From positions 3,745,501 through 3,809,500 of the forward strand of contig NZ_AKVN02000001.1 of NCBI RefSeq assembly GCF_000271485.2: 64,000 nt of DNA. Direction: 5' to 3'. The DNA is from Pelosinus fermentans DSM 17108 (GTDB taxonomy: Bacteria; Bacillota; Negativicutes; DSM-13327). Shown piece after piece: positions 1 to 64,000 of the stretch. The notes below the pieces were generated by a model. The model ran no database searches and was not told the origin of the DNA. It was given only the letters and a program-made list of their open reading frames with translations. The position numbers were made by a program, and so were the translations under genes. The stretch's first letter is position 1; the number at the start of each line of letters is the position of its first letter.

Positions 1-128
1 GCTACCTCCAACAGCATCTCTACCGGATCACCCGGTGACAGATACATCAGAGAAAATGTCAGCAGACTCACACCGAAAAGAGTAATAAGCATCTGCATTA
101 AACGATGTACGAGTTCTTTTCCCTTCAA
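1..128 (-). CDS. ABC transporter permease, nickel/dipeptide type (5' end only)
   Basis: This is the N-terminal 42 or so residues of a DppB/NikB-type membrane permease; the rest lies outside the window. The start is TTG at 126-128, with a purine-rich ribosome binding site (GGAGAGG) a few bases upstream. The visible protein begins with a short basic segment, then a hydrophobic helix, then the family-typical YLSPGDPVEMLL stretch. In this family the permease pairs with a second permease and two ATPases to import oligopeptides or chelated nickel or cobalt. A cobalamin riboswitch and terminator directly upstream make metal uptake for corrinoid synthesis (cobalt) the likely role. The substrate cannot be proved from this fragment. 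Confidence 0.8.
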   Translation of the reverse strand, partial: MKGKELVHRLMQMLITLFGVSLLTFSLMYLSPGDPVEMLLEV

Positions 129-158
129 ATCACCCTCTCCTCTCTATAAAATAAAAAA

Positions 159-180
159 ACTCTCGGCATAAACCGAGAGT
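159..180 (-). terminator. Riboswitch expression-platform terminator
   Basis: An 8-bp perfect stem (ACTCTCGG/CCGAGAGT) with a 6-nt loop is followed on the minus strand by a run of seven Ts. It lies between the cobalamin aptamer and the permease start, as expected for a B12-induced premature terminator. Confidence 0.85.
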
Positions 181-227
181 AAAACGCAAGCAGAAAACAA
201 TACGACAATTCGCATAAATCCCATCCC

Positions 228-425
228 CATCTCTCGCAGGTCATATCGGTGATTTGTTATATAGGCAGTTCTCCTGACTCTGGATCATCACTCCCCCAAA
301 CCTTCCCAAGATATCATCTCAGTGGCACAACATGGGTTTGCTCCTCATTACAGTGGCGGGACCGTGTCGGCATTGAACCAAACTTCCCTATTAAGCCCCG
401 AAGGGCACCTATACCAGCAATATAT
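228..425 (-). promoter_or_regulatory. Cobalamin (B12) riboswitch
   Basis: Read on the minus strand this region carries the hallmarks of the cobalamin aptamer in order: GGTGCCC near 405-411, AATAGGGAAG, GCCACTG followed by TAATGAGG (about 340-356), a second GCCACTG and GGGAAGG, then a B12-box-like AGTCAGGAGAACTGCC near 264-279. It precedes a terminator and the permease gene, so adenosylcobalamin should switch off synthesis of the transporter. A small open frame running through it on the plus strand is not a gene. Confidence 0.92.
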
Positions 426-450
426 AATTGTAATAGCCATTCTCATCGAT

Positions 451-479
451 ACTTTACAATAGAATCCGCTCTTTGTCAA
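451..479 (-). promoter_or_regulatory. Sigma-A-type promoter of the B12 riboswitch transcript
   Basis: On the minus strand TTGACA (474-479) and TAAAGT (451-456) are separated by 17 bp and lie just upstream of the aptamer. Confidence 0.55.
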
Positions 480-572
480 CTGTTGGAGTTTTTTGCAATA
501 AATAGATAAACGGAGGAAATCCCCTTTAAAATCTCATGTTATTAAGCAAGATGTCATTCCATCCGACATGAA

Positions 573-833
573 TTAAATGGCTAATTTCCCTTTTTCATCT
601 TCAATAATCAATTCTCCGCCATGCTTTAGCATCTTTTCACGCACATATTGAAAAACATGGATACCATCATGATCAAGATGTCCGATATTATTAATATTAA
701 CCACAATACGCCGATACCCATACTGCAAATGCTTCAGCATATTTTGCTCCAGAAAATTAAGATGCTCTACAAATACATCACCGCTTACATTCATATATAC
801 TTGTCGGTTATCAGTTGTTACCCATACAGACAT
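573..833 (-). CDS. Small STAS-domain protein
   Basis: This 86-residue protein fits a single STAS domain (anti-sigma-factor antagonist/SpoIIAA fold): alternating beta strands, a central IVVNINNIGHLDHDGIHVF segment, and a C-terminal helix and strand. In phospho-regulated STAS proteins the loop reads D-S-(S/T)-G. Here it is LDHDG, so the phosphorylatable serine or threonine is missing and the protein is probably constitutive or a structural partner. The start ATG has GGAGG seven bases upstream. It is divergent from the feo operon and shares the intergenic Fur box, which may link it to iron, but its partner is unknown and no anti-sigma factor lies nearby. Confidence 0.7.
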   Translation of the reverse strand: MSVWVTTDNRQVYMNVSGDVFVEHLNFLEQNMLKHLQYGYRRIVVNINNIGHLDHDGIHVFQYVREKMLKHGGELIIEDEKGKLAI

Positions 834-919
834 CCATCTTCCTCCTTTTAAACCTTAAATAAACAAATTCACTTCATGTTTATATGTTTTATGAGCATAA
901 CCATCTTATTTTTCTTTTA

Positions 920-938
920 ATTATTGATAATCATTATC
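920..938. promoter_or_regulatory. Fur box upstream of feoA
   Basis: The 19-mer ending ATAATCATTATC matches the classical Fur consensus GATAATGATAATCATTATC at 16 of 19 positions by eye. It lies between the STAS gene and feoA and resembles the site at 54691-54709. Confidence 0.75.
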
Positions 939-1049
939 ATTTTAACAATAATTAAAACATCTGTCAAATATTTATATTATTAATCAAGTGAATGCAAGTA
1001 ACCAAATCTTTTGCTGTTCATATACTAAATTAGATTCCCTTACTTATAT

Positions 1050-1065
1050 GTTAGCCGCGGCTAAC
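1050..1065. promoter_or_regulatory. Palindromic operator 1 (DtxR/MntR-like)
   Basis: A perfect 16-bp palindrome, GTTAGCCGCGGCTAAC. With the second palindrome 35 bp downstream it resembles DtxR-family operators (TTAGG-type half-sites). A DtxR/MntR-family gene lies at the other end of the feo operon. Confidence 0.65.
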
Positions 1066-1085
1066 CATATTTTTTCCTATAAATG

Positions 1086-1099
1086 TTAGCCATGGCTAA
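1086..1099. promoter_or_regulatory. Palindromic operator 2 (DtxR/MntR-like)
   Basis: A perfect 14-bp palindrome, TTAGCCATGGCTAA, with the same half-site (TTAGCC) as the palindrome at 1050-1065. It ends about 18 bp before the feoA ribosome binding site, so a bound protein would block transcription of the feo operon. Confidence 0.65.
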
Positions 1100-1131
1100 T
1101 ATGAAACCATTTTGCCAAAGGAGGATTTATA

Positions 1132-1377
1132 ATGAATACTGCATTAACAACAATTCCATTATCAACACTGGGCATAGGATCTGTATGCCAGATCGTATCC
1201 CTTAATTTACAAGGCTTACTGCGCCGCCGCATTCTAGACTTAGGTATGGTACCAGGAACGCCTGTCCAATGCATTCGCAAAAGCCCAGCAGGTGACCCTG
1301 TAGCCTATATGGTACGTGATACTCTCATTGCTTTGCGCAGTGAAGACGCCAGTCAAATTCATGTGAATCCGATGTAA
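1132..1377 (+). CDS. feoA: Ferrous iron transport protein A
   Basis: An 81-residue protein with the FeoA SH3-like fold. It has the typical opening (PLSTLGIGSVCQIVSL) followed by the RRRILDLGMVPGTPVQCIRKSP motif region and ALRSEDASQIHV at the end. FeoA is a cytoplasmic accessory protein thought to act on the FeoB GTPase. AAAGGAGG lies seven bases before the ATG. It heads a feoA-feoB operon with 44 bp before the next gene, under a Fur box and two palindromic operators, so it should be induced by iron limitation. Confidence 0.93.
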   Translation: MNTALTTIPLSTLGIGSVCQIVSLNLQGLLRRRILDLGMVPGTPVQCIRKSPAGDPVAYMVRDTLIALRSEDASQIHVNPM

Positions 1378-1421
1378 TCCTGGTTATAACTGTAGCCAAC
1401 AAATTTAGGAGGAGAATGAGA

Positions 1422-2201
1422 ATGAGCAATTCTACGATTGAAGAACATCAGAAATTTCTGAGTGAGCATTTTGGAATTTCAACGACTCCTGGGCAATTTA
1501 CGGTAGCTTTAGCTGGTAATCCTAACGTAGGAAAAAGCACTGTTTTTAATGCGCTAACCGGCTTACATCAGCACACAGGAAATTGGCCTGGAAAAACCGT
1601 TGATAATGCTCAAGGAAGTTTTACGTATCTCGATCGCTCTTTTTTAATGATCGACTTACCTGGCACTTATTCGATCTTAGCCCATACAGTAGAAGAGCAA
1701 GTTGCCAGAGACTTTATTTGTTTTGGCAAACCGGATGCAACACTAGTAGTATTAGATGCTACCTGCCTTGAACGCAATCTTAATTTGGCATTGCAAGTCA
1801 TGGAAATCACACCGAAGATTATTGTTTGCGTCAATCTGATTGATGAAGCAGAAAAGAAAAATATTAAGATCGATATCTCTGCTTTACAAAAAGATTTAGG
1901 TGTACCAGTTGTTGCCACTGCTGCCCGTAATGGAAAAGGTCTCGACACCCTGCGTCAAAAGTTATATGAAATGTCTACAGGGCTTTGCACCCCAGCTCCC
2001 AGACAGATTAACTATTCTTCTGAAGTGGAAAATGCTATTCAACAACTTCTGCCAAAAGTATCAAGATTAATCGGCTCGAATCTCAACCCTCGCTGGGTAG
2101 CGCTGCGATTATTAGATGGAGATAAAGCTTTTATCAACAGCATCAGTCAATATCTTGATTTTGATCTGCATTCAACACGCTTACAGGAGGTTGCTGTATG
2201 A
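1422..2201 (+). CDS. FeoB N-terminal GTPase subunit (split FeoB)
   Basis: The ATG at 1422 is preferred because AGGAGGAG at 1407-1414 is seven bases from it, while the earlier in-frame ATG at 1416 is only one base away. The 259-residue product is the soluble G domain of the ferrous iron transporter FeoB: G1 GNPNVGKST (about 32-40), G2 NWPGKTV, G3 DLPGTYS, G4-like NLID (usually NMxD), and a G5-like AARNGKG loop. It ends where the helical FeoB spacer would continue. The gene overlaps the next one by the four bases ATGA, so it is translationally coupled. FeoB is normally one polypeptide; the clean stop and restart argue for a real split gene, not a sequencing frameshift. Confidence 0.88.
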   Translation: MSNSTIEEHQKFLSEHFGISTTPGQFTVALAGNPNVGKSTVFNALTGLHQHTGNWPGKTVDNAQGSFTYLDRSFLMIDLPGTYSILAHTVEEQVARDFICFGKPDATLVVLDATCLERNLNLALQVMEITPKIIVCVNLIDEAEKKNIKIDISALQKDLGVPVVATAARNGKGLDTLRQKLYEMSTGLCTPAPRQINYSSEVENAIQQLLPKVSRLIGSNLNPRWVALRLLDGDKAFINSISQYLDFDLHSTRLQEVAV

Positions 2202-3601
2202 GCGCTGCAATAAAACCTATGATCACCCTGGAGGAAATATGCACTGAGGCGGAAAAAATCCGCCTCAGTAATCCCGACTTAGGTGATAAAATTGTATCTG
2301 ATATTTATCAAAACGCTGAAATGATAGCAGGGCCAGCCGTAAGTAAAAATTCCACTGATTCACGCAGTTGGGATCATAAGCTAGACGACGTTTTAACCTC
2401 CCGATTATTTGGTTATCCTATCATGTTTGCTTTACTTAGCGTCATCTTCTGGATTACGATTGCAGGGGCAAATGTTCCCTCTCAAATGATTGCTGACACG
2501 CTTTTTGCATTTCAGGATCAGCTTTTAATCTGGTTTGAATTAGCAGGAGCTCCCTCCTGGTTAACTGGTATATTAGTCTTAGGTATGTTTCGCGGCCTCG
2601 CCTGGGTTATCGCGGTTATGCTGCCGCCTATGGCAATCTTCTTTCCCTTGTTCACACTGCTGGAAGATTTAGGATACTTACCAAGAGTAGCCTTTAATCT
2701 CGATAATATGTTTAAGAAATGCCGTGCTTGCGGCAAGCAAATACTCACCATGTGCATGGGGTTTGGCTGTAATGCTGCTGGCGTCGTTTCCTGCCGTATC
2801 ATTGATTCTCCTCGTGAACGATTAATTGCTGTGCTGACTAACAACTTTGTACCATGCAATGGACGATTTCCTACCTTGATTGCGATCGCCACTATTTTTA
2901 TGGGCGGTATGGTGGTATCAGAATTACAAATTGCAGTAGCCTCACTAGTAGTAACGAGCTTAGTTGTGTTAGGAATTTTTGTAACCTTTGCTGTATCTTG
3001 GGCTTTATCACACACACTGCTAAAGGGAGAAGCTTCTTCGATGGTCTTAGAGCTGCCTCCTTACCGCAAACCCCAATTAGGCGCTATTTTTTATCGTTCT
3101 CTCATTGACCGCACAATCTTCGTCCTAAAACGGGCCATTATCATGGCAGCACCAGCAGGTGCCATTACGTGGATGCTTGCCAATATCTACATAGAAGAGA
3201 TAAGTATCATTGGTTATTTAGCAGCTTGGCTGCAGCCCTTTGCTTACGCCATTGGCCTGGACGGTTTTATTCTTTTAGCCTTTATCCTAGGTCTTCCTGC
3301 TAATGAAATCGTTATGCCAATTCTTCTCATGTGCTATTTATCAACTGGTCAAATGATGGAGTTTGGTACTTTAGAAGAACTGCGGGATATTCTCATCAAT
3401 AATAACTGGACTTGGTTAACCGCTGTCTGCACAATGCTCTTTTGCCTGCTTCACTGGCCTTGCACCACAGCCTTGCTATCCGCTTATAAAGAAACAGGCA
3501 GCAAGAAATGGACCTTTTTGACATTTCTGATTCCTACTGTCATTGCGTTCATAGTATGCTTTATAGTAGCCCAGTCAGCACGATTACTCAATTTAGTATA
3601 G
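2198..3601 (+). CDS. FeoB membrane permease subunit (split FeoB)
   Basis: This 467-residue protein begins with about 65 soluble residues resembling the helical spacer of FeoB. It then carries the membrane core with two Gate-type repeats (for example TLLEDLGYLPRVAF and CMGFGCNAAGVVSCRIIDS) and roughly eight or nine hydrophobic helices. Cysteines near the first repeat (KCRACGKQ and MGFGC) are typical of FeoB pores. Ferrous iron transport would need assembly with the separate GTPase encoded just upstream. The start ATG lies inside the upstream gene's end (ATGA overlap), preceded by AGGAGG at 2185-2190. A GATGATTATTGATAAG stretch follows the stop, but no clear terminator. Confidence 0.9.
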   Translation: MSAAIKPMITLEEICTEAEKIRLSNPDLGDKIVSDIYQNAEMIAGPAVSKNSTDSRSWDHKLDDVLTSRLFGYPIMFALLSVIFWITIAGANVPSQMIADTLFAFQDQLLIWFELAGAPSWLTGILVLGMFRGLAWVIAVMLPPMAIFFPLFTLLEDLGYLPRVAFNLDNMFKKCRACGKQILTMCMGFGCNAAGVVSCRIIDSPRERLIAVLTNNFVPCNGRFPTLIAIATIFMGGMVVSELQIAVASLVVTSLVVLGIFVTFAVSWALSHTLLKGEASSMVLELPPYRKPQLGAIFYRSLIDRTIFVLKRAIIMAAPAGAITWMLANIYIEEISIIGYLAAWLQPFAYAIGLDGFILLAFILGLPANEIVMPILLMCYLSTGQMMEFGTLEELRDILINNNWTWLTAVCTMLFCLLHWPCTTALLSAYKETGSKKWTFLTFLIPTVIAFIVCFIVAQSARLLNLV

Positions 3602-3660
3602 ACGGATGATGATTATTGATAAGAAAAGCTCTACGCATCCTTAAAAACATATAAAACAAT

Positions 3661-3674
3661 CGAACCACAAAGAA
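3661..3674 (+). repeat. Truncated copy of the intergenic hairpin repeat (CAAAG dialect)
   Basis: CGAACCACAAAGAA matches the first arm of the full elements at 27871 and 30785, including the AAACAT..AAAAC flank upstream, but stops after one pentamer. It looks like a decayed copy after feoB. Confidence 0.5.
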
Positions 3675-3805
3675 GTGCAGATGAATGCTTTTTTGGTGTA
3701 TCATAAAAATAAGTGGCTTAATGATTCCATGAAAGCGTTTATGACTCTTGTCCGCAAAGAAAAAAATGATCTATGCGAACTTGAAATAAGAGAATGGGGT
3801 TGTCA

Positions 3806-3850
3806 TAAAAAAATATCCCTATTCTCAAATTTGCTAAGAATAGGGATATT
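3806..3850 (-). terminator. Terminator of the MntR-like gene
   Basis: A 14-bp perfect stem (AATATCCCTATTCT and its complement) with an 11-nt loop is followed on the minus strand by about seven Ts. It ends six bases beyond the stop of the regulator gene and may also stop feo transcription. Confidence 0.8.
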
Positions 3851-3855
3851 GTACA

Positions 3856-4284
3856 TCATTTTTCTTCCTTCTTTTCTTGATTCATTACGTGCTCTAAAAA
3901 AATATTATAATATTCCGTATGATCTTGCATAAATTTTACGAGCAATTGAATTGATTTGATCGTTTCTTTGGAAAGATAATGCTCCATAGCTTCTGCCTCT
4001 GCTGCTATATCACAATCAGCACAAATCAAAGTGAGAAATTCCTGCAATATCTTATTTCTCTCGACTAAGAAATTTCCGGTCTTTTTCCCTTTATCAGTTA
4101 GATCAATAATGCCGTAGCGTTGATAATTTATATATTGTCCAGCTTTTAATTTACGTAACGCTTTACTTACAGAGGGTAGCGATACATTCAATTTTCGGCT
4201 TATATCTGTAACCCGAACAATATCATTATATAAAGAAAAGCGATATAATTCTTCTAAATAATCTTCCAAACTGGGTGATAGCAT
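3856..4284 (-). CDS. MntR/DtxR-family metalloregulator
   Basis: A 142-residue protein with the MntR size and layout: an N-terminal winged helix (SPSLEDYLEELY, then VSLPSVSKALRKL as recognition helix) and a C-terminal helical dimerisation domain, without the SH3 domain of DtxR. Aligned to B. subtilis MntR, the ligands Asp8, Glu11, Glu98, Glu101 and His102 are present, but the position of His77 is Asn77. That may change metal choice. It lies convergent to feo, whose promoter holds two TTAGCC palindromes, so it is a good candidate for a second, Fur-independent regulator of feo. Whether it senses Fe2+ or Mn2+ is not decided by sequence. Confidence 0.85.
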   Translation of the reverse strand: MLSPSLEDYLEELYRFSLYNDIVRVTDISRKLNVSLPSVSKALRKLKAGQYINYQRYGIIDLTDKGKKTGNFLVERNKILQEFLTLICADCDIAAEAEAMEHYLSKETIKSIQLLVKFMQDHTEYYNIFLEHVMNQEKKEEK

Positions 4285-4478
4285 AACAGCCGCCTCCCGT
4301 ACGTTAGAAACCCACTATTTACTTCTATGATGATATCGTAAAAAATATACCAATCTCTACATAAAACCCTTAGCAATAAATTATTTTTTATTTTTCTTCA
4401 AAATATGACATAATTCGCCCTTTTTATATGGTATCATTTTGTTTTAATACTACAATTATTTTTATTTTCTTAAATTAT

Positions 4479-4562
4479 ATATTGGCAAACTTACTGAAAG
4501 GTAAGGACGCAAAGCTATAGGGTCTAAGGATTTATAATCTATGATCGCCACGCTGCATATGA
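4479..4562 (+). promoter_or_regulatory. c-di-GMP-I (GEMM) riboswitch
   Basis: The run GGCAAAC..AAGG..GGACGCAAAGC..GGGTCTA...GATCGCCACGCTGC follows the GEMM-I consensus (GGCAAACC..GGGACGCAAAGCC..CCTA..GGTAGC). The conserved G that distinguishes c-di-GMP from cGAMP sensing appears to be G here. A terminator follows eight bases later and then an HD-GYP gene, so the switch should control a c-di-GMP-degrading enzyme. Confidence 0.87.
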
Positions 4563-4569
4563 TGAAAAG

Positions 4570-4603
4570 CTTAACTGCCTCATATCTGCGGTTAAGTTTT
4601 TTT
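4570..4603 (+). terminator. Terminator of the c-di-GMP riboswitch
   Basis: A 9-bp stem CTTAACTGC/GCGGTTAAG (one G-U pair) is followed by TTTTTTT. It sits between the aptamer and the HD-GYP gene and is the probable expression platform. Confidence 0.85.
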
Positions 4604-4677
4604 GTGTGATTTCTCTTCATCGTATATACTAACAGGCATGTATTGCTGATTTTTTTGAAAATAAAGGAGCTCTCATT

Positions 4678-5742
4678 TTGCGACAGATTAGGTTAACGGA
4701 AGTACACCCAGGTATGATATTAGCACGAAACCTTTACAGCAGAAAAGGACATATCCTGCTTGCTTCAGGAGTCAGGCTAACGGAAGTCTACCTTCACAAG
4801 TTACGAAGGTTGAAAGTAAAAACTCTCTTTATTCACGACGAAAGATATGAAGATATAGCGATTCCAGAATATTTATCTGTAGAAACTCAGCAACGGGCCT
4901 TCTCTATATTAAGTTCCACTATGGAAAAAATTCATAATAAAGAAGCCTTTGCCATAGACGATATCAGTTCTATTGCCTCTGATATCGTTGAAGAATTAAT
5001 TATTCAACCCGCCATAAGCATCCAATTAACTGGAATTGCAACTCATGATGACTACACCTTAGATCACTCCTTAAATTGTGCTATTTATGCTGCTCTATTG
5101 GCTCATTCTTGTAGTTTTTCCATTCCCCAAATCAAAGAAATCACCTGTGGTGCCCTGCTTCACGATGTCGGTAAAATGAACGTCGATAAAAAAATTATCA
5201 ATAAACCGGATCGCTTAACAGAAAAAGAATTTGGCATCATTAAGCAGCATCCACAATCTGGATTTAATTTATTGGTGAAAAAACGCTGGGAGCTGTCAAG
5301 CCTTGTTGCTCACATGGCATGGCAGCATCACGAAAAAATAGATGGCACAGGATACCCGCGAGGACTCCAGGGTGAAGAAATTCTAAATTATGCTCGTTTA
5401 TTGGCAATTACCGACGTATATGAAGCGATTACAGGGTGCCGCCCATACCGTAAAGCTATGAATTTGGAAGAGGCATATGATATTATTCGCTCTGGTTTAG
5501 GAACTGCTTTTGACGAGCATTTCGGCAAAATATTCTTATCTAAAATGGCCTTATATTTTCCAGGAATGGAGGTCCTGCTAAATACAGGAGAAAAGGCTAT
5601 TGTCGTCTCCTTATTGGAGCATACCCCTCGTCAGCCGATAATCCGTCTTATTGCCTACCCTGATGGAACCGCCTATTCCCCGCCTATCGAAATTAACCTG
5701 GCAGAAAATTCTCATCTTTCCATTGTAAGCACATCGATATAA
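4678..5742 (+). CDS. HD-GYP domain c-di-GMP phosphodiesterase
   Basis: A 354-residue cytoplasmic protein starting at TTG (AAAGGAG eight bases upstream). Residues 1-60 form a DUF3391-like N-terminal module (EVHPGMILARNLYS). A canonical HD-GYP domain follows at about 115-300: HSLNCAIYAALLAH, GALLHDVGKM, QHPQSGFNLL, and QHHEKIDGTGYPRGL with the GYP signature intact. About 50 extra C-terminal residues form beta structure. HD-GYP enzymes hydrolyse c-di-GMP to pGpG or GMP. With a c-di-GMP riboswitch and terminator upstream, the gene looks feedback-controlled by its own substrate. It has no membrane segment or receiver domain. Confidence 0.9.
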   Translation: MRQIRLTEVHPGMILARNLYSRKGHILLASGVRLTEVYLHKLRRLKVKTLFIHDERYEDIAIPEYLSVETQQRAFSILSSTMEKIHNKEAFAIDDISSIASDIVEELIIQPAISIQLTGIATHDDYTLDHSLNCAIYAALLAHSCSFSIPQIKEITCGALLHDVGKMNVDKKIINKPDRLTEKEFGIIKQHPQSGFNLLVKKRWELSSLVAHMAWQHHEKIDGTGYPRGLQGEEILNYARLLAITDVYEAITGCRPYRKAMNLEEAYDIIRSGLGTAFDEHFGKIFLSKMALYFPGMEVLLNTGEKAIVVSLLEHTPRQPIIRLIAYPDGTAYSPPIEINLAENSHLSIVSTSI

Positions 5743-5743
5743 A

Positions 5744-5786
5744 AAATAGAGGAAATCCTTGTATACATCAAGGATTTCCTCTATTT
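5744..5786. terminator. Bidirectional terminator between HD-GYP gene and ptb
   Basis: A near-perfect 18-bp inverted repeat (arms 5744-5761 and 5769-5786, core GAGGAAATCCTTG) with A and T runs on both sides, placed between two convergent genes. Confidence 0.88.
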
Positions 5787-5806
5787 TTCTATCATTCTTT
5801 CCCATT

Positions 5807-6709
5807 CTACCCTAATGGCTTGACTAAACAAGCCAAGGCAATGGAATTCATCTTTCCCTCTGGTGTCTCAGATCGTGAAGTCATGACTATGGGGTGTGTT
5901 GCCCCTAGGACAATACCTGCCATTTTACTTTTAGCAAAATAAATCAGAGACTTTCCTAAGGCATTGCCAGTCTCAATATTAGGTACCATGATTAGATCAA
6001 CATTACCTGCTATTTTGCTGTCAATCCCTTTGTGCTGCGCTGCTTTTTGACTAACTGCCACATCAAGGGCAATCGGTCCTTCTATCAGACTAGCAGGTAA
6101 ATCCCCATTGCTTCTCATCTCTACTAAAATCTTAGCATCTAAAGTGGCGGGCATTTTTTCATTAACTATTTCATTGGCCGTAAGCAATGCTACATTAGGA
6201 ATCATGATTCCCATTCCATGCAGTGCCAATATTGCATTCACCAAGATCTGCTTCTTTTCAAATAAGGTAGGAGCAATATTCATACCTCCATCAGTAATAA
6301 ATAAAAGTTTTTTCTGACCTGGAATCTCAAAAGCACCTAAATGACTTAATAGCCTTCCAGTACGCAGCCCTTCCCCTTTATGCAATACTGCTCGTAAAAA
6401 ATCACTACTATTTACTAATCCCTTCATCAGCACTTGAGCTTGACCGTTCTTTACTAAGGAAACAGCCTGCACTACTGCCTTCCCACTGTTTGCTTCATGC
6501 AAAATTGGCGTATCAGCAGATAAGCCAACCTCTTCCATTAAAGGCTTAATAAGAGCAGTATCTCCTACTAAAACAGCCTCAGCAATCCCTTCCTCTTGAG
6601 CTAGTTTGACAGCCGCCAAGACTCCTTTATCCTGTGCTACAGCAACACTAATCCTGATTAAAGAACGATTTTTAATTTCAGCTATGATTTCATGATAATT
6701 AGAATACAA
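5807..6709 (-). CDS. ptb: Phosphate butyryltransferase
   Basis: TTG at 6709 is chosen as start because AGGAGG lies seven bases upstream; a longer frame to 6736 would put that site inside the gene. The 300-residue product fits the phosphate acetyl/butyryltransferase family: GVLAAVKLAQEEGIAEAVLVGD near the start, VLMKGLVNSSDFLRAVL, HLGAFEIPG, LFITDGGMNI, and IVLGATHPIVMTSRSE towards the end. It interconverts butyryl-CoA (or a branched acyl-CoA) and the acyl phosphate. It is the second gene after buk (48 bp gap). The pair makes ATP at the end of butyrate-type or branched-chain fermentation. The chain-length preference cannot be read from sequence. Confidence 0.9.
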   Translation of the reverse strand: MYSNYHEIIAEIKNRSLIRISVAVAQDKGVLAAVKLAQEEGIAEAVLVGDTALIKPLMEEVGLSADTPILHEANSGKAVVQAVSLVKNGQAQVLMKGLVNSSDFLRAVLHKGEGLRTGRLLSHLGAFEIPGQKKLLFITDGGMNIAPTLFEKKQILVNAILALHGMGIMIPNVALLTANEIVNEKMPATLDAKILVEMRSNGDLPASLIEGPIALDVAVSQKAAQHKGIDSKIAGNVDLIMVPNIETGNALGKSLIYFAKSKMAGIVLGATHPIVMTSRSETPEGKMNSIALACLVKPLG

Positions 6710-6757
6710 ACGACAACCTCCTAAAAGATCTGCCAATATCAGAACTGTTTATTCATT

Positions 6758-7846
6758 TTATACTGAATACATCTGCGCTTCTTCTTCGCCTCGAATTACT
6801 CTTAAAGTTCCAAATGCCAATGCTTCTAGCTCTTCTTCTCCTGGTATTACAATTACAGGAGCAATAAACTGCACTCGGCTTTTAATAGCGTTAACAATAG
6901 GTTCTGAATGAGCAATTCCCCCAGTTAGAATAATACACTCCACTTGACCTGACAATACAGCAGCCATTCCCCCAATTTCTTTTGCTACTTGGTAGGAAAG
7001 AGCTTCCAATACCAAGCTAGCCTCCTCATTTCCATGAGCGGCCATAGAAAAAGCTTTCCGAATATCGGCAGTACCAAGATAAGCATACATTCCACCTTTA
7101 TGATTGAGTATCTCTTTTAATTCATCAAAGGTGTAAGTACCAGAAAAAGCAAGTCTTAAAAACTGTCCTACCGGCAGCCCCCCACAACGATCAGGAGAAA
7201 GAGGTCCCTCCTCTTTCGGATTATTGACGTCAATCATTCTTCCCAGCTTGTGAGGTGTTACAGAAATTCCTGTCCCTAAATGAGCCACAATCAGATTCAT
7301 CTCTTCATATTTTTTCCCAAGCTGCTTTGCTACTTTACGAGCTACAGCCTTCGTATTTAATGCATGGGACAAGCTAATCCTTGGCAAATCAGGCAGACCG
7401 GATATCCTTGCCACAGGTTCCATCTCATCCACGGAAACAGGATCTACAATATAGGAAGGAATTTTTAAAAATTCGGCTAACCCATAAGCCATGACAGCCC
7501 CTAAATTAGAAGCATGTTCACCTCTTTTAGCTTCTCTTAAATCATTCACCATCTCTTGAGTAATTTCATAGGTTCCGCCTTTAAGAGGCTTTAATATCCC
7601 CCCACGGGCTGCAACTGCATTAAATGTAGAAAGGTCAATCTTTTCTACTGCTAATTGTTCTAAAATAATTCGTAAACGATACTCATACTGATCTAACAAT
7701 TTCACAAATGGGCTGGTGTCGGCAGCAAAATGTTCCACAGTCCTTTTGATAAGCAGCGTTTCTCCATCATATACAGCAAATTTTGTAGAAGTTGCTCCAG
7801 GGTTAATCACTAAGATTCTCTCTTTTAACAGGCAATTATCAACCAT
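6758..7846 (-). CDS. buk: Butyrate kinase
   Basis: A 362-residue member of the ASKHA acyl kinase family, normal length for butyrate kinase. It has ILVINPGATSTKFAVYDG at the start (phosphate 1 motif), SLSHALNTKAVAR, NLIVAHLGTGISV, IDVNNPKEEGPLSPDRCGG, and ECIILTGGIAHSEP (adenosine motif). It transfers phosphate from butyryl phosphate to ADP. It is first in a buk-ptb operon on the minus strand; clostridial operons usually have ptb first. The start ATG has GGAGGGGG a few bases upstream, and an inverted repeat covers the leader at 7867-7910. Confidence 0.93.
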   Translation of the reverse strand: MVDNCLLKERILVINPGATSTKFAVYDGETLLIKRTVEHFAADTSPFVKLLDQYEYRLRIILEQLAVEKIDLSTFNAVAARGGILKPLKGGTYEITQEMVNDLREAKRGEHASNLGAVMAYGLAEFLKIPSYIVDPVSVDEMEPVARISGLPDLPRISLSHALNTKAVARKVAKQLGKKYEEMNLIVAHLGTGISVTPHKLGRMIDVNNPKEEGPLSPDRCGGLPVGQFLRLAFSGTYTFDELKEILNHKGGMYAYLGTADIRKAFSMAAHGNEEASLVLEALSYQVAKEIGGMAAVLSGQVECIILTGGIAHSEPIVNAIKSRVQFIAPVIVIPGEEELEALAFGTLRVIRGEEEAQMYSV

Positions 7847-7866
7847 AATCCCCCTCCAGATACTAG

Positions 7867-7910
7867 TACCTTGTCAGCCATTATCCTACTGTTTTAAAGC
7901 TGACAAGGTA
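7867..7910. repeat. Inverted repeat in the buk leader
   Basis: Perfect 12-bp arms TACCTTGTCAGC/GCTGACAAGGTA are separated by 20 nt and end about 20 bp before the buk start. There is no T run, so it is not a terminator. It may be an operator or an mRNA structure near the ribosome binding site. Confidence 0.5.
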
Positions 7911-8054
7911 TTAGGTAACATTCACAATAAATATCTCAACATTCAGACTTCTTTCTCACTATTTATTTCCTTATTCTTTCAGAATATCCTGCTTACTAAC
8001 TATATTCTCTCTATATACTTTTTAGAAAACAGAAAAACGCTGCTCGCCCTTTAA

Positions 8055-8105
8055 AAATAAGACCTTTTGAACCGCGAAGACGCGAAGAATAGGAAGAACA
8101 CGAAG
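8055..8105 (+). repeat. Intergenic repeat, GCGAAG dialect, single arm
   Basis: This roughly 50-bp copy (AACCGCGAAG, then CGCGAAG, then CACGAAG) differs from the copy at 25893-25942 by one base by eye. The second arm of the hairpin is missing. The surrounding 318-bp gap between buk and lysA otherwise holds only the buk leader repeat and the lysA terminator. Confidence 0.75.
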
Positions 8106-8115
8106 TTAGTGTATG

Positions 8116-8152
8116 CTAAAATAAAGAGCAGACAGGTATACCTGTCTGCTCT
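8116..8152 (-). terminator. lysA terminator
   Basis: A 28-bp perfect palindrome (AGAGCAGACAGGTA and its complement, 8125-8152) followed on the minus strand by TTTATTTT, just after the lysA stop. Confidence 0.8.
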
Positions 8153-8164
8153 AAACATCATTCT

Positions 8165-9448
8165 TTATTTTTTAGTTGCCGCAGCCAAATTCATTTCACA
8201 TTTTTCAAAATCCAAAGTCGTAAAGTAATCTTCAATTGTTTCTGCACGACGAATCATCTTAACTGCTCCATCAGCTGTTAACAGCAATTCAGCAGAACGT
8301 AATTTACCATTATAATTAAAACCCATTGCATGTCCATGAGCACCTGCGTCATGCATCACAACAATGTCACCAATGTCAATACGCGGCAAGTTGCGGTCAA
8401 TGGCAAATTTATCATTATTCTCACATAAAGAACCTGTCACATCATACACATGATCAAGGGGCAGGGCTTCTTTTCCTGCAACCGTAATATGATGATAGGA
8501 GCCATACAAGCCAGGACGCATCAAATTTGCCATACATGCATCAAGACCTACATAATTTTTATAAATCTCTTTTTTATGAAGCACAGTAGAAACCAAATAT
8601 CCATAAGGACCTGTAATCATTCTGCCACATTCCATGGTGATTTTTAATGGATGCAGTCCATTAGCCACAATCTTTTCTTCATAGGCTTTACGTACACCTT
8701 GACTGACAGCATCCAGATCTACAGCCTGCTGTTCAGGACGATAAGGAATGCCAATACCGCCACCCAAATCAATCATCTCAATGCGAATCCCTAGTTTTTG
8801 ATACACTTCAACGACCAAATCAAACATCATTGCTGCTGTAGCCACAAAACTGTCAGGATTTAACTCGTTGGAAATTACCATGGTATGCAAAGCAAAGCGT
8901 TTTACTCCTTTACTTTGGATGATCTTATATGCCTCAAAAATTTGTTTTCTGGTTAAGCCATATTTGGCTTCTTCCGGATAACCGATAATATCGTTGCCGC
9001 CTTCCAGCAAAGGACCTGGATTATAGCGAAAGGAAATTAATTCAGGTAAGCCTACATGTTTTTCTAAATATTCAATATGGCTAATATCATCAAGATTAAT
9101 AATAGCTCCTAAGTCTTTGGCTGCCTGATACTCTTCGGCAGGAGTATCATTAGACGAAAAAATAATGTCTTCTCCCACAATTCCAGATTGTTTGGATAAA
9201 ATGAGTTCGGGTAAAGAACTGCAATCAGCACCAACGCCTTCTTCCTGCAGTATTTTTAAGATATGTGGATTAGGAGTAGCCTTTACAGCAAAATACTCTT
9301 TAAATCCTGGTGCCCAGGAAAAAGCCGCTAATAATTTGCGGACATTATTCCGAATCGCCTGCTCATCATAAATATGAAAAGGAGTCGGATAATGCGCAAT
9401 AATTTCCTCAAGCTCAAGCTTAGTAAATGGTAATGTTTTTTCTGCCAT
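8165..9448 (-). CDS. lysA: Diaminopimelate decarboxylase
   Basis: A 427-residue fold-III PLP enzyme. The cofactor lysine is in YFAVKATPN (Lys56). Further motifs are HTMVISNE, the phosphate-binding glycine loop IDLGGGIGIPY, MECGRMITGPYGY, and the active-site GSLCENNDKFA near the C-terminus. It makes L-lysine from meso-diaminopimelate, the last step of lysine synthesis. A lysine riboswitch with terminator lies in its leader, which supports this substrate over arginine or ornithine. AGGAGG is nine bases before the ATG. An aspartokinase gene in the same pathway lies at 32380 but is not linked. Confidence 0.9.
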   Translation of the reverse strand: MAEKTLPFTKLELEEIIAHYPTPFHIYDEQAIRNNVRKLLAAFSWAPGFKEYFAVKATPNPHILKILQEEGVGADCSSLPELILSKQSGIVGEDIIFSSNDTPAEEYQAAKDLGAIINLDDISHIEYLEKHVGLPELISFRYNPGPLLEGGNDIIGYPEEAKYGLTRKQIFEAYKIIQSKGVKRFALHTMVISNELNPDSFVATAAMMFDLVVEVYQKLGIRIEMIDLGGGIGIPYRPEQQAVDLDAVSQGVRKAYEEKIVANGLHPLKITMECGRMITGPYGYLVSTVLHKKEIYKNYVGLDACMANLMRPGLYGSYHHITVAGKEALPLDHVYDVTGSLCENNDKFAIDRNLPRIDIGDIVVMHDAGAHGHAMGFNYNGKLRSAELLLTADGAVKMIRRAETIEDYFTTLDFEKCEMNLAAATKK

Positions 9449-9536
9449 AGTAATGTTGTACCTCCTGAATTGTTATTATAGATTCTAAAACTTCTCCTCA
9501 TTCGTTATGAAGCAAGCCTCTAGTAAAAAAGTAAAA

Positions 9537-9567
9537 GCGGTCTGCGGAAAACTATTCCGCAAACCGC
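9537..9567 (-). terminator. Lysine riboswitch terminator
   Basis: A 13-bp stem (GCGGTTTGCGGAA with TTCCGCAGACCGC, one mismatch) is followed on the minus strand by TTTTACTTTTTT. It lies between the lysine aptamer and lysA. Confidence 0.88.
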
Positions 9568-9600
9568 CATAAGAATTCAAATGATCTCACAACCAGCAAT

Positions 9601-9763
9601 GCAGATAGCACTCCATCCAACTTGGATGACAGTCTTGCACTTATTCAATACAAAACCAATAAACGGGTCTTGCCAAACCCTTCTACTTCGGCGGATATTC
9701 CTTTTTGCATCTTTCATCGCTGGCAACTCCAGATACATATTCTTAATATACCGCGCCTCTATC
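9601..9763 (-). promoter_or_regulatory. Lysine riboswitch (L box)
   Basis: The minus strand reads GATAGAGGCGCGG, AAGAATATGTATCTGGAG, GATGAAAGATGCAAAAAGG, CCGCCGAAG, ATTGAATAAGTGCAAG, then GACTGTCATCC..GGATGGAGTGCTATC. Element by element this follows the L-box consensus. High lysine should favour the downstream terminator and reduce lysA expression. The short plus-strand open frames over this region are not genes. Confidence 0.94.
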
Positions 9764-9792
9764 TTATCTTTATTTATTTTGTTATTTTTATA

Positions 9793-9822
9793 AGTATAGA
9801 CTAATCTAGTTTGTCATGTCAA
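9793..9822 (-). promoter_or_regulatory. Promoter of the lysine riboswitch transcript
   Basis: On the minus strand TTGACA (9817-9822) and TATACT (9793-9798) have 18-bp spacing and lie 30 bp before the aptamer. Confidence 0.65.
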
Positions 9823-9849
9823 CTCTTATTCTATTCTTTTATTCATTTT

Positions 9850-11235
9850 CTACCTTGGTTTGACTAAAATAGCTGGATTCATATATAAATCATATTGTTC
9901 TGCACTGACTTCTCCAGTAGCCAAAGCAGATTCTTTCAGTGTAATACCTTCTTTTGCAGCTCTTTTTGCAATCTGTGCTGCTTTATCATAGCCAACAAGG
10001 GGTACTAAACCAGTGATGAGAATTAATGATTGGTGTAAATAAAAATCAATCACATCCTCCCTTGGCTGTATGCCTATCGCACAATTTTCATTAAAGGAAT
10101 GTATGCCATCAGCTAATAAGTTAATGGATTGCAGTAAATTATACACAAGTACAGGCATAAATACATTCAATTGAAAATTCCCCTGACTTGCAGCAAACGA
10201 AATCGTTGTATCATTGCCAAACACTTGCGCTACAACCATGGTCAAAGCCTCTGATTGAGTAGGATTTACTTTTGCCGGCATGATAGAGCTGCCCGGTTCA
10301 TTCTCAGGTATTTTAATCTCACCTATACCGCAGCGTGGGCCACTTGCCAGCCAGCGAACATCATTGGCAATTTTCATCAAGTCTGCCGCTAAGGCTTTGA
10401 TGATGCCATGAACTGCCACGACTTCATCCTTACTCGTCAAAGCATGAAATTTATTTGGTGCAGTATGAAACTGCTTTTCTGTTAGCTTAGTGATTTCTGC
10501 AGCAATTAATTCACCAAACCCAACTGGAGAATTAATACCTGTACCGACAGCAGTCCCTCCCATTGCCAAATCGCGCATGAAATTAATACCGATAGTCAGC
10601 ATTTCTTCATTTCTTTCGAGCATCCGTACCCAGCCGCTTATCTCTTGCCCAAAAGTAAGGGGAGTCGCATCCATCAGATGGGTTCGGCCAATTTTAATGA
10701 TATGATTATATTCCTCTGACTTTTGCTGTAAGGTTTGTTTCAATGCTGCAATCGCCGGCAGCAATTTATCAATCACTAAACTAACACCAGCAACATGAAT
10801 GGCGGCAGGGAAAATATCATTAGAACTTTGGGATTTATTTACGTGATCATTGGGATGAACAACCACTGTTTTCCCATTTTCCGTTAATAATTGATTTGCC
10901 CGATGAGCAATGACTTCATTCATATTCATATTAAACTGTGTACCACTGCCTGTCTGCCATACAGACAAAGGGAAATTTCCATCCAATTTTCCTGCCAGCA
11001 CTTCATCGCACGCCGCTACAATAGCATGAGTTCGCTCCTCATCCAATATATTCAGCCTATGATTTACTATAGCAGCTGCTTTCTTCAAAGTAGCAAATAC
11101 ACCAACTAATTCATAAGGAATCTTTTCTATGCCGATACGAAAATTTTCAAAGCTACGTTGGGTTTGTGCTCCCCACAACTTATCCTTTGGTACACGTATT
11201 TCCCCCATTGAATCCTTCTCAATACGATATTCCAT
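9850..11235 (-). CDS. fumC: Class II fumarate hydratase
   Basis: The ATG at 11235 is used because GAGGAGG lies seven bases upstream; the earlier in-frame ATG at 11256 precedes that site. The 461-residue protein is a fumarase/aspartase superfamily member with SVWQTGSGTQFNMNMNEVI, HPNDHVNKSQSSNDIFPAA, GRTHLMDATPLTFGQE and the signature loop GSSIMPAKVNPTQSE holding the catalytic serine. The GSS..MPAKVNP loop and NMNMNEV block fit FumC better than aspartase. It interconverts fumarate and malate. It is monocistronic on the minus strand. Confidence 0.92.
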   Translation of the reverse strand: MEYRIEKDSMGEIRVPKDKLWGAQTQRSFENFRIGIEKIPYELVGVFATLKKAAAIVNHRLNILDEERTHAIVAACDEVLAGKLDGNFPLSVWQTGSGTQFNMNMNEVIAHRANQLLTENGKTVVVHPNDHVNKSQSSNDIFPAAIHVAGVSLVIDKLLPAIAALKQTLQQKSEEYNHIIKIGRTHLMDATPLTFGQEISGWVRMLERNEEMLTIGINFMRDLAMGGTAVGTGINSPVGFGELIAAEITKLTEKQFHTAPNKFHALTSKDEVVAVHGIIKALAADLMKIANDVRWLASGPRCGIGEIKIPENEPGSSIMPAKVNPTQSEALTMVVAQVFGNDTTISFAASQGNFQLNVFMPVLVYNLLQSINLLADGIHSFNENCAIGIQPREDVIDFYLHQSLILITGLVPLVGYDKAAQIAKRAAKEGITLKESALATGEVSAEQYDLYMNPAILVKPR

Positions 11236-11376
11236 ACAAAAACCCTCCTCATTCAATTGAATCTGCTTTTACTGTAGTTCAGACTAATACGTAAGAGATA
11301 ATAAACCATTACTCTATCTCTTCCCCATTAGCAGCAACAATCCTGCTGCTATACTAGCTTTTAAAAAGAAAACATT

Positions 11377-11486
11377 TTGAACCGCGAAGATACTAAGAAT
11401 ATAAAAACACGAAGATTTTTTTAACCGCAGAGGCGCAGAGACACAGAGAAATAAAACTCTCTCTGTGTCTCTGCGCCTCTGCGGTT
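11377..11486. repeat. Composite intergenic repeat: GCGAAG remnant plus perfect GCAGAG hairpin
   Basis: A decayed GCGAAG-dialect arm (11379-11415) abuts a perfect GCAGAG-dialect hairpin with 27-bp arms (11423-11449 and 11460-11486) and a 10-nt loop. The hairpin follows the larA stop but lacks a T run on the larA strand, so it is not an ordinary terminator for it. Two dialects side by side suggest repeated insertion at one site. Confidence 0.85.
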
Positions 11487-11502
11487 ACATTATTTTTTCG
11501 TA

Positions 11503-12798
11503 TCAAATACTTTCGATTGGTACTGTGTTGGCTCCATGAGCCATGACGGTGATCGTGTATTCTGTCTTATTTATTATTTTTTCAGCCATGGTGATCGCCT
11601 CATCCAAGCTACTAGCAGTCAGCATTCCTGCTTTTTCAAAAAACTCTTTATTCTGAGGCAATGAAACAACAATATGAGGAACTTCTTTTGCCATATATCC
11701 CAGTTTTAATGCAATGAAGCCTGGAACGGTAAAACCTTTTCGCAAAGCCAATTCTCGCTCATACAGAGAATCGTAGTTAAACCAGCCGCTAAAATCAGGC
11801 GGCTCCATGATATCACGGCATTCCAGCAGTAAAATCACTACACCTGTGGATTTTACCGCCATGAAGGAATTTCCAATGGTTTTGGAGCCTTGATACAGAT
11901 TGATGTCTTTCGGGAATCCTCCAGCAGAAGCAATGACCAAATCAGTTTTTCCGCTTATGGGAACACCAAATATCTCATTAGCTGTTTTGCATCCTTGGAG
12001 CCAAGCTTCATGCCAGTGACCGGCAACAAAAGAGGCAAACTGACCTTCTGGTGTAAACACTGCATTTAATAAAAAGGCTGGTTTCAGTAATTCTGCCATT
12101 TCCAGCATATCCGCATGCATAGGGTTATTTTCCAATTTACCAACAGTACATTCTGGACTTACCCCCTGTCCAACTACTGTATGAAGACATAGACTATGAT
12201 TTTCCTGAATCGTGCTATAAGAGGAGATCCCTGGCATGATGGCTTTACGTCCGCCACCAAAGCCAGCCATTAGATGATGAACAATTCCGCCCGTTAAAAT
12301 GACTTTATCGGCATTAACTACATGCTTATTCATATGGACATCTTTTCCCCGTGAAGTTTGACCCACATAAACAAATTCATCCGTTTCTGGCGCATGACTT
12401 TGTAGGATCGCTATGCGTTCCACAATTTCCTGACCAAAAGTCAGTACATTTTCCTCATGAGTATGATGGCGATGGGCGCCCAGTGCAACAATAAGGGAAA
12501 TATCTTCATCAGGTATACCAGCTTTATTCAGTTCATTCAGCAAAGTAGGTAAAAACAAATCATGACGCACCCATTGACGAGTTATATCACTAGCAACGAT
12601 GACCACTTTATCACCTTGCTGTATTACATTCTTTAGAGGTGGAGTACCAATTGGATTGTTCAGTACCTCACGAACAGCAGCTTCTACATCTGAAACTGCT
12701 TTCGCTGGTTTACCTTCCACAACATTTACAACGCGTTCTTCCGGCAAAGCTACTTTAATTTCACTATCACCAAAACCAAATGAAAATTCTTTTAACAT
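11503..12798 (-). CDS. LarA-family nickel-pincer racemase/epimerase
   Basis: A 431-residue homologue of lactate racemase LarA. It has DITRQWVRHD (substrate arginine region), ALGAHRHHT (catalytic histidines), HLMAGFGGGRKAIMPGISS with the lysine that anchors the nickel-pincer nucleotide, and SAGGFPKDINLYQGSK. It racemises or epimerises a 2-hydroxy acid using a nickel-pincer cofactor made by LarB, LarC and LarE; none of these is in the window. The 12-bp gap to the upstream MFS carrier of the aldonate/hexuronate type suggests import and epimerisation of a sugar acid, but lactate or malate is equally possible. No gene symbol is given because the substrate is open. Confidence 0.82.
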   Translation of the reverse strand: MLKEFSFGFGDSEIKVALPEERVVNVVEGKPAKAVSDVEAAVREVLNNPIGTPPLKNVIQQGDKVVIVASDITRQWVRHDLFLPTLLNELNKAGIPDEDISLIVALGAHRHHTHEENVLTFGQEIVERIAILQSHAPETDEFVYVGQTSRGKDVHMNKHVVNADKVILTGGIVHHLMAGFGGGRKAIMPGISSYSTIQENHSLCLHTVVGQGVSPECTVGKLENNPMHADMLEMAELLKPAFLLNAVFTPEGQFASFVAGHWHEAWLQGCKTANEIFGVPISGKTDLVIASAGGFPKDINLYQGSKTIGNSFMAVKSTGVVILLLECRDIMEPPDFSGWFNYDSLYERELALRKGFTVPGFIALKLGYMAKEVPHIVVSLPQNKEFFEKAGMLTASSLDEAITMAEKIINKTEYTITVMAHGANTVPIESI

Positions 12799-12810
12799 CT
12801 AGCATCTCTC

Positions 12811-14097
12811 CTACGCAATCTTTTCAAGATTATTATTTTCCTTTAGTACTAAAGGCTTATCGGGCTTGACAGCCAACCATGCAACAATGCCAATCACGGC
12901 TGAAGCTGCAGTTGTCAGAATAGCTGCCTGCCAGCCATAATTCGTTGCAACCCATGCTGTAGCAACCGGAGCAGCAATGCCGCCCATATTCCCCCAGAAA
13001 TTCATCCAGCCAGTTATCGATCCAGCAAATTTACCTCCAATATCAAGACAGGCGGCCCATGAAGCATTAAAAGTAAATCCAAGAGATCCCAAGGATATCG
13101 TTAGCCATAATACATTCAGCCAAGGTACAGTTGCCACTGCTCCCAGGTAAAGAGTTATACAACAGATAATTAGTCCTAGAATGCCAAATAAAGTGCGGGA
13201 TTTATGCCTTGACACACCGGAAGCGACTAATTTATCACTGATATAGCCGCATGTAGCCGTTACTATACACAATGCCGCCCAAGGAAAAGAAGCAGCAATC
13301 CCCATTTTCTGCAAAGAAAAATTTTGAGCCTCTATTAAGTATAATGGCAACCAAGCTAAAAATACATACATAATATAATCCGTTATAAAATATTGAATCC
13401 CAATAGCCCAAAACTGAGAAGATCCCAAAAAAGCACGCCAAGGTGCCAGTTCTTTTTTATCACTATCTACCATTAGACCTTCTTCTATGTAACTTGCTTC
13501 TGCAGCATTGGTAAATTTACTATCCTGAGGAGTATCCTTGGCTAAATAATACCAAAGTCCTGCCAATAGTAAACCTACTCCACCAAAAATAACAAATACG
13601 GAACGCCAGCCAAAATTCATCATCAATACGATCGTAAGTGTTGGACCAACAACCGGTCCAAAAAATACACCGCTTAACATAAATGAAGAAGCACGCCCCT
13701 TTTCATTATTATTAAACCAACGGTAAATAAATCTTCCAAAGGCAGGTGCCATAGGACCTTCTCCGATGCCAAACAGACTTCTCGCCAGAATAAATGAGGT
13801 AAAGTTACTGCATGCTCCTGTTAATACTGTAAAGGCTGACCACCAAGTAGCTGCTAGTGCCAGAACCCTCCGATGTCCCCAAAATTCAGACATGATTCCA
13901 CCTGGTATTTGCATAAAAGCATAGCCAACAAAAAAAGCCGTCTGAATAAATCCCATATCCATTTTGCTAAAGCCTAATTCTTGCATAATAGTGGGAGTGG
14001 CTACTGATAAATTGACTCGATCCATGTAAGAAATAAAACTAATAAAAAACATAAGTCCTGCTAATTTCCATCGAAAACTTGTTTTTGTCTGCCCCAT
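12811..14097 (-). CDS. MFS transporter, anion:cation symporter (ACS) type
   Basis: A 428-residue, 12-helix carrier. The N-terminus (FFISFISYMDRVNLSVA) and the motif-A region GIMSEFWGHRRVLALA are typical of the ACS family, which holds D-galactonate, glucarate and hexuronate permeases. A cytoplasmic loop rich in charged residues lies between the two halves (about 190-220). It is first in a two-gene operon with the LarA-type enzyme (12-bp gap), so the pair probably handles one hydroxy acid. GAGGAGG lies eight bases before the ATG. A 349-bp gap upstream holds a divergent SAM-riboswitch leader. Confidence 0.85.
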   Translation of the reverse strand: MGQTKTSFRWKLAGLMFFISFISYMDRVNLSVATPTIMQELGFSKMDMGFIQTAFFVGYAFMQIPGGIMSEFWGHRRVLALAATWWSAFTVLTGACSNFTSFILARSLFGIGEGPMAPAFGRFIYRWFNNNEKGRASSFMLSGVFFGPVVGPTLTIVLMMNFGWRSVFVIFGGVGLLLAGLWYYLAKDTPQDSKFTNAAEASYIEEGLMVDSDKKELAPWRAFLGSSQFWAIGIQYFITDYIMYVFLAWLPLYLIEAQNFSLQKMGIAASFPWAALCIVTATCGYISDKLVASGVSRHKSRTLFGILGLIICCITLYLGAVATVPWLNVLWLTISLGSLGFTFNASWAACLDIGGKFAGSITGWMNFWGNMGGIAAPVATAWVATNYGWQAAILTTAASAVIGIVAWLAVKPDKPLVLKENNNLEKIA

Positions 14098-14221
14098 ACG
14101 ATAATCCTCCTCAATTATGAATATAAGTATTTTTGCAATGGACTTTTATTCATATTATCATATTATACTTTTGTTAAGTTTACATGTCAATTGACGAGAG
14201 ATACGATTTTCTCAATTCTCC

Positions 14222-14251
14222 TTGACACCAGGTAGGAACTCATGCTACTAT
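14222..14251 (+). promoter_or_regulatory. Promoter of the SAM riboswitch transcript
   Basis: TTGACA (14222-14227) and TACTAT (14246-14251) are spaced by 18 bp, about 20 bp before the S-box. Confidence 0.65.
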
Positions 14252-14271
14252 TACTTTCATCAACTACATAC

Positions 14272-14377
14272 ATTCATCAAGAGTTAGCCGAGGGGATTGG
14301 CCCGATGAAGCTACGGCAACCACCGCGCAATGCGAACGGTGCCAATTCCAACAGGAATTTCCTGGGAGATGAGGATC
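14272..14377 (+). promoter_or_regulatory. SAM-I riboswitch (S box)
   Basis: The region reads ATCAAGAG, GAGGGGATTGGCCCGATGAA, CTACGGCAACC, CGGTGCCAATTCC, and GGGAGATGAGGAT, the ordered blocks of the S-box aptamer. A terminator follows. High SAM should switch off the aminotransferase-metQ operon. An open frame through the element is not a gene. Confidence 0.95.
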
Positions 14378-14390
14378 ATTTTGGAAAAAT

Positions 14391-14425
14391 AAAATCTTCT
14401 TCATCTTATGAAGAAGATTTTTTTA
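14391..14425 (+). terminator. SAM riboswitch terminator
   Basis: A perfect 14-bp stem (AAAATCTTCTTCAT and its complement) with a 3-nt loop and a run of Ts, 22 bp before the operon's first gene. Confidence 0.9.
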
Positions 14426-14446
14426 TTATCAATCAAAGGAGTCAAT

Positions 14447-15637
14447 ATGATGAATCAAAATGCACAAGCTCAAACTCTGCGTAACTATGCCTCGGAAAAA
14501 GCTGGTCGTTTTACAGAATCCGTAATTAGAGAAATGTCTCGTATTGCTGCCGCTCATAAAGCCATTAATCTTGCACAAGGCTTTCCTGATTTTCCGGCAT
14601 CGGATGAAATAAAAGAGGCCGCAGTTAAGGCAATTTTAGAAGATCACAATCAATATGCAATTACCTGGGGGACGAAGTCACTTAGAGATGCCATTGCTTT
14701 GAAAAACAAAAGAGACTATAACATTGATATTGACCCGGAAACGCAAATCACCGTATGCTGCGGTTCAACAGAAGGCATGGTAGCAACCCTCTTAGCCACT
14801 ATTAATCCTGGGGATGAAGTCATTATATTTCAGCCTTTTTATGAAAACTATGGTCCTGATGCCGTATTATGTGGTGCTACCCCCAAATACGTCCAACTGC
14901 ATCCACCAGAATTCAGCTTTATCAAGGAAGAATTAACGGCGGCATTTTCAGAACGTACCAGGGCCATTATTATTAATACTCCAAATAACCCTACTGGTAA
15001 AGTTTTTAACCGCGAAGAGCTGGATCTCATTGCCAAACTATGTATTCAATATGATGTCTTGGCAATTACAGACGAAATCTATGAACACATCATCTATGAT
15101 GAAATAAAACACATTCCTCTGGCTACCTTGCCCGGCATGGCAGAACGAACCATAACTATCAATAGTATTTCAAAAACCTACAGCGTAACAGGCTGGCGCA
15201 TTGGTTATGTGATTGCTTCCGGCGAAATCAGCCGTTCCATACGTAAAATGCATGACTTCTTGACGGTAGGAGCAGCCGCTCCCCTGCAAGTAGCCGCCGC
15301 CCAGGCCCTAAATTTTCCTACCACTTATTATGAAAAATTAGGGGATTTTTACAGTAAGCGTCGCGACTTTATGTTAAAGGAATTGACTGCCATCGGCTTT
15401 ACTTGCATTCGCCCGGCCGGCGCCTATTATATTATGGCAGACATAGCGCCTTTTGGCTGGAAGAATGATGTAGACTTTGCCCGTCACTTAGCTGAAAAAG
15501 TAGGGGTTGCAGTCGTACCGGGATCTAGTTTTTATCAGGACGATGCCAATGACAAACATCGTTTTATCCGTTTTTGTTTCTGCAAACAATTTGCAACATT
15601 AGAAGCAGCAATCGAAAGACTGCAAAAATTGAAATAA
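14447..15637 (+). CDS. Class I/II aminotransferase, probably methionine-related
   Basis: An earlier in-frame ATG at 14408 lies inside the riboswitch terminator and cannot be the start. AAAGGAG at 14435-14441 points to the tandem ATGs at 14447 and 14450. The roughly 396-residue protein is an aspartate-aminotransferase-fold enzyme with NLAQGFPDFPA, GSTEGMVATLLATINPGDEVI, INTPNNPTGKVF, DEIYEHIIYD and the PLP lysine in SISKTYSVTGWRIGY. The closest recognisable group is the KAT/YbdL/MtnE-like transaminases that make methionine from its 2-oxo acid. The SAM riboswitch and downstream metQ support a role in methionine supply. Confidence 0.82.
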   Translation: MMNQNAQAQTLRNYASEKAGRFTESVIREMSRIAAAHKAINLAQGFPDFPASDEIKEAAVKAILEDHNQYAITWGTKSLRDAIALKNKRDYNIDIDPETQITVCCGSTEGMVATLLATINPGDEVIIFQPFYENYGPDAVLCGATPKYVQLHPPEFSFIKEELTAAFSERTRAIIINTPNNPTGKVFNREELDLIAKLCIQYDVLAITDEIYEHIIYDEIKHIPLATLPGMAERTITINSISKTYSVTGWRIGYVIASGEISRSIRKMHDFLTVGAAAPLQVAAAQALNFPTTYYEKLGDFYSKRRDFMLKELTAIGFTCIRPAGAYYIMADIAPFGWKNDVDFARHLAEKVGVAVVPGSSFYQDDANDKHRFIRFCFCKQFATLEAAIERLQKLK

Positions 15638-15667
15638 AACATTATATTTTTTAGGAGGCATATTTAA

Positions 15668-16486
15668 ATGAAAAAATCACTAAAATCCATTTCCCTTTTC
15701 CTATCTCTTGTCTTTATTCTAGGTTTAGCAACTGGCTGCGGTCAGCAAAGTACTGCAAAAGTAGAACAGAAAACATTAAAAGTTGGTGTTACAGCTGGTC
15801 CTCACGCTGAAGTAATGGATGTAGTCAAGAAAATTGCCGAAAAGGATGGCTTAAAAATCGAAGTCGTTGAATTTAATGATTATATTCAACCTAATGTAGC
15901 ATTAAACCAAGGTGATATTGACGTCAATAGTTTTCAACATAAACCTTACCTTGACAATATTATTAAAGACCGCAATTATGATATCGTCTCAGTGGGCAAC
16001 ACAGTCATTTTTCCAATGGGCATTTATTCAAGCAAGCTGAAAAATATAGCCGATTTACAAGCAGGAGCCATCGTTGCCATTCCTAATGATCCAACTAACG
16101 GAGGACGAGCTCTATTATTGCTAGAGAAAATTGGTCTTATTAAATTAAAACCGGAAATCGGACTAAAAGCCGCTGTTACTGATATTATTGAGAATCCTAA
16201 AAAAATTGTTATCAAAGAATTAGATGCAGCACAAATCCCCCGTTCCCTAGCTGACATGGACGTTGCTGCCATTAACACCAATTATGCAATTACCGCTGGA
16301 TTAGTACCGACTAAAGATGCAATTGCTATTGAAGATATCAACTCCCCTTATGCTAATATTATTGCTGTCCGTTCTAAAGATAAAGAAAATCCAGCTGTAC
16401 AAAAATTCATTAAAGCCTATCACTCTGATGAAGTAAAATCCTTCATTAATGAACACTTTAAAGGTTCTGTTGCAGCAGCCTGGTAA
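15668..16486 (+). CDS. metQ: D/L-methionine-binding lipoprotein
   Basis: A 272-residue NlpA-family protein. It has a basic N-terminus, a hydrophobic signal and the lipobox LATGC (Cys at about 24), then TLKVGVTAGPHAEVMD, DINSFQHKPYLD-like and SVGNTVIFPMGIYS motifs typical of MetQ. It would deliver methionine to a MetNI ABC transporter, but no metN or metI is present here. TTAGGAGG precedes the ATG by ten bases. It follows the aminotransferase by 30 bp under the same SAM riboswitch. Confidence 0.88.
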   Translation: MKKSLKSISLFLSLVFILGLATGCGQQSTAKVEQKTLKVGVTAGPHAEVMDVVKKIAEKDGLKIEVVEFNDYIQPNVALNQGDIDVNSFQHKPYLDNIIKDRNYDIVSVGNTVIFPMGIYSSKLKNIADLQAGAIVAIPNDPTNGGRALLLLEKIGLIKLKPEIGLKAAVTDIIENPKKIVIKELDAAQIPRSLADMDVAAINTNYAITAGLVPTKDAIAIEDINSPYANIIAVRSKDKENPAVQKFIKAYHSDEVKSFINEHFKGSVAAAW

Positions 16487-16514
16487 AACTGGCACATAAA
16501 AAATAAAACATTTT

Positions 16515-16604
16515 GAAACGCGAAGGCGCGAAGGCTATGAAGCACACGAAGAGACCTGTAATCTCCTTCGTGTGCTTCGTATTTCTTCGCGTCTTCGCGT
16601 TTCG
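16515..16604. repeat. Intergenic hairpin repeat, GCGAAG dialect
   Basis: Arm 1 (16515-16551, GAAACGCGAAG, GCGCGAAGG, CACACGAAG) pairs with arm 2 (16566-16604, CTTCGTGTG, TTCTTCGCG, CTTCGCGTTTC) with a few bulges. It lies between the convergent metQ and MATE genes, where no other terminator is seen; Ts follow on the plus strand. Confidence 0.85.
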
Positions 16605-16630
16605 ATTCATTTTTTTACAGAAGCAGAACA

Positions 16631-17989
16631 CTATACATTTTGTATATCCCCATATTTACGCTGCACTCTCATGAGTCTTGCCGATAAACAAGTTGCACCA
16701 AAGGCTAGACCTACAATCAAACCGATCCAATAACCAAAGGCTCCTAACCCGGAATGATGAGATAACACATACCCTAGGGGCAATCCAAGAACCCAGTAAG
16801 AAATCATTGCCAAAATAAATGTAACCCGAACATCTTTATAGCCCCGCAAACAGCCTTGGACCGGTGTTGCGATAGCATCTGATAATTGGAAGAAAATCGC
16901 ATATAACAAGAATTGCTCCGCAAGATGCCTAATATCCATATCTGCTGTATATAAACTGGATATCTGCTCGTTGCCAAAATATAATACGATGGCAGCCATT
17001 ACAGCCATAAGCAATGCAATTCCAATACCCAGATAGCCATATTGTTTAGCATCTTGATACCGCTTAGCCCCTGCTTCAAAGCCTACCACTATTGTTAAAG
17101 CCATAGAAATACTAAGTGGCATCATATAAATCAGGGCTGCCACATTAATAGCTACTTGATAGGCTGCAATTGTAACTTCACTAAACTCACTCATTAGCAA
17201 AGTAATCACTGCAAATATACTCGTTTCACAAAAAATCGCTATACCAATGGGTATACCGATCTTTAACTGCTCTTTCCAGGCTGCGAAAGAAAAGCGATAC
17301 CAGAAGCTAAATATCTGATGGGATTTAAAAGGTTCTCTGCTTTGAATAACGCATACACTAATAATGGCAATACACCAATAGGTAATCGCAGAGGCCCATC
17401 CTGCTCCCACACCACCCAACTGGGGAAAACCGAAATTACCAAAAACCAATACATAATTAAGCAGTATATTGATCGGTAATGCTACCATAGAAATTAGCAT
17501 CGTTACCCGTGTATAACCTAAGGTATCAATAAAACAGCGAAGAACTGTGGAAATAAACAATGGAATAATCCCAAAAGAAATTGCTGCTAGAAAATCATGA
17601 GCAATTTGATAGGATAAAGCATTGAGTTCCATTTTATCCAATATCGGATGTATCACATAAAAGCCGCAAATTATAACTACAATGGATATTGCTATGGCTA
17701 AATATACGGCTTGAATGACCGCAAAGGGCACCTTTTCTTTTTTTTGCGCTCCCAAAAAGTGGGCAACAATAGGAACTATAGCAAAAAGAATCCCATTTAG
17801 CCCCGTAAAAACAGGCATCCATATACTAGATCCAATGGCAACACCAACTAGATCATTGGGACTGACACGTCCCGACATCATCGTATCAAAAAAAGTCATA
17901 GCACACATACATACTTGTGTTACTAAAATCGGTAGTAAAATAATTAAAAATTGATTTACTTTTTCCCGTAAGGAATATGTTTGTTCCAT
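16631..17989 (-). CDS. MATE-family efflux transporter
   Basis: A 452-residue membrane protein with 12 predicted helices in two homologous halves, the usual size for NorM-type MATE pumps. Typical segments are FDTMMSGRVSPNDLVGVAIG in the first helix pair, NILLNYVLVFGNFGFPQLGGVGAGWAS-like sequence near the middle (split here only for description), and PVQGCLRGYKD. MATE proteins exchange Na+ or H+ for cationic drugs or metabolites. It is a single gene on the minus strand with a weak ribosome binding site (AGGTGTGAG). The substrate is unknown. Confidence 0.88.
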   Translation of the reverse strand: MEQTYSLREKVNQFLIILLPILVTQVCMCAMTFFDTMMSGRVSPNDLVGVAIGSSIWMPVFTGLNGILFAIVPIVAHFLGAQKKEKVPFAVIQAVYLAIAISIVVIICGFYVIHPILDKMELNALSYQIAHDFLAAISFGIIPLFISTVLRCFIDTLGYTRVTMLISMVALPINILLNYVLVFGNFGFPQLGGVGAGWASAITYWCIAIISVCVIQSREPFKSHQIFSFWYRFSFAAWKEQLKIGIPIGIAIFCETSIFAVITLLMSEFSEVTIAAYQVAINVAALIYMMPLSISMALTIVVGFEAGAKRYQDAKQYGYLGIGIALLMAVMAAIVLYFGNEQISSLYTADMDIRHLAEQFLLYAIFFQLSDAIATPVQGCLRGYKDVRVTFILAMISYWVLGLPLGYVLSHHSGLGAFGYWIGLIVGLAFGATCLSARLMRVQRKYGDIQNV

Positions 17990-18088
17990 ATCTCACACCT
18001 ATTTATCTAGAATCTTAAACCTAAACTTTCGACTCTACTCTATTTTCCCCTAATCAAAGTACACCACTTCATTGAGTTACTAAAGATG

Positions 18089-18129
18089 AATAAGTGAGGC
18101 GGGAGTTTCTTTCTCCTGCCTCACTTATT
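18089..18129 (-). terminator. Terminator after the small membrane protein gene
   Basis: A 17-bp inverted repeat (arms 18089-18105 and 18113-18129, one mismatch) that overlaps the stop of the gene at 18125. Confidence 0.7.
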
Positions 18130-18478
18130 TTAGTAATCTTACAAATAAACTACTTTGTACAGGACGGGATAAACGCCAATGATTCCATTCGGACCAGGAA
18201 AGCATTGCGAAAAGAATACTCATCCCAAAAATCACGATATATTCCATTACAATAAAAATTGTATTAACTGCCACTAAAGAAAAAGCATTCTCCATCATAA
18301 TTTGATGCCCCTTCCACCAGGCTGCTGCTGTAATAAAAGGCTGCAATACATATAATAAGAAAGCCCAGGCTGCAATGTATAATATTGATTTCACACCATC
18401 AAATACTGCTTTCCTGCCAATTGCCAATTGCTTGTTTTTACGGTCTCTTCTTGACTGAGTAACCGCTATATCCGTCAT
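18125..18478 (-). CDS. Small two-helix membrane protein, PgaD-like
   Basis: The ATG at 18478 follows a GGAAGGGGG ribosome binding site; a longer frame to 18508 exists but lacks one. The 117-residue protein has a basic N-terminus (RRDRKNKQ), one hydrophobic helix at about 30-52, a WWKGHQ loop, a second helix at about 70-95 and a basic tail. Size and layout recall PgaD, the accessory subunit of poly-N-acetylglucosamine synthase, but no pgaC-like glycosyltransferase is adjacent and the match is weak. The downstream half overlaps a terminator. Treat it as a membrane protein of unknown function. Confidence 0.5.
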   Translation of the reverse strand: MTDIAVTQSRRDRKNKQLAIGRKAVFDGVKSILYIAAWAFLLYVLQPFITAAAWWKGHQIMMENAFSLVAVNTIFIVMEYIVIFGMSILFAMLSWSEWNHWRLSRPVQSSLFVRLLK

Positions 18479-18509
18479 GCTTTCCCCCTTCCTTGGCACT
18501 TGATACAAA

Positions 18510-18707
18510 CTACTGAATCACTTCCTGAACTCTGCCTACTATGCCATTTACCAAACGAACTTTTATACCCCGATGATGAATCGCACTATTGGTGAGCAGA
18601 TCTTTTACCACACCTTCCGTCAGCTGTCCGGTGCCTTGATGCTGCTTTTGTACAATTTTCACCCTGCTGCCTGCTTTAATATTTTTACGCTCTGTCCCAC
18701 TCAACAT
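18510..18707 (-). CDS. ywbE: YwbE-family (DUF2196) protein
   Basis: A 65-residue basic protein closely following the YwbE pattern: RKNIKAGSRVKIVQKQHQ, TGQLTEGVVKDLLTNS, HHRGIKVRLVNGIVGRVQEV. It is a small beta-barrel-like protein of unknown biochemical role that is widespread in Firmicutes. AGGAGG lies five bases before the ATG. It precedes the PgaD-like gene by 31 bp and is probably cotranscribed with it. Confidence 0.85.
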   Translation of the reverse strand: MLSGTERKNIKAGSRVKIVQKQHQGTGQLTEGVVKDLLTNSAIHHRGIKVRLVNGIVGRVQEVIQ

Positions 18708-18760
18708 AGCTTCCTCCTATCCTTTGAACCCTGCCCATAAAGAAATGAGCAGGGTTCATT

Positions 18761-18961
18761 TTAATACCACTCACAGAATTCTTCTTGATCCAAGTAAATC
18801 CAATCATGGCCAACTTTTTGAAACACTTTTAAACAACGATCATTATCTGAAATCATAATCGTGATCCCGTCAGTCGCCAATGGATTTTTCTCGACATTTT
18901 TTTCCACTTGTACTAAAAGCTTTTTTAATTGATCACGATATAAGGTAAAGGATCTTGTCAT
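18761..18961 (-). CDS. Small protein of unknown function
   Basis: A 66-residue soluble, mixed-charge protein (ATG with GAGGAAG about ten bases upstream). An N-terminal helical half (YRDQLKKLLVQVEKNVEKN) is followed by a beta-rich half (GITIMISDNDRCLKVFQKVGHDWIYLD in two parts). No cysteines pair and no membrane segment is seen. I do not recognise the family. An inverted repeat (GAACCCTGC, 18726-18757) lies after the gene but lacks a T run on this strand. Confidence 0.6.
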   Translation of the reverse strand: MTRSFTLYRDQLKKLLVQVEKNVEKNPLATDGITIMISDNDRCLKVFQKVGHDWIYLDQEEFCEWY

Positions 18962-19034
18962 TTTATATTCTTCCTCTCTGCAATTCTTGGCTTGCTTATA
19001 TTAATTCCACATTCTCCTAGCTAATTCCTGTATG

Positions 19035-21071
19035 TTACTCTGCATTCTTCATATTTTTTCCATATTTAATGCGCCACCAAGACATGGCTCTTCTCGCATC
19101 AATATCTTTTTGTATAAAATTCACGTCTAAAGCAGAGGTCATTTTTATTCCCTCCATATTTTCTTTACTATCGCTGCCAATTTTCCCGATAGAATCATGA
19201 GTAACCCAAAAACCGTAATTAAAACCAATCCCATTCCCCCGTGTCATACTTTCACCTAGTGAATAATAAACAAATCCTGGAGGAGACAGTAATTCTAGGA
19301 TGGTAGGAGACACATTAATATGACTGCCTGCCACTTCTTTAGAAAACACATTCTTATCGATTCCCTTTCCATAGACAATGAAGGGAATCCCATAGCGTTC
19401 ATATAAGCTAGGATTCAATTGGATATTGAGTCGGTCTGCATGATCACCAACAATAATGAATAGACTGTCGGGGTACTGCTGGCGCATATCCTTAATGAAC
19501 TCAGCCATAACCTTATCAGCATACCAAAAATGCCCTAGTTTTTTTATAAGCTCCTGATCTTCTTTTACATTATCAGGTAATCCACTAATTACACTATCCC
19601 TATCAAATCCCTCTTCTTCTAAATCCACTGTATAAGGAGCATGATTCGAGATATTCATAATCACATCAAAAGTCGGCGTAGGATGATCTACACCAGAAGC
19701 AACTGCCTGGAATAAATATTTATCGTCACAGCCCCAAACATTGCCAGACTGGCTTGCTATATCCCCCATGCCATAAAATTCCTCAAATCCTTGAGCCAAG
19801 GTAAAGTCCTTTACTCGCTCCCAAGATGTGGGTCCCGCATACCAGAATCGAGGCTTATAGCCAAGTTTTTTCATTTGAGGAGCAAGAGATGTAGAATAAG
19901 GTTCCTTGTAAGACTCTGGTAAATACGTAAGATACAGATTCGCCTCTGCCAGACCTGTTACAATGCCCATGATGCCTGAAATGGTGCTCATGCCATTGGG
20001 CAGAAAAGCAGGAACATAGGCTGCATCCTCTTGCGCTATAATATTTCGCATGCCATTAGCAATGTTCAGATCTTTATACTGAGGCAGCAACGGCCAATTG
20101 GCATAGCTTTCCCCAATGATCAAAAATACATGCTGCGGTTTCTGAATCGTTCCTCCCTGGGCTTCTTTTTTCAAGAAATCGTCTACCTTTTGGGAGTCTA
20201 CTGGATGACCAGCCACATATGTCCCATACTCTATCATCCTCTGTGGGTCCAAATCTAGCCCTGTTGATGCCATTACCCGCTCATGAAGTGTATAAGCCCG
20301 ATATAAGGCTTGAACATCATCTAAGATAGCTTCATTTAAAAATTCATCTTTAGTGACACCTGAATTTTCCCAGTCAATATTATAGGCATAGGTCATGCTG
20401 CCGCCAAAGCGAATAAAGATAACAAGATAATATGCAATGATTAGCAGCGAAGTACGAAAAGCAATATTGCCATACCACTTGGAAAAACGAGGCAGATGGT
20501 ATGTCTTCGTTCTCAGCCATGCTTTCAATAAACGGCATAATGCCAGTGCTGTCACTCCAGTCATTAACAAACGTACAGGCAATTTATATTGCTCTACCAA
20601 GGTATAAAATAGTGCATGAACATCATCATTAAACGTATTAAACAACAATTGATTAAACCCCATATGAAATTGTTCATAGTAAGGAATCCTAGCGTAAAAT
20701 AATAAGCTAAGAAGGCTAATATACATACAACCCAGAATATAACGCAGATTAATTATTATTGCGTCTTTCATAAAGGCCTTGAGTAAGGTACACAGTATAA
20801 AAGAAGCTGCAACCACCAAACCTGTACTCTTTAAACTAATCCGTATTCCATAATAAAGCGCCATAGCAATATCCTGAAAGGTTGCAGCCTCGCTAATATA
20901 AGAATTTAATACAATAATAAACCCAATACGAAATAAGCAAAATACTCCCAGGACAAACACAAATAGTTTTATATCCTGCTGAATATTGTTAAATAATTCT
21001 TCCCACCTTGACACGCAGAAAAACATCCTCTCATATGTATATTTCTTTTGTATTTCTACTTTTTTCATCAT
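19035..21071 (-). CDS. LtaS-like membrane sulfatase (phosphoglycerol/phosphoethanolamine transferase superfamily)
   Basis: A 678-residue protein with five N-terminal transmembrane helices (about 35-60, 70-95, 105-130, 150-175, 205-225) and an extracytoplasmic alkaline-phosphatase-like sulfatase domain from about 310. Visible motifs are FLIIGESYANW (first metal ligand, Glu), LPNGMSTISGI (nucleophile region, Thr likely), ISNHAPYTVD, and IIVGDHADR (Asp-His metal ligands). LtaS enzymes polymerise glycerol phosphate; OpgB/EptA relatives decorate outer-membrane or periplasmic glycans. In a diderm Negativicute without classical lipoteichoic acid the latter seems more likely. It stands alone on the minus strand. 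Confidence 0.82.
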   Translation of the reverse strand: MMKKVEIQKKYTYERMFFCVSRWEELFNNIQQDIKLFVFVLGVFCLFRIGFIIVLNSYISEAATFQDIAMALYYGIRISLKSTGLVVAASFILCTLLKAFMKDAIIINLRYILGCMYISLLSLLFYARIPYYEQFHMGFNQLLFNTFNDDVHALFYTLVEQYKLPVRLLMTGVTALALCRLLKAWLRTKTYHLPRFSKWYGNIAFRTSLLIIAYYLVIFIRFGGSMTYAYNIDWENSGVTKDEFLNEAILDDVQALYRAYTLHERVMASTGLDLDPQRMIEYGTYVAGHPVDSQKVDDFLKKEAQGGTIQKPQHVFLIIGESYANWPLLPQYKDLNIANGMRNIIAQEDAAYVPAFLPNGMSTISGIMGIVTGLAEANLYLTYLPESYKEPYSTSLAPQMKKLGYKPRFWYAGPTSWERVKDFTLAQGFEEFYGMGDIASQSGNVWGCDDKYLFQAVASGVDHPTPTFDVIMNISNHAPYTVDLEEEGFDRDSVISGLPDNVKEDQELIKKLGHFWYADKVMAEFIKDMRQQYPDSLFIIVGDHADRLNIQLNPSLYERYGIPFIVYGKGIDKNVFSKEVAGSHINVSPTILELLSPPGFVYYSLGESMTRGNGIGFNYGFWVTHDSIGKIGSDSKENMEGIKMTSALDVNFIQKDIDARRAMSWWRIKYGKNMKNAE

Positions 21072-21265
21072 TTTCCTGCATTTTTCTACTTTTTCATCCT
21101 TTATAGAGTATCTATAGACATTAAAGTTTGCTTGATTTTAGAACTTTCTCTCGCCAATTCTTATATTTTGTTATATGATTTTATATAGAATTAGTTTCAC
21201 TCTAGAAAAAAGAACTACAGAGCAGACACTCTTACTGATTTTTTAACTTAGGAGGATATATAAAT

Positions 21266-22402
21266 ATGTTAAAAGTCAAAATAAATGAACTTAAAAAGGG
21301 AGATGTCATCGCCGAACATATCTTAAATTCCGAAGGACAGGTCTTACTAGCAGCTGGCACCAGCCTTACTGATAAAACCATCGGTTTATTAAAACTATGG
21401 GAGATACATGAAATCAGAGTACGAGAAGAAAAAGATACAGATGATGATATTCGTCTATCCTTACAATTCGATGAAATCGTCTCCAAAAATTCTCAGCTTT
21501 TTGATAAAATTAAAAAAATAGCTGACAGTGATTCTCCTCCTGTGGAAGAGCTGCCTACCATCTTTAATAAAAAATCCACTCAGCAGTATCATGATATTTC
21601 TGATAAATTCTCAAAAATACTCTTTGATCTGCCCCAAACAAAAAATATTATGCCTCTTACCGTAATGGCGAATATCATTTGCCATTATGCAGCAACGACT
21701 GTCGGAGTACTTGCTTATACGCTCAAAAGAGAAATCACCCCTTCCATGCAGGAAAATTTGGCAAATCACAGTATATCGGTGGCCATTATTTCTGCAAAAA
21801 TAGCTAAATTATTAGGACATCCTGAGGAAGTAATACATACTATTGCTTTAGGGGCATTACTCCATGACATCGGAAAAATAAAACTGCCAGAAACCATCTT
21901 TCATAAGAGTGACTGTCAGTCAGCAGAAGAAGAATTACAATATCAAAGTCATGTACAAGCTGGCTATGATATCATTAAAAGTTTAGGACTGCCTAGAGAA
22001 GCCAATCTGATTTTACTGCAGCACCACGAATATCAAGACAGCAGCGGTTTTCCTCTGCATTTACCAGCTGCCAAGATTCATCCATACGCCCAAATTGTTG
22101 CATTTGCCAACTTTTTTGATTCTTTGCTTCATGAAAAGGATACCCCGCCTAATTTCTTTGCAATTCGCAAAAAATTAACCCAAGAAGGTGCCACTAAGTT
22201 TGACACTGCTATTATTGATGCTTTTGATCATTATTTAGAAAGCTTTGTATTCAATGTAAATGTAGAACTAAATGATGGGCGTACAGCAGAAGTCGTTTAT
22301 AATCATCCTTTTTATATGTCTCTTGTTGTACGTACTGCGAATGGCGAATTTATTGACCTCAGCAAAAATAAAGATCTCTTTATAGCAAAATTGGTGGTAT
22401 AA
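21266..22402 (+). CDS. HD-GYP-like protein, partly degenerate
   Basis: A 378-residue cytoplasmic protein with the same N-terminal module as the protein at 4678 (INELKKGDVIAEHILNSEGQVLLAAG) and an HD domain at about 165-300: HSISVAIISAKIAKL, GALLHDIGKI, QSHVQAGYDII, LQHHEYQDSSGFP. The GYP signature is GFP, the usual DGTG is DSSG, and the conserved Asp of the VAD.YDAL block is Asn (AFANFFDSL). Core metal ligands seem kept, so activity is possible but uncertain; it may bind c-di-GMP without degrading it. TTAGGAGG precedes the ATG. No riboswitch was found upstream, unlike its relative. Confidence 0.8.
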   Translation: MLKVKINELKKGDVIAEHILNSEGQVLLAAGTSLTDKTIGLLKLWEIHEIRVREEKDTDDDIRLSLQFDEIVSKNSQLFDKIKKIADSDSPPVEELPTIFNKKSTQQYHDISDKFSKILFDLPQTKNIMPLTVMANIICHYAATTVGVLAYTLKREITPSMQENLANHSISVAIISAKIAKLLGHPEEVIHTIALGALLHDIGKIKLPETIFHKSDCQSAEEELQYQSHVQAGYDIIKSLGLPREANLILLQHHEYQDSSGFPLHLPAAKIHPYAQIVAFANFFDSLLHEKDTPPNFFAIRKKLTQEGATKFDTAIIDAFDHYLESFVFNVNVELNDGRTAEVVYNHPFYMSLVVRTANGEFIDLSKNKDLFIAKLVV

Positions 22403-22456
22403 GAAAAAAAAAGGGGACATTATTGTTAAGATCTAACAATAATGTCCCCTTTTTTT
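22403..22456. terminator. Bidirectional terminator
   Basis: A perfect 18-bp stem (AAGGGGACATTATTGTTA and its complement, 22411-22428 and 22434-22451) with A and T runs on both sides, between convergent genes. Confidence 0.92.
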
Positions 22457-22466
22457 GACTATATGT

Positions 22467-22829
22467 TTATCGCTCTGGCATAATCTCCAGCCAGTAGCCG
22501 TCTGGATCTTGAATGAAATAAAGATTCATCGCCTTATTTTCATAACAGATACAATTCATTTCTTTATGTAAAGCATGTGCCTTTTCCATATCATCTGTGA
22601 TAAAGGCCAGATGAAACTCATTTTCACCTAAATCATAAGCAGTTTTGCGATCTTTCATCCATGTTAATTCCAGTTTATGAGGAGTCTGTCTATCCCCCAG
22701 GTAAACCAAGGTAAATCCATCCATATCCTTCCTGGATGTCTCCACCAACCCAAGAGCCTTACTGTAAAAATTTATGCTCCGCTCTAGATCCAAAACATTA
22801 ATATTATTATGTGCTAATTTAAAATTCAC
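22467..22829 (-). CDS. Glyoxalase I/VOC-family protein
   Basis: A 120-residue vicinal-oxygen-chelate protein starting at GTG with GGAGG six bases upstream. It has two beta-alpha-beta modules with the likely metal ligands His (LAHNNINV), Glu (HKLELTW), His (NEFHLAF) and Glu (YWLEIMPE), spaced as in lactoylglutathione lyase. It opens with the characteristic DLERSINFYSKALGL. It probably detoxifies methylglyoxal as a thiol adduct. Many VOC paralogues act on other substrates, so gloA is likely but not certain. It stands alone between two terminator-bounded genes. Confidence 0.82.
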   Translation of the reverse strand: MNFKLAHNNINVLDLERSINFYSKALGLVETSRKDMDGFTLVYLGDRQTPHKLELTWMKDRKTAYDLGENEFHLAFITDDMEKAHALHKEMNCICYENKAMNLYFIQDPDGYWLEIMPER

Positions 22830-22921
22830 AATTCTACCTCCTTTATTGTTATCTACATTATATAAGAAAAGAGTGCATAATTGTCAAGGTATTATACAAT
22901 TACCACTCTTTTCGATTGCCT

Positions 22922-24265
22922 TTATCTATTTTTTCTTTTTTCTCTTCCTGGCTGAGCCTGCTGTTCACCTTTTTCATTTTCTTTTGGCTTGCGGCGGCTT
23001 CTTGAATTTGCTCCGCTGTGGTTTCCCGTTTTTTTCTTATCGGTTTTCCCAAAAACAAAGGCTCTTTTTTTCTCTTTCTTTTCTACTGCTGTTTTTCCCT
23101 CTTCAACTTTTGCCTTGAATAGTCTTCTTTTATCGGTACTAACTACTTTCTGATCATTGACTTTATGCTTTTCGATTGCTGCGCGAATACCTTGCTCGAT
23201 TAATCTTACATAAGGCTGCTCATGAGGATCAATCAATGTAATGGCCATACCGGCTTGCCCTGCACGCCCCGTACGTCCGATACGATGAATGTAGCTGTCT
23301 ACATCATGAGGTATATCGTAGTTAAATATATGAGTAACACCTTCTACATCCAGACCCCTGGCAGCAATATCAGTAGCCACTAAAATTTGTATTTTAGCTT
23401 CACGAAAACGCTTCATGACCTGTTCCCGTTTTGGTTGGGACAATTCTCCATGAAGTTCATCCGTTTCATAACCCTTTTGACTAAGAGCCATATTTACAGC
23501 TATTGCACGCTTTTTGGTGTGACAAAAAACAATTGCTAAATAGGGTCGATATTCATCAATCATACTACTTAGCTTTACAATTTTTTCAGACTCAGGTACT
23601 TCTACCATAATCTGTTTGATTTCATCTAGTGTAATATTTTTTGTTTGTATGCGTATATCCAATGGTTTTCGCATATAGCGGTCAGCTAATCCGCGAATTT
23701 TAGAAGGCATAGTTGCTGAAAACAGCATCGTTTGGCGTTTATTCGAAGTTTGTCGAACTAACTCCTCCACATCCTCCAAAAAACCCATATGCAGCATTTG
23801 ATCTGCTTCATCCAGCACAAGTTTCGTAACATTTTCAAGTTGGATGGTTCCTCGACGCAGATGATCCATTAATCGTCCAGGAGTACCAATGACGATTTGA
23901 GCTCCTCCTTTTAACTTCTTAATTTGTCGATCTACATCTTGCCCACCATATACAGATAACACCTGTATTCCTAATTGATCAGCTAACTTTGCCACTTCTC
24001 GGGTAATCTGAAGGGCTAATTCCCGGGTTGGAGTAATAATTAAAGCTTGTACGATGGGTTTGCTGATTTCAATTTTCTCTAAAATCGGCAGTATAAAGGC
24101 TAATGTTTTGCCTGTTCCTGTCTGAGACTGCCCGACAACATCCTTGCCGGACATGATGGCAGGAATAGCCTGAGCTTGTATTTCGGTGGGCTTTGTAATA
24201 CCATTCTCAGCTAGAATTGCACCTATTTCCCGTCGAATACCTAGGGCTGTAAAATCCTTATGCAT
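22922..24265 (-). CDS. DEAD-box ATP-dependent RNA helicase
   Basis: A 447-residue helicase with all core motifs in order: Q motif (GITKPTEIQAQAIP), Walker A SQTGTGKT, PTRELALQ, TPGRLMDHL, DEADQML, SAT, then VFCHTKKRA, TDIAARGLDV and HRIGRTGRAG in the second RecA domain. From about residue 375 a lysine/arginine-rich, low-complexity tail replaces an RNA-binding domain. This fits the CshA/RhlE group, which acts in ribosome assembly, mRNA decay and cold adaptation. GAGGTG precedes the ATG. It is monocistronic; I do not choose between cshA and rhlE. Confidence 0.92.
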   Translation of the reverse strand: MHKDFTALGIRREIGAILAENGITKPTEIQAQAIPAIMSGKDVVGQSQTGTGKTLAFILPILEKIEISKPIVQALIITPTRELALQITREVAKLADQLGIQVLSVYGGQDVDRQIKKLKGGAQIVIGTPGRLMDHLRRGTIQLENVTKLVLDEADQMLHMGFLEDVEELVRQTSNKRQTMLFSATMPSKIRGLADRYMRKPLDIRIQTKNITLDEIKQIMVEVPESEKIVKLSSMIDEYRPYLAIVFCHTKKRAIAVNMALSQKGYETDELHGELSQPKREQVMKRFREAKIQILVATDIAARGLDVEGVTHIFNYDIPHDVDSYIHRIGRTGRAGQAGMAITLIDPHEQPYVRLIEQGIRAAIEKHKVNDQKVVSTDKRRLFKAKVEEGKTAVEKKEKKRAFVFGKTDKKKTGNHSGANSRSRRKPKENEKGEQQAQPGREKRKNR

Positions 24266-24419
24266 ATAAACACCTCTTTTTATCCGTATAAACGTTATGT
24301 TTCACTAAACAGCAAATCCGATTCCAAATATATACGATACAATGTATTTTAAAAATGAATATTGATGGTTCACAAAAAATCTTCGCTATATTTCCTGGAA
24401 ATATTACAATACCCTTTTA

Positions 24420-24451
24420 GAAAAAGAGTGTTAGTCCATGGCCTAACACTC
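24420..24451 (-). terminator. Terminator of the first NCS2 permease
   Basis: A 9-bp stem (GAGTGTTAG/CTAACACTC) with an 8-nt loop, followed on the minus strand by TTTTTCT, seven bases after the permease stop. Confidence 0.8.
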
Positions 24452-24457
24452 CTTTTC

Positions 24458-25756
24458 CTAATGGCTAAAAAAGCCCAACTGTATAAAGAACAATATGGCG
24501 AATATATATAAGATCGGGTGAACGGTTCTGCCTTTACCTCTTAGCACTTTTAAAATAGGATATACAATAAAGCCAACACCAATCCCTGTAGCAATACTAT
24601 ATGTCAAAGGCATAGCAATTACAATTAAAAATGCGGGAAAAGCTTCCTCCAGATCGTTCCAATCAATACTGCGCAAACCGCTCATCATAAAGAAACCGAC
24701 AATAATCAAAGCGGGTGCCGTAACTGCAGGAATGCTAGCCAGCATTTTGGCAATAGGAGCAAAAAACAAAGTAATTAATAACAGTATGGCAGTGACTACA
24801 GCCGTCAGACCGGTTCGTCCGCCCACAGCAACTCCTGAACTTGACTCAACATATGCGGAAGTAGGACTCGTACCAAGAGCAGCACCAACGGTAGTACCAA
24901 CAGCATCTGCCAGCAGTGCTCCCCGCACGCGAGGAAACTTGCCATCCTTTAACAATCCTGCTTGCTCTGCCACACCAAGCATCGTTCCTGTAGTATCAAA
25001 CAAAGTAATTAGTAAAAAGGTAAATACGACTGCATAGAGTCCTTGTTCAAAAACTCCAGATACATTCATTTGCCAGGCAGTTTTCTCTAAGCCATGGGGC
25101 AGCATAAATAAACTTTCTGGCAATACCAACATTCCTTTATAATAAGCAATAACAGAAGTAATCAGCATACCGGCAAATAAGGCCCCCTGCACACGATAGA
25201 CCATTAATACCAAAGAGATCACAAGACCGATAATTGTCATTAAGGTAATCGGTTCTGCCAAATTTCCCAGAGTAACTAGTGTCGCGGGCGATGCAATAAC
25301 GATCTTTGCATTTTGTAATCCAATGAAAGATATAAATAAGCCAATACCTGCGGTAATCGCATGTTTTAAACTTGTCGGAATCGAATCAATCAAAATATAA
25401 CGAAATTTGGTTAAGGAAAGAAGCAAAAAAATACTTCCGGTTAGAAATACTGCTCCTAATGCGACCTGCCATGAATGTCCCCCTGCTAATACAACACTAT
25501 AAGAAAAATATGCATTCATTCCCATTCCTGGTGCTATAGCAATCGGATAGTTGGCGAATACTCCCATAATCAGAGTAGCCAATGCACTTGCTAAGATGGT
25601 AGCCATAAAAACACCATCAAAATCCATACCAGCAATATGTAAAACTGCAGGATTGACAATAACGATATATACCATTGTCAAAAAAGTCGTAATACCTGCC
25701 ATTATCTCTGTAGATACCTTTGTCCCTCGCTCTTCTAATTTAAACCATGAATCCAC
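24458..25756 (-). CDS. NCS2-family purine permease (AzgA/PbuG type), copy 1
   Basis: A 432-residue, roughly 12-helix permease starting at GTG (GAGGTG eight bases upstream). It opens with [27 protein letters not shown] (shown only in part as motif) and has the family blocks [44 protein letters not shown] and [22 protein letters not shown]. AzgA-type members take up hypoxanthine, guanine or adenine. No purine riboswitch is visible in the 306-bp upstream gap, which holds a repeat copy at 25893. A close paralogue lies at 28048. Confidence 0.88.
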
Positions 25757-25892
25757 GTATGAAACACCTCTATTCTATCTTCTTGCTTTCATTATCTTCT
25801 CCAAAAGACCAAAATTTATTTTATCACATTGACGTACCCTTGTATACAAAGAATTTTTGTGAAAGCCAGAAAAACGTTACGCATCCTAAAAA

Positions 25893-25942
25893 AATAAGAC
25901 CTTTTGAACCGCGAAGACACGAAGAATAGGAAGAACACGAAG
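25893..25942 (+). repeat. Intergenic repeat, GCGAAG dialect, single arm
   Basis: Almost identical to 8055-8105 (one difference in about 50 bp, CGCGAAG to CACGAAG), also lacking the second arm. It lies in the 306-bp gap between the SDR and NCS2 genes, where nothing else was recognised apart from a possible leader of the permease. Confidence 0.75.
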
Positions 25943-26062
25943 AAAACATACTTTCTCCACTATTTACCACTATTTAAAAAAGGTAACCATTTAGATAATT
26001 GTATCTAAGTGATTACCTTACAAACAAACGGATCTGATAGCGATAGACAAGATATCTAATTT

Positions 26063-26842
26063 TTATTTTTTCTCTTTATGTACAATACCGCCTGTTGCCT
26101 GATGGGTAGGAGTGACGGTTACTTCGCATATTTGAACATGAGCTGGCGCGCTGGCTGCATAAACAACAATATCAGCAATATCTTCTGCTACTAGTGGCTC
26201 AATACCATCATATACATTATCTGCCTGCTGCTGGTTGCCATGGAAGCGAATTACACTAAAATTAGTTTCTACCATACCTGGCTGAATATTAGTTACTCGT
26301 ATTGGAGTATCTACGACATCCATTCTAAGTCCATCGCTAATGAACTTAACGGCTGCTTTCGTAGCACAATATACCGTTCCCCCAGGATAAGCCATAATCC
26401 CTGCAGTAGAACCAATATTAATAACATGACCATTTAAATTGTGTTCTAACATCTGAGGAACAATTTTTCTGGTAAGATACAATAATCCTTTTACATTTGT
26501 ATCAATCATAGCTTCCCAATCTTCTGGATCTCCTTCGTGAAGTTTGTCCAATCCTCGGGCTAAGCCGGCATTATTGACGAGTATATCAATTTTTTGCCAA
26601 TCCAAAGGCAATGTATCGATGAGTTCATTGACAGCCTTCTTATCTTGCACATCCAATTGCAGCGCCAATACTTCTGTTTGATATTTCTCTTTTATTTCAT
26701 TAGCTACTTCTTGGACCTTTTCCACAGTTCTTGCAGATATAATTAGTTTTGCCCCTGCTTTTGCAAACAACTCAGCGCAAGCTTTGCCGATACCACCGCT
26801 GGCACCACTAATAAAGACAATTTTATTTTTCAATGTTTTCAT
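26063..26842 (-). CDS. Short-chain dehydrogenase/reductase, YdfG-like
   Basis: A 259-residue classical SDR. It has the nucleotide-binding loop SGASGGIGKACAELF, the NNAGLARG motif, the catalytic Ser in INIGSTAGIMAYPGG and the YCATK active-site Tyr-Lys. The sequence resembles the YdfG group of NADP-dependent 3-hydroxy acid (serine, 3-hydroxypropionate) dehydrogenases, including the NAGLA and QPGMVET blocks. The Arg at ISARTVEK suits NADP(H). AAGGAG lies eight bases before the ATG. It is a single gene; the physiological substrate is not clear. Confidence 0.85.
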   Translation of the reverse strand: MKTLKNKIVFISGASGGIGKACAELFAKAGAKLIISARTVEKVQEVANEIKEKYQTEVLALQLDVQDKKAVNELIDTLPLDWQKIDILVNNAGLARGLDKLHEGDPEDWEAMIDTNVKGLLYLTRKIVPQMLEHNLNGHVINIGSTAGIMAYPGGTVYCATKAAVKFISDGLRMDVVDTPIRVTNIQPGMVETNFSVIRFHGNQQQADNVYDGIEPLVAEDIADIVVYAASAPAHVQICEVTVTPTHQATGGIVHKEKK

Positions 26843-27043
26843 TCGACAAATCTCCTTCTACTTATATATCATTACATCTATCTTGTTGGTTATCTTTCTA
26901 CATAATTGCATAATTTCCTGCTATACCCAGAAAGTGAAATAAAGATCAAACGCGATACAAATCGATTTTTAAAAATAAACTTTTTACTATGAATCATTCA
27001 CGCTATAATATAAGTAAAAAGATTAAATAATTGAGGTATGACT

Positions 27044-27751
27044 ATGGATACATGCACAACTTCTCAAGAACATATCTGCGCGAGTATTGTTCCTATCTTC
27101 AAGATGCTGCATCTTACGGAGTTACAAAAAATTAATACCTTGATCAAAAAGAAAAGCTATGAAAAGGGCAAAATTCTTTTTACAAAGGGAGATCTAGCTA
27201 AGCATCTTTATATTGTGCGCTTTGGTCGGGTAAAAGTCTATGAAATGTCAGAGGATGGGCGACAGCAAATCGTGCGTCTACTAGAACCTGGAGATTTTTT
27301 TGGTGAACTCGCTTTATTTATGGATGAACAACACTATTTTTTAAATGCAGAAACATTAGATGAGGCTGGAATTTGTCTTCTGTCTCGCGATGATTTGAAA
27401 ATGCTTATGCACCAAAATCCAGAGATTTCAACCCGTATTATGCAGGCCTTGACCGAAAGACTCGCTTATGCAGAGAAATTCATCAGCAATCTTACCTTAC
27501 AAACTATCGAGCAGCGCCTGATTACCTGGCTGCTCATGATGGGAGAAAAAGAAGGAGTTGTCACGCCTCAAGGTATCCGACTCACCATTAACTTGCCAAG
27601 ACATGAACTGGCTAACTTATTTGGTACTACAAGAGAAACATTAAGCCGTAAGTTTTCCAAACTACAAACAGAAGGTTTCATAACAATTACCAGCCCCAAA
27701 CAACTGCTAATTCTCGATAAACTAAAGCATCATTCTACACTAGGTAATTAA
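27044..27751 (+). CDS. Crp/Fnr-family transcriptional regulator
   Basis: GAGG at 27033-27036 favours the ATG at 27044 over that at 27038. The 235-residue protein has a cyclic-nucleotide-binding-like beta roll (about 30-140, with GDFFGELALF) and a C-terminal winged helix (NLPRHELANLFGTTRETLSRKFSKL). Two N-terminal cysteines (about positions 4 and 12) are too few for an FNR-type 4Fe-4S cluster by themselves but could sense redox. The residues that bind cAMP in Crp (RxS) are absent. It stands alone, with an AT-rich promoter region (TATAAT-like at 27004). Its targets are unknown. Confidence 0.85.
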   Translation: MDTCTTSQEHICASIVPIFKMLHLTELQKINTLIKKKSYEKGKILFTKGDLAKHLYIVRFGRVKVYEMSEDGRQQIVRLLEPGDFFGELALFMDEQHYFLNAETLDEAGICLLSRDDLKMLMHQNPEISTRIMQALTERLAYAEKFISNLTLQTIEQRLITWLLMMGEKEGVVTPQGIRLTINLPRHELANLFGTTRETLSRKFSKLQTEGFITITSPKQLLILDKLKHHSTLGN

Positions 27752-27798
27752 TATATATTATGTGATCTTTACATTCTTTAAAACATGTAAAACAGCAA

Positions 27799-27967
27799 GA
27801 AACCACAAAGATGCAAAGAATATAGAGAAAAGATGGAAAAGAAACAATAATGCTTTCTAAAACATAGCCGTTTGAACCACAAAGACGCAAAGGACACAAA
27901 GGGGTTATTTATATTTTTTGTGTACTCCTTTGTGTGCTGCAACAGCGGCATTGTGCCTTTGTGGTTC
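27799..27967. repeat. Intergenic repeats, CAAAG dialect (one remnant, one full hairpin)
   Basis: A decayed arm (AACCACAAAGATGCAAAG) at 27799-27826 is followed by a full element at 27874-27967. The full element's arms share AACCACAAAG..GCAAAGG..CACAAAGG and its complement; arm 2 carries an extra segment of about 18 nt. The element fills the 296-bp gap after the Crp/Fnr gene. Confidence 0.82.
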
Positions 27968-28004
27968 ATAAAATCTCATCTTTCTCCTAATCTTATAAAA
28001 AAAC

Positions 28005-28042
28005 AGCCAAGCTATCAATAATGCATCAGAGATAGCTTGGCT
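28005..28042. terminator. Terminator of the second NCS2 permease
   Basis: A 12-bp perfect stem (AGCCAAGCTATC/GATAGCTTGGCT) with seven Ts on the minus side and five on the plus side. Confidence 0.88.
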
Positions 28043-28047
28043 ATTTT

Positions 28048-29346
28048 TCAATGATTTAAAAGTCCAATTTGTATAAAGAACAGTACCATGAATAAATATA
28101 AAATGGGATGAACCTCACGTCCCTTACCTCTCATTAATTTCAGCAAAGGATATACAATAAACCCGATACCAATACCGGTGGCAATACTATAGGTTAATGG
28201 CATGGATGCCACAACAAGAAAAGCTGGAAAAGCCTCTTCAATGTTTTGCCAATCGATATCACGTAAGCCATTCATCATGAAGAAACCAACAATAATAAGA
28301 GCTGGCGCCGTAACAGCTGGAACGCTCGACAACATTTTAGCAACAGGCGAGAAAAATAATGTTACTAAGAATAAACCCGCAACAACAACAGCGGTCAATC
28401 CACTGCGTCCTCCTACTGCTACACCTGCGCTCGACTCAATACAGGTAGCAGTGGGACTTGTCCCTAGCACAGCACCAGCAACTGTCCCTGCAGCATCAGC
28501 CAAAAAGGCCCCTCTCGCATTTGGAAACTTTCCATTTACAAGAAGCCCAGCTTGCTCCGCCATCCCCAGCAGCGTACCCGTTGTATCAAATAAAGTAATT
28601 AAAAAGAAGGTGAAAATTACAGAATAAAGACCAGAATCTAAGACTCCCTGTACATCCAATTTCAGTAATGTATGCTCTAGACCGCTAGGCATTACCACAA
28701 ACTGAGACGGTAAGGACATAAAGCCCATGGAATAAGCAGCCGCTGCCGTTACTAACATACCAATAAATAACGCTGCCTTTATACGATAAGTAAGTAATAC
28801 TAAAGATACAGCTAAGCCAATAATTGTCAATAAAGCAATAGGCTCAGACAAATTGCCAAGAGTGACTAACGTGGCAGGAGAATCAACAACTATTTTTGCA
28901 CTCTGCAAACCAATAAAACAGACAAAAAAACCAATACCTGCAGTAATAGCGTGCTTTAAACTTGCGGGAATGGCATCAATCAAAATGGAGCGAAATTTTG
29001 TCAGAGATACTAATAAAAACATGATTCCCGATATAAACACAGCCCCAAGTGCCACTTCCCAGGAATATCCTCCACCCTTTACTACACTAAAAGCAAAATA
29101 AGCATTCAGCCCAAGTCCAGGTCCAATCACAATCGGATAATTAGCAAATAACCCCATAATCAACGTACCAATTACACTACTTAAAATAACTGCCATAAAA
29201 ACTCCATTAAAGTCCATGCCAGTCAAACTTAAAACAGAAGGAATAACAATAACCGAATATGCTAATGTTAAAAAAGTTGTTATTCCTGCCAAAACTTCCG
29301 TGGATATGCTTGTCCCTCGTTCTCGCAGTTTAAATAATGATTCCAT
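28048..29346 (-). CDS. NCS2-family purine permease (AzgA/PbuG type), copy 2
   Basis: A 432-residue paralogue of the protein at 24458, the same length and co-linear over its whole length (for example [63 protein letters not shown]). The start ATG has GAGGTG six bases upstream, and a promoter with TATAAT about 45 bp further up. It probably carries a different purine from its neighbour, or has different affinity. Two such genes within 4 kb suggest local duplication followed by insertion of SDR, regulator and repeats. Confidence 0.88.
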   Translation of the reverse strand: MESLFKLRERGTSISTEVLAGITTFLTLAYSVIVIPSVLSLTGMDFNGVFMAVILSSVIGTLIMGLFANYPIVIGPGLGLNAYFAFSVVKGGGYSWEVALGAVFISGIMFLLVSLTKFRSILIDAIPASLKHAITAGIGFFVCFIGLQSAKIVVDSPATLVTLGNLSEPIALLTIIGLAVSLVLLTYRIKAALFIGMLVTAAAAYSMGFMSLPSQFVVMPSGLEHTLLKLDVQGVLDSGLYSVIFTFFLITLFDTTGTLLGMAEQAGLLVNGKFPNARGAFLADAAGTVAGAVLGTSPTATCIESSAGVAVGGRSGLTAVVVAGLFLVTLFFSPVAKMLSSVPAVTAPALIIVGFFMMNGLRDIDWQNIEEAFPAFLVVASMPLTYSIATGIGIGFIVYPLLKLMRGKGREVHPILYLFMVLFFIQIGLLNH

Positions 29347-29587
29347 TTACAACACCTCTAAATTATATACGTAAGGCGACATTATAACATAGATTAGCGT
29401 ATTATGTATACATCGAAATCAGCATTTTATTCTCCTCATTTTTAAGTATTCTCATGAATTCTACCAATAGCAGTCTCTTTACAAAAACAAAGACGCTATT
29501 TTATGATGATAGCCTTTATCAGCAGGACATTTATTGAAGAATAAAAAAATAACAGATTAACGTTGCTTTTATTTTTTTATAAATTCT

Positions 29588-29636
29588 ATAAAAAAAGATC
29601 TCCATTCATCTAGTTACTAGAAGAGTGGAGATCTTT
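29588..29636 (-). terminator. Terminator of the FliB-like gene
   Basis: Arms AAAGATCTCCA/TGGAGATCTTT (29594-29604 and 29626-29636) with an inner CTAG..CTAG pairing, followed on the minus strand by TTTTTTATAG. The rest of the 347-bp gap 29347-29693 holds only the permease promoter (TATAAT-like) and AT-rich sequence. Confidence 0.8.
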
Positions 29637-29693
29637 TACAATGCTATATAGAAGAATTTTTCTCTAAACTTAAGAATAACTTGTCAGCAGGTT

Positions 29694-30644
29694 TTATTCC
29701 CTTTTTAATAAAACACTGCGATTATGACTATATTGAAATTCCAGGTTCATAATCATAGCAGAAATACGTTCCATTTCTGTTGATAGAGCTGGGTCACTTG
29801 TTCTTGCGTTATTAATTTGTCTCCACATACTATCCAAAAGCTGAATCCCTGATTGTAGGCCATATAGATAAAATGGCTTTTTAAAGACAAAATTCATAAA
29901 GAAATTTTCGATTAAGATGTCAGGTGTACAATGATTGACTTCTTCCATAACATCGTCTTTTTGATCTAAAGAATCATAATTAGCATAAATAATTTTATTC
30001 AAATTCTGGCTAAAAGTATCATCTTGCGGCAAATGAATAATTTTCTCAATTGTTTCCTTTAAGAGTTGAATACGTTCATCAATTGTTATCTTTCTATACT
30101 GCAGTAAATCGATAAAGTGATGCTCCATCTCAAAATAATAGCGCAAAGGATGATAAGAAGATCGCTGCTCTGGATATACATGAACGACTTCCTGATTTGC
30201 ATGCAAAATGATGGGTTCTGTCTTAGAGCGAAGGATTTCTAAAGGTCTAACACGACTGGCTAACTTGACTACTGCAGGACAGCTAAAGCTTAAAGTCAGC
30301 TCTCTCCCGCGAGAAGTATTCATCGGATAACGGGGAAAAGTCTGGCAGACTGTATCCAAATGGCTATGCCCAGCCTCTTCTTGTAATCGGCAAAGATGAT
30401 TGTCCTCTAAAAACCAGCATCCGCCCTTGGCTTTTTTACGAATGTAAGCATATTCACCTAATTCCTGCTTCCCTGCAATCGGAATAAAAATCTTTGAAAA
30501 TTCCTCTTCCTTCCCATTTTTCAAAAATAGCTGATAATTCCGAGTATAACTTTCTTCATCCATGGTTACCTGCCAATCATTCTGACAGCATTGCCCACAC
30601 ATTTCACAAGAAAACTCATTTATAATATCCATATAGATATACAT
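29694..30644 (-). CDS. FliB-like (flagellin lysine N-methylase) Fe-S/zinc protein
   Basis: The frame is open to 30905, but the extra 87 residues are translated intergenic repeat and AT-rich leader. GGAG seven bases before the ATG at 30642-30644 marks the real start, giving 316 residues. The N-terminal third has a cysteine cluster, CEMCGQCCQNDW, then GGCWFLEDNHLCRLQ and TVCQTFPRYP, the YkgJ/FliB metal- or Fe-S-binding pattern. The remainder is helical. FliB methylates surface lysines of flagellin in other bacteria. No flagellar gene is in the window, so the target is unproved. It is a single gene with its own terminator. Confidence 0.75.
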   Translation of the reverse strand: MYIYMDIINEFSCEMCGQCCQNDWQVTMDEESYTRNYQLFLKNGKEEEFSKIFIPIAGKQELGEYAYIRKKAKGGCWFLEDNHLCRLQEEAGHSHLDTVCQTFPRYPMNTSRGRELTLSFSCPAVVKLASRVRPLEILRSKTEPIILHANQEVVHVYPEQRSSYHPLRYYFEMEHHFIDLLQYRKITIDERIQLLKETIEKIIHLPQDDTFSQNLNKIIYANYDSLDQKDDVMEEVNHCTPDILIENFFMNFVFKKPFYLYGLQSGIQLLDSMWRQINNARTSDPALSTEMERISAMIMNLEFQYSHNRSVLLKRE

Positions 30645-30784
30645 CCTGCAGCTCCATCCTACGATTATGATTATGAGTGTATTCTTCTTGATGCTCCAAT
30701 AAATTCCTGCTATGTCTGCTGAAATAAATAGTATAGTAATCATAAGAAAAATATCTCGCATTCTTTTAAAACATAAAAAAAATC

Positions 30785-30836
30785 GAACCACAAAGACGCA
30801 AAGGGCACAAAGGGGTTTATTGTGCCTTTGTGGTTC
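30785..30836. repeat. Intergenic hairpin repeat, CAAAG dialect, short form
   Basis: Arm 1 (GAACCACAAAG..GCAAAGG..CACAAAG) pairs with a shorter arm 2 (TGTGCCTTTGTGGTTC). The element lies in the 309-bp gap between satP and the FliB-like gene. Its minus-strand reading stays open, which creates a false N-terminal extension of the FliB-like protein. Confidence 0.82.
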
Positions 30837-30953
30837 ATAACATCCTATATTCTTCCACCTGCAAAACTTATAACTTCTATAGAAAAGGGCCGCCAGCTGC
30901 AGCAAGCCAAGCGCTGTAACTGATGACCCTTAGTAATAAATATATGGAATTAC

Positions 30954-31559
30954 TTATTTAAAAATCCCAAAAGGTTTACCTGTAGGTAAAAAAGCTCTGC
31001 CAAAGTGATGATTCAATACGACTGCAGCGGAACCATAGAAAGAAACCAAGGATATCGCAAGCTCCGTATAACCAGCCACAGCATGCGCCCAATGAGCAGC
31101 GCCAAAGGCATCTAATGCTAACATTGCTAATAAAACATCAATTAATACAAAGATAATAAATAGTACTTTATTGGTTTCCATAGAACCAATCGTCATAAAC
31201 AGGGAAAAAATTAAATAACCAATAAATCCAAAACCAAGCTGTCCCATATCAATGCCATTCATGAGAGCTTGTCCGAAAACGCCTAGCTTTATTAACCAGC
31301 ACGCTGCAACGGAAAACCAGAAGAAAGCATACCCAGCAAAAGCAGTTGCACCAAAAATGTTATTGTGCTTAAAATCCAGAGAAGCTGCCATTAATTGTGC
31401 AAAAGCCCCCAGAAATATAGCCCATGGAATCACAAAAGATAAACCGGTTGTAATTCCAAGTTTCTGGGTTGACGCGACAAAAGTCACCATTGCCAAACCA
31501 AATAATCCCAAACTAGACGGGTCTGCCACTACGATTTTTACATGTTGCGTGTTATTCAT
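30954..31559 (-). CDS. Acetate/succinate uptake permease (GPR1/FUN34/YaaH family)
   Basis: The ATG at 31559 follows AAGGAGG by five bases. The 201-residue protein has six predicted helices and the family opening ADPSSLGLFGLAMVTF (usually N-P-A-P-L-G-L), then DFKHNNIFGATAFAGYAFFW and KPFGIFK at the end. The family transports acetate and related small carboxylates with protons (E. coli SatP). In a fermenter it could export acids or take them up when energy is short. It is a single gene. Confidence 0.85.
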   Translation of the reverse strand: MNNTQHVKIVVADPSSLGLFGLAMVTFVASTQKLGITTGLSFVIPWAIFLGAFAQLMAASLDFKHNNIFGATAFAGYAFFWFSVAACWLIKLGVFGQALMNGIDMGQLGFGFIGYLIFSLFMTIGSMETNKVLFIIFVLIDVLLAMLALDAFGAAHWAHAVAGYTELAISLVSFYGSAAVVLNHHFGRAFLPTGKPFGIFK

Positions 31560-31687
31560 AAAAACCTCCTTCAATTCATACTATGCTAAGGTACCACATA
31601 ACCAAAATTCGTGTCAATATGCTAAATTATTACATAATTTTCAAACAATTTATAACTAGCCAGTTCTATTGCAAAAATGACAAAAAA

Positions 31688-31716
31688 AGTTAGGGAATGC
31701 GCTGCATTCCCTAACT
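31688..31716 (-). terminator. Terminator of the PPOX-like gene
   Basis: A 13-bp perfect stem (AGTTAGGGAATGC/GCATTCCCTAACT) with a 3-nt loop, followed on the minus strand by TTTTTTTG. Confidence 0.9.
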
Positions 31717-31726
31717 TCCTATTGCT

Positions 31727-32110
31727 TTATATGATTTCTTTATCTCCTACTAATTCCAGCACTTTATCAACTTTAAAATATACTAGATAATAGTCTTCTT
31801 TTGCCGCACATTCTTCATGTTTGCAATGGCTAAGAAGAGAGAAGAGTAACTCACTATTCTTTTCTTCCTTGACCCTAGTAAGATAGACTCGCTTACCTTC
31901 CAGCTTACCAGTTTCAATAAACAGGTAGCATGCACTAGGATTTACAACGATATTTTCATGTGTCTTACGTGCTTTCATAATAAATCCAAACAAATCGTTT
32001 TCTAAAGGATAAGGAGTAGCATAGATCGCAGAATTGACTACCCCTTTATCATCAGCAGTAGATAAAACTCCGCTCCCCTTTACAGATCCAAAATACTCTT
32101 TTAAAGCCAT
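31727..32110 (-). CDS. Pyridoxamine 5'-phosphate oxidase-like flavoprotein
   Basis: The ATG at 32110 lies eight bases after GGAGG. The 127-residue protein has the split-barrel FMN-binding pattern: GVLSTADDKGVVNSAIYATPYPL in two strands, FGFIMKARKTHENIVVNPSA, and a C-terminal region with Cys-rich HCKHEECAAKED. Enzymes of this family reduce or oxidise small molecules or simply bind FMN; a true PdxH has about 200 residues, so vitamin B6 synthesis is unlikely. The four-residue-spaced His/Cys cluster could bind metal. It stands alone. Confidence 0.78.
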   Translation of the reverse strand: MALKEYFGSVKGSGVLSTADDKGVVNSAIYATPYPLENDLFGFIMKARKTHENIVVNPSACYLFIETGKLEGKRVYLTRVKEEKNSELLFSLLSHCKHEECAAKEDYYLVYFKVDKVLELVGDKEII

Positions 32111-32379
32111 GATGAAACCCTCCCCCATTTATGTATTACTTTAGATTATATTCATATTCTTTCTCCCTTTCTTAAATTCCTTCTTACTTAAGAAAAGTTA
32201 TCTCTTATTTATTGATTATTTTTTGTTGTTTTTAATATATAATAAGGAAAGAAAAATCGAATTGGCAAAATAAGTACTTTATGCTACTATAAAGTATGTC
32301 CTTCTTAAAAAGTTATTTGTGTCTTTAGGAAGAATAGTATATTATATTAACAGTATTAAGTGCAGTGGGGAGGATGAAA

Positions 32380-33615
32380 ATGGCTCTAATTGTAAAAAAG
32401 TTCGGTGGAAGCTCTGTTGCTACCCCTGAAAAAATTATGGCAGTAGCCCAAAGAGTTCTACGTGAAAAAGGTTCTGAAGATAAAATGGTTGTAGTAGTGT
32501 CGGCAATGGGAGATACTACAGATAATTTAATTACCCTAGCCAATACCTTAGTTGGACAACCATATACATACGCGCGCGAGATGGATATGTTATTATCAAC
32601 TGGCGAGCAGGTAACCATTGCTTTACTGGCAATGACCTTCAATAAATTGGGACATCCAGCCATATCATTGACAGGTCCTCAAGCCGGGATTAAAACAAAT
32701 AGTGCTTATACAAAAGGTAAAATTAACAATGTCAATCCAGTAAGGGTATTAGAGCAATTAGATAAAGGGAATATTGTTGTTGTCGCCGGTTTTCAAGGAT
32801 CGAATGGCGACGGCGATATTCTGACCTTAGGACGAGGTGGCTCTGATACGTCTGCTGTTGCTTTAGCAGGAGCGCTAAAGGCTGATGTTTGTGAAATCTT
32901 CACTGATGTTGACGGTATCTATTCTGCTGATCCAAGGGTTGTACAAGATGCTCGTCGTATGAAAGAAATAACCTGTGACGAGATGCTGGAAATGGCTAGA
33001 CTAGGAGCAGGAGTCATGCAGCCCCGCTCTGTAGAAATGGGTAAACATTATAGTATCCCGATTCATGTACGCTCAACTTTCACCCAAGATTTGGGTACTT
33101 TTATCAGGGAGGTATGTACAATGGAAGAAAAAGAATTTATCATTAAAGGGGTCGCTCATGACACCAATGTAGCCAAAATTGGAATATTGGGTGTACCAAA
33201 TCGTCCTGGCATTGCTTTCAAAATCTTTTCAACCTTAGCAAAAGCGAATATTGATGTGGATATGATTGTGCAAAGTATACGTAATACGGACAAAGATATT
33301 ATCGATATGATCTTCACCATTGCACAACCTGATTTGCCACAAACAAAGAAAATAGTTGAAGAGTTAGGCAAAGAAATGCAGGTTCTTGGAATTCTCATTG
33401 ATGATAAGGTCGCCAAGGTATCAATCGTGGGCGCAGGAATGCTCGGCAGCCCCGGCATCGCTGCCAATATGTTCGGCGCTTTATCTGATGCTGAAGTAAA
33501 TATCGAGGTTATTAGCACCTCAGAAATCAGCATCTCCTGCATCATTCAAGCTGATCGCGTAAAAGAAGCCGTAAACGCAATTCATGCCCGTTTCTTTCCT
33601 AAGAATCCTGAATAA
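32380..33615 (+). CDS. lysC: Aspartate kinase
   Basis: GGGGAGG six bases before ATG 32380 defines the start. The 411-residue protein has the kinase signature VKKFGGSSVATPEKI at its start, GRGGSDTSAVALAGAL and DVDGIYSADPRVV, followed by two ACT domains (about 265-335 and 345-405; IGILGVPNRPGIAFKIFS and VSIVGAGMLGSPGIAANMF). It phosphorylates aspartate, the first step to lysine, threonine and methionine. The ACT pair implies feedback by lysine and/or threonine. No riboswitch is visible upstream. In B. subtilis the related enzyme has an internal start for a small regulatory subunit; an ATG at 33121 with GGAGG upstream (33109-33114) could serve this here. Confidence 0.92.
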   Translation: MALIVKKFGGSSVATPEKIMAVAQRVLREKGSEDKMVVVVSAMGDTTDNLITLANTLVGQPYTYAREMDMLLSTGEQVTIALLAMTFNKLGHPAISLTGPQAGIKTNSAYTKGKINNVNPVRVLEQLDKGNIVVVAGFQGSNGDGDILTLGRGGSDTSAVALAGALKADVCEIFTDVDGIYSADPRVVQDARRMKEITCDEMLEMARLGAGVMQPRSVEMGKHYSIPIHVRSTFTQDLGTFIREVCTMEEKEFIIKGVAHDTNVAKIGILGVPNRPGIAFKIFSTLAKANIDVDMIVQSIRNTDKDIIDMIFTIAQPDLPQTKKIVEELGKEMQVLGILIDDKVAKVSIVGAGMLGSPGIAANMFGALSDAEVNIEVISTSEISISCIIQADRVKEAVNAIHARFFPKNPE

Positions 33616-33648
33616 TACAAGAAAAATGCTAACGTGGTAAAATAAATT

Positions 33649-33724
33649 AACCGCAGAGGCGCAGAGAACACAGAGAAGGTAAGATTGAAAAATCCCTCTC
33701 AGTGTTCTCTGCGCCTCTGCGGTT
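33649..33724. repeat. Intergenic hairpin repeat, GCAGAG dialect
   Basis: Arms of 28 bp (33649-33676 and 33697-33724; AACCGCAGAGG..GCAGAG..CACAGAGA) with one mismatch and a 20-nt loop, between the convergent lysC and chemoreceptor genes. It occupies the place where a bidirectional terminator would be expected. Confidence 0.88.
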
Positions 33725-33746
33725 CCGTCACTCTTTTCTTTCCAAG

Positions 33747-35912
33747 CTATACTTTAAACTGCATCACCAGATTTTCTAGTTTGTATGACATCTCCTGCAA
33801 TTTTTCTGTAGAAGATGTAATATCTTGAGCAGAAGCTGCCTGCTGCTCACATACTGCGGCAATTTCCTGAGCACCACTAGTATTATGAGCAGCCAAGTTA
33901 CTAATATTAGCAACAGCCTGCATTGCCTCCCGACATAGATCAACCTGATTCTCTGTTTCTATAATAATGGTATTCGCCTGTTTTTGTACATGCTCAATCC
34001 CTGCAACAATTTTTTCAAATGCATCACCGCTTGTTTTTGCAATTTCAACTCCCTGCTCTACATTGGTAAAACTTTGCTGCATCGCCGTAAAAGCACCACT
34101 ACTTTCTAACTGAATTCGATTAATAATTGCTGAAATATTTTTGGTGGCTTTTGCAGACTGCTCGGCTAACTTACGTACCTCGTCTGCCACTACTGCAAAG
34201 CCTCGACCTGCTTCTCCCGCCCGAGCAGCTTCAATCGCCGCATTCAAGGCCAGTAAGTTTGTCTGTTTTGCGATTTCGGTAATTACACCGGTAATTGTGC
34301 CAATTTCTTTCGTACTTTCTCTCAGCACCTCAACTGTTTTAGCCGTATCGGCAACAAGGCTTTTGATATTTTGCATCTTCACTACGGTCTCATTGATGAC
34401 CTGCTGCCCTTGAGCAGACACTGTTGAGCATTCATTAGCAGAAGCTGCCGTCTGCTGAATACTTTCTGAGACATTCACACTAATATTCACTAATTTTTGC
34501 AGCAGTTCTTCGGTGGTTTTCGTATCTTTGCCCTGATGCCCAATTTTTTCAGCAATATCCGCAACGGACTGTGACACCTGGACGCTTCCCACACGAGATT
34601 GCTCCGTGGTAGCGGCAACTGTATTGGTAGACTCTAATACAAGTGTAGAAGATTGTTTTACAGATTGCACAATATTTCGCAAACTGAGAGTCATACTATT
34701 AAAAGCCATTGCAACGTGCCCTAATTCATCATGTCTATAATGCCCCATAGTATGGGTTAAATCACCTTGGGCTACCATATCAGCCCCTTCCGCTAATTCT
34801 TGCAAGGGAGCAAGGGATTTGCGAATCACAAACAAACCGCTCATAAGTAAAATGATAATCATAAGAAAGATAATTTTGGTACTATTTTCTACCATAGTAA
34901 AGGCCGACTGCAATGCCTCTTTCTTAGGATAGGTAGAAACAGCAATCCAATCCGTATTCGCAATGGGGCGATAAGAAATAAAATATTCTTGATTCCGAAA
35001 TATTCCCATGGTATTACCGGATTCTTTCTCCACAGCTTCTTTATAATATTCTTCATCTAATTGTTTAGATTCGGTAACTGCTGATGAATCACTTTGATAA
35101 AATATTGGTACTCGATTTTTATTCAGAATGGTAATGGAATAGCCTGGATTTTGTGATAATATCTGCTCCACCAGATTATTTACATTCTGCATAGATAAAT
35201 TAGCTCCCAGTATCCCCTGCACTTTATTATCTGCACCTACAATAGGAACTGACGCAATGATCGTCATTTCATTGGTTACCTTGCTATGTACTGGATCTGA
35301 AAAATTTACAGTTCCTTGCAATGCCTTCTGAAAATAATCCCGATCAACAATATTTACTAATGCTTTATTATCTGTACGAAGAATTTGATTTCCATCTGTA
35401 CCAGCCACAAAAAGAGCCTCATTACCACCATAATAAGGCTTAACTTGTGTAAGATAATTTTCCAATCCGTCTTTTTGCATTCCGCGAATGCTGCTCGTGG
35501 AACTGGTTATCATCAAAAAATTCTTTTTGGATTGAATATTCGCACCAATATCACTGGCAATCCGGTCAACAACTTTATTATTTTTATCAATAGCAGCCTG
35601 AGTTAGACTTTCCATTGTCTGATTCGTAAAGTACCAGCCAATGATACTCAAAGGCATAATGCAGATAAGAGCCATGGTAATGGTTGCCTGGGTTGCAAGA
35701 GATGACCAAGATATTTTGAAGGTAAGATTACGTAAAAAATCCAGCTTGAAAAACCTTAAAAAATGTATCCTATAATTACTCTTTCCGGAAAATTTAGGTA
35801 AATTATTTCTGTATTGCTTCAATTCTCTTAAGCATATCATCGGATTACTTTTGAATTTAGGCATAAACCTAACTTTTATATTCTTTATAAAACTTATCAG
35901 TTTTTTTAGCAT
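33747..35912 (-). CDS. Methyl-accepting chemotaxis protein with dCache sensor
   Basis: The ATG at 35912 follows a GGGGGAAAG site. The 721-residue protein has an unusually long basic cytoplasmic N-terminus (about 70 residues), a transmembrane helix (about 75-98), an extracytoplasmic double-Cache domain (about 100-345), a second helix ([17 protein letters not shown]), a HAMP domain and the signalling hairpin with [21 protein letters not shown] at its tip. dCache receptors bind small ligands such as amino acids or carboxylates. No C-terminal CheR-tethering pentapeptide is seen. The cell is therefore motile or uses chemosensory signalling, although no che operon is in the window. Confidence 0.92.
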
Positions 35913-35984
35913 GCTTCTTTCCCCCAAGCATTATTACTATGCATGTAATAAATGTTATGCTCATACAATAACTTCTTATCAATT

Positions 35985-36025
35985 AAACAGAAAAGGTCAT
36001 GATATGTACATGACCTTTTCTGTTT
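35985..36025 (-). terminator. pstS terminator
   Basis: A 17-bp perfect stem (AAACAGAAAAGGTCATG and its complement) with a 7-nt loop between pstS and the chemoreceptor gene; it separates the two transcription units. Confidence 0.82.
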
Positions 36026-36045
36026 ATTCATATTTATCCGCTAGA

Positions 36046-36909
36046 TTATTTTTTTAATTTTGTAACAGGTACAAATCCATTTTTCTCAGCATATGTTTCT
36101 TGGAACTCTTTGCTAGTCACATAATCAATAAAGGCTTTTACTGCACCAGTAGGTTCCCCTTTTGTAAACATACGACCAAAGGTATATACTGGGTAGCTGC
36201 CGTTAACAACGTTCTCAATGGAATATTTCGCACCATTATAAGACAAGCCTTTTACACTTTGATCCACATAAGCAGCATCTACATAACCAATGGAACCAGG
36301 AGTGCTTGCAATCGCAGATCTTACAGCACCATTTGAATCTTGAATAACAGCATTATCAGTGAAATCAGCATTTTTAAGTACTACTTGGGCAATCGTTGCA
36401 CGGGAGCCAGATGACTTTGCACGATGAACTAACGTAATTTTTTGATCTTTACCGCCTACATCTTTCCAGTTGGTAATTTTACCAGTCATAATGTCCACAT
36501 ATTGTTGTTGAGATAAATTGTCTACGGTTACGTCACTATTCACAATGAATACAAATGGAATTCCAACCAGTTGATGCTCAACAAGCCCTTTATCTTTCAA
36601 GCTGTCTTGTAAGGCAACATCAGAATTACCAATATTAACTGATCCTGCAGCAACTTGATTCTGTCCGGTAAAAGAGCCGCCGCCTGCGATATTCACCGTT
36701 ACTTTGTCATATTTCTTTTGGAATTCTTCCTGTCCAGGTTTTAATAAAGGAAGCAACGCTGTCGAACCAGATGCAGTTACTGTTCCTTGTACATCCGCAG
36801 CCGCCTTAGGAGCTGCTTCTTTTGTACCGCCACAGCCAGCCAGCAAACTAACACCCAGCATTAAAGACATCGCCGCTACAAGTATTTTAGACTTTTTTAC
36901 TAATTTCAT
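36046..36909 (-). CDS. pstS: Phosphate-binding lipoprotein, PstS family
   Basis: A 287-residue exported protein. It has the lipobox LLAGC (Cys about 26), then VTASGSTALLPLL (phosphate loop, Ser/Thr), AGGGSFTGQNQVAAGSVNIGNSDV in the next loop, and HRAKSSGSRATIAQ (Arg/Ser ligands). It delivers phosphate to the Pst ABC transporter. pstC, pstA and pstB are not adjacent, so it is an orphan or second PstS. A three-repeat Pho-box-like element lies 63-90 bp upstream. GGGGGTC precedes the ATG by about nine bases. Confidence 0.9.
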   Translation of the reverse strand: MKLVKKSKILVAAMSLMLGVSLLAGCGGTKEAAPKAAADVQGTVTASGSTALLPLLKPGQEEFQKKYDKVTVNIAGGGSFTGQNQVAAGSVNIGNSDVALQDSLKDKGLVEHQLVGIPFVFIVNSDVTVDNLSQQQYVDIMTGKITNWKDVGGKDQKITLVHRAKSSGSRATIAQVVLKNADFTDNAVIQDSNGAVRSAIASTPGSIGYVDAAYVDQSVKGLSYNGAKYSIENVVNGSYPVYTFGRMFTKGEPTGAVKAFIDYVTSKEFQETYAEKNGFVPVTKLKK

Positions 36910-36971
36910 TATTTAATGACCCCCTGTAAAATTTACTATAGTTAAATTGTAAGGCAATATGAATGGAAATG

Positions 36972-36999
36972 TGTTAAGACATTGTTACGTTTATGTTAA
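36972..36999 (-). promoter_or_regulatory. Pho box upstream of pstS
   Basis: Read on the minus strand: TTAACA, GTAACA and TTAACA at an exact 11-bp pitch (plus-strand starts 36972, 36983, 36994). This is the Bacillus-type PhoP direct-repeat layout (TTAACA with 5-bp spacers). Confidence 0.78.
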
Positions 37000-37012
37000 A
37001 TCGCTTATGTAC

Positions 37013-38818
37013 TTAATCAATGCAGTAGCAACTCCGCCAAACTAATTTACACTTTTTTTTCACTGCACCAGCGGCTTCACCTAAATCAGCCGGCGTTTTG
37101 AATTTACATCCACAGCTTGTCACAACTGCGATGGATAAGGAAACAATAGGGTATTTTTCTTCTATCCCATGGCGGTTCTTAGCAACGATATATTCTATCT
37201 TTTGGTCCTTCTCGGTATAAAAGCCTCTAATCCGAACATCAAAGTAATCAATAATTGTCTGGCATAATGGCGCAACATTAACGCCATGTACAATGGCAAT
37301 GAAGTCATCACCACCAATATGCCCTACAAAGAATTCTGCAATAGCAGCACTTTTTAATTGCAATTGAATTAGCTGGGCTGTCATACATAAGATTTTATCA
37401 CCGTTATCAAAACCATACGTATCATTGTATGCCTTAAAATTATCCAAATCAAAGTATAATACGGAATAAGGTTCTTTTGATTCAATAATCTGCTGCAGTT
37501 TTTCTTCGATCAAAACATTCCCGGGCAAACCACTTAAGGGATTGCTATGTTTAGCCCGATTGATTTCTAACTGCGTCGTTTTCTCCAATAGCTGCCGCAC
37601 TGTAGTGATGCCATAATATTTTCCATATTGAGTCACCACGATATAGTCATACAGACTATCTTCATATCTGGCAACTGCCAATTTTGATACCTGCTCTAAA
37701 GGCATATCATAGTCCACAATTAATGCCTGATTATCCATCAGAGAGCCTACGGATCGCTTCATATAGACAGCGACTCCATATTGAGTTGCCAAATGCACTA
37801 GAAATTTATTCTTCATTAACAATCCTACTGGCACCTCTCCTTGAAGCAAGGTAATGCCCATAAGGTGAGGATTTTCATTAAAATATTCCAGGGCCTGACT
37901 ACCAGTAATTCCTTCTGGAAAGCCTGGATCACGCCTGCTAATCTCTCCAATAGGCATAGTCAAAGGAGAGTGAAAAGCCTCTTGTTTCTTCTGCTTGTTT
38001 TTTAAAATGATATTTTCTTTCACCAAAGAATGAATCGTTAAGAACTCCGCAGCCGGTCTTTGCAGCAAATACCCTTGACCATAGGGTATACCAATCTGAA
38101 TTAAAGTATTCAATTCATCAATGGTTTCAATACCTTCTGCAATAATTTTCATATTCATTACAACGGAAAATTCATAAAACGCCTTTATTAATGCCTGTTT
38201 TAAAGTATCTTTATCAATATCCCGCACCAAATCCATATCAATTTTTATAAACTGCGGTCTTGTCTCTGCTAGAAGCCGTAAGCCTGAATACCCTGCTCCA
38301 GTATCATCAATCGCAATTTTATACCCTTGGCTGGTATAATGATCTAGAACCTTGCGAAAGTTTTTGTAGTCAGCGATAGAATTTTTTTCTGTAATTTCAA
38401 AAATAATATTACTCAGGTCAAAATCCTGAGCTGCTACCATTTCCAGCGTGGCCCCTTTTTGAAAACGCTCATCGTTTATAATATTAGGATCAACATTAAT
38501 AAATAGCATCATATCTCTGGGTAATTCTTTAACCCTGGCCAACGCTTTACTTCTGCAAAGAAACTCTAACTCCCACAATTTATTAAACTTCTCTGCAGCT
38601 GCAAATAAATCATCTGGCCGCTCTAAAGCTGAACCTTGTGGTCCACGACTCAAAGCCTCGTAACCAATAACATTCCCATCCAGCAGAGAAACAATTGGCT
38701 GAAAAACAGCCTTAATGTCTTTGTTATTTAGAATTTTTTCCAATTCACTGCAGCCACTCTCTCCCCATTGTGTGTATTGGTGTTCTTGAACTAGCTGATT
38801 ATATAGCACAGCTGGCAT
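37013..38818 (-). CDS. EAL-CBS-GGDEF c-di-GMP turnover protein
   Basis: A 601-residue soluble protein with three parts. An EAL phosphodiesterase domain (about 25-270) has GYEALSRGP (Glu54), FINVDPN, EITEKN, AIDDTGAGYSG, IKIDMDLVRDI, AEGIET and QGYLLQRP, so its catalytic set looks complete. A central pair of CBS-like motifs (about 300-420) may bind a nucleotide. A C-terminal GGDEF domain has YFDLDNFKAYND and IGGDDF (about 502-506, Asp in place of the last Glu). Order and make-up suggest the GGDEF part may regulate the EAL part. GGAGG lies nine bases before the ATG. A Pho-box-like triple repeat is 74-101 bp upstream, placing it with pstS and phoH. Confidence 0.88.
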   Translation of the reverse strand: MPAVLYNQLVQEHQYTQWGESGCSELEKILNNKDIKAVFQPIVSLLDGNVIGYEALSRGPQGSALERPDDLFAAAEKFNKLWELEFLCRSKALARVKELPRDMMLFINVDPNIINDERFQKGATLEMVAAQDFDLSNIIFEITEKNSIADYKNFRKVLDHYTSQGYKIAIDDTGAGYSGLRLLAETRPQFIKIDMDLVRDIDKDTLKQALIKAFYEFSVVMNMKIIAEGIETIDELNTLIQIGIPYGQGYLLQRPAAEFLTIHSLVKENIILKNKQKKQEAFHSPLTMPIGEISRRDPGFPEGITGSQALEYFNENPHLMGITLLQGEVPVGLLMKNKFLVHLATQYGVAVYMKRSVGSLMDNQALIVDYDMPLEQVSKLAVARYEDSLYDYIVVTQYGKYYGITTVRQLLEKTTQLEINRAKHSNPLSGLPGNVLIEEKLQQIIESKEPYSVLYFDLDNFKAYNDTYGFDNGDKILCMTAQLIQLQLKSAAIAEFFVGHIGGDDFIAIVHGVNVAPLCQTIIDYFDVRIRGFYTEKDQKIEYIVAKNRHGIEEKYPIVSLSIAVVTSCGCKFKTPADLGEAAGAVKKKCKLVWRSCYCID

Positions 38819-38891
38819 AACAGTGTTCCTCCATATTCAAATGATCTTATTTCCACCTTATTTATATAGTAAAGAACTGGAGCTTTATTTA

Positions 38892-38919
38892 TGTTATGCA
38901 ATGGTTATTTTTATGTTAA
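38892..38919 (-). promoter_or_regulatory. Pho box upstream of the EAL-CBS-GGDEF gene
   Basis: Plus-strand hexamers TGTTAT, GGTTAT and TGTTAA begin at 38892, 38903 and 38914, an exact 11-bp pitch, in the same orientation and nearly the same distance from the start as at pstS. The middle repeat is the weakest. The divergent kinase gene at 39007 could share it. Confidence 0.65.
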
Positions 38920-39006
38920 ACTTGGGCCTTTCTTATTTTTTTTTCATAGTCAATCTATCTCTTTTATTGTATGATTTTTCTAGAATACATTTGTCAGGAG
39001 GCAACT

Positions 39007-40782
39007 ATGTTTAAATGGGGTATAAAACTACGATTGACCATTAGCTACCTCTTATTAATCTTATTTACCATGCCAGCATTAAGCGGCTATCTTCTTTGGT
39101 ATTTCTATCAGCATAATCTAGAAATTTTAACCTCCAGCTTATTAACCCATGCTCATGTTACCGAACATTTTTTAGAAAACTATATGGCAGGTCCCAATGA
39201 AAAATTCCAGATTGACCAACGCATCAAAGAATTGGCTACAAAAACAGATTTGCGTGTTACTGTCATTAATCATACTGGCGATGTACTTGCTGATTCTTGG
39301 GAAAATCCAGCTACTATGGAAAATCATCTGGAACGGCCAGAAATAGCTTCTTCACTCACTGGACAGGAAGGATCATCCATTCGTTATAGCAGCACCTTAG
39401 GGCAAAACATGTTATACGTTGCCATTCCCATACGAAATGGCAACGAGATTGTAGGTGCCGTCCGCATCTCCAGTACTCTGGCAGCCATTGACGCTGGATT
39501 TAATCAGATTAAGTCCACACTTCTTATCGCCATCTTATTAACTTCTTTATTAGCCATTCTGCTCAGTATTTGGTTAGCCAGAAAATATACTGCACCTTTG
39601 GAAGAAATCACCGCTGCTGCCTGTGATATTGCAAATGGCAATTTAGATCGCCGCCTCCATGTACGAACCGGCGATGAGTTAGAACTGCTGGCTCACACTC
39701 TTAATAATCTAACCTCAAATTTAGATGATAAAATCAACGAAACCATTGCTGAAACAAAAAAACTGGATCTCATCTTACAACATATGGACAATGCTGTTAT
39801 TCTCCTTGACCGCTATGGAAAAATAACCACAGCCAATAAAATGGCCAGAGATATTTTTGACATTAAAGATGCTATGCTCAATCAGCATAATATGCAGGTT
39901 CTTGGTTACAGCCAACTTGACCGCGGGGTACAGCAAACTGCTAAACAAGGAAAAAGTATGCTGATCTATCTCAAAACCAATATTCATAGCAGCATAAGGG
40001 TCTTTCAAATATTTATTGCCCCCATTACTACTACAGAAAATGAAATTACTAGTATATTAAGTGTGTTCCACGATATTACCGCTCTGCAGGATATGCATGA
40101 CCGTCAATCTGATTTTGTTGCTAATGCTTCTCATGAGCTGGCAACACCACTTACAACGATCAAAGGATTTGCAGAAACATTATTAGATGGCGCCTTAGAA
40201 GATAGCAAGCTGAGCTTTAAATTTCTTACAATTATCCATACAGAAGCGGAAAGAATGCAGCGCTTGGTGAACGAACTCTTACAATTGGCAAAACTGAACT
40301 CTCATGAATACCGGCAGCAAGTCAAGCTAAAAGCGACCCATGTAACGCCTCTTCTCTACACAGTAAAAGATGATCTTAGAACCAATGCAGAAGAGAAAAA
40401 AATCACTGTAGATATTCAGGCGGATGCTGATCCTATTGTTATGGCCAACCCTGACTGGCTAAAGCAGATCTTAATTAATCTTTTGGATAACAGCATCAAA
40501 TATACACCACCTCTAGGCAAAGTACTGCTAACGTGTCTTCAGGAAGACCATGAAGCGATACTTATCGTTGAAGATACGGGTATCGGTATTCCAGCTACTG
40601 ATGTACCGTTAATCTTTGATCGCTTTTATCGCGTTGACCGGGCACGATCTCGTAATGCAGGCGGCACAGGCCTAGGACTGGCGATAGTAAAATTTATTGT
40701 TGAAATGCATGGCGGTAAGATTGAAGTAAAAAGTTCCGTCAACATCGGCACAACCTTTACCATTCGCCTACCACTAGCCTAA
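39007..40782 (+). CDS. PhoR-like sensor histidine kinase
   Basis: The ATG at 39007 has AGGAGG seven bases upstream; an in-frame ATG at 38971 does not. The 591-residue protein has a transmembrane helix at about 10-32, an extracytoplasmic sensor of about 135 residues, a second helix (about 170-192), HAMP, a PAS domain (about 255-360), then HisKA with FVANASHELATPLTTIKGF and a HATPase domain (NLLDNSIKYTPP, DTGIGIP, GGTGLGLAIVKF). The PAS plus the VANASHEL box are typical of PhoR. No response regulator gene is adjacent. Position amid Pho-box genes supports phosphate sensing, but a PhoR function is inferred. Confidence 0.82.
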   Translation: MFKWGIKLRLTISYLLLILFTMPALSGYLLWYFYQHNLEILTSSLLTHAHVTEHFLENYMAGPNEKFQIDQRIKELATKTDLRVTVINHTGDVLADSWENPATMENHLERPEIASSLTGQEGSSIRYSSTLGQNMLYVAIPIRNGNEIVGAVRISSTLAAIDAGFNQIKSTLLIAILLTSLLAILLSIWLARKYTAPLEEITAAACDIANGNLDRRLHVRTGDELELLAHTLNNLTSNLDDKINETIAETKKLDLILQHMDNAVILLDRYGKITTANKMARDIFDIKDAMLNQHNMQVLGYSQLDRGVQQTAKQGKSMLIYLKTNIHSSIRVFQIFIAPITTTENEITSILSVFHDITALQDMHDRQSDFVANASHELATPLTTIKGFAETLLDGALEDSKLSFKFLTIIHTEAERMQRLVNELLQLAKLNSHEYRQQVKLKATHVTPLLYTVKDDLRTNAEEKKITVDIQADADPIVMANPDWLKQILINLLDNSIKYTPPLGKVLLTCLQEDHEAILIVEDTGIGIPATDVPLIFDRFYRVDRARSRNAGGTGLGLAIVKFIVEMHGGKIEVKSSVNIGTTFTIRLPLA

Positions 40783-40823
40783 GACAATTACACCTACTTT
40801 TGATCAAATGGGAATAAAATAGC

Positions 40824-40904
40824 GAAACGCGAAGACGCGAAGAAATACAAAGAGCACGAAGAACATCATGTTTATTCTTCGTGTTCTTTGTATCTTCGCG
40901 TTTC
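40824..40904. repeat. Intergenic hairpin repeat, GCGAAG dialect
   Basis: Arm 1 (GAAACGCGAAG, CGCGAAG, ACAAAGAGCACGAAGAA) pairs with arm 2 (TTCTTCGTG, TTCTTTGTA, TCTTCGCGTTTC) with a small internal loop. It is placed between the tandem kinase and phoH genes. Confidence 0.85.
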
Positions 40905-40951
40905 AAATATTTTTTTTACAAACAGATTAGCAATTTCTGCTTAGCAAAAAT

Positions 40952-40979
40952 TTAATCTATTCTTAATATATTCCTAACG
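40952..40979 (+). promoter_or_regulatory. Pho box upstream of the PhoH gene
   Basis: Plus-strand hexamers TTAATC, TTAATA and CTAACG begin at 40952, 40963 and 40974, again at 11-bp pitch, 65 bp before the gene start and pointing towards it. It is less perfect than the pstS box. Confidence 0.6.
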
Positions 40980-41043
40980 TAGTGTTATTTTGTAAACTTT
41001 ATAATGAGAGAGAGAATACTTTTCTCAATAAAGGGGGATTACG

Positions 41044-42429
41044 TTGAAGAAATATTATGTCTTAGACACTAATGTTCTATTACACTCTCCAAATGCCCTG
41101 TACGCTTTTAATGAGCATACGATTGTAATTCCTGAAGTCGTGATTGAAGAACTGGATAAGTTTAAAAAGGAATCAACAGAACGTGGCACCAACAGTCGCA
41201 GTGTCAGTCGCATTATCGATAGTCTGCGCACACAAGGCAATTTACTAAAAGGAGTCCCCATCAATAACAGTGGTGGAATTCTCATCTTAGAATCCAATCA
41301 TACTGCCACTGCCATGCCGCTTCACTGGGAAGGCGATAAAGCCGATAATCGTATTTTGCAAGTTTGCAAAGGACTGGCAGAAAGCGGTCACCAAACTATT
41401 TTAGTGAGCCGCGATACGAATATGCGTGTTAAATCTTCCATTTTAAACATTCAAGCCGAAGACTTTCGCAATGATAAAGTTTCAAATATAGACCAGCAAT
41501 ACACGGGACGTATAGTTGCCTATACCTCTAGTGAAGTAATCAATCGCTTCCACGAAAGTACAAATCATTCTATTGACCCTGATTCTCTTTATGTTTTTGA
41601 CGATCTGGCAGGTATCTTAATTCCTGCAGCCCTGGTTACTAATCAATTCCTGCTAATACGGTCAACGGACAATGATCGTCATACCGCATTAGGCCGTTTT
41701 GATGGAAAGAAAGTCATTCACTTGCAATATCAAAATCGCAATCCCTTTGGAGTCACCCCTCGAAATGTCGGCCAGATTTTCATGCAAGAATGCCTTATGA
41801 TGAGTGCTGAAGAAGCACCTTTAGTCATATTAAAAGGTATGTCTGGAACTGCTAAAACCTTTTATGCCTTAGCAGTCGGACTTTACAACTATATGGAGTG
41901 CCGCCCGAGGGAATATCACCACATTCTGATATGTCGCCCAAATTCAATGCTGGATGAGGGAATTGGCTTTCTCCCTGGAACAGAAGCCGAAAAAATCGAA
42001 CCCTATATGCGGGCTATAAAGGACAATTTATTTACATTAATGTCAGGTAACGCATCAATGGAAGATAAAGATGTACTGCAAACGGAAGATACGGTGAATA
42101 TGCTATTTGAAAAGCGTGTTATTCAAACAGAAGCATTGGCGTATCAAAGAGGCCGGTCACTGCAAAAATACTGGGTTATTTTTGATGAAATGCAAAATGC
42201 TACCCCACGTCAAGCAAAGGCTGTATTAACCCGCCCTGGCCTGGGTACTAAAATCATACTCATTGGTGATCCAGCCCAAATTGATAATCCACTGCTGGAC
42301 AGCCAGTCAAACGGCTTAAGCTATGCCAGCGAAAAAATGATTGGATCGGAACTATGCTTTCAGGTAACCATGCTGCCTGAAGAATGCGAGAGATCTCCTT
42401 TGGCAGCAGAAGCGGCTATGAGACTGTAA
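41044..42429 (+). CDS. PIN-PhoH (PhoH2-type) ATPase
   Basis: A 461-residue fusion starting at TTG (AAGGGGGAT upstream). Residues 1-140 form a PIN ribonuclease domain with the acidic set in YYVLDTNVLLH, EVVIEELDKF, DKADNRILQ and LVSRDTNMRV. Residues from about 230 form a PhoH RecA-like domain with Walker A GMSGTAKT (commonly GxAGTGKT) and Walker B-like WVIFDEMQNA, then IGDPAQIDNPLLD. PhoH2 proteins are reported as RNA-unwinding nucleases. phoH genes are classical members of the phosphate-starvation regulon, which fits the Pho-box-like element upstream. Confidence 0.9.
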   Translation: MKKYYVLDTNVLLHSPNALYAFNEHTIVIPEVVIEELDKFKKESTERGTNSRSVSRIIDSLRTQGNLLKGVPINNSGGILILESNHTATAMPLHWEGDKADNRILQVCKGLAESGHQTILVSRDTNMRVKSSILNIQAEDFRNDKVSNIDQQYTGRIVAYTSSEVINRFHESTNHSIDPDSLYVFDDLAGILIPAALVTNQFLLIRSTDNDRHTALGRFDGKKVIHLQYQNRNPFGVTPRNVGQIFMQECLMMSAEEAPLVILKGMSGTAKTFYALAVGLYNYMECRPREYHHILICRPNSMLDEGIGFLPGTEAEKIEPYMRAIKDNLFTLMSGNASMEDKDVLQTEDTVNMLFEKRVIQTEALAYQRGRSLQKYWVIFDEMQNATPRQAKAVLTRPGLGTKIILIGDPAQIDNPLLDSQSNGLSYASEKMIGSELCFQVTMLPEECERSPLAAEAAMRL

Positions 42430-42449
42430 TCTTTAACTGGATTATATAA

Positions 42450-42486
42450 AAATAGGCTCGTACATTTTTCGTACGAGCCTATTTTT
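42450..42486. terminator. Bidirectional terminator between phoH and splB
   Basis: A 13-bp perfect stem (AATAGGCTCGTAC/GTACGAGCCTATT) with a 7-nt loop, followed by TTTTTATTT on the plus side and a T-rich minus side, between convergent genes. Confidence 0.9.
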
Positions 42487-42490
42487 TATT

Positions 42491-43519
42491 TCATACAAAG
42501 TACTCGATGGCTGCATGAGGAAAATACGTATGTATTCCTTTATGCATATCCTCTTTCATTTCATCCATCGTTTCTTTTTGATATAGATACTTTCCATAAC
42601 CAAACTGCCCATACTTAAATTTACGTTCCTCTTCTTCCATAGGTAATTTTGTTTCCGGAAATATTGCAAGAATGTTATTTTTAGCTCTTTTAGTGAAGCG
42701 ATGAGCAATTAACTCAAAAGTTATATCATTACGATTCTTTTTCGGAAGCTGTTTATCTAATTCCTGCAGTAACTTTAAATACTCCTCTTCCCAGCCAGGA
42801 TAATAAAAAACGGGAGCAATAATAAAACCAACGGGATATCCCTTCTCTGCTACTTTAGCAGCCGCCTCTACCCTTTGGATTAAAGTCGGTGTTTTATGCT
42901 CATACTGGTCAATAATTGATGCCGCATTGATGCTAAAACGAAACCGGGTATGTCCATTATGTTTAGCTGTTAATAAAGAGTCCACCCGATCATGCTTGGT
43001 AACAAAGCGAAATCTGCCGAATGGCTGTCTGCCAAAAAATTCAATCGTGTTATATAAAAGCCCTGTCAAATATTCTGTAGGAATTGGATCTGAAGTAGCG
43101 GCCCCTTCAAACCAGGTGATTTCTGGTGCTCTCGCCCTGATGTAACGACTAGCCTGTTCCAATATTTCATTCACATTCACATACACCCTTAAATAGGGCT
43201 TCTTCCCTAAGGTAGTAGCGAGATAACAATATTCACACATACTCGAACAGCTAGTGGTCAACGGCAGCTGGTAGTGAGCCGACGGCTTGCATCCTGCAAA
43301 GTCTAAACTCTTTCGAATGCCTACCACTAAGGTGTTTTTGGCTTCTTGATAGGCCTCTTGCGGAGTATCTCCCGGTATACCTGTAATTCGATTATGAGAC
43401 CCTGTTAAGGTTATCGGTACTTTCATTTCTTGTAACTGCTCATACACCTTTTGTCCAATGGGATATTCTAGAGCTTTCGGCTCAAAAAAAGCTCTTTTAG
43501 GAATAAATTGATGACTCAT
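42491..43519 (-). CDS. splB: Spore photoproduct lyase
   Basis: The second of two tandem ATGs (43519) is taken as start, giving 342 residues, the same length as B. subtilis SplB. The radical-SAM cysteines are in CSSMCEYC (Cys91, Cys95, Cys98), followed by YLATTLGKKPYLRVYVN, GKTRFRFSINA-like HTRFRFSINAA, and ITFELIAHRFTKRAKN. It repairs the thymine dimer of UV-damaged spores by direct reversal and so marks an endospore former. At residue 141, where B. subtilis has the hydrogen-donor cysteine (FEASCTSD), this protein has alanine (FEGAATSD). A GGGGGAG site precedes the start. Confidence 0.9.
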   Translation of the reverse strand: MSHQFIPKRAFFEPKALEYPIGQKVYEQLQEMKVPITLTGSHNRITGIPGDTPQEAYQEAKNTLVVGIRKSLDFAGCKPSAHYQLPLTTSCSSMCEYCYLATTLGKKPYLRVYVNVNEILEQASRYIRARAPEITWFEGAATSDPIPTEYLTGLLYNTIEFFGRQPFGRFRFVTKHDRVDSLLTAKHNGHTRFRFSINAASIIDQYEHKTPTLIQRVEAAAKVAEKGYPVGFIIAPVFYYPGWEEEYLKLLQELDKQLPKKNRNDITFELIAHRFTKRAKNNILAIFPETKLPMEEEERKFKYGQFGYGKYLYQKETMDEMKEDMHKGIHTYFPHAAIEYFV

Positions 43520-43766
43520 CATACTCCCCCTATTCATGTATTCTTTCGCCAAAAGAACCATCTATAGCGTTATGCTCATCCTTTGCCGTCCTAAATAAAA
43601 CTTCTTGAGAGACTACTTTATGATTTATCCTTTCTTAGTGTGAGCATAATAAGACAAATTCTATGCAAATCTTAAGTAAAATAAAATAAAAGCCTCTGTT
43701 AGGTTGCTTTTTTAAGTATTTTGTTGTAAATTATTCAATAGATTGAGAAAGGTAGTTGATAAGAAT

Positions 43767-44393
43767 ATGAATGCTAAAGTGATCGATCATCCGCTAATTC
43801 AACACAAATTATCCCTAATACGCAATATACATACAGGAACCAAAGAATTTCGTGAATTATTAGAAGAGATCTCCATGTTAATGGCTTTTGAAATCACTCG
43901 TGATCTCCCTTTAGAAGATGTAGAAATCGAGACTCCTGTTGCAAAATGTACTTGCAAAATGCTGTCAGGTAAAAAATTAGGCATTGTTCCCATTTTGCGG
44001 GCTGGTTTAGGTATGACCAATGGTGTTGTCAAACTCATTCCTGCTGTTAAAGTGGGCCATATCGGCTTATACCGTGATCCTAAAACCTTAATGCCAGTAG
44101 AGTACTACTGTAAATTACCAAGCGATGTAGCAGAAAGAGACTTTATTCTAATTGATCCTATGCTTGCAACAGGCAACTCTTTAGCTGCTTCCATTGACAT
44201 CCTCAAAAGAAAAGGTGCTAAAAATATTAAGTGCATGTGTCTGGTTGCCTCACCAGAAGGCATACAATTAATTAATAATTTCCATCCTGACGTAGATATT
44301 TTCGTAGCTGCCATTGATGAAAAATTAAATGATCACGGCTACATTGTCCCAGGTTTGGGAGATGCCGGCGATCGAATCTTTGGTACCAAGTAA
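43767..44393 (+). CDS. upp: Uracil phosphoribosyltransferase
   Basis: The ATG at 43767 gives the standard N-terminus ([19 protein letters not shown]) and 208 residues, the usual length. The ribosome binding site (AAAGGTAG) is about 13 bases away, longer than normal; an upstream TTG at 43743 overlaps that site and is rejected. The protein has [10 protein letters not shown], the PRPP loop [16 protein letters not shown] and the C-terminal [14 protein letters not shown]. It converts uracil and PRPP to UMP for pyrimidine salvage. It is a single gene. Confidence 0.93.
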
Positions 44394-44610
44394 TCTTAAC
44401 AGCAATTTCAGGTGTGCAGTTTTTGTCTAAATGGACAAGGCTGTATACCTTTTTTTTATTATTATCGTCCCATCAAGAAAAACAAACTGTACTATTAATA
44501 AAAATTACCAATAAATTTTTCATTAAATTTACATATAAATAACACATTTTTTTTGAAAATGGTGTATAATGTACTTAAAAAATAATGAAACCGAAAGGCT
44601 GGGATACAGT

Positions 44611-44853
44611 ATGGCGATTTGGCAAGTTGAATTAGACAGTAGAGATGTGAGTCAATATCGCAAGAAGTTGAAAAATCGCGGTTTTATCTCGGCGAGCTAT
44701 TTTTCTTATAATGGCTTTGATCTCGATAAAATGAGAAAATTGGCCAAAGAAGGAAAAATTGATGCTATGCGCTGCATTATTGGAAAATCTATACGATGGT
44801 ATTACTTAGAGCAACAAGCAGAAAATGCTCGGCTCAAGGGTGAGCTATACTAA
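44611..44853 (+). CDS. Small conserved-looking protein of unknown function
   Basis: The frame is open from an ATG at 44569, but that ATG overlaps a TATAAT-like -10 element (44565-44570), so the ATG at 44611 is preferred (80 residues). The protein is charged and helical with aromatic patches: WQVELDSRDVSQYRKKL, ISASYFSYNGFDLDKM, IIGKSIRWYYLEQQAEN. The C-terminal RWYYLEQQAENARLKGE could be a short coiled coil. A strong terminator follows directly, which supports a real short transcription unit. I do not recognise the family. Confidence 0.6.
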   Translation: MAIWQVELDSRDVSQYRKKLKNRGFISASYFSYNGFDLDKMRKLAKEGKIDAMRCIIGKSIRWYYLEQQAENARLKGELY

Positions 44854-44878
44854 AATCGAATATAGTCCTTCATATAGG

Positions 44879-44938
44879 AGAAATAGAGTCAGTGTTTCCT
44901 TGAAACAAAAGGAAGCACTGACTCTATTTCTCTTTTTT
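44879..44938 (+). terminator. Strong terminator after the small gene
   Basis: A stem of about 21 bp (AGAAATAGAGTCAGTG.TTCC and complement, one mismatch) with an 11-nt loop, then TTTTTT. Confidence 0.9.
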
Positions 44939-44971
44939 GTAGAACTAAAATTTATAAGTTTAAGGGAATGT

Positions 44972-45070
44972 TGAACGCAGAGGACGCAGAGGACACAGAG
45001 TTCGCAGAGAACACAGAGGGTTTTAACCCTAATTATCTTTTCTCAGCGTTCTCTGCGCCTCTGCGGTTCC
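44972..45070. repeat. Intergenic hairpin repeat, GCAGAG dialect, expanded arm
   Basis: Arm 1 has five pentamer units (GCAGAGG, GCAGAGG, CACAGAG, GCAGAG, CACAGAGGG) while arm 2 (TCTCAGCGTTCTC.. CTGCGGTTC) has three. This suggests unit-wise expansion of one arm. It lies upstream of korA. Confidence 0.82.
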
Positions 45071-45197
45071 GTTTACTTTATATGTTTTAAAAAACGCCCA
45101 GCGTTTTTCTTATTATTTTGTCGCTTTTCTAAAGGGTTTCGCCTAACTTTCGCGAAGTCATTGTCATATAAAGGCAAATAATACTCTGGAGGATAAT

Positions 45198-46955
45198 ATG
45201 ACGAAAAAACGATATTATACTTGTCTCTTTGCTGGTGAGGCTGGCTACGGTGTTATGAGTGCCGGTTCTATCATTGCCAAGGGAGCCAATCGTAATGGTT
45301 TATGGTCTTTCTTAGTAAATGAATACCCTTCCCTGATTCAGGGTGGGCTGAATTCTTGTCTGGTACGTCTGGCAGATCAACCTCTTTCCTCTTATGAAGA
45401 AACTCTTGATTTCTTAGGGCTCTTCTCCCAACAAGGCTTTGATTATTATGCTGATAAGCTGAATCCAGGTGCGATTGTACTATATGACCCTGCGACTACT
45501 CAAGTGGATGAAAGTAAAGTCCCTGAAGGTACTTTACTGTATCCTGTGTCTTTAGCAAGTTTCGTTCCTAAGGGTGGAGCTAAGATCATGATCAACAGTG
45601 CCATGTTAGGAAGTTTTTGTGCTCTTACAGGCTATCCTAAGAGTGTGGTCATTGATGTAATTAAAAATGAATTCCATAATGCTAAAATACAGCAGGAAAA
45701 TATTAAGATTTTAGAAGAAGTATATGAACACGTAGTATCATCTTTACCTTCCCAGAACGTTTTTCCCTTCACGTTTCATAAACATGCGGAACCCAAAATT
45801 CTCATTAACGGCAATGAGGCCATTTCCATTGCAGCGATTCAAGCAGGCTGCAAATTTTCTGCTGGTTACCCCATGACACCAGGCTCAAGTGTTTTAAGCT
45901 ATTTAGCTGATCATGGCAGAGACTATGGTCTAGTTTTTAAGCAGGCCGAAGATGAAATTGCCGCTATTAATATGCTCATTGGCGCTTCCTTCACGGGGAT
46001 ACGTTCTATTGGTTCTACCAGCGGCGGCGGCTTTGCCTTAATGGTTGAAGCCTTAGGTTTTGCTGCAATAGCCGAAGTGCCCTTGGTTATAGTCAATGCC
46101 CAAAGAGGAGGTCCTAGTACTGGACTGCCAACACGAACTGCACAGGCTGACTTAAATTTTGTCGTCTATGCCTCTCAGGGAGAGTTCCCAAGGATTGTGA
46201 TGGCTCCCGGCGATATCGAAGAATGTTTTTATGAAACATTTCGGGTTTTTAATCTCGCAGATAAATACCAAGTGCCATGCATTATTTTAACTGATAAATA
46301 TTTGGCTGATTCCTCTGTTTCTCATCCCCTCTTTGCTACTGATCATTTAACAATTGATCGCGGCAAACGGTTTGAAAAAAACGCCGATCGCCAAGAACCT
46401 TATTTGCGTTATCAAAATACCCCTGATGGCATTTCAACAAGGGCCTTTCCGGGGCAAATCGGCGGCCGCCATATTGCTACCAGTTACACTCATGGCGAAG
46501 ACGGTTTTTATAGCTCGGGAAATAAGGAATACGCCCTTAACGAACCAACTGTAACAAAAGAGAGCATGGATAAATTATATAATAAATTACCCGCTATGGA
46601 AAAAGAGATCCCTGCTATTAAATTCTATGGTCCATCGGAAGCTGATGTAACGATTATTGCCTGGGGCTCAACGAAAGGAGCCATCTTAGAAGCCATGGAG
46701 CAAGCAGCGAGCCAAGGAATTTGCGTAAACTTTTTGCAGGTTCTCTATATTTCTCCATTTCCAGCCACCGCTGTTGAACCACTTTTGCAAAAAGCCAAGA
46801 AAACTCTCCTCATTGAAGGCAATAAGACAGGGCAGCTTGGCGGCATTATTGCTGCTCATACGGGGTACAAAGCGAACCATTCCTTCTTCAAATATAACTC
46901 TCGTGCTTTTGTGCCTTCAGAAATTCTTGCAAAGATCAAGGAGGTGCTTGTCTAA
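45198..46955 (+). CDS. korA: 2-oxoacid:ferredoxin oxidoreductase, fused gamma-alpha subunit
   Basis: A 585-residue protein. Residues 1-185 form the gamma domain (GEAGYGVMSAGSIIAKGANR, NEYPSLIQGG). Residues from about 200 form the alpha domain (AGCKFSAGYPMTPGSSVL, QAEDEIAAINMLIGAS, STSGGGFALM, QRGGPSTGLPTRTAQADL). With the beta subunit it oxidatively decarboxylates a 2-oxoacid, most likely 2-oxoglutarate, to the CoA ester with ferredoxin as acceptor, or runs the reverse reaction. GGAGG lies seven bases before the ATG. The stop overlaps the korB start by one base. Isovalerate- or indolepyruvate-type substrates are not excluded. Confidence 0.88.
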   Translation: MTKKRYYTCLFAGEAGYGVMSAGSIIAKGANRNGLWSFLVNEYPSLIQGGLNSCLVRLADQPLSSYEETLDFLGLFSQQGFDYYADKLNPGAIVLYDPATTQVDESKVPEGTLLYPVSLASFVPKGGAKIMINSAMLGSFCALTGYPKSVVIDVIKNEFHNAKIQQENIKILEEVYEHVVSSLPSQNVFPFTFHKHAEPKILINGNEAISIAAIQAGCKFSAGYPMTPGSSVLSYLADHGRDYGLVFKQAEDEIAAINMLIGASFTGIRSIGSTSGGGFALMVEALGFAAIAEVPLVIVNAQRGGPSTGLPTRTAQADLNFVVYASQGEFPRIVMAPGDIEECFYETFRVFNLADKYQVPCIILTDKYLADSSVSHPLFATDHLTIDRGKRFEKNADRQEPYLRYQNTPDGISTRAFPGQIGGRHIATSYTHGEDGFYSSGNKEYALNEPTVTKESMDKLYNKLPAMEKEIPAIKFYGPSEADVTIIAWGSTKGAILEAMEQAASQGICVNFLQVLYISPFPATAVEPLLQKAKKTLLIEGNKTGQLGGIIAAHTGYKANHSFFKYNSRAFVPSEILAKIKEVLV

Positions 46956-47818
46956 TGAGTGCTCATGATATTAATTTATCCTATGTTCCCACCTGGTGTG
47001 CTGGCTGTGGCAATTATGGCATCATTAATTCACTAAAAAAAGCCCTGACCTCCCTTAACTTGGATTTAGAACAAACGGTACTAGCTACAGGGATTGGCTG
47101 CGCCAGTAAAATCAGCCAATATGTGAATACCTATCGCATTGAAACCTTGCACGGCCGTTCTCTGCCTGTAGCCACAGGAATCAAATTAGCGAATCACAAT
47201 CTGACTGTAATTGCCGAAGGCGGCGATGGAGATGGAATGGGGCTCGGAATGGGGCATTTCATCCATACGGCAAGACGCAATTTGGATATTACTTATTTTA
47301 TTCATAATAACCAGATTTACGGTTTAACCAAAGGACAAACCTCACCGACTAGCGATTTAGGAGCTGTCACAAAGTTTACCCCTGCCCCCCTTGGCAATGT
47401 GGAACAGCCTATTAATATAGTAAAAATGGCATTAAATGCAGGAGCTACCTTTGTAGCACGAGGCTTTGTCGGCAATAGCGCTCAGTTGGTTTCTCTCATG
47501 GCTGAGGCTATTAAGCATCCCGGATTTGCCGTAGTTGATATTCTCCAGCCTTGTGTTACTTTTAACCATGTGAATACATACCCATGGTATCAGCAGCGTG
47601 TTAAAGTCATTGAAAATATGGAAGGCTATGACCCCACCAGCCTAGACAAGGCTCTGTCTTTTGCTGGCTTATGGGGGGAACAAATCCCTATAGGCTTATA
47701 TTATCGTACAATACGTCCTACCTTTCATGAATCTCTGCCCCAGCTTTCTGAGCAATCTCTGATGCAGCAGAAGATCGATAATGTGGATATAACAGGACTG
47801 ATGAAGGAGCTCTATTAA
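46955..47818 (+). CDS. korB: 2-oxoacid:ferredoxin oxidoreductase, beta subunit
   Basis: A 287-residue TPP-binding subunit. It has YVPTWCAGCGNYGI (Cys pair for the 4Fe-4S cluster), TGIGCASKISQYVNT, the TPP motif AEGGDGDGMGLGMGHFIH and NNQIYGLTKGQTSPT. It has the short KorB form without an extra ferredoxin domain. AAGGAGG ten bases upstream of the ATG lies inside korA. The pair supplies succinyl-CoA or low-potential ferredoxin, which could also feed the nitrogenase-like reductase 8 kb away; that link is only a possibility. Confidence 0.9.
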   Translation: MSAHDINLSYVPTWCAGCGNYGIINSLKKALTSLNLDLEQTVLATGIGCASKISQYVNTYRIETLHGRSLPVATGIKLANHNLTVIAEGGDGDGMGLGMGHFIHTARRNLDITYFIHNNQIYGLTKGQTSPTSDLGAVTKFTPAPLGNVEQPINIVKMALNAGATFVARGFVGNSAQLVSLMAEAIKHPGFAVVDILQPCVTFNHVNTYPWYQQRVKVIENMEGYDPTSLDKALSFAGLWGEQIPIGLYYRTIRPTFHESLPQLSEQSLMQQKIDNVDITGLMKELY

Positions 47819-47876
47819 TAACCTAGACGAACACACGTAGCACATCCCATTGGCAAAAGCATATTTCTTTAACGAT

Positions 47877-47902
47877 AAAAGCACGCCGGAAGGCGTGCTT
47901 TT
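47877..47902. terminator. Bidirectional terminator between korB and the siderophore operon
   Basis: An 11-bp perfect stem (AAAAGCACGCC/GGCGTGCTTTT) with a GGAA loop between convergent operons. Confidence 0.9.
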
Positions 47903-47926
47903 CCTTTATTCTTATACGTTATCCCA

Positions 47927-48712
47927 TTATCTGACTAAATCATAAGTTACGCAGACAGGACGACCTGTCCTTGGTTCCTTAACGATCTGTGCATCAATTT
48001 GAAAGACTTCTTTTAATACATGAGGTACCATGACCTCATCAGGCGTCCCATGGCAGATGATGTTCCCGCCCTTGATTGCAATCATATAATCGGCAAAGCG
48101 AGCCGCTAAATTTAAATCATGTAGGACCATCACAATGGTATAACCCTGCTTTTTGTTAAGATCACTTAAAAGCTCCAGTACCTCCAACTGATGAGATAAA
48201 TCAAGGTAAGTAGTAGGCTCATCAAGCAGAATAAGATCTGTCTGCTGCGCCAGTGCCATAGCAATCCACACACGCTGACGCTGTCCGCCGGAAAGGGTAT
48301 CCACAGAACGATGTTCCAATTCTGAAAGCTTTGTCACTTCCAGGGACCAGGCGATAATCTTTCTGTCATTCAAGGCGAGCTTGCCGAAGCCCCGCTGATA
48401 AGGGAAGCGTCCATATGCTACTAATTCTCCCACGGTCACCCCATGAGGAGCGGTAGGACTTTGTGGCAGAATCGCCATTTTTTTAGCAATTTCCTTAGTC
48501 GCGAGGGTTGTAATATCCTCTTCATTTAAATAGACCGCTCCCGCTTTAAAGCGCAGAATACGCCCCACTGCCTTAAGAACACTCGATTTTCCACAACCAT
48601 TAGGACCGATGATGGTGGTAATTTTCCCATAGGGGATTTTCATATTTAAAGCTTCTACAACGGTACTTTCATCATAGGCGATTGCTAAATTTTTTGTTGT
48701 GATACTATTCAT
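47927..48712 (-). CDS. Iron-siderophore ABC transporter ATPase (FecE/FhuC type)
   Basis: A 261-residue ATPase with Walker A GPNGCGKSS, Q-loop ILPQSPTAP, signature LSGGQRQRVWIA, Walker B LILLDEPT and the switch histidine in VLHDLNLA. The C-terminal end (GRPVCVTYDLVR) is usual for FhuC/FecE-type import ATPases. It is the last gene of a six-gene minus-strand operon (regulator, binding protein, exporter-fold protein, two permeases, ATPase), with 36 bp to the permease before it. It powers uptake of a ferric chelate across the inner membrane. Confidence 0.92.
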   Translation of the reverse strand: MNSITTKNLAIAYDESTVVEALNMKIPYGKITTIIGPNGCGKSSVLKAVGRILRFKAGAVYLNEEDITTLATKEIAKKMAILPQSPTAPHGVTVGELVAYGRFPYQRGFGKLALNDRKIIAWSLEVTKLSELEHRSVDTLSGGQRQRVWIAMALAQQTDLILLDEPTTYLDLSHQLEVLELLSDLNKKQGYTIVMVLHDLNLAARFADYMIAIKGGNIICHGTPDEVMVPHVLKEVFQIDAQIVKEPRTGRPVCVTYDLVR

Positions 48713-48748
48713 GGATTACACCTGCTTTTTTAAATGAATGTCGACACT

Positions 48749-49777
48749 CTATCTTCCACTTTTCGCTAGCAGATATAGAAAATAAGGTGCGCCCACAACT
48801 GCAACAACAATACCTGTCGGTATCTCCGAGGGCTGCACAAGAGTTCGGGCCAGTATATCCGATATGGACACCAGCAAGGCACCTGTCAATGCACAACACG
48901 GCAATAAAATCTGATGCCCTAGTCCCACGAGGCGGCGTGCTAAATGGGGAGCTATCAGTCCGACAAAACTGATATTACCGCTAACGGCGACACAAGATGC
49001 CGCCAATGCCACTGCAGCCGCCAATAACATCCTTCGCTCCCGTTCTACAGATACACCCAGACCCCATGCAATTTCCTCACCAACACCTAGTACATCAAGA
49101 ACCCGTGCCTTGAAAAAAACATAAGGAACCAGTACTAGCAACCATGGCAGCAGTGCTATGACAAACTTCCAACTAGCGCCCCAAATGCGCCCTGCCTGCC
49201 ATACTGTAACAAAATTAAACTGACTCTCGTCCAGAAGAATAACCAAAACAATCATAGCAGCACTGATTCCTACCTGCATACCTACTCCCGTTAAAATCAG
49301 GCGCAAAGGCGATAATCCCTCTAGATTTTTGTAAGCTAATAGGTAAATCAGCACTGCCGCAACACCGGCGCCAATCAGTGCCAGAAAGGGCAGCGTGAAT
49401 ACAGAAAGGGCCGTTTTGGTCGGAAAAAGCAGGACAAATAGTACAACCATCAATCCAGCACCAGCGTTAATTCCTAACAGTCCAGGGTCAGCCAGCGCAT
49501 TTCTGGCTATTCCCTGAATGATGCATCCTGAGAGGGCAAGTCCCGCACCGACCAGCATAGCAATGATGATACGAGGCATTCTAAAAGTAAACAAGACCAG
49601 ATTCTCTTTGTCACTGCCACCTCCAAGGAGGATGCGTAGAAGATCATGAAACGTTAAGTGGGTATAGCCGGATTTCATGCTGAAGATGATTGAAAGAACT
49701 AGTAAAATCCCTAGTACAAGCAGCACAGCAATAAATTTTGAGCTTTTTTTCTTCTTTTGCTGGCCCGTAGAACCCAT
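48749..49777 (-). CDS. Iron-siderophore ABC permease (FecCD family), second
   Basis: A 342-residue protein with about ten helices. It has FRMPRIIIAMLVGAGLALSGCIIQG, NALADPGLLGINAGAGL and the coupling-helix region GVGEEIAWGLGVSVER, then GNISFVGLIAPHLARRLVG near the end (all family blocks described piecewise). It pairs with the permease encoded immediately upstream: the ATG at 49777 is adjacent to the stop of that gene. The N-terminus has a long basic stretch (GQQKKKKSSK). A FecCD heterodimer suits ferric siderophores; corrinoid transporters usually have a BtuC homodimer. Confidence 0.9.
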   Translation of the reverse strand: MGSTGQQKKKKSSKFIAVLLVLGILLVLSIIFSMKSGYTHLTFHDLLRILLGGGSDKENLVLFTFRMPRIIIAMLVGAGLALSGCIIQGIARNALADPGLLGINAGAGLMVVLFVLLFPTKTALSVFTLPFLALIGAGVAAVLIYLLAYKNLEGLSPLRLILTGVGMQVGISAAMIVLVILLDESQFNFVTVWQAGRIWGASWKFVIALLPWLLVLVPYVFFKARVLDVLGVGEEIAWGLGVSVERERRMLLAAAVALAASCVAVSGNISFVGLIAPHLARRLVGLGHQILLPCCALTGALLVSISDILARTLVQPSEIPTGIVVAVVGAPYFLYLLAKSGR

Positions 49778-50827
49778 CTATGCCTCCCTCCTTTGTTTAC
49801 GTGCTAAGTACAGGAAAAAGGGGACACCGATGAGGGCAATGATAGCACCGATTGGTGTTTCATGCAGAGGATTAAGCATCCGTGCACCCAGATCTGCCAA
49901 CACCAGCAGCAAGCTCCCCAGCACTGCCGAGGAAGGAATGATCCATCTGTAGTCTACCCCTACCAAATAACGAGCAATATGGGGAATAATAAGACCGACT
50001 AAGCCCACAGGCCCTACCACTGATACGGAGGCTCCTGCCAGTACTAAGACAACAAGAGCAGCGGCGAACTTTACACTGTTCACCCTCAGTCCCAGCCCCT
50101 GAGCGATTTCCTCTCCTAAGCTGAGCAGCGAAATGGAGCGGGAAAGCAGGATCGCTGCAAATAATGTCACTACTATACACGGAAACAGGATGCGAAGCTG
50201 CTGCCACGTCGTACCCGCAACACCACCTGCCGTCCAAAAGGCTATATCCTGTGCGACACCAAAATAAATAGCAATGCCATGGCCGATTGCTGCCAGCAGC
50301 GCACTAACAGCAATTCCTGCCAACACCAGCCTCATAGGAGTAGCTCCTCCCCGCTGCAGGGAGCTAATTCCATACACCATTCCGGCACTAATCGAAGCAC
50401 CGAGAAAAGAATATAAAATGATGTAGCTGTAAGATAGACCGGGCACAAAGGCAAAACAGAGAGACAGCATAAAACTTGCTCCTGCATTAAGACCCATTAG
50501 GCCGGAATCCGCCATGGGGTTCTGCGTGATTCCCTGCATCACTGCACCTGCCACAGCTAAAGCAGCCCCTACTAACGCACTTGCCAACACACGAGGCAGA
50601 CGTAAATCCTGTATAATTAAATGCTGCATTGAACCGGGAGTAAAATGCATTAGTGCGTCCCATGCAGCAGACAGAGGCATCTGCACCACGCCCTGTGTAA
50701 GGGAGAATGCCATGGATATCACCAGCACACAAAGTCCAACTACAATTACTAACAGTGCTCTCCAAGAACGATCTGTTTTTTTTACAAAGAGATCTGAACG
50801 AACAGCGTCATTTGTTGAAACTTTCAT
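49778..50827 (-). CDS. Iron-siderophore ABC permease (FecCD family), first
   Basis: A 349-residue permease of about ten helices with DLRLPRVLASALVGAALAVAG, NPMADSGLMGLNAGASF, SLGEEIAQGLGLRVN and VGPVGLVGLIIPHIARYLVG as family blocks (shown in pieces). TAGGAGG lies 11 bases before the ATG. Its stop abuts the next permease's start with no gap, which indicates translational coupling. G+C looks somewhat higher than in neighbouring metabolic genes, by eye; this was not computed. Confidence 0.9.
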   Translation of the reverse strand: MKVSTNDAVRSDLFVKKTDRSWRALLVIVVGLCVLVISMAFSLTQGVVQMPLSAAWDALMHFTPGSMQHLIIQDLRLPRVLASALVGAALAVAGAVMQGITQNPMADSGLMGLNAGASFMLSLCFAFVPGLSYSYIILYSFLGASISAGMVYGISSLQRGGATPMRLVLAGIAVSALLAAIGHGIAIYFGVAQDIAFWTAGGVAGTTWQQLRILFPCIVVTLFAAILLSRSISLLSLGEEIAQGLGLRVNSVKFAAALVVLVLAGASVSVVGPVGLVGLIIPHIARYLVGVDYRWIIPSSAVLGSLLLVLADLGARMLNPLHETPIGAIIALIGVPFFLYLARKQRREA

Positions 50828-50873
50828 CTATACCATCACCTCCTACCGTTTATTCAGCGCTTAGTAATCCTTA

Positions 50874-52589
50874 TTAAGTACTGAATTGAGCGTGATGAAG
50901 ACGGCTGTATATTCCTTTTTCAGCTAGCAGTTTTTGATGGCTGCCTTGCTCTGCAATACCTTCTGCTGTAACTACGATGATACGATCCGCATTCTTAATT
51001 GTCGCCAGCCGATGAGCAATAACGAGAGTTGTCCGTCCTTTGGACAGCTCTGCCAGCGCTTTTTGAATTGCCGTTTCTGTTTCCGTATCCAAAGCAGAGG
51101 TGGCCTCATCCAGTATAAGAATCGCAGGATTCTTGAGAAACATGCGGGCAATAGAAAGCCTCTGTTTCTGTCCACCGGAAAGTTTCACGCCACGCTCGCC
51201 GATAACGGCATCCAGACCGTCCGTTTGAGCACGGATAAATTCATCCATTTGAGACCGTACTACCGCTTCCCATATTTCGTCCTCTGTTGCATCCATTTTA
51301 CCGTACAGGATATTTTCCCGAATGGTTCCAGCAAATAGAAATACATCCTGCTGCACAATACCAATTTGCTGTCGGAGAGATTGGAGTTTAATTTTATTAA
51401 TATCGATTCCATCAATGGTGATACTTCCGGATAATACCTCATAAAAGCGAGGCAGCAGGCTGCACAGAGTAGTCTTTCCTCCGCCGGAGGGTCCTACAAA
51501 AGCCACCGTTTCGCCTGAAGGTATGAAAAGGTCTACATTCTCCAGCACAGGGCATTCTTCCTCATAGGCAAAGCTCACGTTGTTGTAGCGAATATTTCCT
51601 TGCAGATGCGGTGCATCAACAGCGTCGGGTGCATCAACAATATCTGGATGGATATCCATAATTTCTACAAAATTTTTAAATCCGGCAACGCCTTTGGGGA
51701 TTCTCTCAACCAGAGTGCTAATCATTTGAATAGGGCGGATGATGACATTGATGAGTAGAATAAAACTGAACATTTGCCCACTAGTCAACTCTCCTTGTAA
51801 ATAGAACCAGCTTCCTCCTGCTAACGCGAATAAAGATAGAAATCGCATAAGCAGGTAGCTAATCGCTGTGCTGGTGGTGAAGATCTTAAATCCTTCCATC
51901 TTGACCTTGTGGAACCATTGATTATCTGAAATGAACAGCTTTTTTTGATGCTCCTCATTCGTGAAAGCCTGCACCACACGGATGCCTCCCAGAGCGTCCT
52001 GCAGCCGGGCATAAAAACACCCTACGCTAGCAAACATCTGCCTAAAAGCACGGGTCATCTTTTTAGCAAAAACAAAGATAACCACCATTAAAAGCAGCAA
52101 TAACAACAGCGTTATCAGTGACAGCTTCCAGCTGATGGTAAACATCACTCCTAATGCACCAATCAGTGTGATGATGATGATAAACACATGTTCTGGTCCA
52201 TTATGAGCCATGCTCCCCACATCCATTAGATCATTGGAGATACGTGACATCAACTGACCAGTCCTATGGGTGTCAAAAAAACGGAAAGATAATTTCTGCA
52301 TATGACTAAACAGCTCATTGCGCATGTCGGTCTCTATATTGAGTCCTAGCATATTCCCCCAGTAATTGATTACAATATTAAGTCCCGTATTGATGACATA
52401 GACGCTTAACAGACCTATGCATGCTAAAAGTACCCAGTGCCAGTTGCCGCTAGGCAACAATTTGTCCACTACTTGCGCGACCGCCAAGGGAAAAACCAAT
52501 TCCAAAGCAGACATGATTACCGTACAGGAAAAATCTAATAAGAATAGCCCCTTGTAGGGACGATAATAACTAAAAAACCGACGAACCAT
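50874..52589 (-). CDS. ABC transporter, exporter fold (fused membrane-ATPase half-transporter)
   Basis: A 571-residue half-transporter. Six transmembrane helices occupy residues 1-310, and an ATPase domain from about 335 has Walker A VGPSGGGKTT, signature KLSGGQKQRLSIARM, Walker B ILILDEATSALD and the H-loop VIAHRLAT. It should work as a homodimer. It lies between the binding protein and the permeases of a siderophore import operon. Precedents are YbtP/YbtQ and IrtAB, exporter-fold proteins that import ferric siderophores, and exporters that secrete siderophores. No siderophore synthetase is in the window, so direction and cargo are open. Confidence 0.88.
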   Translation of the reverse strand: MVRRFFSYYRPYKGLFLLDFSCTVIMSALELVFPLAVAQVVDKLLPSGNWHWVLLACIGLLSVYVINTGLNIVINYWGNMLGLNIETDMRNELFSHMQKLSFRFFDTHRTGQLMSRISNDLMDVGSMAHNGPEHVFIIIITLIGALGVMFTISWKLSLITLLLLLLLMVVIFVFAKKMTRAFRQMFASVGCFYARLQDALGGIRVVQAFTNEEHQKKLFISDNQWFHKVKMEGFKIFTTSTAISYLLMRFLSLFALAGGSWFYLQGELTSGQMFSFILLINVIIRPIQMISTLVERIPKGVAGFKNFVEIMDIHPDIVDAPDAVDAPHLQGNIRYNNVSFAYEEECPVLENVDLFIPSGETVAFVGPSGGGKTTLCSLLPRFYEVLSGSITIDGIDINKIKLQSLRQQIGIVQQDVFLFAGTIRENILYGKMDATEDEIWEAVVRSQMDEFIRAQTDGLDAVIGERGVKLSGGQKQRLSIARMFLKNPAILILDEATSALDTETETAIQKALAELSKGRTTLVIAHRLATIKNADRIIVVTAEGIAEQGSHQKLLAEKGIYSRLHHAQFST

Positions 52590-52671
52590 TAAAATATTCT
52601 CGCTCCTTTTTCAAAAATAGCGCAACCATTATAATGTGATTTGTCGTCAGATCTATAAGGTTGCTAATGAC

Positions 52672-53643
52672 TTACTTTGTCAGAGTTTTGACAACGCTTT
52701 TAACTCCATACTCTGTCGCAACGATTCCCACTGTAAAGCCCGATCGATCTACAAAATAGACATGCCCCCCTTTCACTGCCTGCAAGGCACTCCATATGGA
52801 GTTGCCCTTCAAATCCTCAAGTTTTTTTTCAATACCCGGAACTTTCATTAAAAAGATGTGATCAGGATTCAGTTCTGCCAGTCTTTCCAGGGAAATCCTC
52901 CCTGTCCTTTCAGGATAGCCATTCGGGGCGTGCAATCCCAAACCACTTTGATCATCAAAATACGCGGGATAATTCTGCTTGCCAAAAACACCAAACGAAC
53001 CTTTATCAGCCAATGCTAAGAATGCAAATGTTTCCTCTTGGTAGGGTAAAAGTTTATCTCGTGATTGAACAATCAGCCACTCAAGCTGCGCGATACGCGC
53101 CTCTGCATCCTGTTCTTTGCCAATCACTTTTGCAATTTCCCGGGGCACACTTCTCCAATCAAGGGAAAGCGGCTGTGTATCTAACAAGACAACAGGAGCA
53201 ATCTTGGATAATTCATCATATATCTCTTCGTTATATCTTGTACCAATGATTAACTCAGGTTCAACATCAAGCAATTTTTCAAGATTAATACTGGTTTGGC
53301 TTCCCAAGTCAATTAGAGAATTCGCTGCCAGATACGGTTTTAGTGAATCCCATTGTGACATAACAGTAACTTGAGGTGCTGCAACAGGTGGTGCATTCAG
53401 TGCAAACATCGTTTCTACAAGCGGGAAAGCCACCATGGCAATTCGCTGGGGCTGCTTTTCAATACTAATTTTATTACCTTTTGAATCTATGTAAGTCCGA
53501 GGGAAAGCTGCTTCTTTTCCCGGCATTTCACTACTGTCAGATGATGGTTTGGAGGCAATATTTGTTTTCGGCTGGTAGCTGCATCCTACTAATCCTCCCG
53601 TAACTATCCCTAATGACAGAAGTATTACAACTATTCTTTTCAT
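52672..53643 (-). CDS. Ferric-siderophore-binding lipoprotein (FecB/FhuD family)
   Basis: The ATG at 53643 follows GGAGGAGG by three to six bases; the longer frame to 53745 adds an unlikely N-terminus. The 323-residue protein has a lipoprotein signal with GLVGC (Cys about 20), a Ser/Pro-rich linker, then a class III binding fold with a long backbone helix. Typical blocks are QRIAMVAFPLVETMFAL, LDVEPELIIGTRYNEEIYDEL, LERLAELNPDHIFLM and AVKGGHVYFVDRSGF. It captures a ferric siderophore, heme or similar chelate for the FecCD permeases. The ligand is not identifiable from sequence. Confidence 0.88.
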   Translation of the reverse strand: MKRIVVILLSLGIVTGGLVGCSYQPKTNIASKPSSDSSEMPGKEAAFPRTYIDSKGNKISIEKQPQRIAMVAFPLVETMFALNAPPVAAPQVTVMSQWDSLKPYLAANSLIDLGSQTSINLEKLLDVEPELIIGTRYNEEIYDELSKIAPVVLLDTQPLSLDWRSVPREIAKVIGKEQDAEARIAQLEWLIVQSRDKLLPYQEETFAFLALADKGSFGVFGKQNYPAYFDDQSGLGLHAPNGYPERTGRISLERLAELNPDHIFLMKVPGIEKKLEDLKGNSIWSALQAVKGGHVYFVDRSGFTVGIVATEYGVKSVVKTLTK

Positions 53644-53754
53644 ATGCCTCCTCCGTTTATTTGCCGTCACATTTCTAGCATTGATAATGAAATTCGACAT
53701 CACTACAGTACTATACCAAGTTAAAAAAAAAGTAGGAATAGACATATTCCTAAA

Positions 53755-54582
53755 TTACCCCGTATTTTTTTCTAAAAAGTTTCGCAACGTACTAGGTGAG
53801 GTACCTGTACGCTTTTTAAAAAGCTTGCTAAAATAATAAGAATCAGAATAACCGACATAATCAGAGATTTCTGATACGGAGCAAGTTGTAGTGCATAGTA
53901 ATTCTTTGGCGCGTTTCATCCGCTGTGATATTAAATATTCATTTGGACTCATCTTCACGTGTTTTTGGAACAAATAAGCAAATTGCTTACTGCTCAAACC
54001 ATACTGCCCAGCTAATTTTGGAATGGTCAGCTGTTCCATGTAGTGATTGTCCATATATTCAATTGACTGCTCGACTAGCGACCGTCCACTTTCCTTTCCC
54101 CGATTTGTCGAACATGTCAAAACTTCATCCATGACACTTAAGAATAATGATTTCGCCCGCAGAGCCTGCAGGTTACTCGGCATTCTGCAGGTGTGGCAAA
54201 GTCTTTGCAGCATATCATTAATCCGCGGACTGTAGCCCGAGTCTAGTTCATAATGGGATAATGCGTAAGGAAATGTGTACTTTTCACTGTCAGGAATTTT
54301 ATAGTGTATCAGCACAAATTCCCACGTTGACTCCCCAAGAACCTCTTTGTCCAACGTCATTCTAGGTCCTGCATGAAAAAATCTGCCGGGTTCCATTTCA
54401 TAAGTCACACCCTCGAAAGTCATTCTTGCCTTTCCTCGCAAGGGAAAAATAATTCCTGAGGCTGCTGCAGTATAGGTTGCAAAACTTTTTCTGCCTGGTT
54501 CTATCACAAATCTACCCGCGTCGACAATATTAAATGATATCCGGGAAAAACCGTCTGCCATATCATCAATGTTAACCTTCAT
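53755..54582 (-). CDS. AraC-family regulator of the siderophore/nitrogenase-like locus
   Basis: A 275-residue regulator with an N-terminal cupin-like ligand domain (about 20-100: GIIFPLRGKARMTFEGVTYEMEPG as two strands) and two C-terminal helix-turn-helix motifs (about 175-270: LTIPKLAGQYGLSSKQFAYLF and CSVSEISDYVGYSDSYYFSKLFKK). Siderophore-responsive AraC activators such as Btr, PchR and YbtA control uptake operons in this way. It is the first gene of the import operon, with GAGGAG eight bases before the ATG, and faces the nifHDK-like operon across a 352-bp region, so it may activate both. Confidence 0.85.
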   Translation of the reverse strand: MKVNIDDMADGFSRISFNIVDAGRFVIEPGRKSFATYTAAASGIIFPLRGKARMTFEGVTYEMEPGRFFHAGPRMTLDKEVLGESTWEFVLIHYKIPDSEKYTFPYALSHYELDSGYSPRINDMLQRLCHTCRMPSNLQALRAKSLFLSVMDEVLTCSTNRGKESGRSLVEQSIEYMDNHYMEQLTIPKLAGQYGLSSKQFAYLFQKHVKMSPNEYLISQRMKRAKELLCTTTCSVSEISDYVGYSDSYYFSKLFKKRTGTSPSTLRNFLEKNTG

Positions 54583-54690
54583 TGTACATGCTCCTCTTCA
54601 TTAGAAATAAAATAATTACAGAATTATTTTTTATTGTTATCTATAAGAAACGAATTAACTCTATGCTTACAATGTTCGAAATATAATTAT

Positions 54691-54709
54691 GACAATGAAT
54701 ATCATTATC
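54691..54709. promoter_or_regulatory. Fur box between the AraC gene and the nitrogenase-like operon
   Basis: The 19-mer beginning GACAATGAATATCATTATC matches the Fur consensus at 16 of 19 positions by eye. It lies 109 bp from the AraC start and 226 bp from the NifH-like start and may repress both directions when iron is plentiful. The rest of the 352-bp gap is AT-rich, with no other recognised element. Confidence 0.75.
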
Positions 54710-54934
54710 ATAATTGAATAAGCCCCAATTTGTCAATCAATCTCCCTTAAGAATACTGGGTTCAATGTTCATTTTTTAATATAAAATAGTATTCTCAATT
54801 AAAAACCACTGGAAAAAACACATGCTAACTTTGAAATATCTCCATTTACTTCAACTTTTTTACTTGGTATGATGGTAAATACATTGATTAATTTTCGATA
54901 TTATGAAAGCATATCGCAGAAAGAAGGTTTGTTA

Positions 54935-55678
54935 TTGAAAAAAATTGCTATCTATGGGAAAGGCGGTATTGGGAAATCCACGACAGTGTCCAATGTAGCA
55001 GCGGCTATGGCCTGTATGGGGCTCCGTGTGATGCAAATCGGCTGCGACCCTAAGGCTGACTCTACCCGCAACTTAACAGGTGGACAGTCCATTCCAACAG
55101 TGCTGGATGTTTTGCGACAAAAAGGTGACGCCATGTTGAGCGATTTCTTAGTAGAAGGAGCTTGCGGCGTTTTTTGTGTGGAAGCCGGTGGACCAGTTCC
55201 GGGGGTAGGCTGCGCGGGGCGCGGTATTATCACTGCCTTTGAAAAACTAGCGGAATTAAACGCATTTGAACACTATAAGCCAGATATTGTACTTTATGAT
55301 GTACTAGGAGATGTTGTTTGCGGTGGTTTCGCCATGCCGATCCGCGGGGGCTATGCCGATGAAGTCTGCATCGTCACCTCCGGAGAAATGATGTCGCTGT
55401 ATGCTGCTGCCAATATCACTCAAGCGGTCAAAAGCTTTGGAAAACGTGGATATGCCACACTCCGCGGGCTAATCCTCAATGCTAAAAACATTGACAACGA
55501 AGAATCTTTAGTCGCACAGGCTGCAAGTGAAATGGATACGCAAATTCTGTATCATCTCCCACGCGACCCACTGGTCCAGCAGGCAGAAGCACAGGGTAAA
55601 ACTGTGACGGAGGCTTTTTCATCTAGCCCTATGGCCGTGCATTATCAAACCCTAGCGGCTCTTTTATTGGAGGATTAG
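54935..55678 (+). CDS. Nitrogenase-like reductase component (NifH/BchL/CfbC superfamily)
   Basis: TTG at 54935 is taken as start (AAGAAGG seven bases upstream; protein [16 protein letters not shown]). In-frame starts further upstream would add an unrelated tail. The 247-residue protein has the P-loop GKGGIGKST (about 8-16), switch [11 protein letters not shown], the first cluster cysteine in GVGCAGRG (Cys93, with Arg96), and switch [14 protein letters not shown] with the second cluster cysteine (Cys129). Both ligands of the bridging 4Fe-4S cluster are therefore intact, and it should work as an ATP-driven one-electron donor to the D-K-like pair encoded downstream. Without nifB, nifE or nifN it is not a true nitrogenase reductase. 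Confidence 0.92.
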
Positions 55679-55716
55679 CTAATTAATTTCAGTCCGATTT
55701 GAAAGGAGCAAGAATT

Positions 55717-57009
55717 GTGCCCGTTTTACATGACAACAGGTTGACCCACCTAAAAAAATTATCTACCGTCCAGTCAAATAAGGGCGTTCATTTTCTAACC
55801 CCCGCTGCTTTTCCGGGCAGCCACTGTCCAATGAACGCTGCAGCTCGTTTAGCTGGCTCAATACAAGGGCTGTCCTCCCTAGTAATAGGCACACAAGAAT
55901 GTGCCTATTACAGTCGATTGGTTCTTCGAGACTCCTATGGCAAAGCTGGCGAGCTGCATTGGATGTATGTTCTCGATGCCAATGAAGTGGTATTCGGCTG
56001 CCGAGAAGGTCTGAGCCAGGCACTGGCTGAGATGGATCAAGCAGGTGCAAAAGCCCTATTGCTGATCGTCACTTGCCTGCCAGACTTAATCGGCGAGGAC
56101 ATGGAAGCGATGATCCATGAGCTCCAGCCTAAACTAGCAGCGCGCCTTATTTCTATATCTGCGCCTCATTTTGCCTGTAACGGTCACCCTTCTGGTGTTT
56201 GGCGCACCTTAGAAGCGATGGCTGGCATTATGCAGCAATGCACTATGATTCCCCATAGTGCGAACCTCCTGGGTTTACACGCCGCATCTGCGTCAGAAAT
56301 ACCTCTGCTAAATTCCTTGTCTACTGCCGGCGTGAAGCTGCGAGGCTTAGGTCCAGACAGCATGCTGGATGAGTTTCTCAGTGCACCGGATGCAGCTATG
56401 AATATTGTTCTGTCCCCTTATATGGCTCCCTTAGCAAGGCGTATGGCCAATGACTTTAATACCCCTTTTGTTTCTTTGCACGATACGTACGGCATAAAAG
56501 ACATTGATACAGCCTATACGCGCATTGGGGAACTTTTAGGTTTGGACTTGGGCGATGCTTTCACTAAGGGGCGAAACGCATTGAAGAAAGCAGAGGAAAG
56601 AGCTGATGCCAAGCTCAGAGGGCTAAGCTTTTTTGCAACTGATATATCCCTTGACCCCATTCCATTATCTGCTTACCTGTCCACCCAAGGCATGAAACCT
56701 TTGCTGCTGCATATTGAAGAATTTTATCAGGAAGACAGGCAGTGGGCACAAGCCATGCAAACCCAGGGACACGACCCCTTAGTGTGCCACCGAGTCAATA
56801 ATTTAGCTGAAATATCCGCTTTTAAAATACTAAAACCTGCTTTTAACCTAGGACCTGTACCGCCCTCACTGAAACAGATGATACCTCATGTTGGCCAGCT
56901 GCACAAAATGAACGGCACCTTTGGCTATGAACGCACCACATGGCTGCTGGATAAAATACTACAAGCTCTAAACACACCTGCATCAGATGTATTGAAGGAG
57001 ATGATTTAA
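55717..57009 (+). CDS. Nitrogenase-like component, NifD/BchN-like subunit
   Basis: GTG at 55717 lies eight bases after AAAGGAG; the frame's earlier TTG (55699) precedes that site. The 430-residue protein keeps three cysteines at the P-cluster ligand positions: Cys37 (GSHCPMN), Cys62 (GTQECAYYSR) and Cys120 (IVTCLPDLIGEDM), besides NEVVFGCREGL typical of the family. The cofactor cysteine of NifD (in HCYRSM) is replaced (VLSPYMAPLARRM), so FeMo-cofactor should not be bound. The C-terminal HKMNGTFGYERTTWLLDKIL is family-like. It lies 38 bp after the NifH-like gene. The substrate is unknown; uptake genes next door suggest an imported iron chelate or tetrapyrrole. Confidence 0.85.
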   Translation: MPVLHDNRLTHLKKLSTVQSNKGVHFLTPAAFPGSHCPMNAAARLAGSIQGLSSLVIGTQECAYYSRLVLRDSYGKAGELHWMYVLDANEVVFGCREGLSQALAEMDQAGAKALLLIVTCLPDLIGEDMEAMIHELQPKLAARLISISAPHFACNGHPSGVWRTLEAMAGIMQQCTMIPHSANLLGLHAASASEIPLLNSLSTAGVKLRGLGPDSMLDEFLSAPDAAMNIVLSPYMAPLARRMANDFNTPFVSLHDTYGIKDIDTAYTRIGELLGLDLGDAFTKGRNALKKAEERADAKLRGLSFFATDISLDPIPLSAYLSTQGMKPLLLHIEEFYQEDRQWAQAMQTQGHDPLVCHRVNNLAEISAFKILKPAFNLGPVPPSLKQMIPHVGQLHKMNGTFGYERTTWLLDKILQALNTPASDVLKEMI

Positions 57010-57012
57010 TAA

Positions 57013-58236
57013 ATGGGATTGCACCGTTTTCATCCTACGCCATCTGGACGCATGGGTACCTTGTGGACGCTTTCTACTATACGCAATGCAGCACTAGTAG
57101 AGTTTGGCTCTATGGGGCATATGCTTTATGGACGGGCAACATTAAAAAGAATGGGGAAAAATCCAGATTGCAAGCTGTATTCTACCCATATTAATGAAAG
57201 TGATATTGCTATGGGTGAAACCAAGCGGCTGACCCAAGCAATTGCTGATATTGTTCTCAGAGATCAGCCCCGGGTAATTTTTGTACTCCCCTCCACTATA
57301 CCGGAAATGATTGGTACTGATTTATCTGCCCTGTGCAGGGAACTACAAACCAGTTATCCCCATGTACGGCTGCTGCCCTTTGGTGCCGGTGGTTTCAATG
57401 TCGAACTGCATCGTGGTGTGCAGGAGACTTTGCTTTTGCTGGCAACAACACTTCCCCAGGCTGTACCGCCCACGCCAAATCCCACTTTTAACCTTATCGG
57501 GTCCTGCACTGACCTATTCCAGTTTAACGCAGACGCCCAGGAAATTGTAAGAATAATGGAGGGGGCTTTCGGAATAAAGCCTTTATGTATAATGACTTCG
57601 GACACATCCGTTGAAGATATAGAGCACATGGGCGGTGCCCATATCAATCTGGTAATTCGCCGGGAAGGCCTGTCCGCTGCCTGCCATTTACAACAGAAGT
57701 TTGGTACCCCTTTAGTAGAGGGCCGCCCTTATGGCATGCAGGGTACATACTCCTGGCTAGAGCAAATCGCTCAACTACTGGATAAGCCCATCAATCAAAG
57801 TTTTATTTTGCAAGAACAAGCTGAAGCACAACCCATTATGGAAATCGCCCCTGGCTTTTTCTCTCATCAAAAAAAACCAGTGGAATTGTCCATCGGCGGC
57901 CATGCCGATGTAGTTACAGGAATCCTTACTTATGCCTGCAGCGAACTCGGACTTACCCCAGGTCTGTGCTGGTGTGATAGTCCTGCCATGGCGACAGAAG
58001 ATCTGCCCTATTGGCAGGAAGCACAATGGTCACAAGCAGTAACTGACACACATCAGGGTCTGCTCATGGCCAGCGGAGAAGTACTGACCTGGGCCGGGCG
58101 CAACAATTTGGCGATGCAAATTGCCAATCCTAGCCGTGGATGGCAAATGTACCCCTATTCTCCACCGTATGTGGGATTTCGCGGTGCAATGAATTTGGCG
58201 ACCATGTGGATGAATGAAGTCGTACGAATGCTCTAA
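57013..58236 (+). CDS. Nitrogenase-like component, NifK/BchB-like subunit without P-cluster cysteines
   Basis: A 407-residue partner of the preceding gene (3 bp gap, GAAGGAG 12 bases before the ATG). Family blocks can be aligned: GTLWTLSTIRNAALVEFGSMGH (first two ligand regions, in pieces), NESDIAMGETKRLTQAI, and VIFVLPSTIPEMIGTDL. At all three P-cluster positions the cysteine is missing (Met/Arg in SGRMGTL, His/Met in GSMGHM, Ser in LPSTIPEM). A D-like subunit with three cysteines and a K-like subunit with none recalls protochlorophyllide reductase, where one aspartate completes a 4Fe-4S cluster. Candidate non-Cys ligands are His36, Ser94 and Asp103. The first 130 residues are conserved; the rest is less familiar. 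Confidence 0.8.
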   Translation: MGLHRFHPTPSGRMGTLWTLSTIRNAALVEFGSMGHMLYGRATLKRMGKNPDCKLYSTHINESDIAMGETKRLTQAIADIVLRDQPRVIFVLPSTIPEMIGTDLSALCRELQTSYPHVRLLPFGAGGFNVELHRGVQETLLLLATTLPQAVPPTPNPTFNLIGSCTDLFQFNADAQEIVRIMEGAFGIKPLCIMTSDTSVEDIEHMGGAHINLVIRREGLSAACHLQQKFGTPLVEGRPYGMQGTYSWLEQIAQLLDKPINQSFILQEQAEAQPIMEIAPGFFSHQKKPVELSIGGHADVVTGILTYACSELGLTPGLCWCDSPAMATEDLPYWQEAQWSQAVTDTHQGLLMASGEVLTWAGRNNLAMQIANPSRGWQMYPYSPPYVGFRGAMNLATMWMNEVVRML

Positions 58237-58239
58237 ATT

Positions 58240-58280
58240 CAATAACACCCCTTTACCACATTGGTAAAGGGGTGTTATTG
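58240..58280. terminator. Bidirectional terminator after the nitrogenase-like operon
   Basis: A 19-bp perfect stem (CAATAACACCCCTTTACCA and complement) with a 3-nt loop, between the convergent nifK-like and pgl genes. Confidence 0.92.
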
Positions 58281-58281
58281 T

Positions 58282-59013
58282 TTACTTCTTATTAGCGCTA
58301 AGCAGCGAACTTGCGCCCTGATCTAAAAACCAAAATAGTTCACCGTTTTCGGGTGCAATCATTTGAGATGGCAATCTCAAATGATCCTGAGGCCCCTCTA
58401 GCACTTCACGCACAATTTGAGCTTTACTATCCCCTGTCACTAAAAATGCAATCGTCCTGGCCTGATTAATAAGGGGGGCTGTCAAGGTCACACGATGACT
58501 GTCAAGTTCTGGTAAATACACATGACCAGTCCAATGTTTTTTTTCTCGCAATACAGAAGTGTTAGGAAATAAAGACGCTGTATGCCCATCAGATCCTAAA
58601 CCAAGAAAAATAAAATCAAACTGAGGCTCCGCTTCTGCAAAGGTCGATGCAATTACTTCTTCGTATTCCTTGGCTGCTTGCTCAGGAGTTGAATTGCACA
58701 CAATGGGATAAATTTGTTCTTGAGGGATTGGCACATGATCTAAAAATGCCTTTCTGGCCATAAGCTGATTGCTGCGAATATCATCTGCAGGCACATATCG
58801 TTCATCCCCCCAATAGATATGTATCCCTTCCCAAGGTATCTGATGGGAGTAAGGAGGCTTTGCTAACATTTCATATATTCTTTGCGGTGTTTGCCCGCCG
58901 GCTAAGGATACAGTAAACCGACCTCTTTCTGCTACTGCCAAACATGCCTTTTCTAAGAATAATTCAGCAACTGCGCTCCCCAGAGCATCTACATTCTCAT
59001 ATATTGTAATCAT
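58282..59013 (-). CDS. pgl: 6-Phosphogluconolactonase
   Basis: A 243-residue protein of the glucosamine-6-phosphate isomerase/6-phosphogluconolactonase fold with [37 protein letters not shown] and [17 protein letters not shown] (phosphate- and substrate-binding loops). It hydrolyses 6-phosphogluconolactone. The start overlaps the zwf stop (ATGA, 59010-59013), so the two steps of the oxidative pentose phosphate pathway are translationally coupled. No gnd gene is next to them. Confidence 0.93.
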
Positions 59014-60527
59014 GTTTTTCTTCCTTCTTTTCTATCGAATTCCAAGCAGGCAGGAACCAACCATGTTCTTCCATCCTGGGTAATCAACTCTTCAGCAGAT
59101 TTAGGCCCCCACTCACCAGGTGCATAATTGGGGAAATCTGCAGGAGAAGTCTCTTCCCAATGTTCTAATACGGACTCTAATACAGACCAAGCTGTTTCTA
59201 CCTGATCATTTCTCATAAACAGTCCAGGATCGCCACGCACGACGTCTAACAGCAATGTTTCATACGCCTCGGGAGAAGAGGACTGAAATACTTCCTGATA
59301 GGTATAATGCATTTCCACAGGTTTAATCTTCATTCCCGGTCCCGGCTCTTTTGCCTGTGTTCGCAGCATAATACCTTCCTTAGGCTCAATTTGAATCGCC
59401 AGACGATTGGACTGCATAACCTTATCAGTAAAAGGATGATGTGGTACCGGTCTAAACTGCAGGGAGATCTCAGAAACACGACCCGGTAAATGCTTACCTG
59501 TACGCAAATAAAAAGGCACTCCCTGCCAACGCCAATTATCAATAAATAACTTCATTGCTACAAAGGTTTCTTTGCCTGAATCAGCAGCTACATTTTCTTC
59601 TTCTCGATAAGCAGGTACTGAAAGACCGTCTACCACGCCCTTGCTATATTGACCCCGAACAGCAAACTTTTCTACTTCATCTTTGCCTATCGGACGAATC
59701 GCATTGAGTACATCCACTCTCTTGTTACGAACTTCATCAGCCTGAAAGGAAGTAGGAGGCTCCATCGCCACCAGGCACATGACCTGTAATAGATGGTTCT
59801 GCAGCATATCACGTAAAGCTCCAGCTCCCTCATAATAGCCCCCGCGCTTGCCGACACCGACTTTTTCTGCCACTGTAATCTGAACATGGTCAATAAAGCT
59901 GCGGTTCCAAATCGGTTCCCACATGGCATTAGCAAAACGAAATGCCAAAATATTTTGTACGGTTTCTTTCCCTAAATAATGGTCAATGCGATAGATCTGC
60001 CCTTCATCAAAGACCCCTGTTAATACCTGGTTCACCATTCGGGCAGATTCCAAGTCTCTGCCAAAAGGTTTTTCTATGACAATGCGATAGCTTGTTTTTC
60101 CGCGAAAAACCTCCTGCTGTCCTAACTGCTCCACAATTTCTGTAAATAAAGTAGGAGGAGTCGCAAGGTACAATACCTTATTAGCAGACTTATACCAGCC
60201 TTTATTTAACTCTTCCAAAAGAGATTTATAGGTTTTTTCATCATGATAATCAGCTGCCGTATAGGATATATTAGCTGCAAATTTTGACCAATCTTCTTCC
60301 TTGCTTTTACCCCTGCGAGAAAATGCATCCACACCTTTACGCAATTGCTGACGAAACATTTCATCGTCGGACGCAGTACGTGCAATGCCAATAATGCAGA
60401 AAGGATCAGGCAATAATCCATCAATAAATAAGTTGTAGATAGCAGGTATAATCTTACGCTGCGTTAAATCCCCGGATGCACCAAAAATAACAATTACAGT
60501 TGGTTCAATTTTCATATCACGCATCAT
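59010..60527 (-). CDS. zwf: Glucose-6-phosphate 1-dehydrogenase
   Basis: A 505-residue enzyme with the coenzyme loop [33 protein letters not shown], the active-site signature [19 protein letters not shown] and [13 protein letters not shown] (substrate binding), all in usual order and at usual length. It makes NADPH and 6-phosphogluconolactone. GGAGG lies ten bases before the first ATG; a second ATG follows directly. It is first in a zwf-pgl operon. The 278-bp upstream gap holds no recognised element. Confidence 0.95.
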
Positions 60528-60805
60528 CTATTTCATTCCTCCATTCCTTTATACAGATTATGAAGTTATCCTTCATCTAACCTATTCATTACAGCATTTT
60601 TTTTCGAATACTCTTCCAATACTATAACAATTCTTTATATTATTATTAAACTCCTTGTTCTTCAGTATCTTACCCAATTTATTTTAATACCAGCCTTTAG
60701 TCCCTGTTTGAAAAAGCAAATGCATTTCAAAGGATTATCCGCTAAAATAATACATATCTATATATTTCTCGATAAATTTTTTATCCATTAAAATAAGGAG
60801 CTTTT

Positions 60806-61468
60806 ATGAAACTATTGCTGATTGAAGACGAACAACGGCTTGTTGAAGCCCTCTCTTATTTATTGAAAAAAAATGGCTATGTCACAGATATCGCTATGGA
60901 TGGAGAAAGTGGCGTAGAAATGGCGCTAACCGGCATTTATGATGTCATAATCTTAGATCGAATGCTCCCCAAGCTAGATGGTATTTCCATTCTACAAGAA
61001 TTTCGTCACCGGGGCTTTGATACTCCAGTCTTATTCCTGACTGCCAAAGATTCCCTTAAAGACCGAATTGAGGGATTAGACGCAGGTGCTGATGATTATC
61101 TGGTTAAGCCTTTCTCATCCGAAGAACTGTTAGCACGGCTAAGAGCTTTAGCTAGAAGAAAGACGAAAGAGCTTATCAATCAAACTATCACCGCCTCAGG
61201 AATGACCTTTGATCCGTTGCGGGGTGAAGTTACCAAGGGTTCCCAAATTATTCAACTTAGTGTGAAGGAGTCCCTGCTGCTCGAACTGCTTATGTATAAT
61301 CAAGGGCAGGTCATTACAAAAGAACGCATTTTCGAAAAGATTTGGGGCTATTATTCAGGAACTGATATCGCAAATGTAGATCTTTATATTCACTATTTGA
61401 GAAAAAAACTAAGTACATCCGCCATTAAAACAGTACGTGGCGTTGGTTATTTATTCGAGGAGAACTAA
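60806..61468 (+). CDS. OmpR-family response regulator
   Basis: A 220-residue regulator. The receiver domain has the acidic pair in LIEDEQ, the phosphoacceptor in VIILDRMLPKLDG (Asp about 51), FLTAKDS and the lysine in YLVKPFSSEEL. The C-terminal winged helix has KESLLLELL, VITKERIFEKIWGY, VDLYIHYLRKKL and TVRGVGYLFEE. AAGGAG precedes the ATG by seven bases. The kinase gene follows after one base, so they form an operon. The stimulus is unknown. Confidence 0.93.
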   Translation: MKLLLIEDEQRLVEALSYLLKKNGYVTDIAMDGESGVEMALTGIYDVIILDRMLPKLDGISILQEFRHRGFDTPVLFLTAKDSLKDRIEGLDAGADDYLVKPFSSEELLARLRALARRKTKELINQTITASGMTFDPLRGEVTKGSQIIQLSVKESLLLELLMYNQGQVITKERIFEKIWGYYSGTDIANVDLYIHYLRKKLSTSAIKTVRGVGYLFEEN

Positions 61469-61469
61469 C

Positions 61470-62756
61470 ATGTTTCACAAACTACGTTTACAGCTTGCGA
61501 TTATTAACTTAATTATCATTGCTGCACTTTTTTTAATTTTAACAGTAGGTACCTATCTTTTTGCTGAAAACCAAATGAGAAATCGTGCCTTCGGCATGGG
61601 AATCAATTTTATATCCGACATACAAGCGGGCTTAATTAACGACATGCCGGATCGCGACCCTCGGGATCAAGGCAGACATCCTCCTCATGACGAATCTCCT
61701 CAATCACCAAGGCAGCCACTAGGCCAACCACCAGAACATCCTCTTGTTTTTTTCGTCAAAACAGGCGCTGACAATCAGATTTTTTTTACCTCCTCTACCC
61801 AACCCCTGGATTCTGCTTCTTTATCCACTCTTGTGCAAGAAAGCCTACGCCAAAAAGAAACAACTGGAACGATTTCTTTACAGGAAAGCTATTATTATTA
61901 TGTAAAAACGCCTTTGCAAGACCAGTCAGGAATGATTGTCCTCTTTCGGAATTTTGATCATGAAAAGAACTTGCTTCACAGTCTCATCACGGCTTTAATC
62001 ATCGTTGGCATCCTTTGCTTACTCTTATCCCTTGTCGCAAGCCTTTACATGGCGAATCGTGCTATGATTCCCATTTCCAATGCCTGGGAGCAGCAAAAAG
62101 ATTTTCTAGCAGACGTCTCCCATGAATTACGTACCCCATTAACCGTCATGCAGACGAATTTAGAAATCGTCCTCGATAATCCAGATGGAACCATCGCCAA
62201 CCAAAGTAAATGGCTGCATAACATTAAAGAAGAAACCGACTCTATGGCTAAATTAATAACCTCCTTACTCTTTTTAGCACGTGCGGATTCGCAGCAGCCA
62301 TTACTAGAAAAAAAGCTTTTTTCCCTAAATCAAACGATTCTTCGTTCAACAGAGGCACTCGCTCCTTTAGCTGCTGCCAAAGGGATTACTCTTGAGCTTT
62401 CCATTGCCCCAGAAATCCAGTTTCATGGTGATGAAGGCTCTATGAAACAGCTTGTCAGTATCTTCTTTGATAATTCAATTCGCCATACCCCTTCTGGTGG
62501 GAAGATCTTTATATCCCTATCTCAATCAAAAAAAGAAATCCTCTTCACTTTTACTGATACGGGAGAAGGAATTGAAAATATCCATTTAGAGAAAATATTT
62601 GATCGATTTTATCAAGTAGACAAATCCCGCTTTAAAGGAGGTACAGGATTGGGACTTTCCATCGCCAAGCTAATCGTGGAAACTCATGGAGGTTCGATTA
62701 AAGTTTCCAGCCAGCTTACATTAGGAACAAAATTCTGCATAAAATTCCCCATATAA
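61470..62756 (+). CDS. Sensor histidine kinase, partner of the preceding regulator
   Basis: The ATG at 61470 (GAGGAGA upstream) gives 428 residues; the frame's earlier start at 61437 overlaps the regulator. It has a transmembrane helix at about 8-30 and an extracytoplasmic region of about 130 residues with a striking acidic, proline- and histidine-rich segment (RDPRDQGRHPPHDESP). A second helix (about 170-192) is followed by only a short linker with no full HAMP. HisKA FLADVSHELRTPLTVMQ and HATPase motifs (NSIRHTPSGG, DTGEGIE, GGTGLGLSIAKL) follow. The His-rich sensor could bind metal; this is inference. Confidence 0.9.
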   Translation: MFHKLRLQLAIINLIIIAALFLILTVGTYLFAENQMRNRAFGMGINFISDIQAGLINDMPDRDPRDQGRHPPHDESPQSPRQPLGQPPEHPLVFFVKTGADNQIFFTSSTQPLDSASLSTLVQESLRQKETTGTISLQESYYYYVKTPLQDQSGMIVLFRNFDHEKNLLHSLITALIIVGILCLLLSLVASLYMANRAMIPISNAWEQQKDFLADVSHELRTPLTVMQTNLEIVLDNPDGTIANQSKWLHNIKEETDSMAKLITSLLFLARADSQQPLLEKKLFSLNQTILRSTEALAPLAAAKGITLELSIAPEIQFHGDEGSMKQLVSIFFDNSIRHTPSGGKIFISLSQSKKEILFTFTDTGEGIENIHLEKIFDRFYQVDKSRFKGGTGLGLSIAKLIVETHGGSIKVSSQLTLGTKFCIKFPI

Positions 62757-62799
62757 AGCAATCGTTTACTTTGTTCTTTTAACCATAGATTACAGCAAA

Positions 62800-62836
62800 A
62801 AAACAGTACCCAAGCGGCACTGTTTTTTATTTTTTA
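62800..62836. terminator. Bidirectional terminator after the kinase gene
   Basis: An 11-bp stem (AAAACAGTACC / GGCACTGTTTT, one mismatch) with T runs on both sides (TTTTTTATTTTTT on plus, TTTTTTTG on minus). Confidence 0.8.
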
Positions 62837-63030
62837 TGCAAATAGAATTTCTGGCAGCTAAAACACCATTTTTTACCTCGAATAACAATGTCCGTATCGC
62901 AAAAACTACAACCGAAAAGTATAGGTAGCGATATGGAAGGATGACAATCGTTCTGATGGATCTTAGTATCATAATTCCTACTTTTAATGAAAGAAATAAC
63001 GTTAAGATCATTGCTGAGAAAATAACTACT
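62827..63030 (-). pseudogene. Possible remnant of a Cys4 zinc-ribbon protein
   Basis: On the minus strand a frame ending at the TAA at 62827-62829 reads FGCSFCDTDIVIRGKKW followed by CFSCQKFYLHKK, a CxxC-x11-CxxC zinc-ribbon pattern (Cys codons at 62908, 62899, 62863 and 62854). A terminator starts right at the stop. The frame is open back to 63030 but has no ATG, GTG or TTG, and its upstream part is antisense to the glycosyltransferase start. It may be the tail of a truncated gene, or chance. Confidence 0.3.
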
Positions 63031-64000
63031 CTATTACAAGGAAGTAATTCTTCCTTCGAAATCATTTTTGTCGATGATAGCCTTGATGACACACCTGTCC
63101 TTTTAGAAGAACTCTGTCAGCAATATAAGGAAGTAAAATATATTCACCGCCGCAATGAAAAAGGCTTAGCATCTGCAGTTGTTAAGGGGTTCTTACATTC
63201 TCAAGGCAATCAGATCATCGTTATGGACGCTGATCTTCAGCATCCTCCTGAATTACTCCCTTTGATGATCAAACGACTGGCACGCTATGATGTTGTCATT
63301 CCTAGCCGCTTTGTTGCTGGTGGCTCAGATGGCGGCTTAAATATAGTACGCAAATTAATCTCAGGGGTTGCCAGGGGAATTGGCTATATTTTTATCAAAA
63401 AGCTGCGCTGTATCTCTGATTCTACCAGCGGTTATTTTGGTTTTAAGCGAAGTGTCATTGAACAAGTGCAGTTAAATCCCATAGGCTGGAAAATACTTAT
63501 TGAAATTCTGGTAAAGGGAAGATATCAAACTGTACATGAAATACCTTATTCTTTTGTGGCGCGGACAGCAGGAACATCAAAAATGAATTTAAATGAGCAA
63601 TTCAATTATCTAAAACACATCGGACAACTTATGATGTATCACCCTGAACACCGTAAATTTTATTATTTTTGCATGATTGGAACCTTGGGAGTCTTTGTCA
63701 ACTTATCATGTTTACATTTTTTTCTGCATTTCTTGGGAATGGAAGAATTAACAGCTTCAGTTTATGCATCCTCCATTGCCATGCTTCATAACTTTATGTG
63801 GAATCACAAAGTAACCTGGAAAGAATGTAAACAACAAACTTTATGGAAGCAAATGATGCAATTTCCCCAGTTTGTATTAATCTGTAGTCTGGGGATCGCC
63901 ATTACCACCTTATTTACCCAAGCATTTCTCTTTCTAGGGTGGAATATCTATGCCGGTCAGCTAACAGGTATTGCCGTATCTATCCTCTGGAATTTTTCTG
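62956..64000 (+). CDS. Glycosyltransferase family 2 with C-terminal GtrA domain (runs off the window)
   Basis: The frame is open to the window edge (348 residues seen). ATG 62956 is chosen because the protein then opens MDLSIIIPTFNER as relatives do; an in-frame ATG at 62941 abuts GGAAGG and is less likely. The GT-A domain (1-210) has IIFVDDSLDDT, GLASAVVKGF and the catalytic VMDADLQHPPELL, as in polyprenol-phosphate mannose/glucose synthases. From about residue 235 a GtrA-type membrane domain follows (FCMIGTLGVFVNLSCL, ASSIAMLHNFMWNHKVTW). It probably loads a sugar onto polyprenol phosphate and helps flip it for cell-surface glycan modification. Confidence 0.88.
   Translation, partial: MDLSIIIPTFNERNNVKIIAEKITTLLQGSNSSFEIIFVDDSLDDTPVLLEELCQQYKEVKYIHRRNEKGLASAVVKGFLHSQGNQIIVMDADLQHPPELLPLMIKRLARYDVVIPSRFVAGGSDGGLNIVRKLISGVARGIGYIFIKKLRCISDSTSGYFGFKRSVIEQVQLNPIGWKILIEILVKGRYQTVHEIPYSFVARTAGTSKMNLNEQFNYLKHIGQLMMYHPEHRKFYYFCMIGTLGVFVNLSCLHFFLHFLGMEELTASVYASSIAMLHNFMWNHKVTWKECKQQTLWKQMMQFPQFVLICSLGIAITTLFTQAFLFLGWNIYAGQLTGIAVSILWNFS

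Follow-up and report, generated by a model that had tools for sequence, protein, structure and literature searches.

Predicted Pho-box control of an EAL-CBS-GGDEF phosphodiesterase gene beside pstS in Pelosinus fermentans

A functional precedent for phosphate control of c-di-GMP breakdown is RapA of Pseudomonas fluorescens Pf0-1, a phosphodiesterase that is expressed from a Pho box when phosphate is low and that depletes c-di-GMP (PMC3032545). Pho boxes consist of 11-bp direct repeats, to which a regulator of the OmpR family binds head to tail (reviewed in PMC4415409). We analyzed a 64,000-nucleotide stretch of the genome of Pelosinus fermentans DSM 17108 (the window, to whose positions all coordinates refer unless stated otherwise), in which a gene predicted to encode a c-di-GMP phosphodiesterase likewise follows a predicted Pho box. 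RapA comes from a gammaproteobacterium, whereas the Pelosinus gene encodes an EAL-CBS-GGDDF protein, has a TTAACA-type box and lies beside pstS. The boxes share their tandem 11-bp direct repeats with those of Bacillus subtilis PhoP and E. coli PhoB, and differ from them in having three repeats and a fixed 20-bp spacing to the -10 hexamer. We derived the TTAACA consensus from the window sites and confirmed it in the genome, and our literature search never found this string tied to PhoP or the Pho regulon. Titles and abstracts did not link the EAL-CBS-GGDEF family to phosphate, nor, in a search of titles and abstracts that covered few subscription papers, Pho to c-di-GMP in Clostridium or Negativicutes. 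We provisionally regard a Pho-controlled EAL-CBS-GGDDF phosphodiesterase as new for Bacillota, in a phylum and with an architecture different from those of RapA. It is likely, in our assessment of the sequence evidence, that a phosphorylated regulator of the PhoB/PhoP type activates this gene at low phosphate and thereby lowers c-di-GMP.

Three boxes and a fixed spacing to the -10 hexamer

The original prediction held that three TTAACA-like hexamers at an exact 11-bp pitch, oriented toward their genes, precede pstS, an EAL-CBS-GGDEF gene and phoH, and the three triplets are indeed present. The pstS box (TTAACA-N5-GTAACA-N5-TTAACA; 36972..36999, minus strand; hexamer starts 36972, 36983 and 36994) ends 62 bp before the start codon of the gene for the phosphate-binding protein (36046..36909, minus strand; TIGR02136, 212 bits, above the cut-off). 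The box of the EAL-CBS-GGDEF gene, hereafter the EAL box (TTAACA-N5-ATAACC-N5-ATAACA; 38892..38919, minus strand; hexamer starts 38892, 38903 and 38914), ends 73 bp before its gene (37013..38818, minus strand), and the phoH box (TTAATC-N5-TTAATA-N5-CTAACG; 40952..40979, plus strand; hexamer starts 40952, 40963 and 40974) ends 64 bp before a phoH-family gene of the PIN-PhoH type (41044..42429, plus strand; PF13638 and PF02562). Compared with three copies of TTAACA, they match at 17, 15 and 13 of 18 positions, respectively. The pstS and EAL boxes are the top two sites on both strands of the window, and the phoH score is at chance level (25 window sites reach at least 13 at 11-bp pitch). A genome-wide hexamer scan with up to three mismatches returned 60 matches versus 64 for the reversed pattern, which is no excess. 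Judged by hexamers alone, only the pstS box clearly exceeds genome noise; because the matches are about as numerous as those of the reversed control, hexamers by themselves fall short of proving those of the EAL-CBS-GGDEF gene and phoH.

At all three window boxes, a -10 hexamer begins exactly 20 bp past the third repeat: TACAAT at pstS (36946..36951, minus strand), TACTAT at the EAL-CBS-GGDEF gene (38866..38871, minus strand) and TATAAT at phoH (41000..41005, plus strand). This spacing, a feature absent from the original prediction, was first spotted at the three window sites and then checked at sites from the hexamer scan. Elsewhere in the genome it recurs at pstC (TACAAT), a PhoA-type phosphatase gene (CATAAT), two phosphonate operons (TATAGT and TATACT) and an MGDG-synthase-like gene (TATAAT), and eight promoters of coherent Pho genes thus have the 11-bp pitch and the 20-bp spacing in common. 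An extended pattern (TAAY three times at 11-bp pitch, then 21 nt and TANNNT) gave 13 exact matches in the genome versus one for the reversed pattern used as a control, and a single match when one more N shifted the spacing by one; in the eight genomes of the genus, 77 matches stood against 7 in the control. Since the extended pattern was made after some sites had been seen, the cleaner test is a matrix from whose training set the EAL and phoH sites were left out. It assigns them 20.7 and 27.3 bits, respectively, above the best score found in 10 Mb of simulated sequence (18.8 bits). We accept the EAL and phoH sites because of their exact 20-bp spacing to the -10 hexamer, and the combined evidence supports all three window sites as predicted true Pho boxes.

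Other candidates were rejected. The TTAACA-like sites near dps, in the ppk–ppx interval and at a porin cluster lack the fixed -10 spacing, and the porin-cluster site has a low matrix score too. TAATC arrays near RND-type genes match a loose pattern but reach 3.3 bits by matrix, and were discounted as Pho boxes; both the RND-type and the porin loci fit the loose pattern, and the matrix rejects both.

The original prediction depended on the motif also preceding other Pho genes of the same genome, and here it was borne out at pstC, alkaline phosphatase and phosphonate uptake genes. Behind the full motif lie pstS, pstC-pstA, an alkaline phosphatase gene (PF00245), the MGDG-synthase-like glycosyltransferase gene and phosphonate operons for 2-aminoethylphosphonate uptake and breakdown, with PhnW and phosphonatase above cut-off. 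A response regulator is encoded outside the window, beside pstB and phoU; its best NCBIfam family is PhoB (TIGR02154) with 276.3 bits, under the cut-off of 296.2, and we therefore call it PhoB-like. No kinase gene adjoins it at the pstB/phoU locus. Within the window, a sensor histidine kinase gene of the PhoR/PnpS/WalK type (Cache-HAMP-PAS-HisKA-HATPase; 39007..40782, plus strand) is divergent from the EAL-CBS-GGDEF gene. The PhoR-like kinase noted among the boxed genes is indeed PhoR/PnpS-like, scoring just under the PnpS cut-off (395.9 bits versus 400); it also misses the PhoR equivalog (290.5 versus 334.2), and its top NCBIfam match is WalK (431.6 bits, cut-off 725). This kinase and the PhoB-like regulator are presumably partners.

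Conservation of the EAL box in the genus and beyond

The EAL box could be aligned in all eight genomes of the genus. One of them (G009) has lost exactly 11 bp, that is, one repeat, and retains the other two in register; with this genome left out, 79% of the box columns are invariant in the other seven versus 26–33% in the flanks. The -10 region, TTCTTTACTAT, is 100% invariant in the seven genomes compared. The pstS box recurs at pstS in genomes of the genus, and the EAL boxes of the sister genus match three copies of TTAACA at 16 of 18 positions. Elsewhere in the Sporomusales, an MGDG-synthase-like gene and one further gene precede the EAL gene, with a box before the cluster in two of three loci (one, L068, with TACAAT after N20; the other, L066, weaker). 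The EAL gene of Sporomusa KB1 adjoins genes carrying Pho boxes.

Homologues of the EAL-CBS-GGDEF protein were found in 561 stretches of GTDB genomes, of which the best 80 were kept. Among the 59 homologues with 36–55% identity, 20 reach a three-repeat score of at least 14 upstream, versus 21 of 414 other genes at the same loci. This enrichment corresponds to an odds ratio of 9.6 (Fisher p = 1.4e-9, uncorrected for phylogeny); this p-value is indicative, since the species are non-independent and the homologues come from the 80 best of the 561. The upstream excess occurs at a pitch of 11, with none at 7–10 or 12–16, and in the 40–50% group it stands 13.7 standard deviations above shuffles. As read from their sequences, the top-scoring control genes are mostly Pho genes themselves (pstC, phoB, pstS, alkaline phosphatase, MGDG-synthase-like). 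The near-consensus -10 hexamers of 22 boxes peak at 20–21 bp; lesser peaks, offset by one repeat, occur at 9 and 31 bp. Several homologues are located among pst, phoB, ppk, phoH or phosphatase genes, and some behind lipid-glycosyltransferase genes that have a Pho box. On a tree of the homologues, the box is scattered over several Bacillota clades with at least nine changes; a Lachnospiraceae-rich clade (except L123) and the proteobacterial homologues lack it. That the box turns up again in distant Clostridia suggests a design that is old or was selected repeatedly, and not a species quirk.

Target gene, regulator and protein activity

The genome encodes six full EAL proteins, and among their genes the EAL-CBS-GGDEF gene alone has an exact match to the extended pattern. 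It immediately precedes pstS in the same orientation; the 103-bp gap between the two holds the pstS box, and some transcription may read through into pstS. The protein has 601 aa and an EAL domain scoring 172.7 bits, whose catalytic residues (E54, N108, E141, D171, D172, K192, E228 and Q248, window-protein numbering) are all present and are each kept in 69–70 of 70 homologues. Relatives in the PDB match its EAL part only, and a single weak Pfam match to CBS falls between the EAL and GGDEF domains (22.7 bits, cut-off 24). The GGDEF signature reads GGDDF and misses the GG(D/E)EF criterion. GGDD is found in all 70 homologues, with the last F varying in four, and the DxD and other core residues are invariant as well, which places the GGDEF domain under selection; the GTDB homologues thus share the domain order, the EAL catalytic set and GGDDF with the Pelosinus protein. 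On these residues, we predict that the phosphodiesterase is active and that the CBS and GGDDF domains have a regulatory role; the GGDDF domain is probably a non-canonical GGDEF domain of regulatory function, and could make a nucleotide rather than bind one.

The EAL box occupies the intergenic space between the divergent EAL and kinase genes, 87 bp ahead of the start codon of the kinase gene, and it could instead serve the kinase in an activating or repressing autoregulation, leaving the EAL gene a bystander. A Pho box is described at the phoPR operon of Bacillus subtilis (PMC4415409), and the intergenic region is conserved toward the kinase gene too (68% invariant in the genus). However, the repeats and the -10 hexamer both face the EAL gene, with the 20-bp spacing of pstS and pstC; a separate candidate promoter lies closer to the kinase gene (TAGTCA-17-TATGAT; 38947..38975, plus strand), although it is weak and a consensus match only; and distant homologues keep the box at the EAL gene, with no related kinase gene detected alongside. 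Control of the kinase gene alone is accordingly quite improbable. A different doubt concerns the regulator, since OmpR-family regulators share 11-bp repeats of the TAA type, and repeats of this length serve many winged-helix regulators. With WalK as the top match of the kinase, the boxes might belong to another member of the OmpR/PhoB family, such as a WalR-like protein, and their genes answer a different stress. We find this hardly plausible: the full motif marks phosphate genes (those for phosphonate uptake, PhoA-type phosphatase and MGDG synthase, together with pstS, pstC and phoH), and in distant genomes the same consensus stands before pstC, pstS, phoB and genes for alkaline phosphatase.

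Even if the gene is Pho-controlled, its product might raise c-di-GMP or act as a nucleotide-gated sensor, in which case starvation would not lower c-di-GMP. The invariance of GGDD, DxD and the core residues speaks for such a role, but the signature departs from the canonical E at its fourth residue and the EAL domain is complete, and we consider it rather unlikely. Because the EAL site is intact and the GGDEF signature is GGDDF, the net effect of Pho activation would most likely be a fall in c-di-GMP.

Proposed response to phosphate limitation

If the Pho-activated phosphodiesterase is the correct reading, phosphate limitation would cause the PhoR/PnpS-like kinase to phosphorylate the PhoB-like regulator, which would bind the 11-bp repeats head to tail just upstream of the -35 region and promote sigma-70-type transcription from the -10 hexamer set 20 bp downstream. 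More EAL-CBS-GGDEF phosphodiesterase would then mean less c-di-GMP, with activity perhaps tuned through the CBS domain by nucleotides and through the GGDDF domain, possibly by GTP. Established Pho biology and the sequence evidence underlie the early steps, and the EAL residues the last one. Such a pathway would wire phosphate sensing directly to c-di-GMP through a protein family found across anaerobic Bacillota, and phosphate hunger is predicted to shift the signal by which the cell sits still or swims. More tentatively, the locus may represent a widespread, long-conserved Pho arm of Bacillota (Negativicutes and several Clostridia), in which phosphate sets transcription and nucleotides bound by the CBS and GGDDF domains tune activity; if true, this would couple phosphate, nucleotide pools and c-di-GMP. 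The genome contains ten c-di-GMP-I riboswitches, one of which precedes an HD-GYP gene within the window, and a change in c-di-GMP would therefore reach many genes. As a separate observation, the box of an HD-GYP gene at genome position 4297980 is conserved, yet scores 13.8–18.6 bits by matrix.

An element inserted in the pstC Pho box

In the genome carrying the window (G000), an element of ~15.5 kb with a tyrosine recombinase lies inside the Pho box of pstC (G000:C1:4266414-4281994; stretches L041:6415-6442 and L042:6967-6994), which is uninterrupted in the relatives G004 and G009. The shared 18-bp core, TAACAATCCCTTAACAAA, belongs to the pstC Pho box, and the end of the element contributes TTAACAAAACCG, thereby restoring a three-repeat Pho box for pstC.

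Cyclic di-GMP and glycolipid genes

Within the EAL-CBS-GGDEF family, GGDD replaces GGDE in 70 of 70 aligned rows (the protein encoded at window 37013-38818 and its homologues) and, as judged from this alignment, is a signature of the entire family. An HD-GYP gene with the motifs HDIGK and HHERMDGSGYP (G000:C1:4297980; L200, L260) is preceded by a Pho-like box that is kept in most genomes of the genus, with matrix scores of 13.8-18.6 bits, and may represent a second Pho-linked phosphodiesterase. In the window (4474-5742, plus strand), a c-di-GMP-I riboswitch (68.8 bits) is located immediately upstream of an HD-GYP/NosR-like gene for a predicted c-di-GMP phosphodiesterase; together they likely form a feedback loop. 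Pho-type promoters were also found at two MGDG-synthase-like glycosyltransferase genes (G000:C1:1416263 and 4978776), which suggests that glycolipids take the place of phospholipids at low phosphate.

Other repeat arrays and window features

TTAACA repeats that overlap one another lie between porin-like genes with SLH domains, at L043:5170-5208 and 6889-6927; these repeats lack the fixed -10 spacing and score low by the matrix. Close to RND-type and kinase genes, TAATCT-like units recur every 11 bp in arrays (G000:C1:4005708-4005771, 4002085 and 4002635) that are probably sites of another OmpR-family regulator. A loose motif match (G000:C1:4543346; L201), which reaches only 9.5 bits by the matrix, lies 86 bp upstream of a UgpB-like solute-binding gene whose family score (136 bits) is under the cut-off.

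The window further contains cobalamin (247-427), lysine (9598-9769) and SAM (14271-14375) riboswitches. Its NifH-like gene (54869-55678) falls under both the nifH and CfbC cut-offs and therefore possibly encodes another nitrogenase-like reductase.
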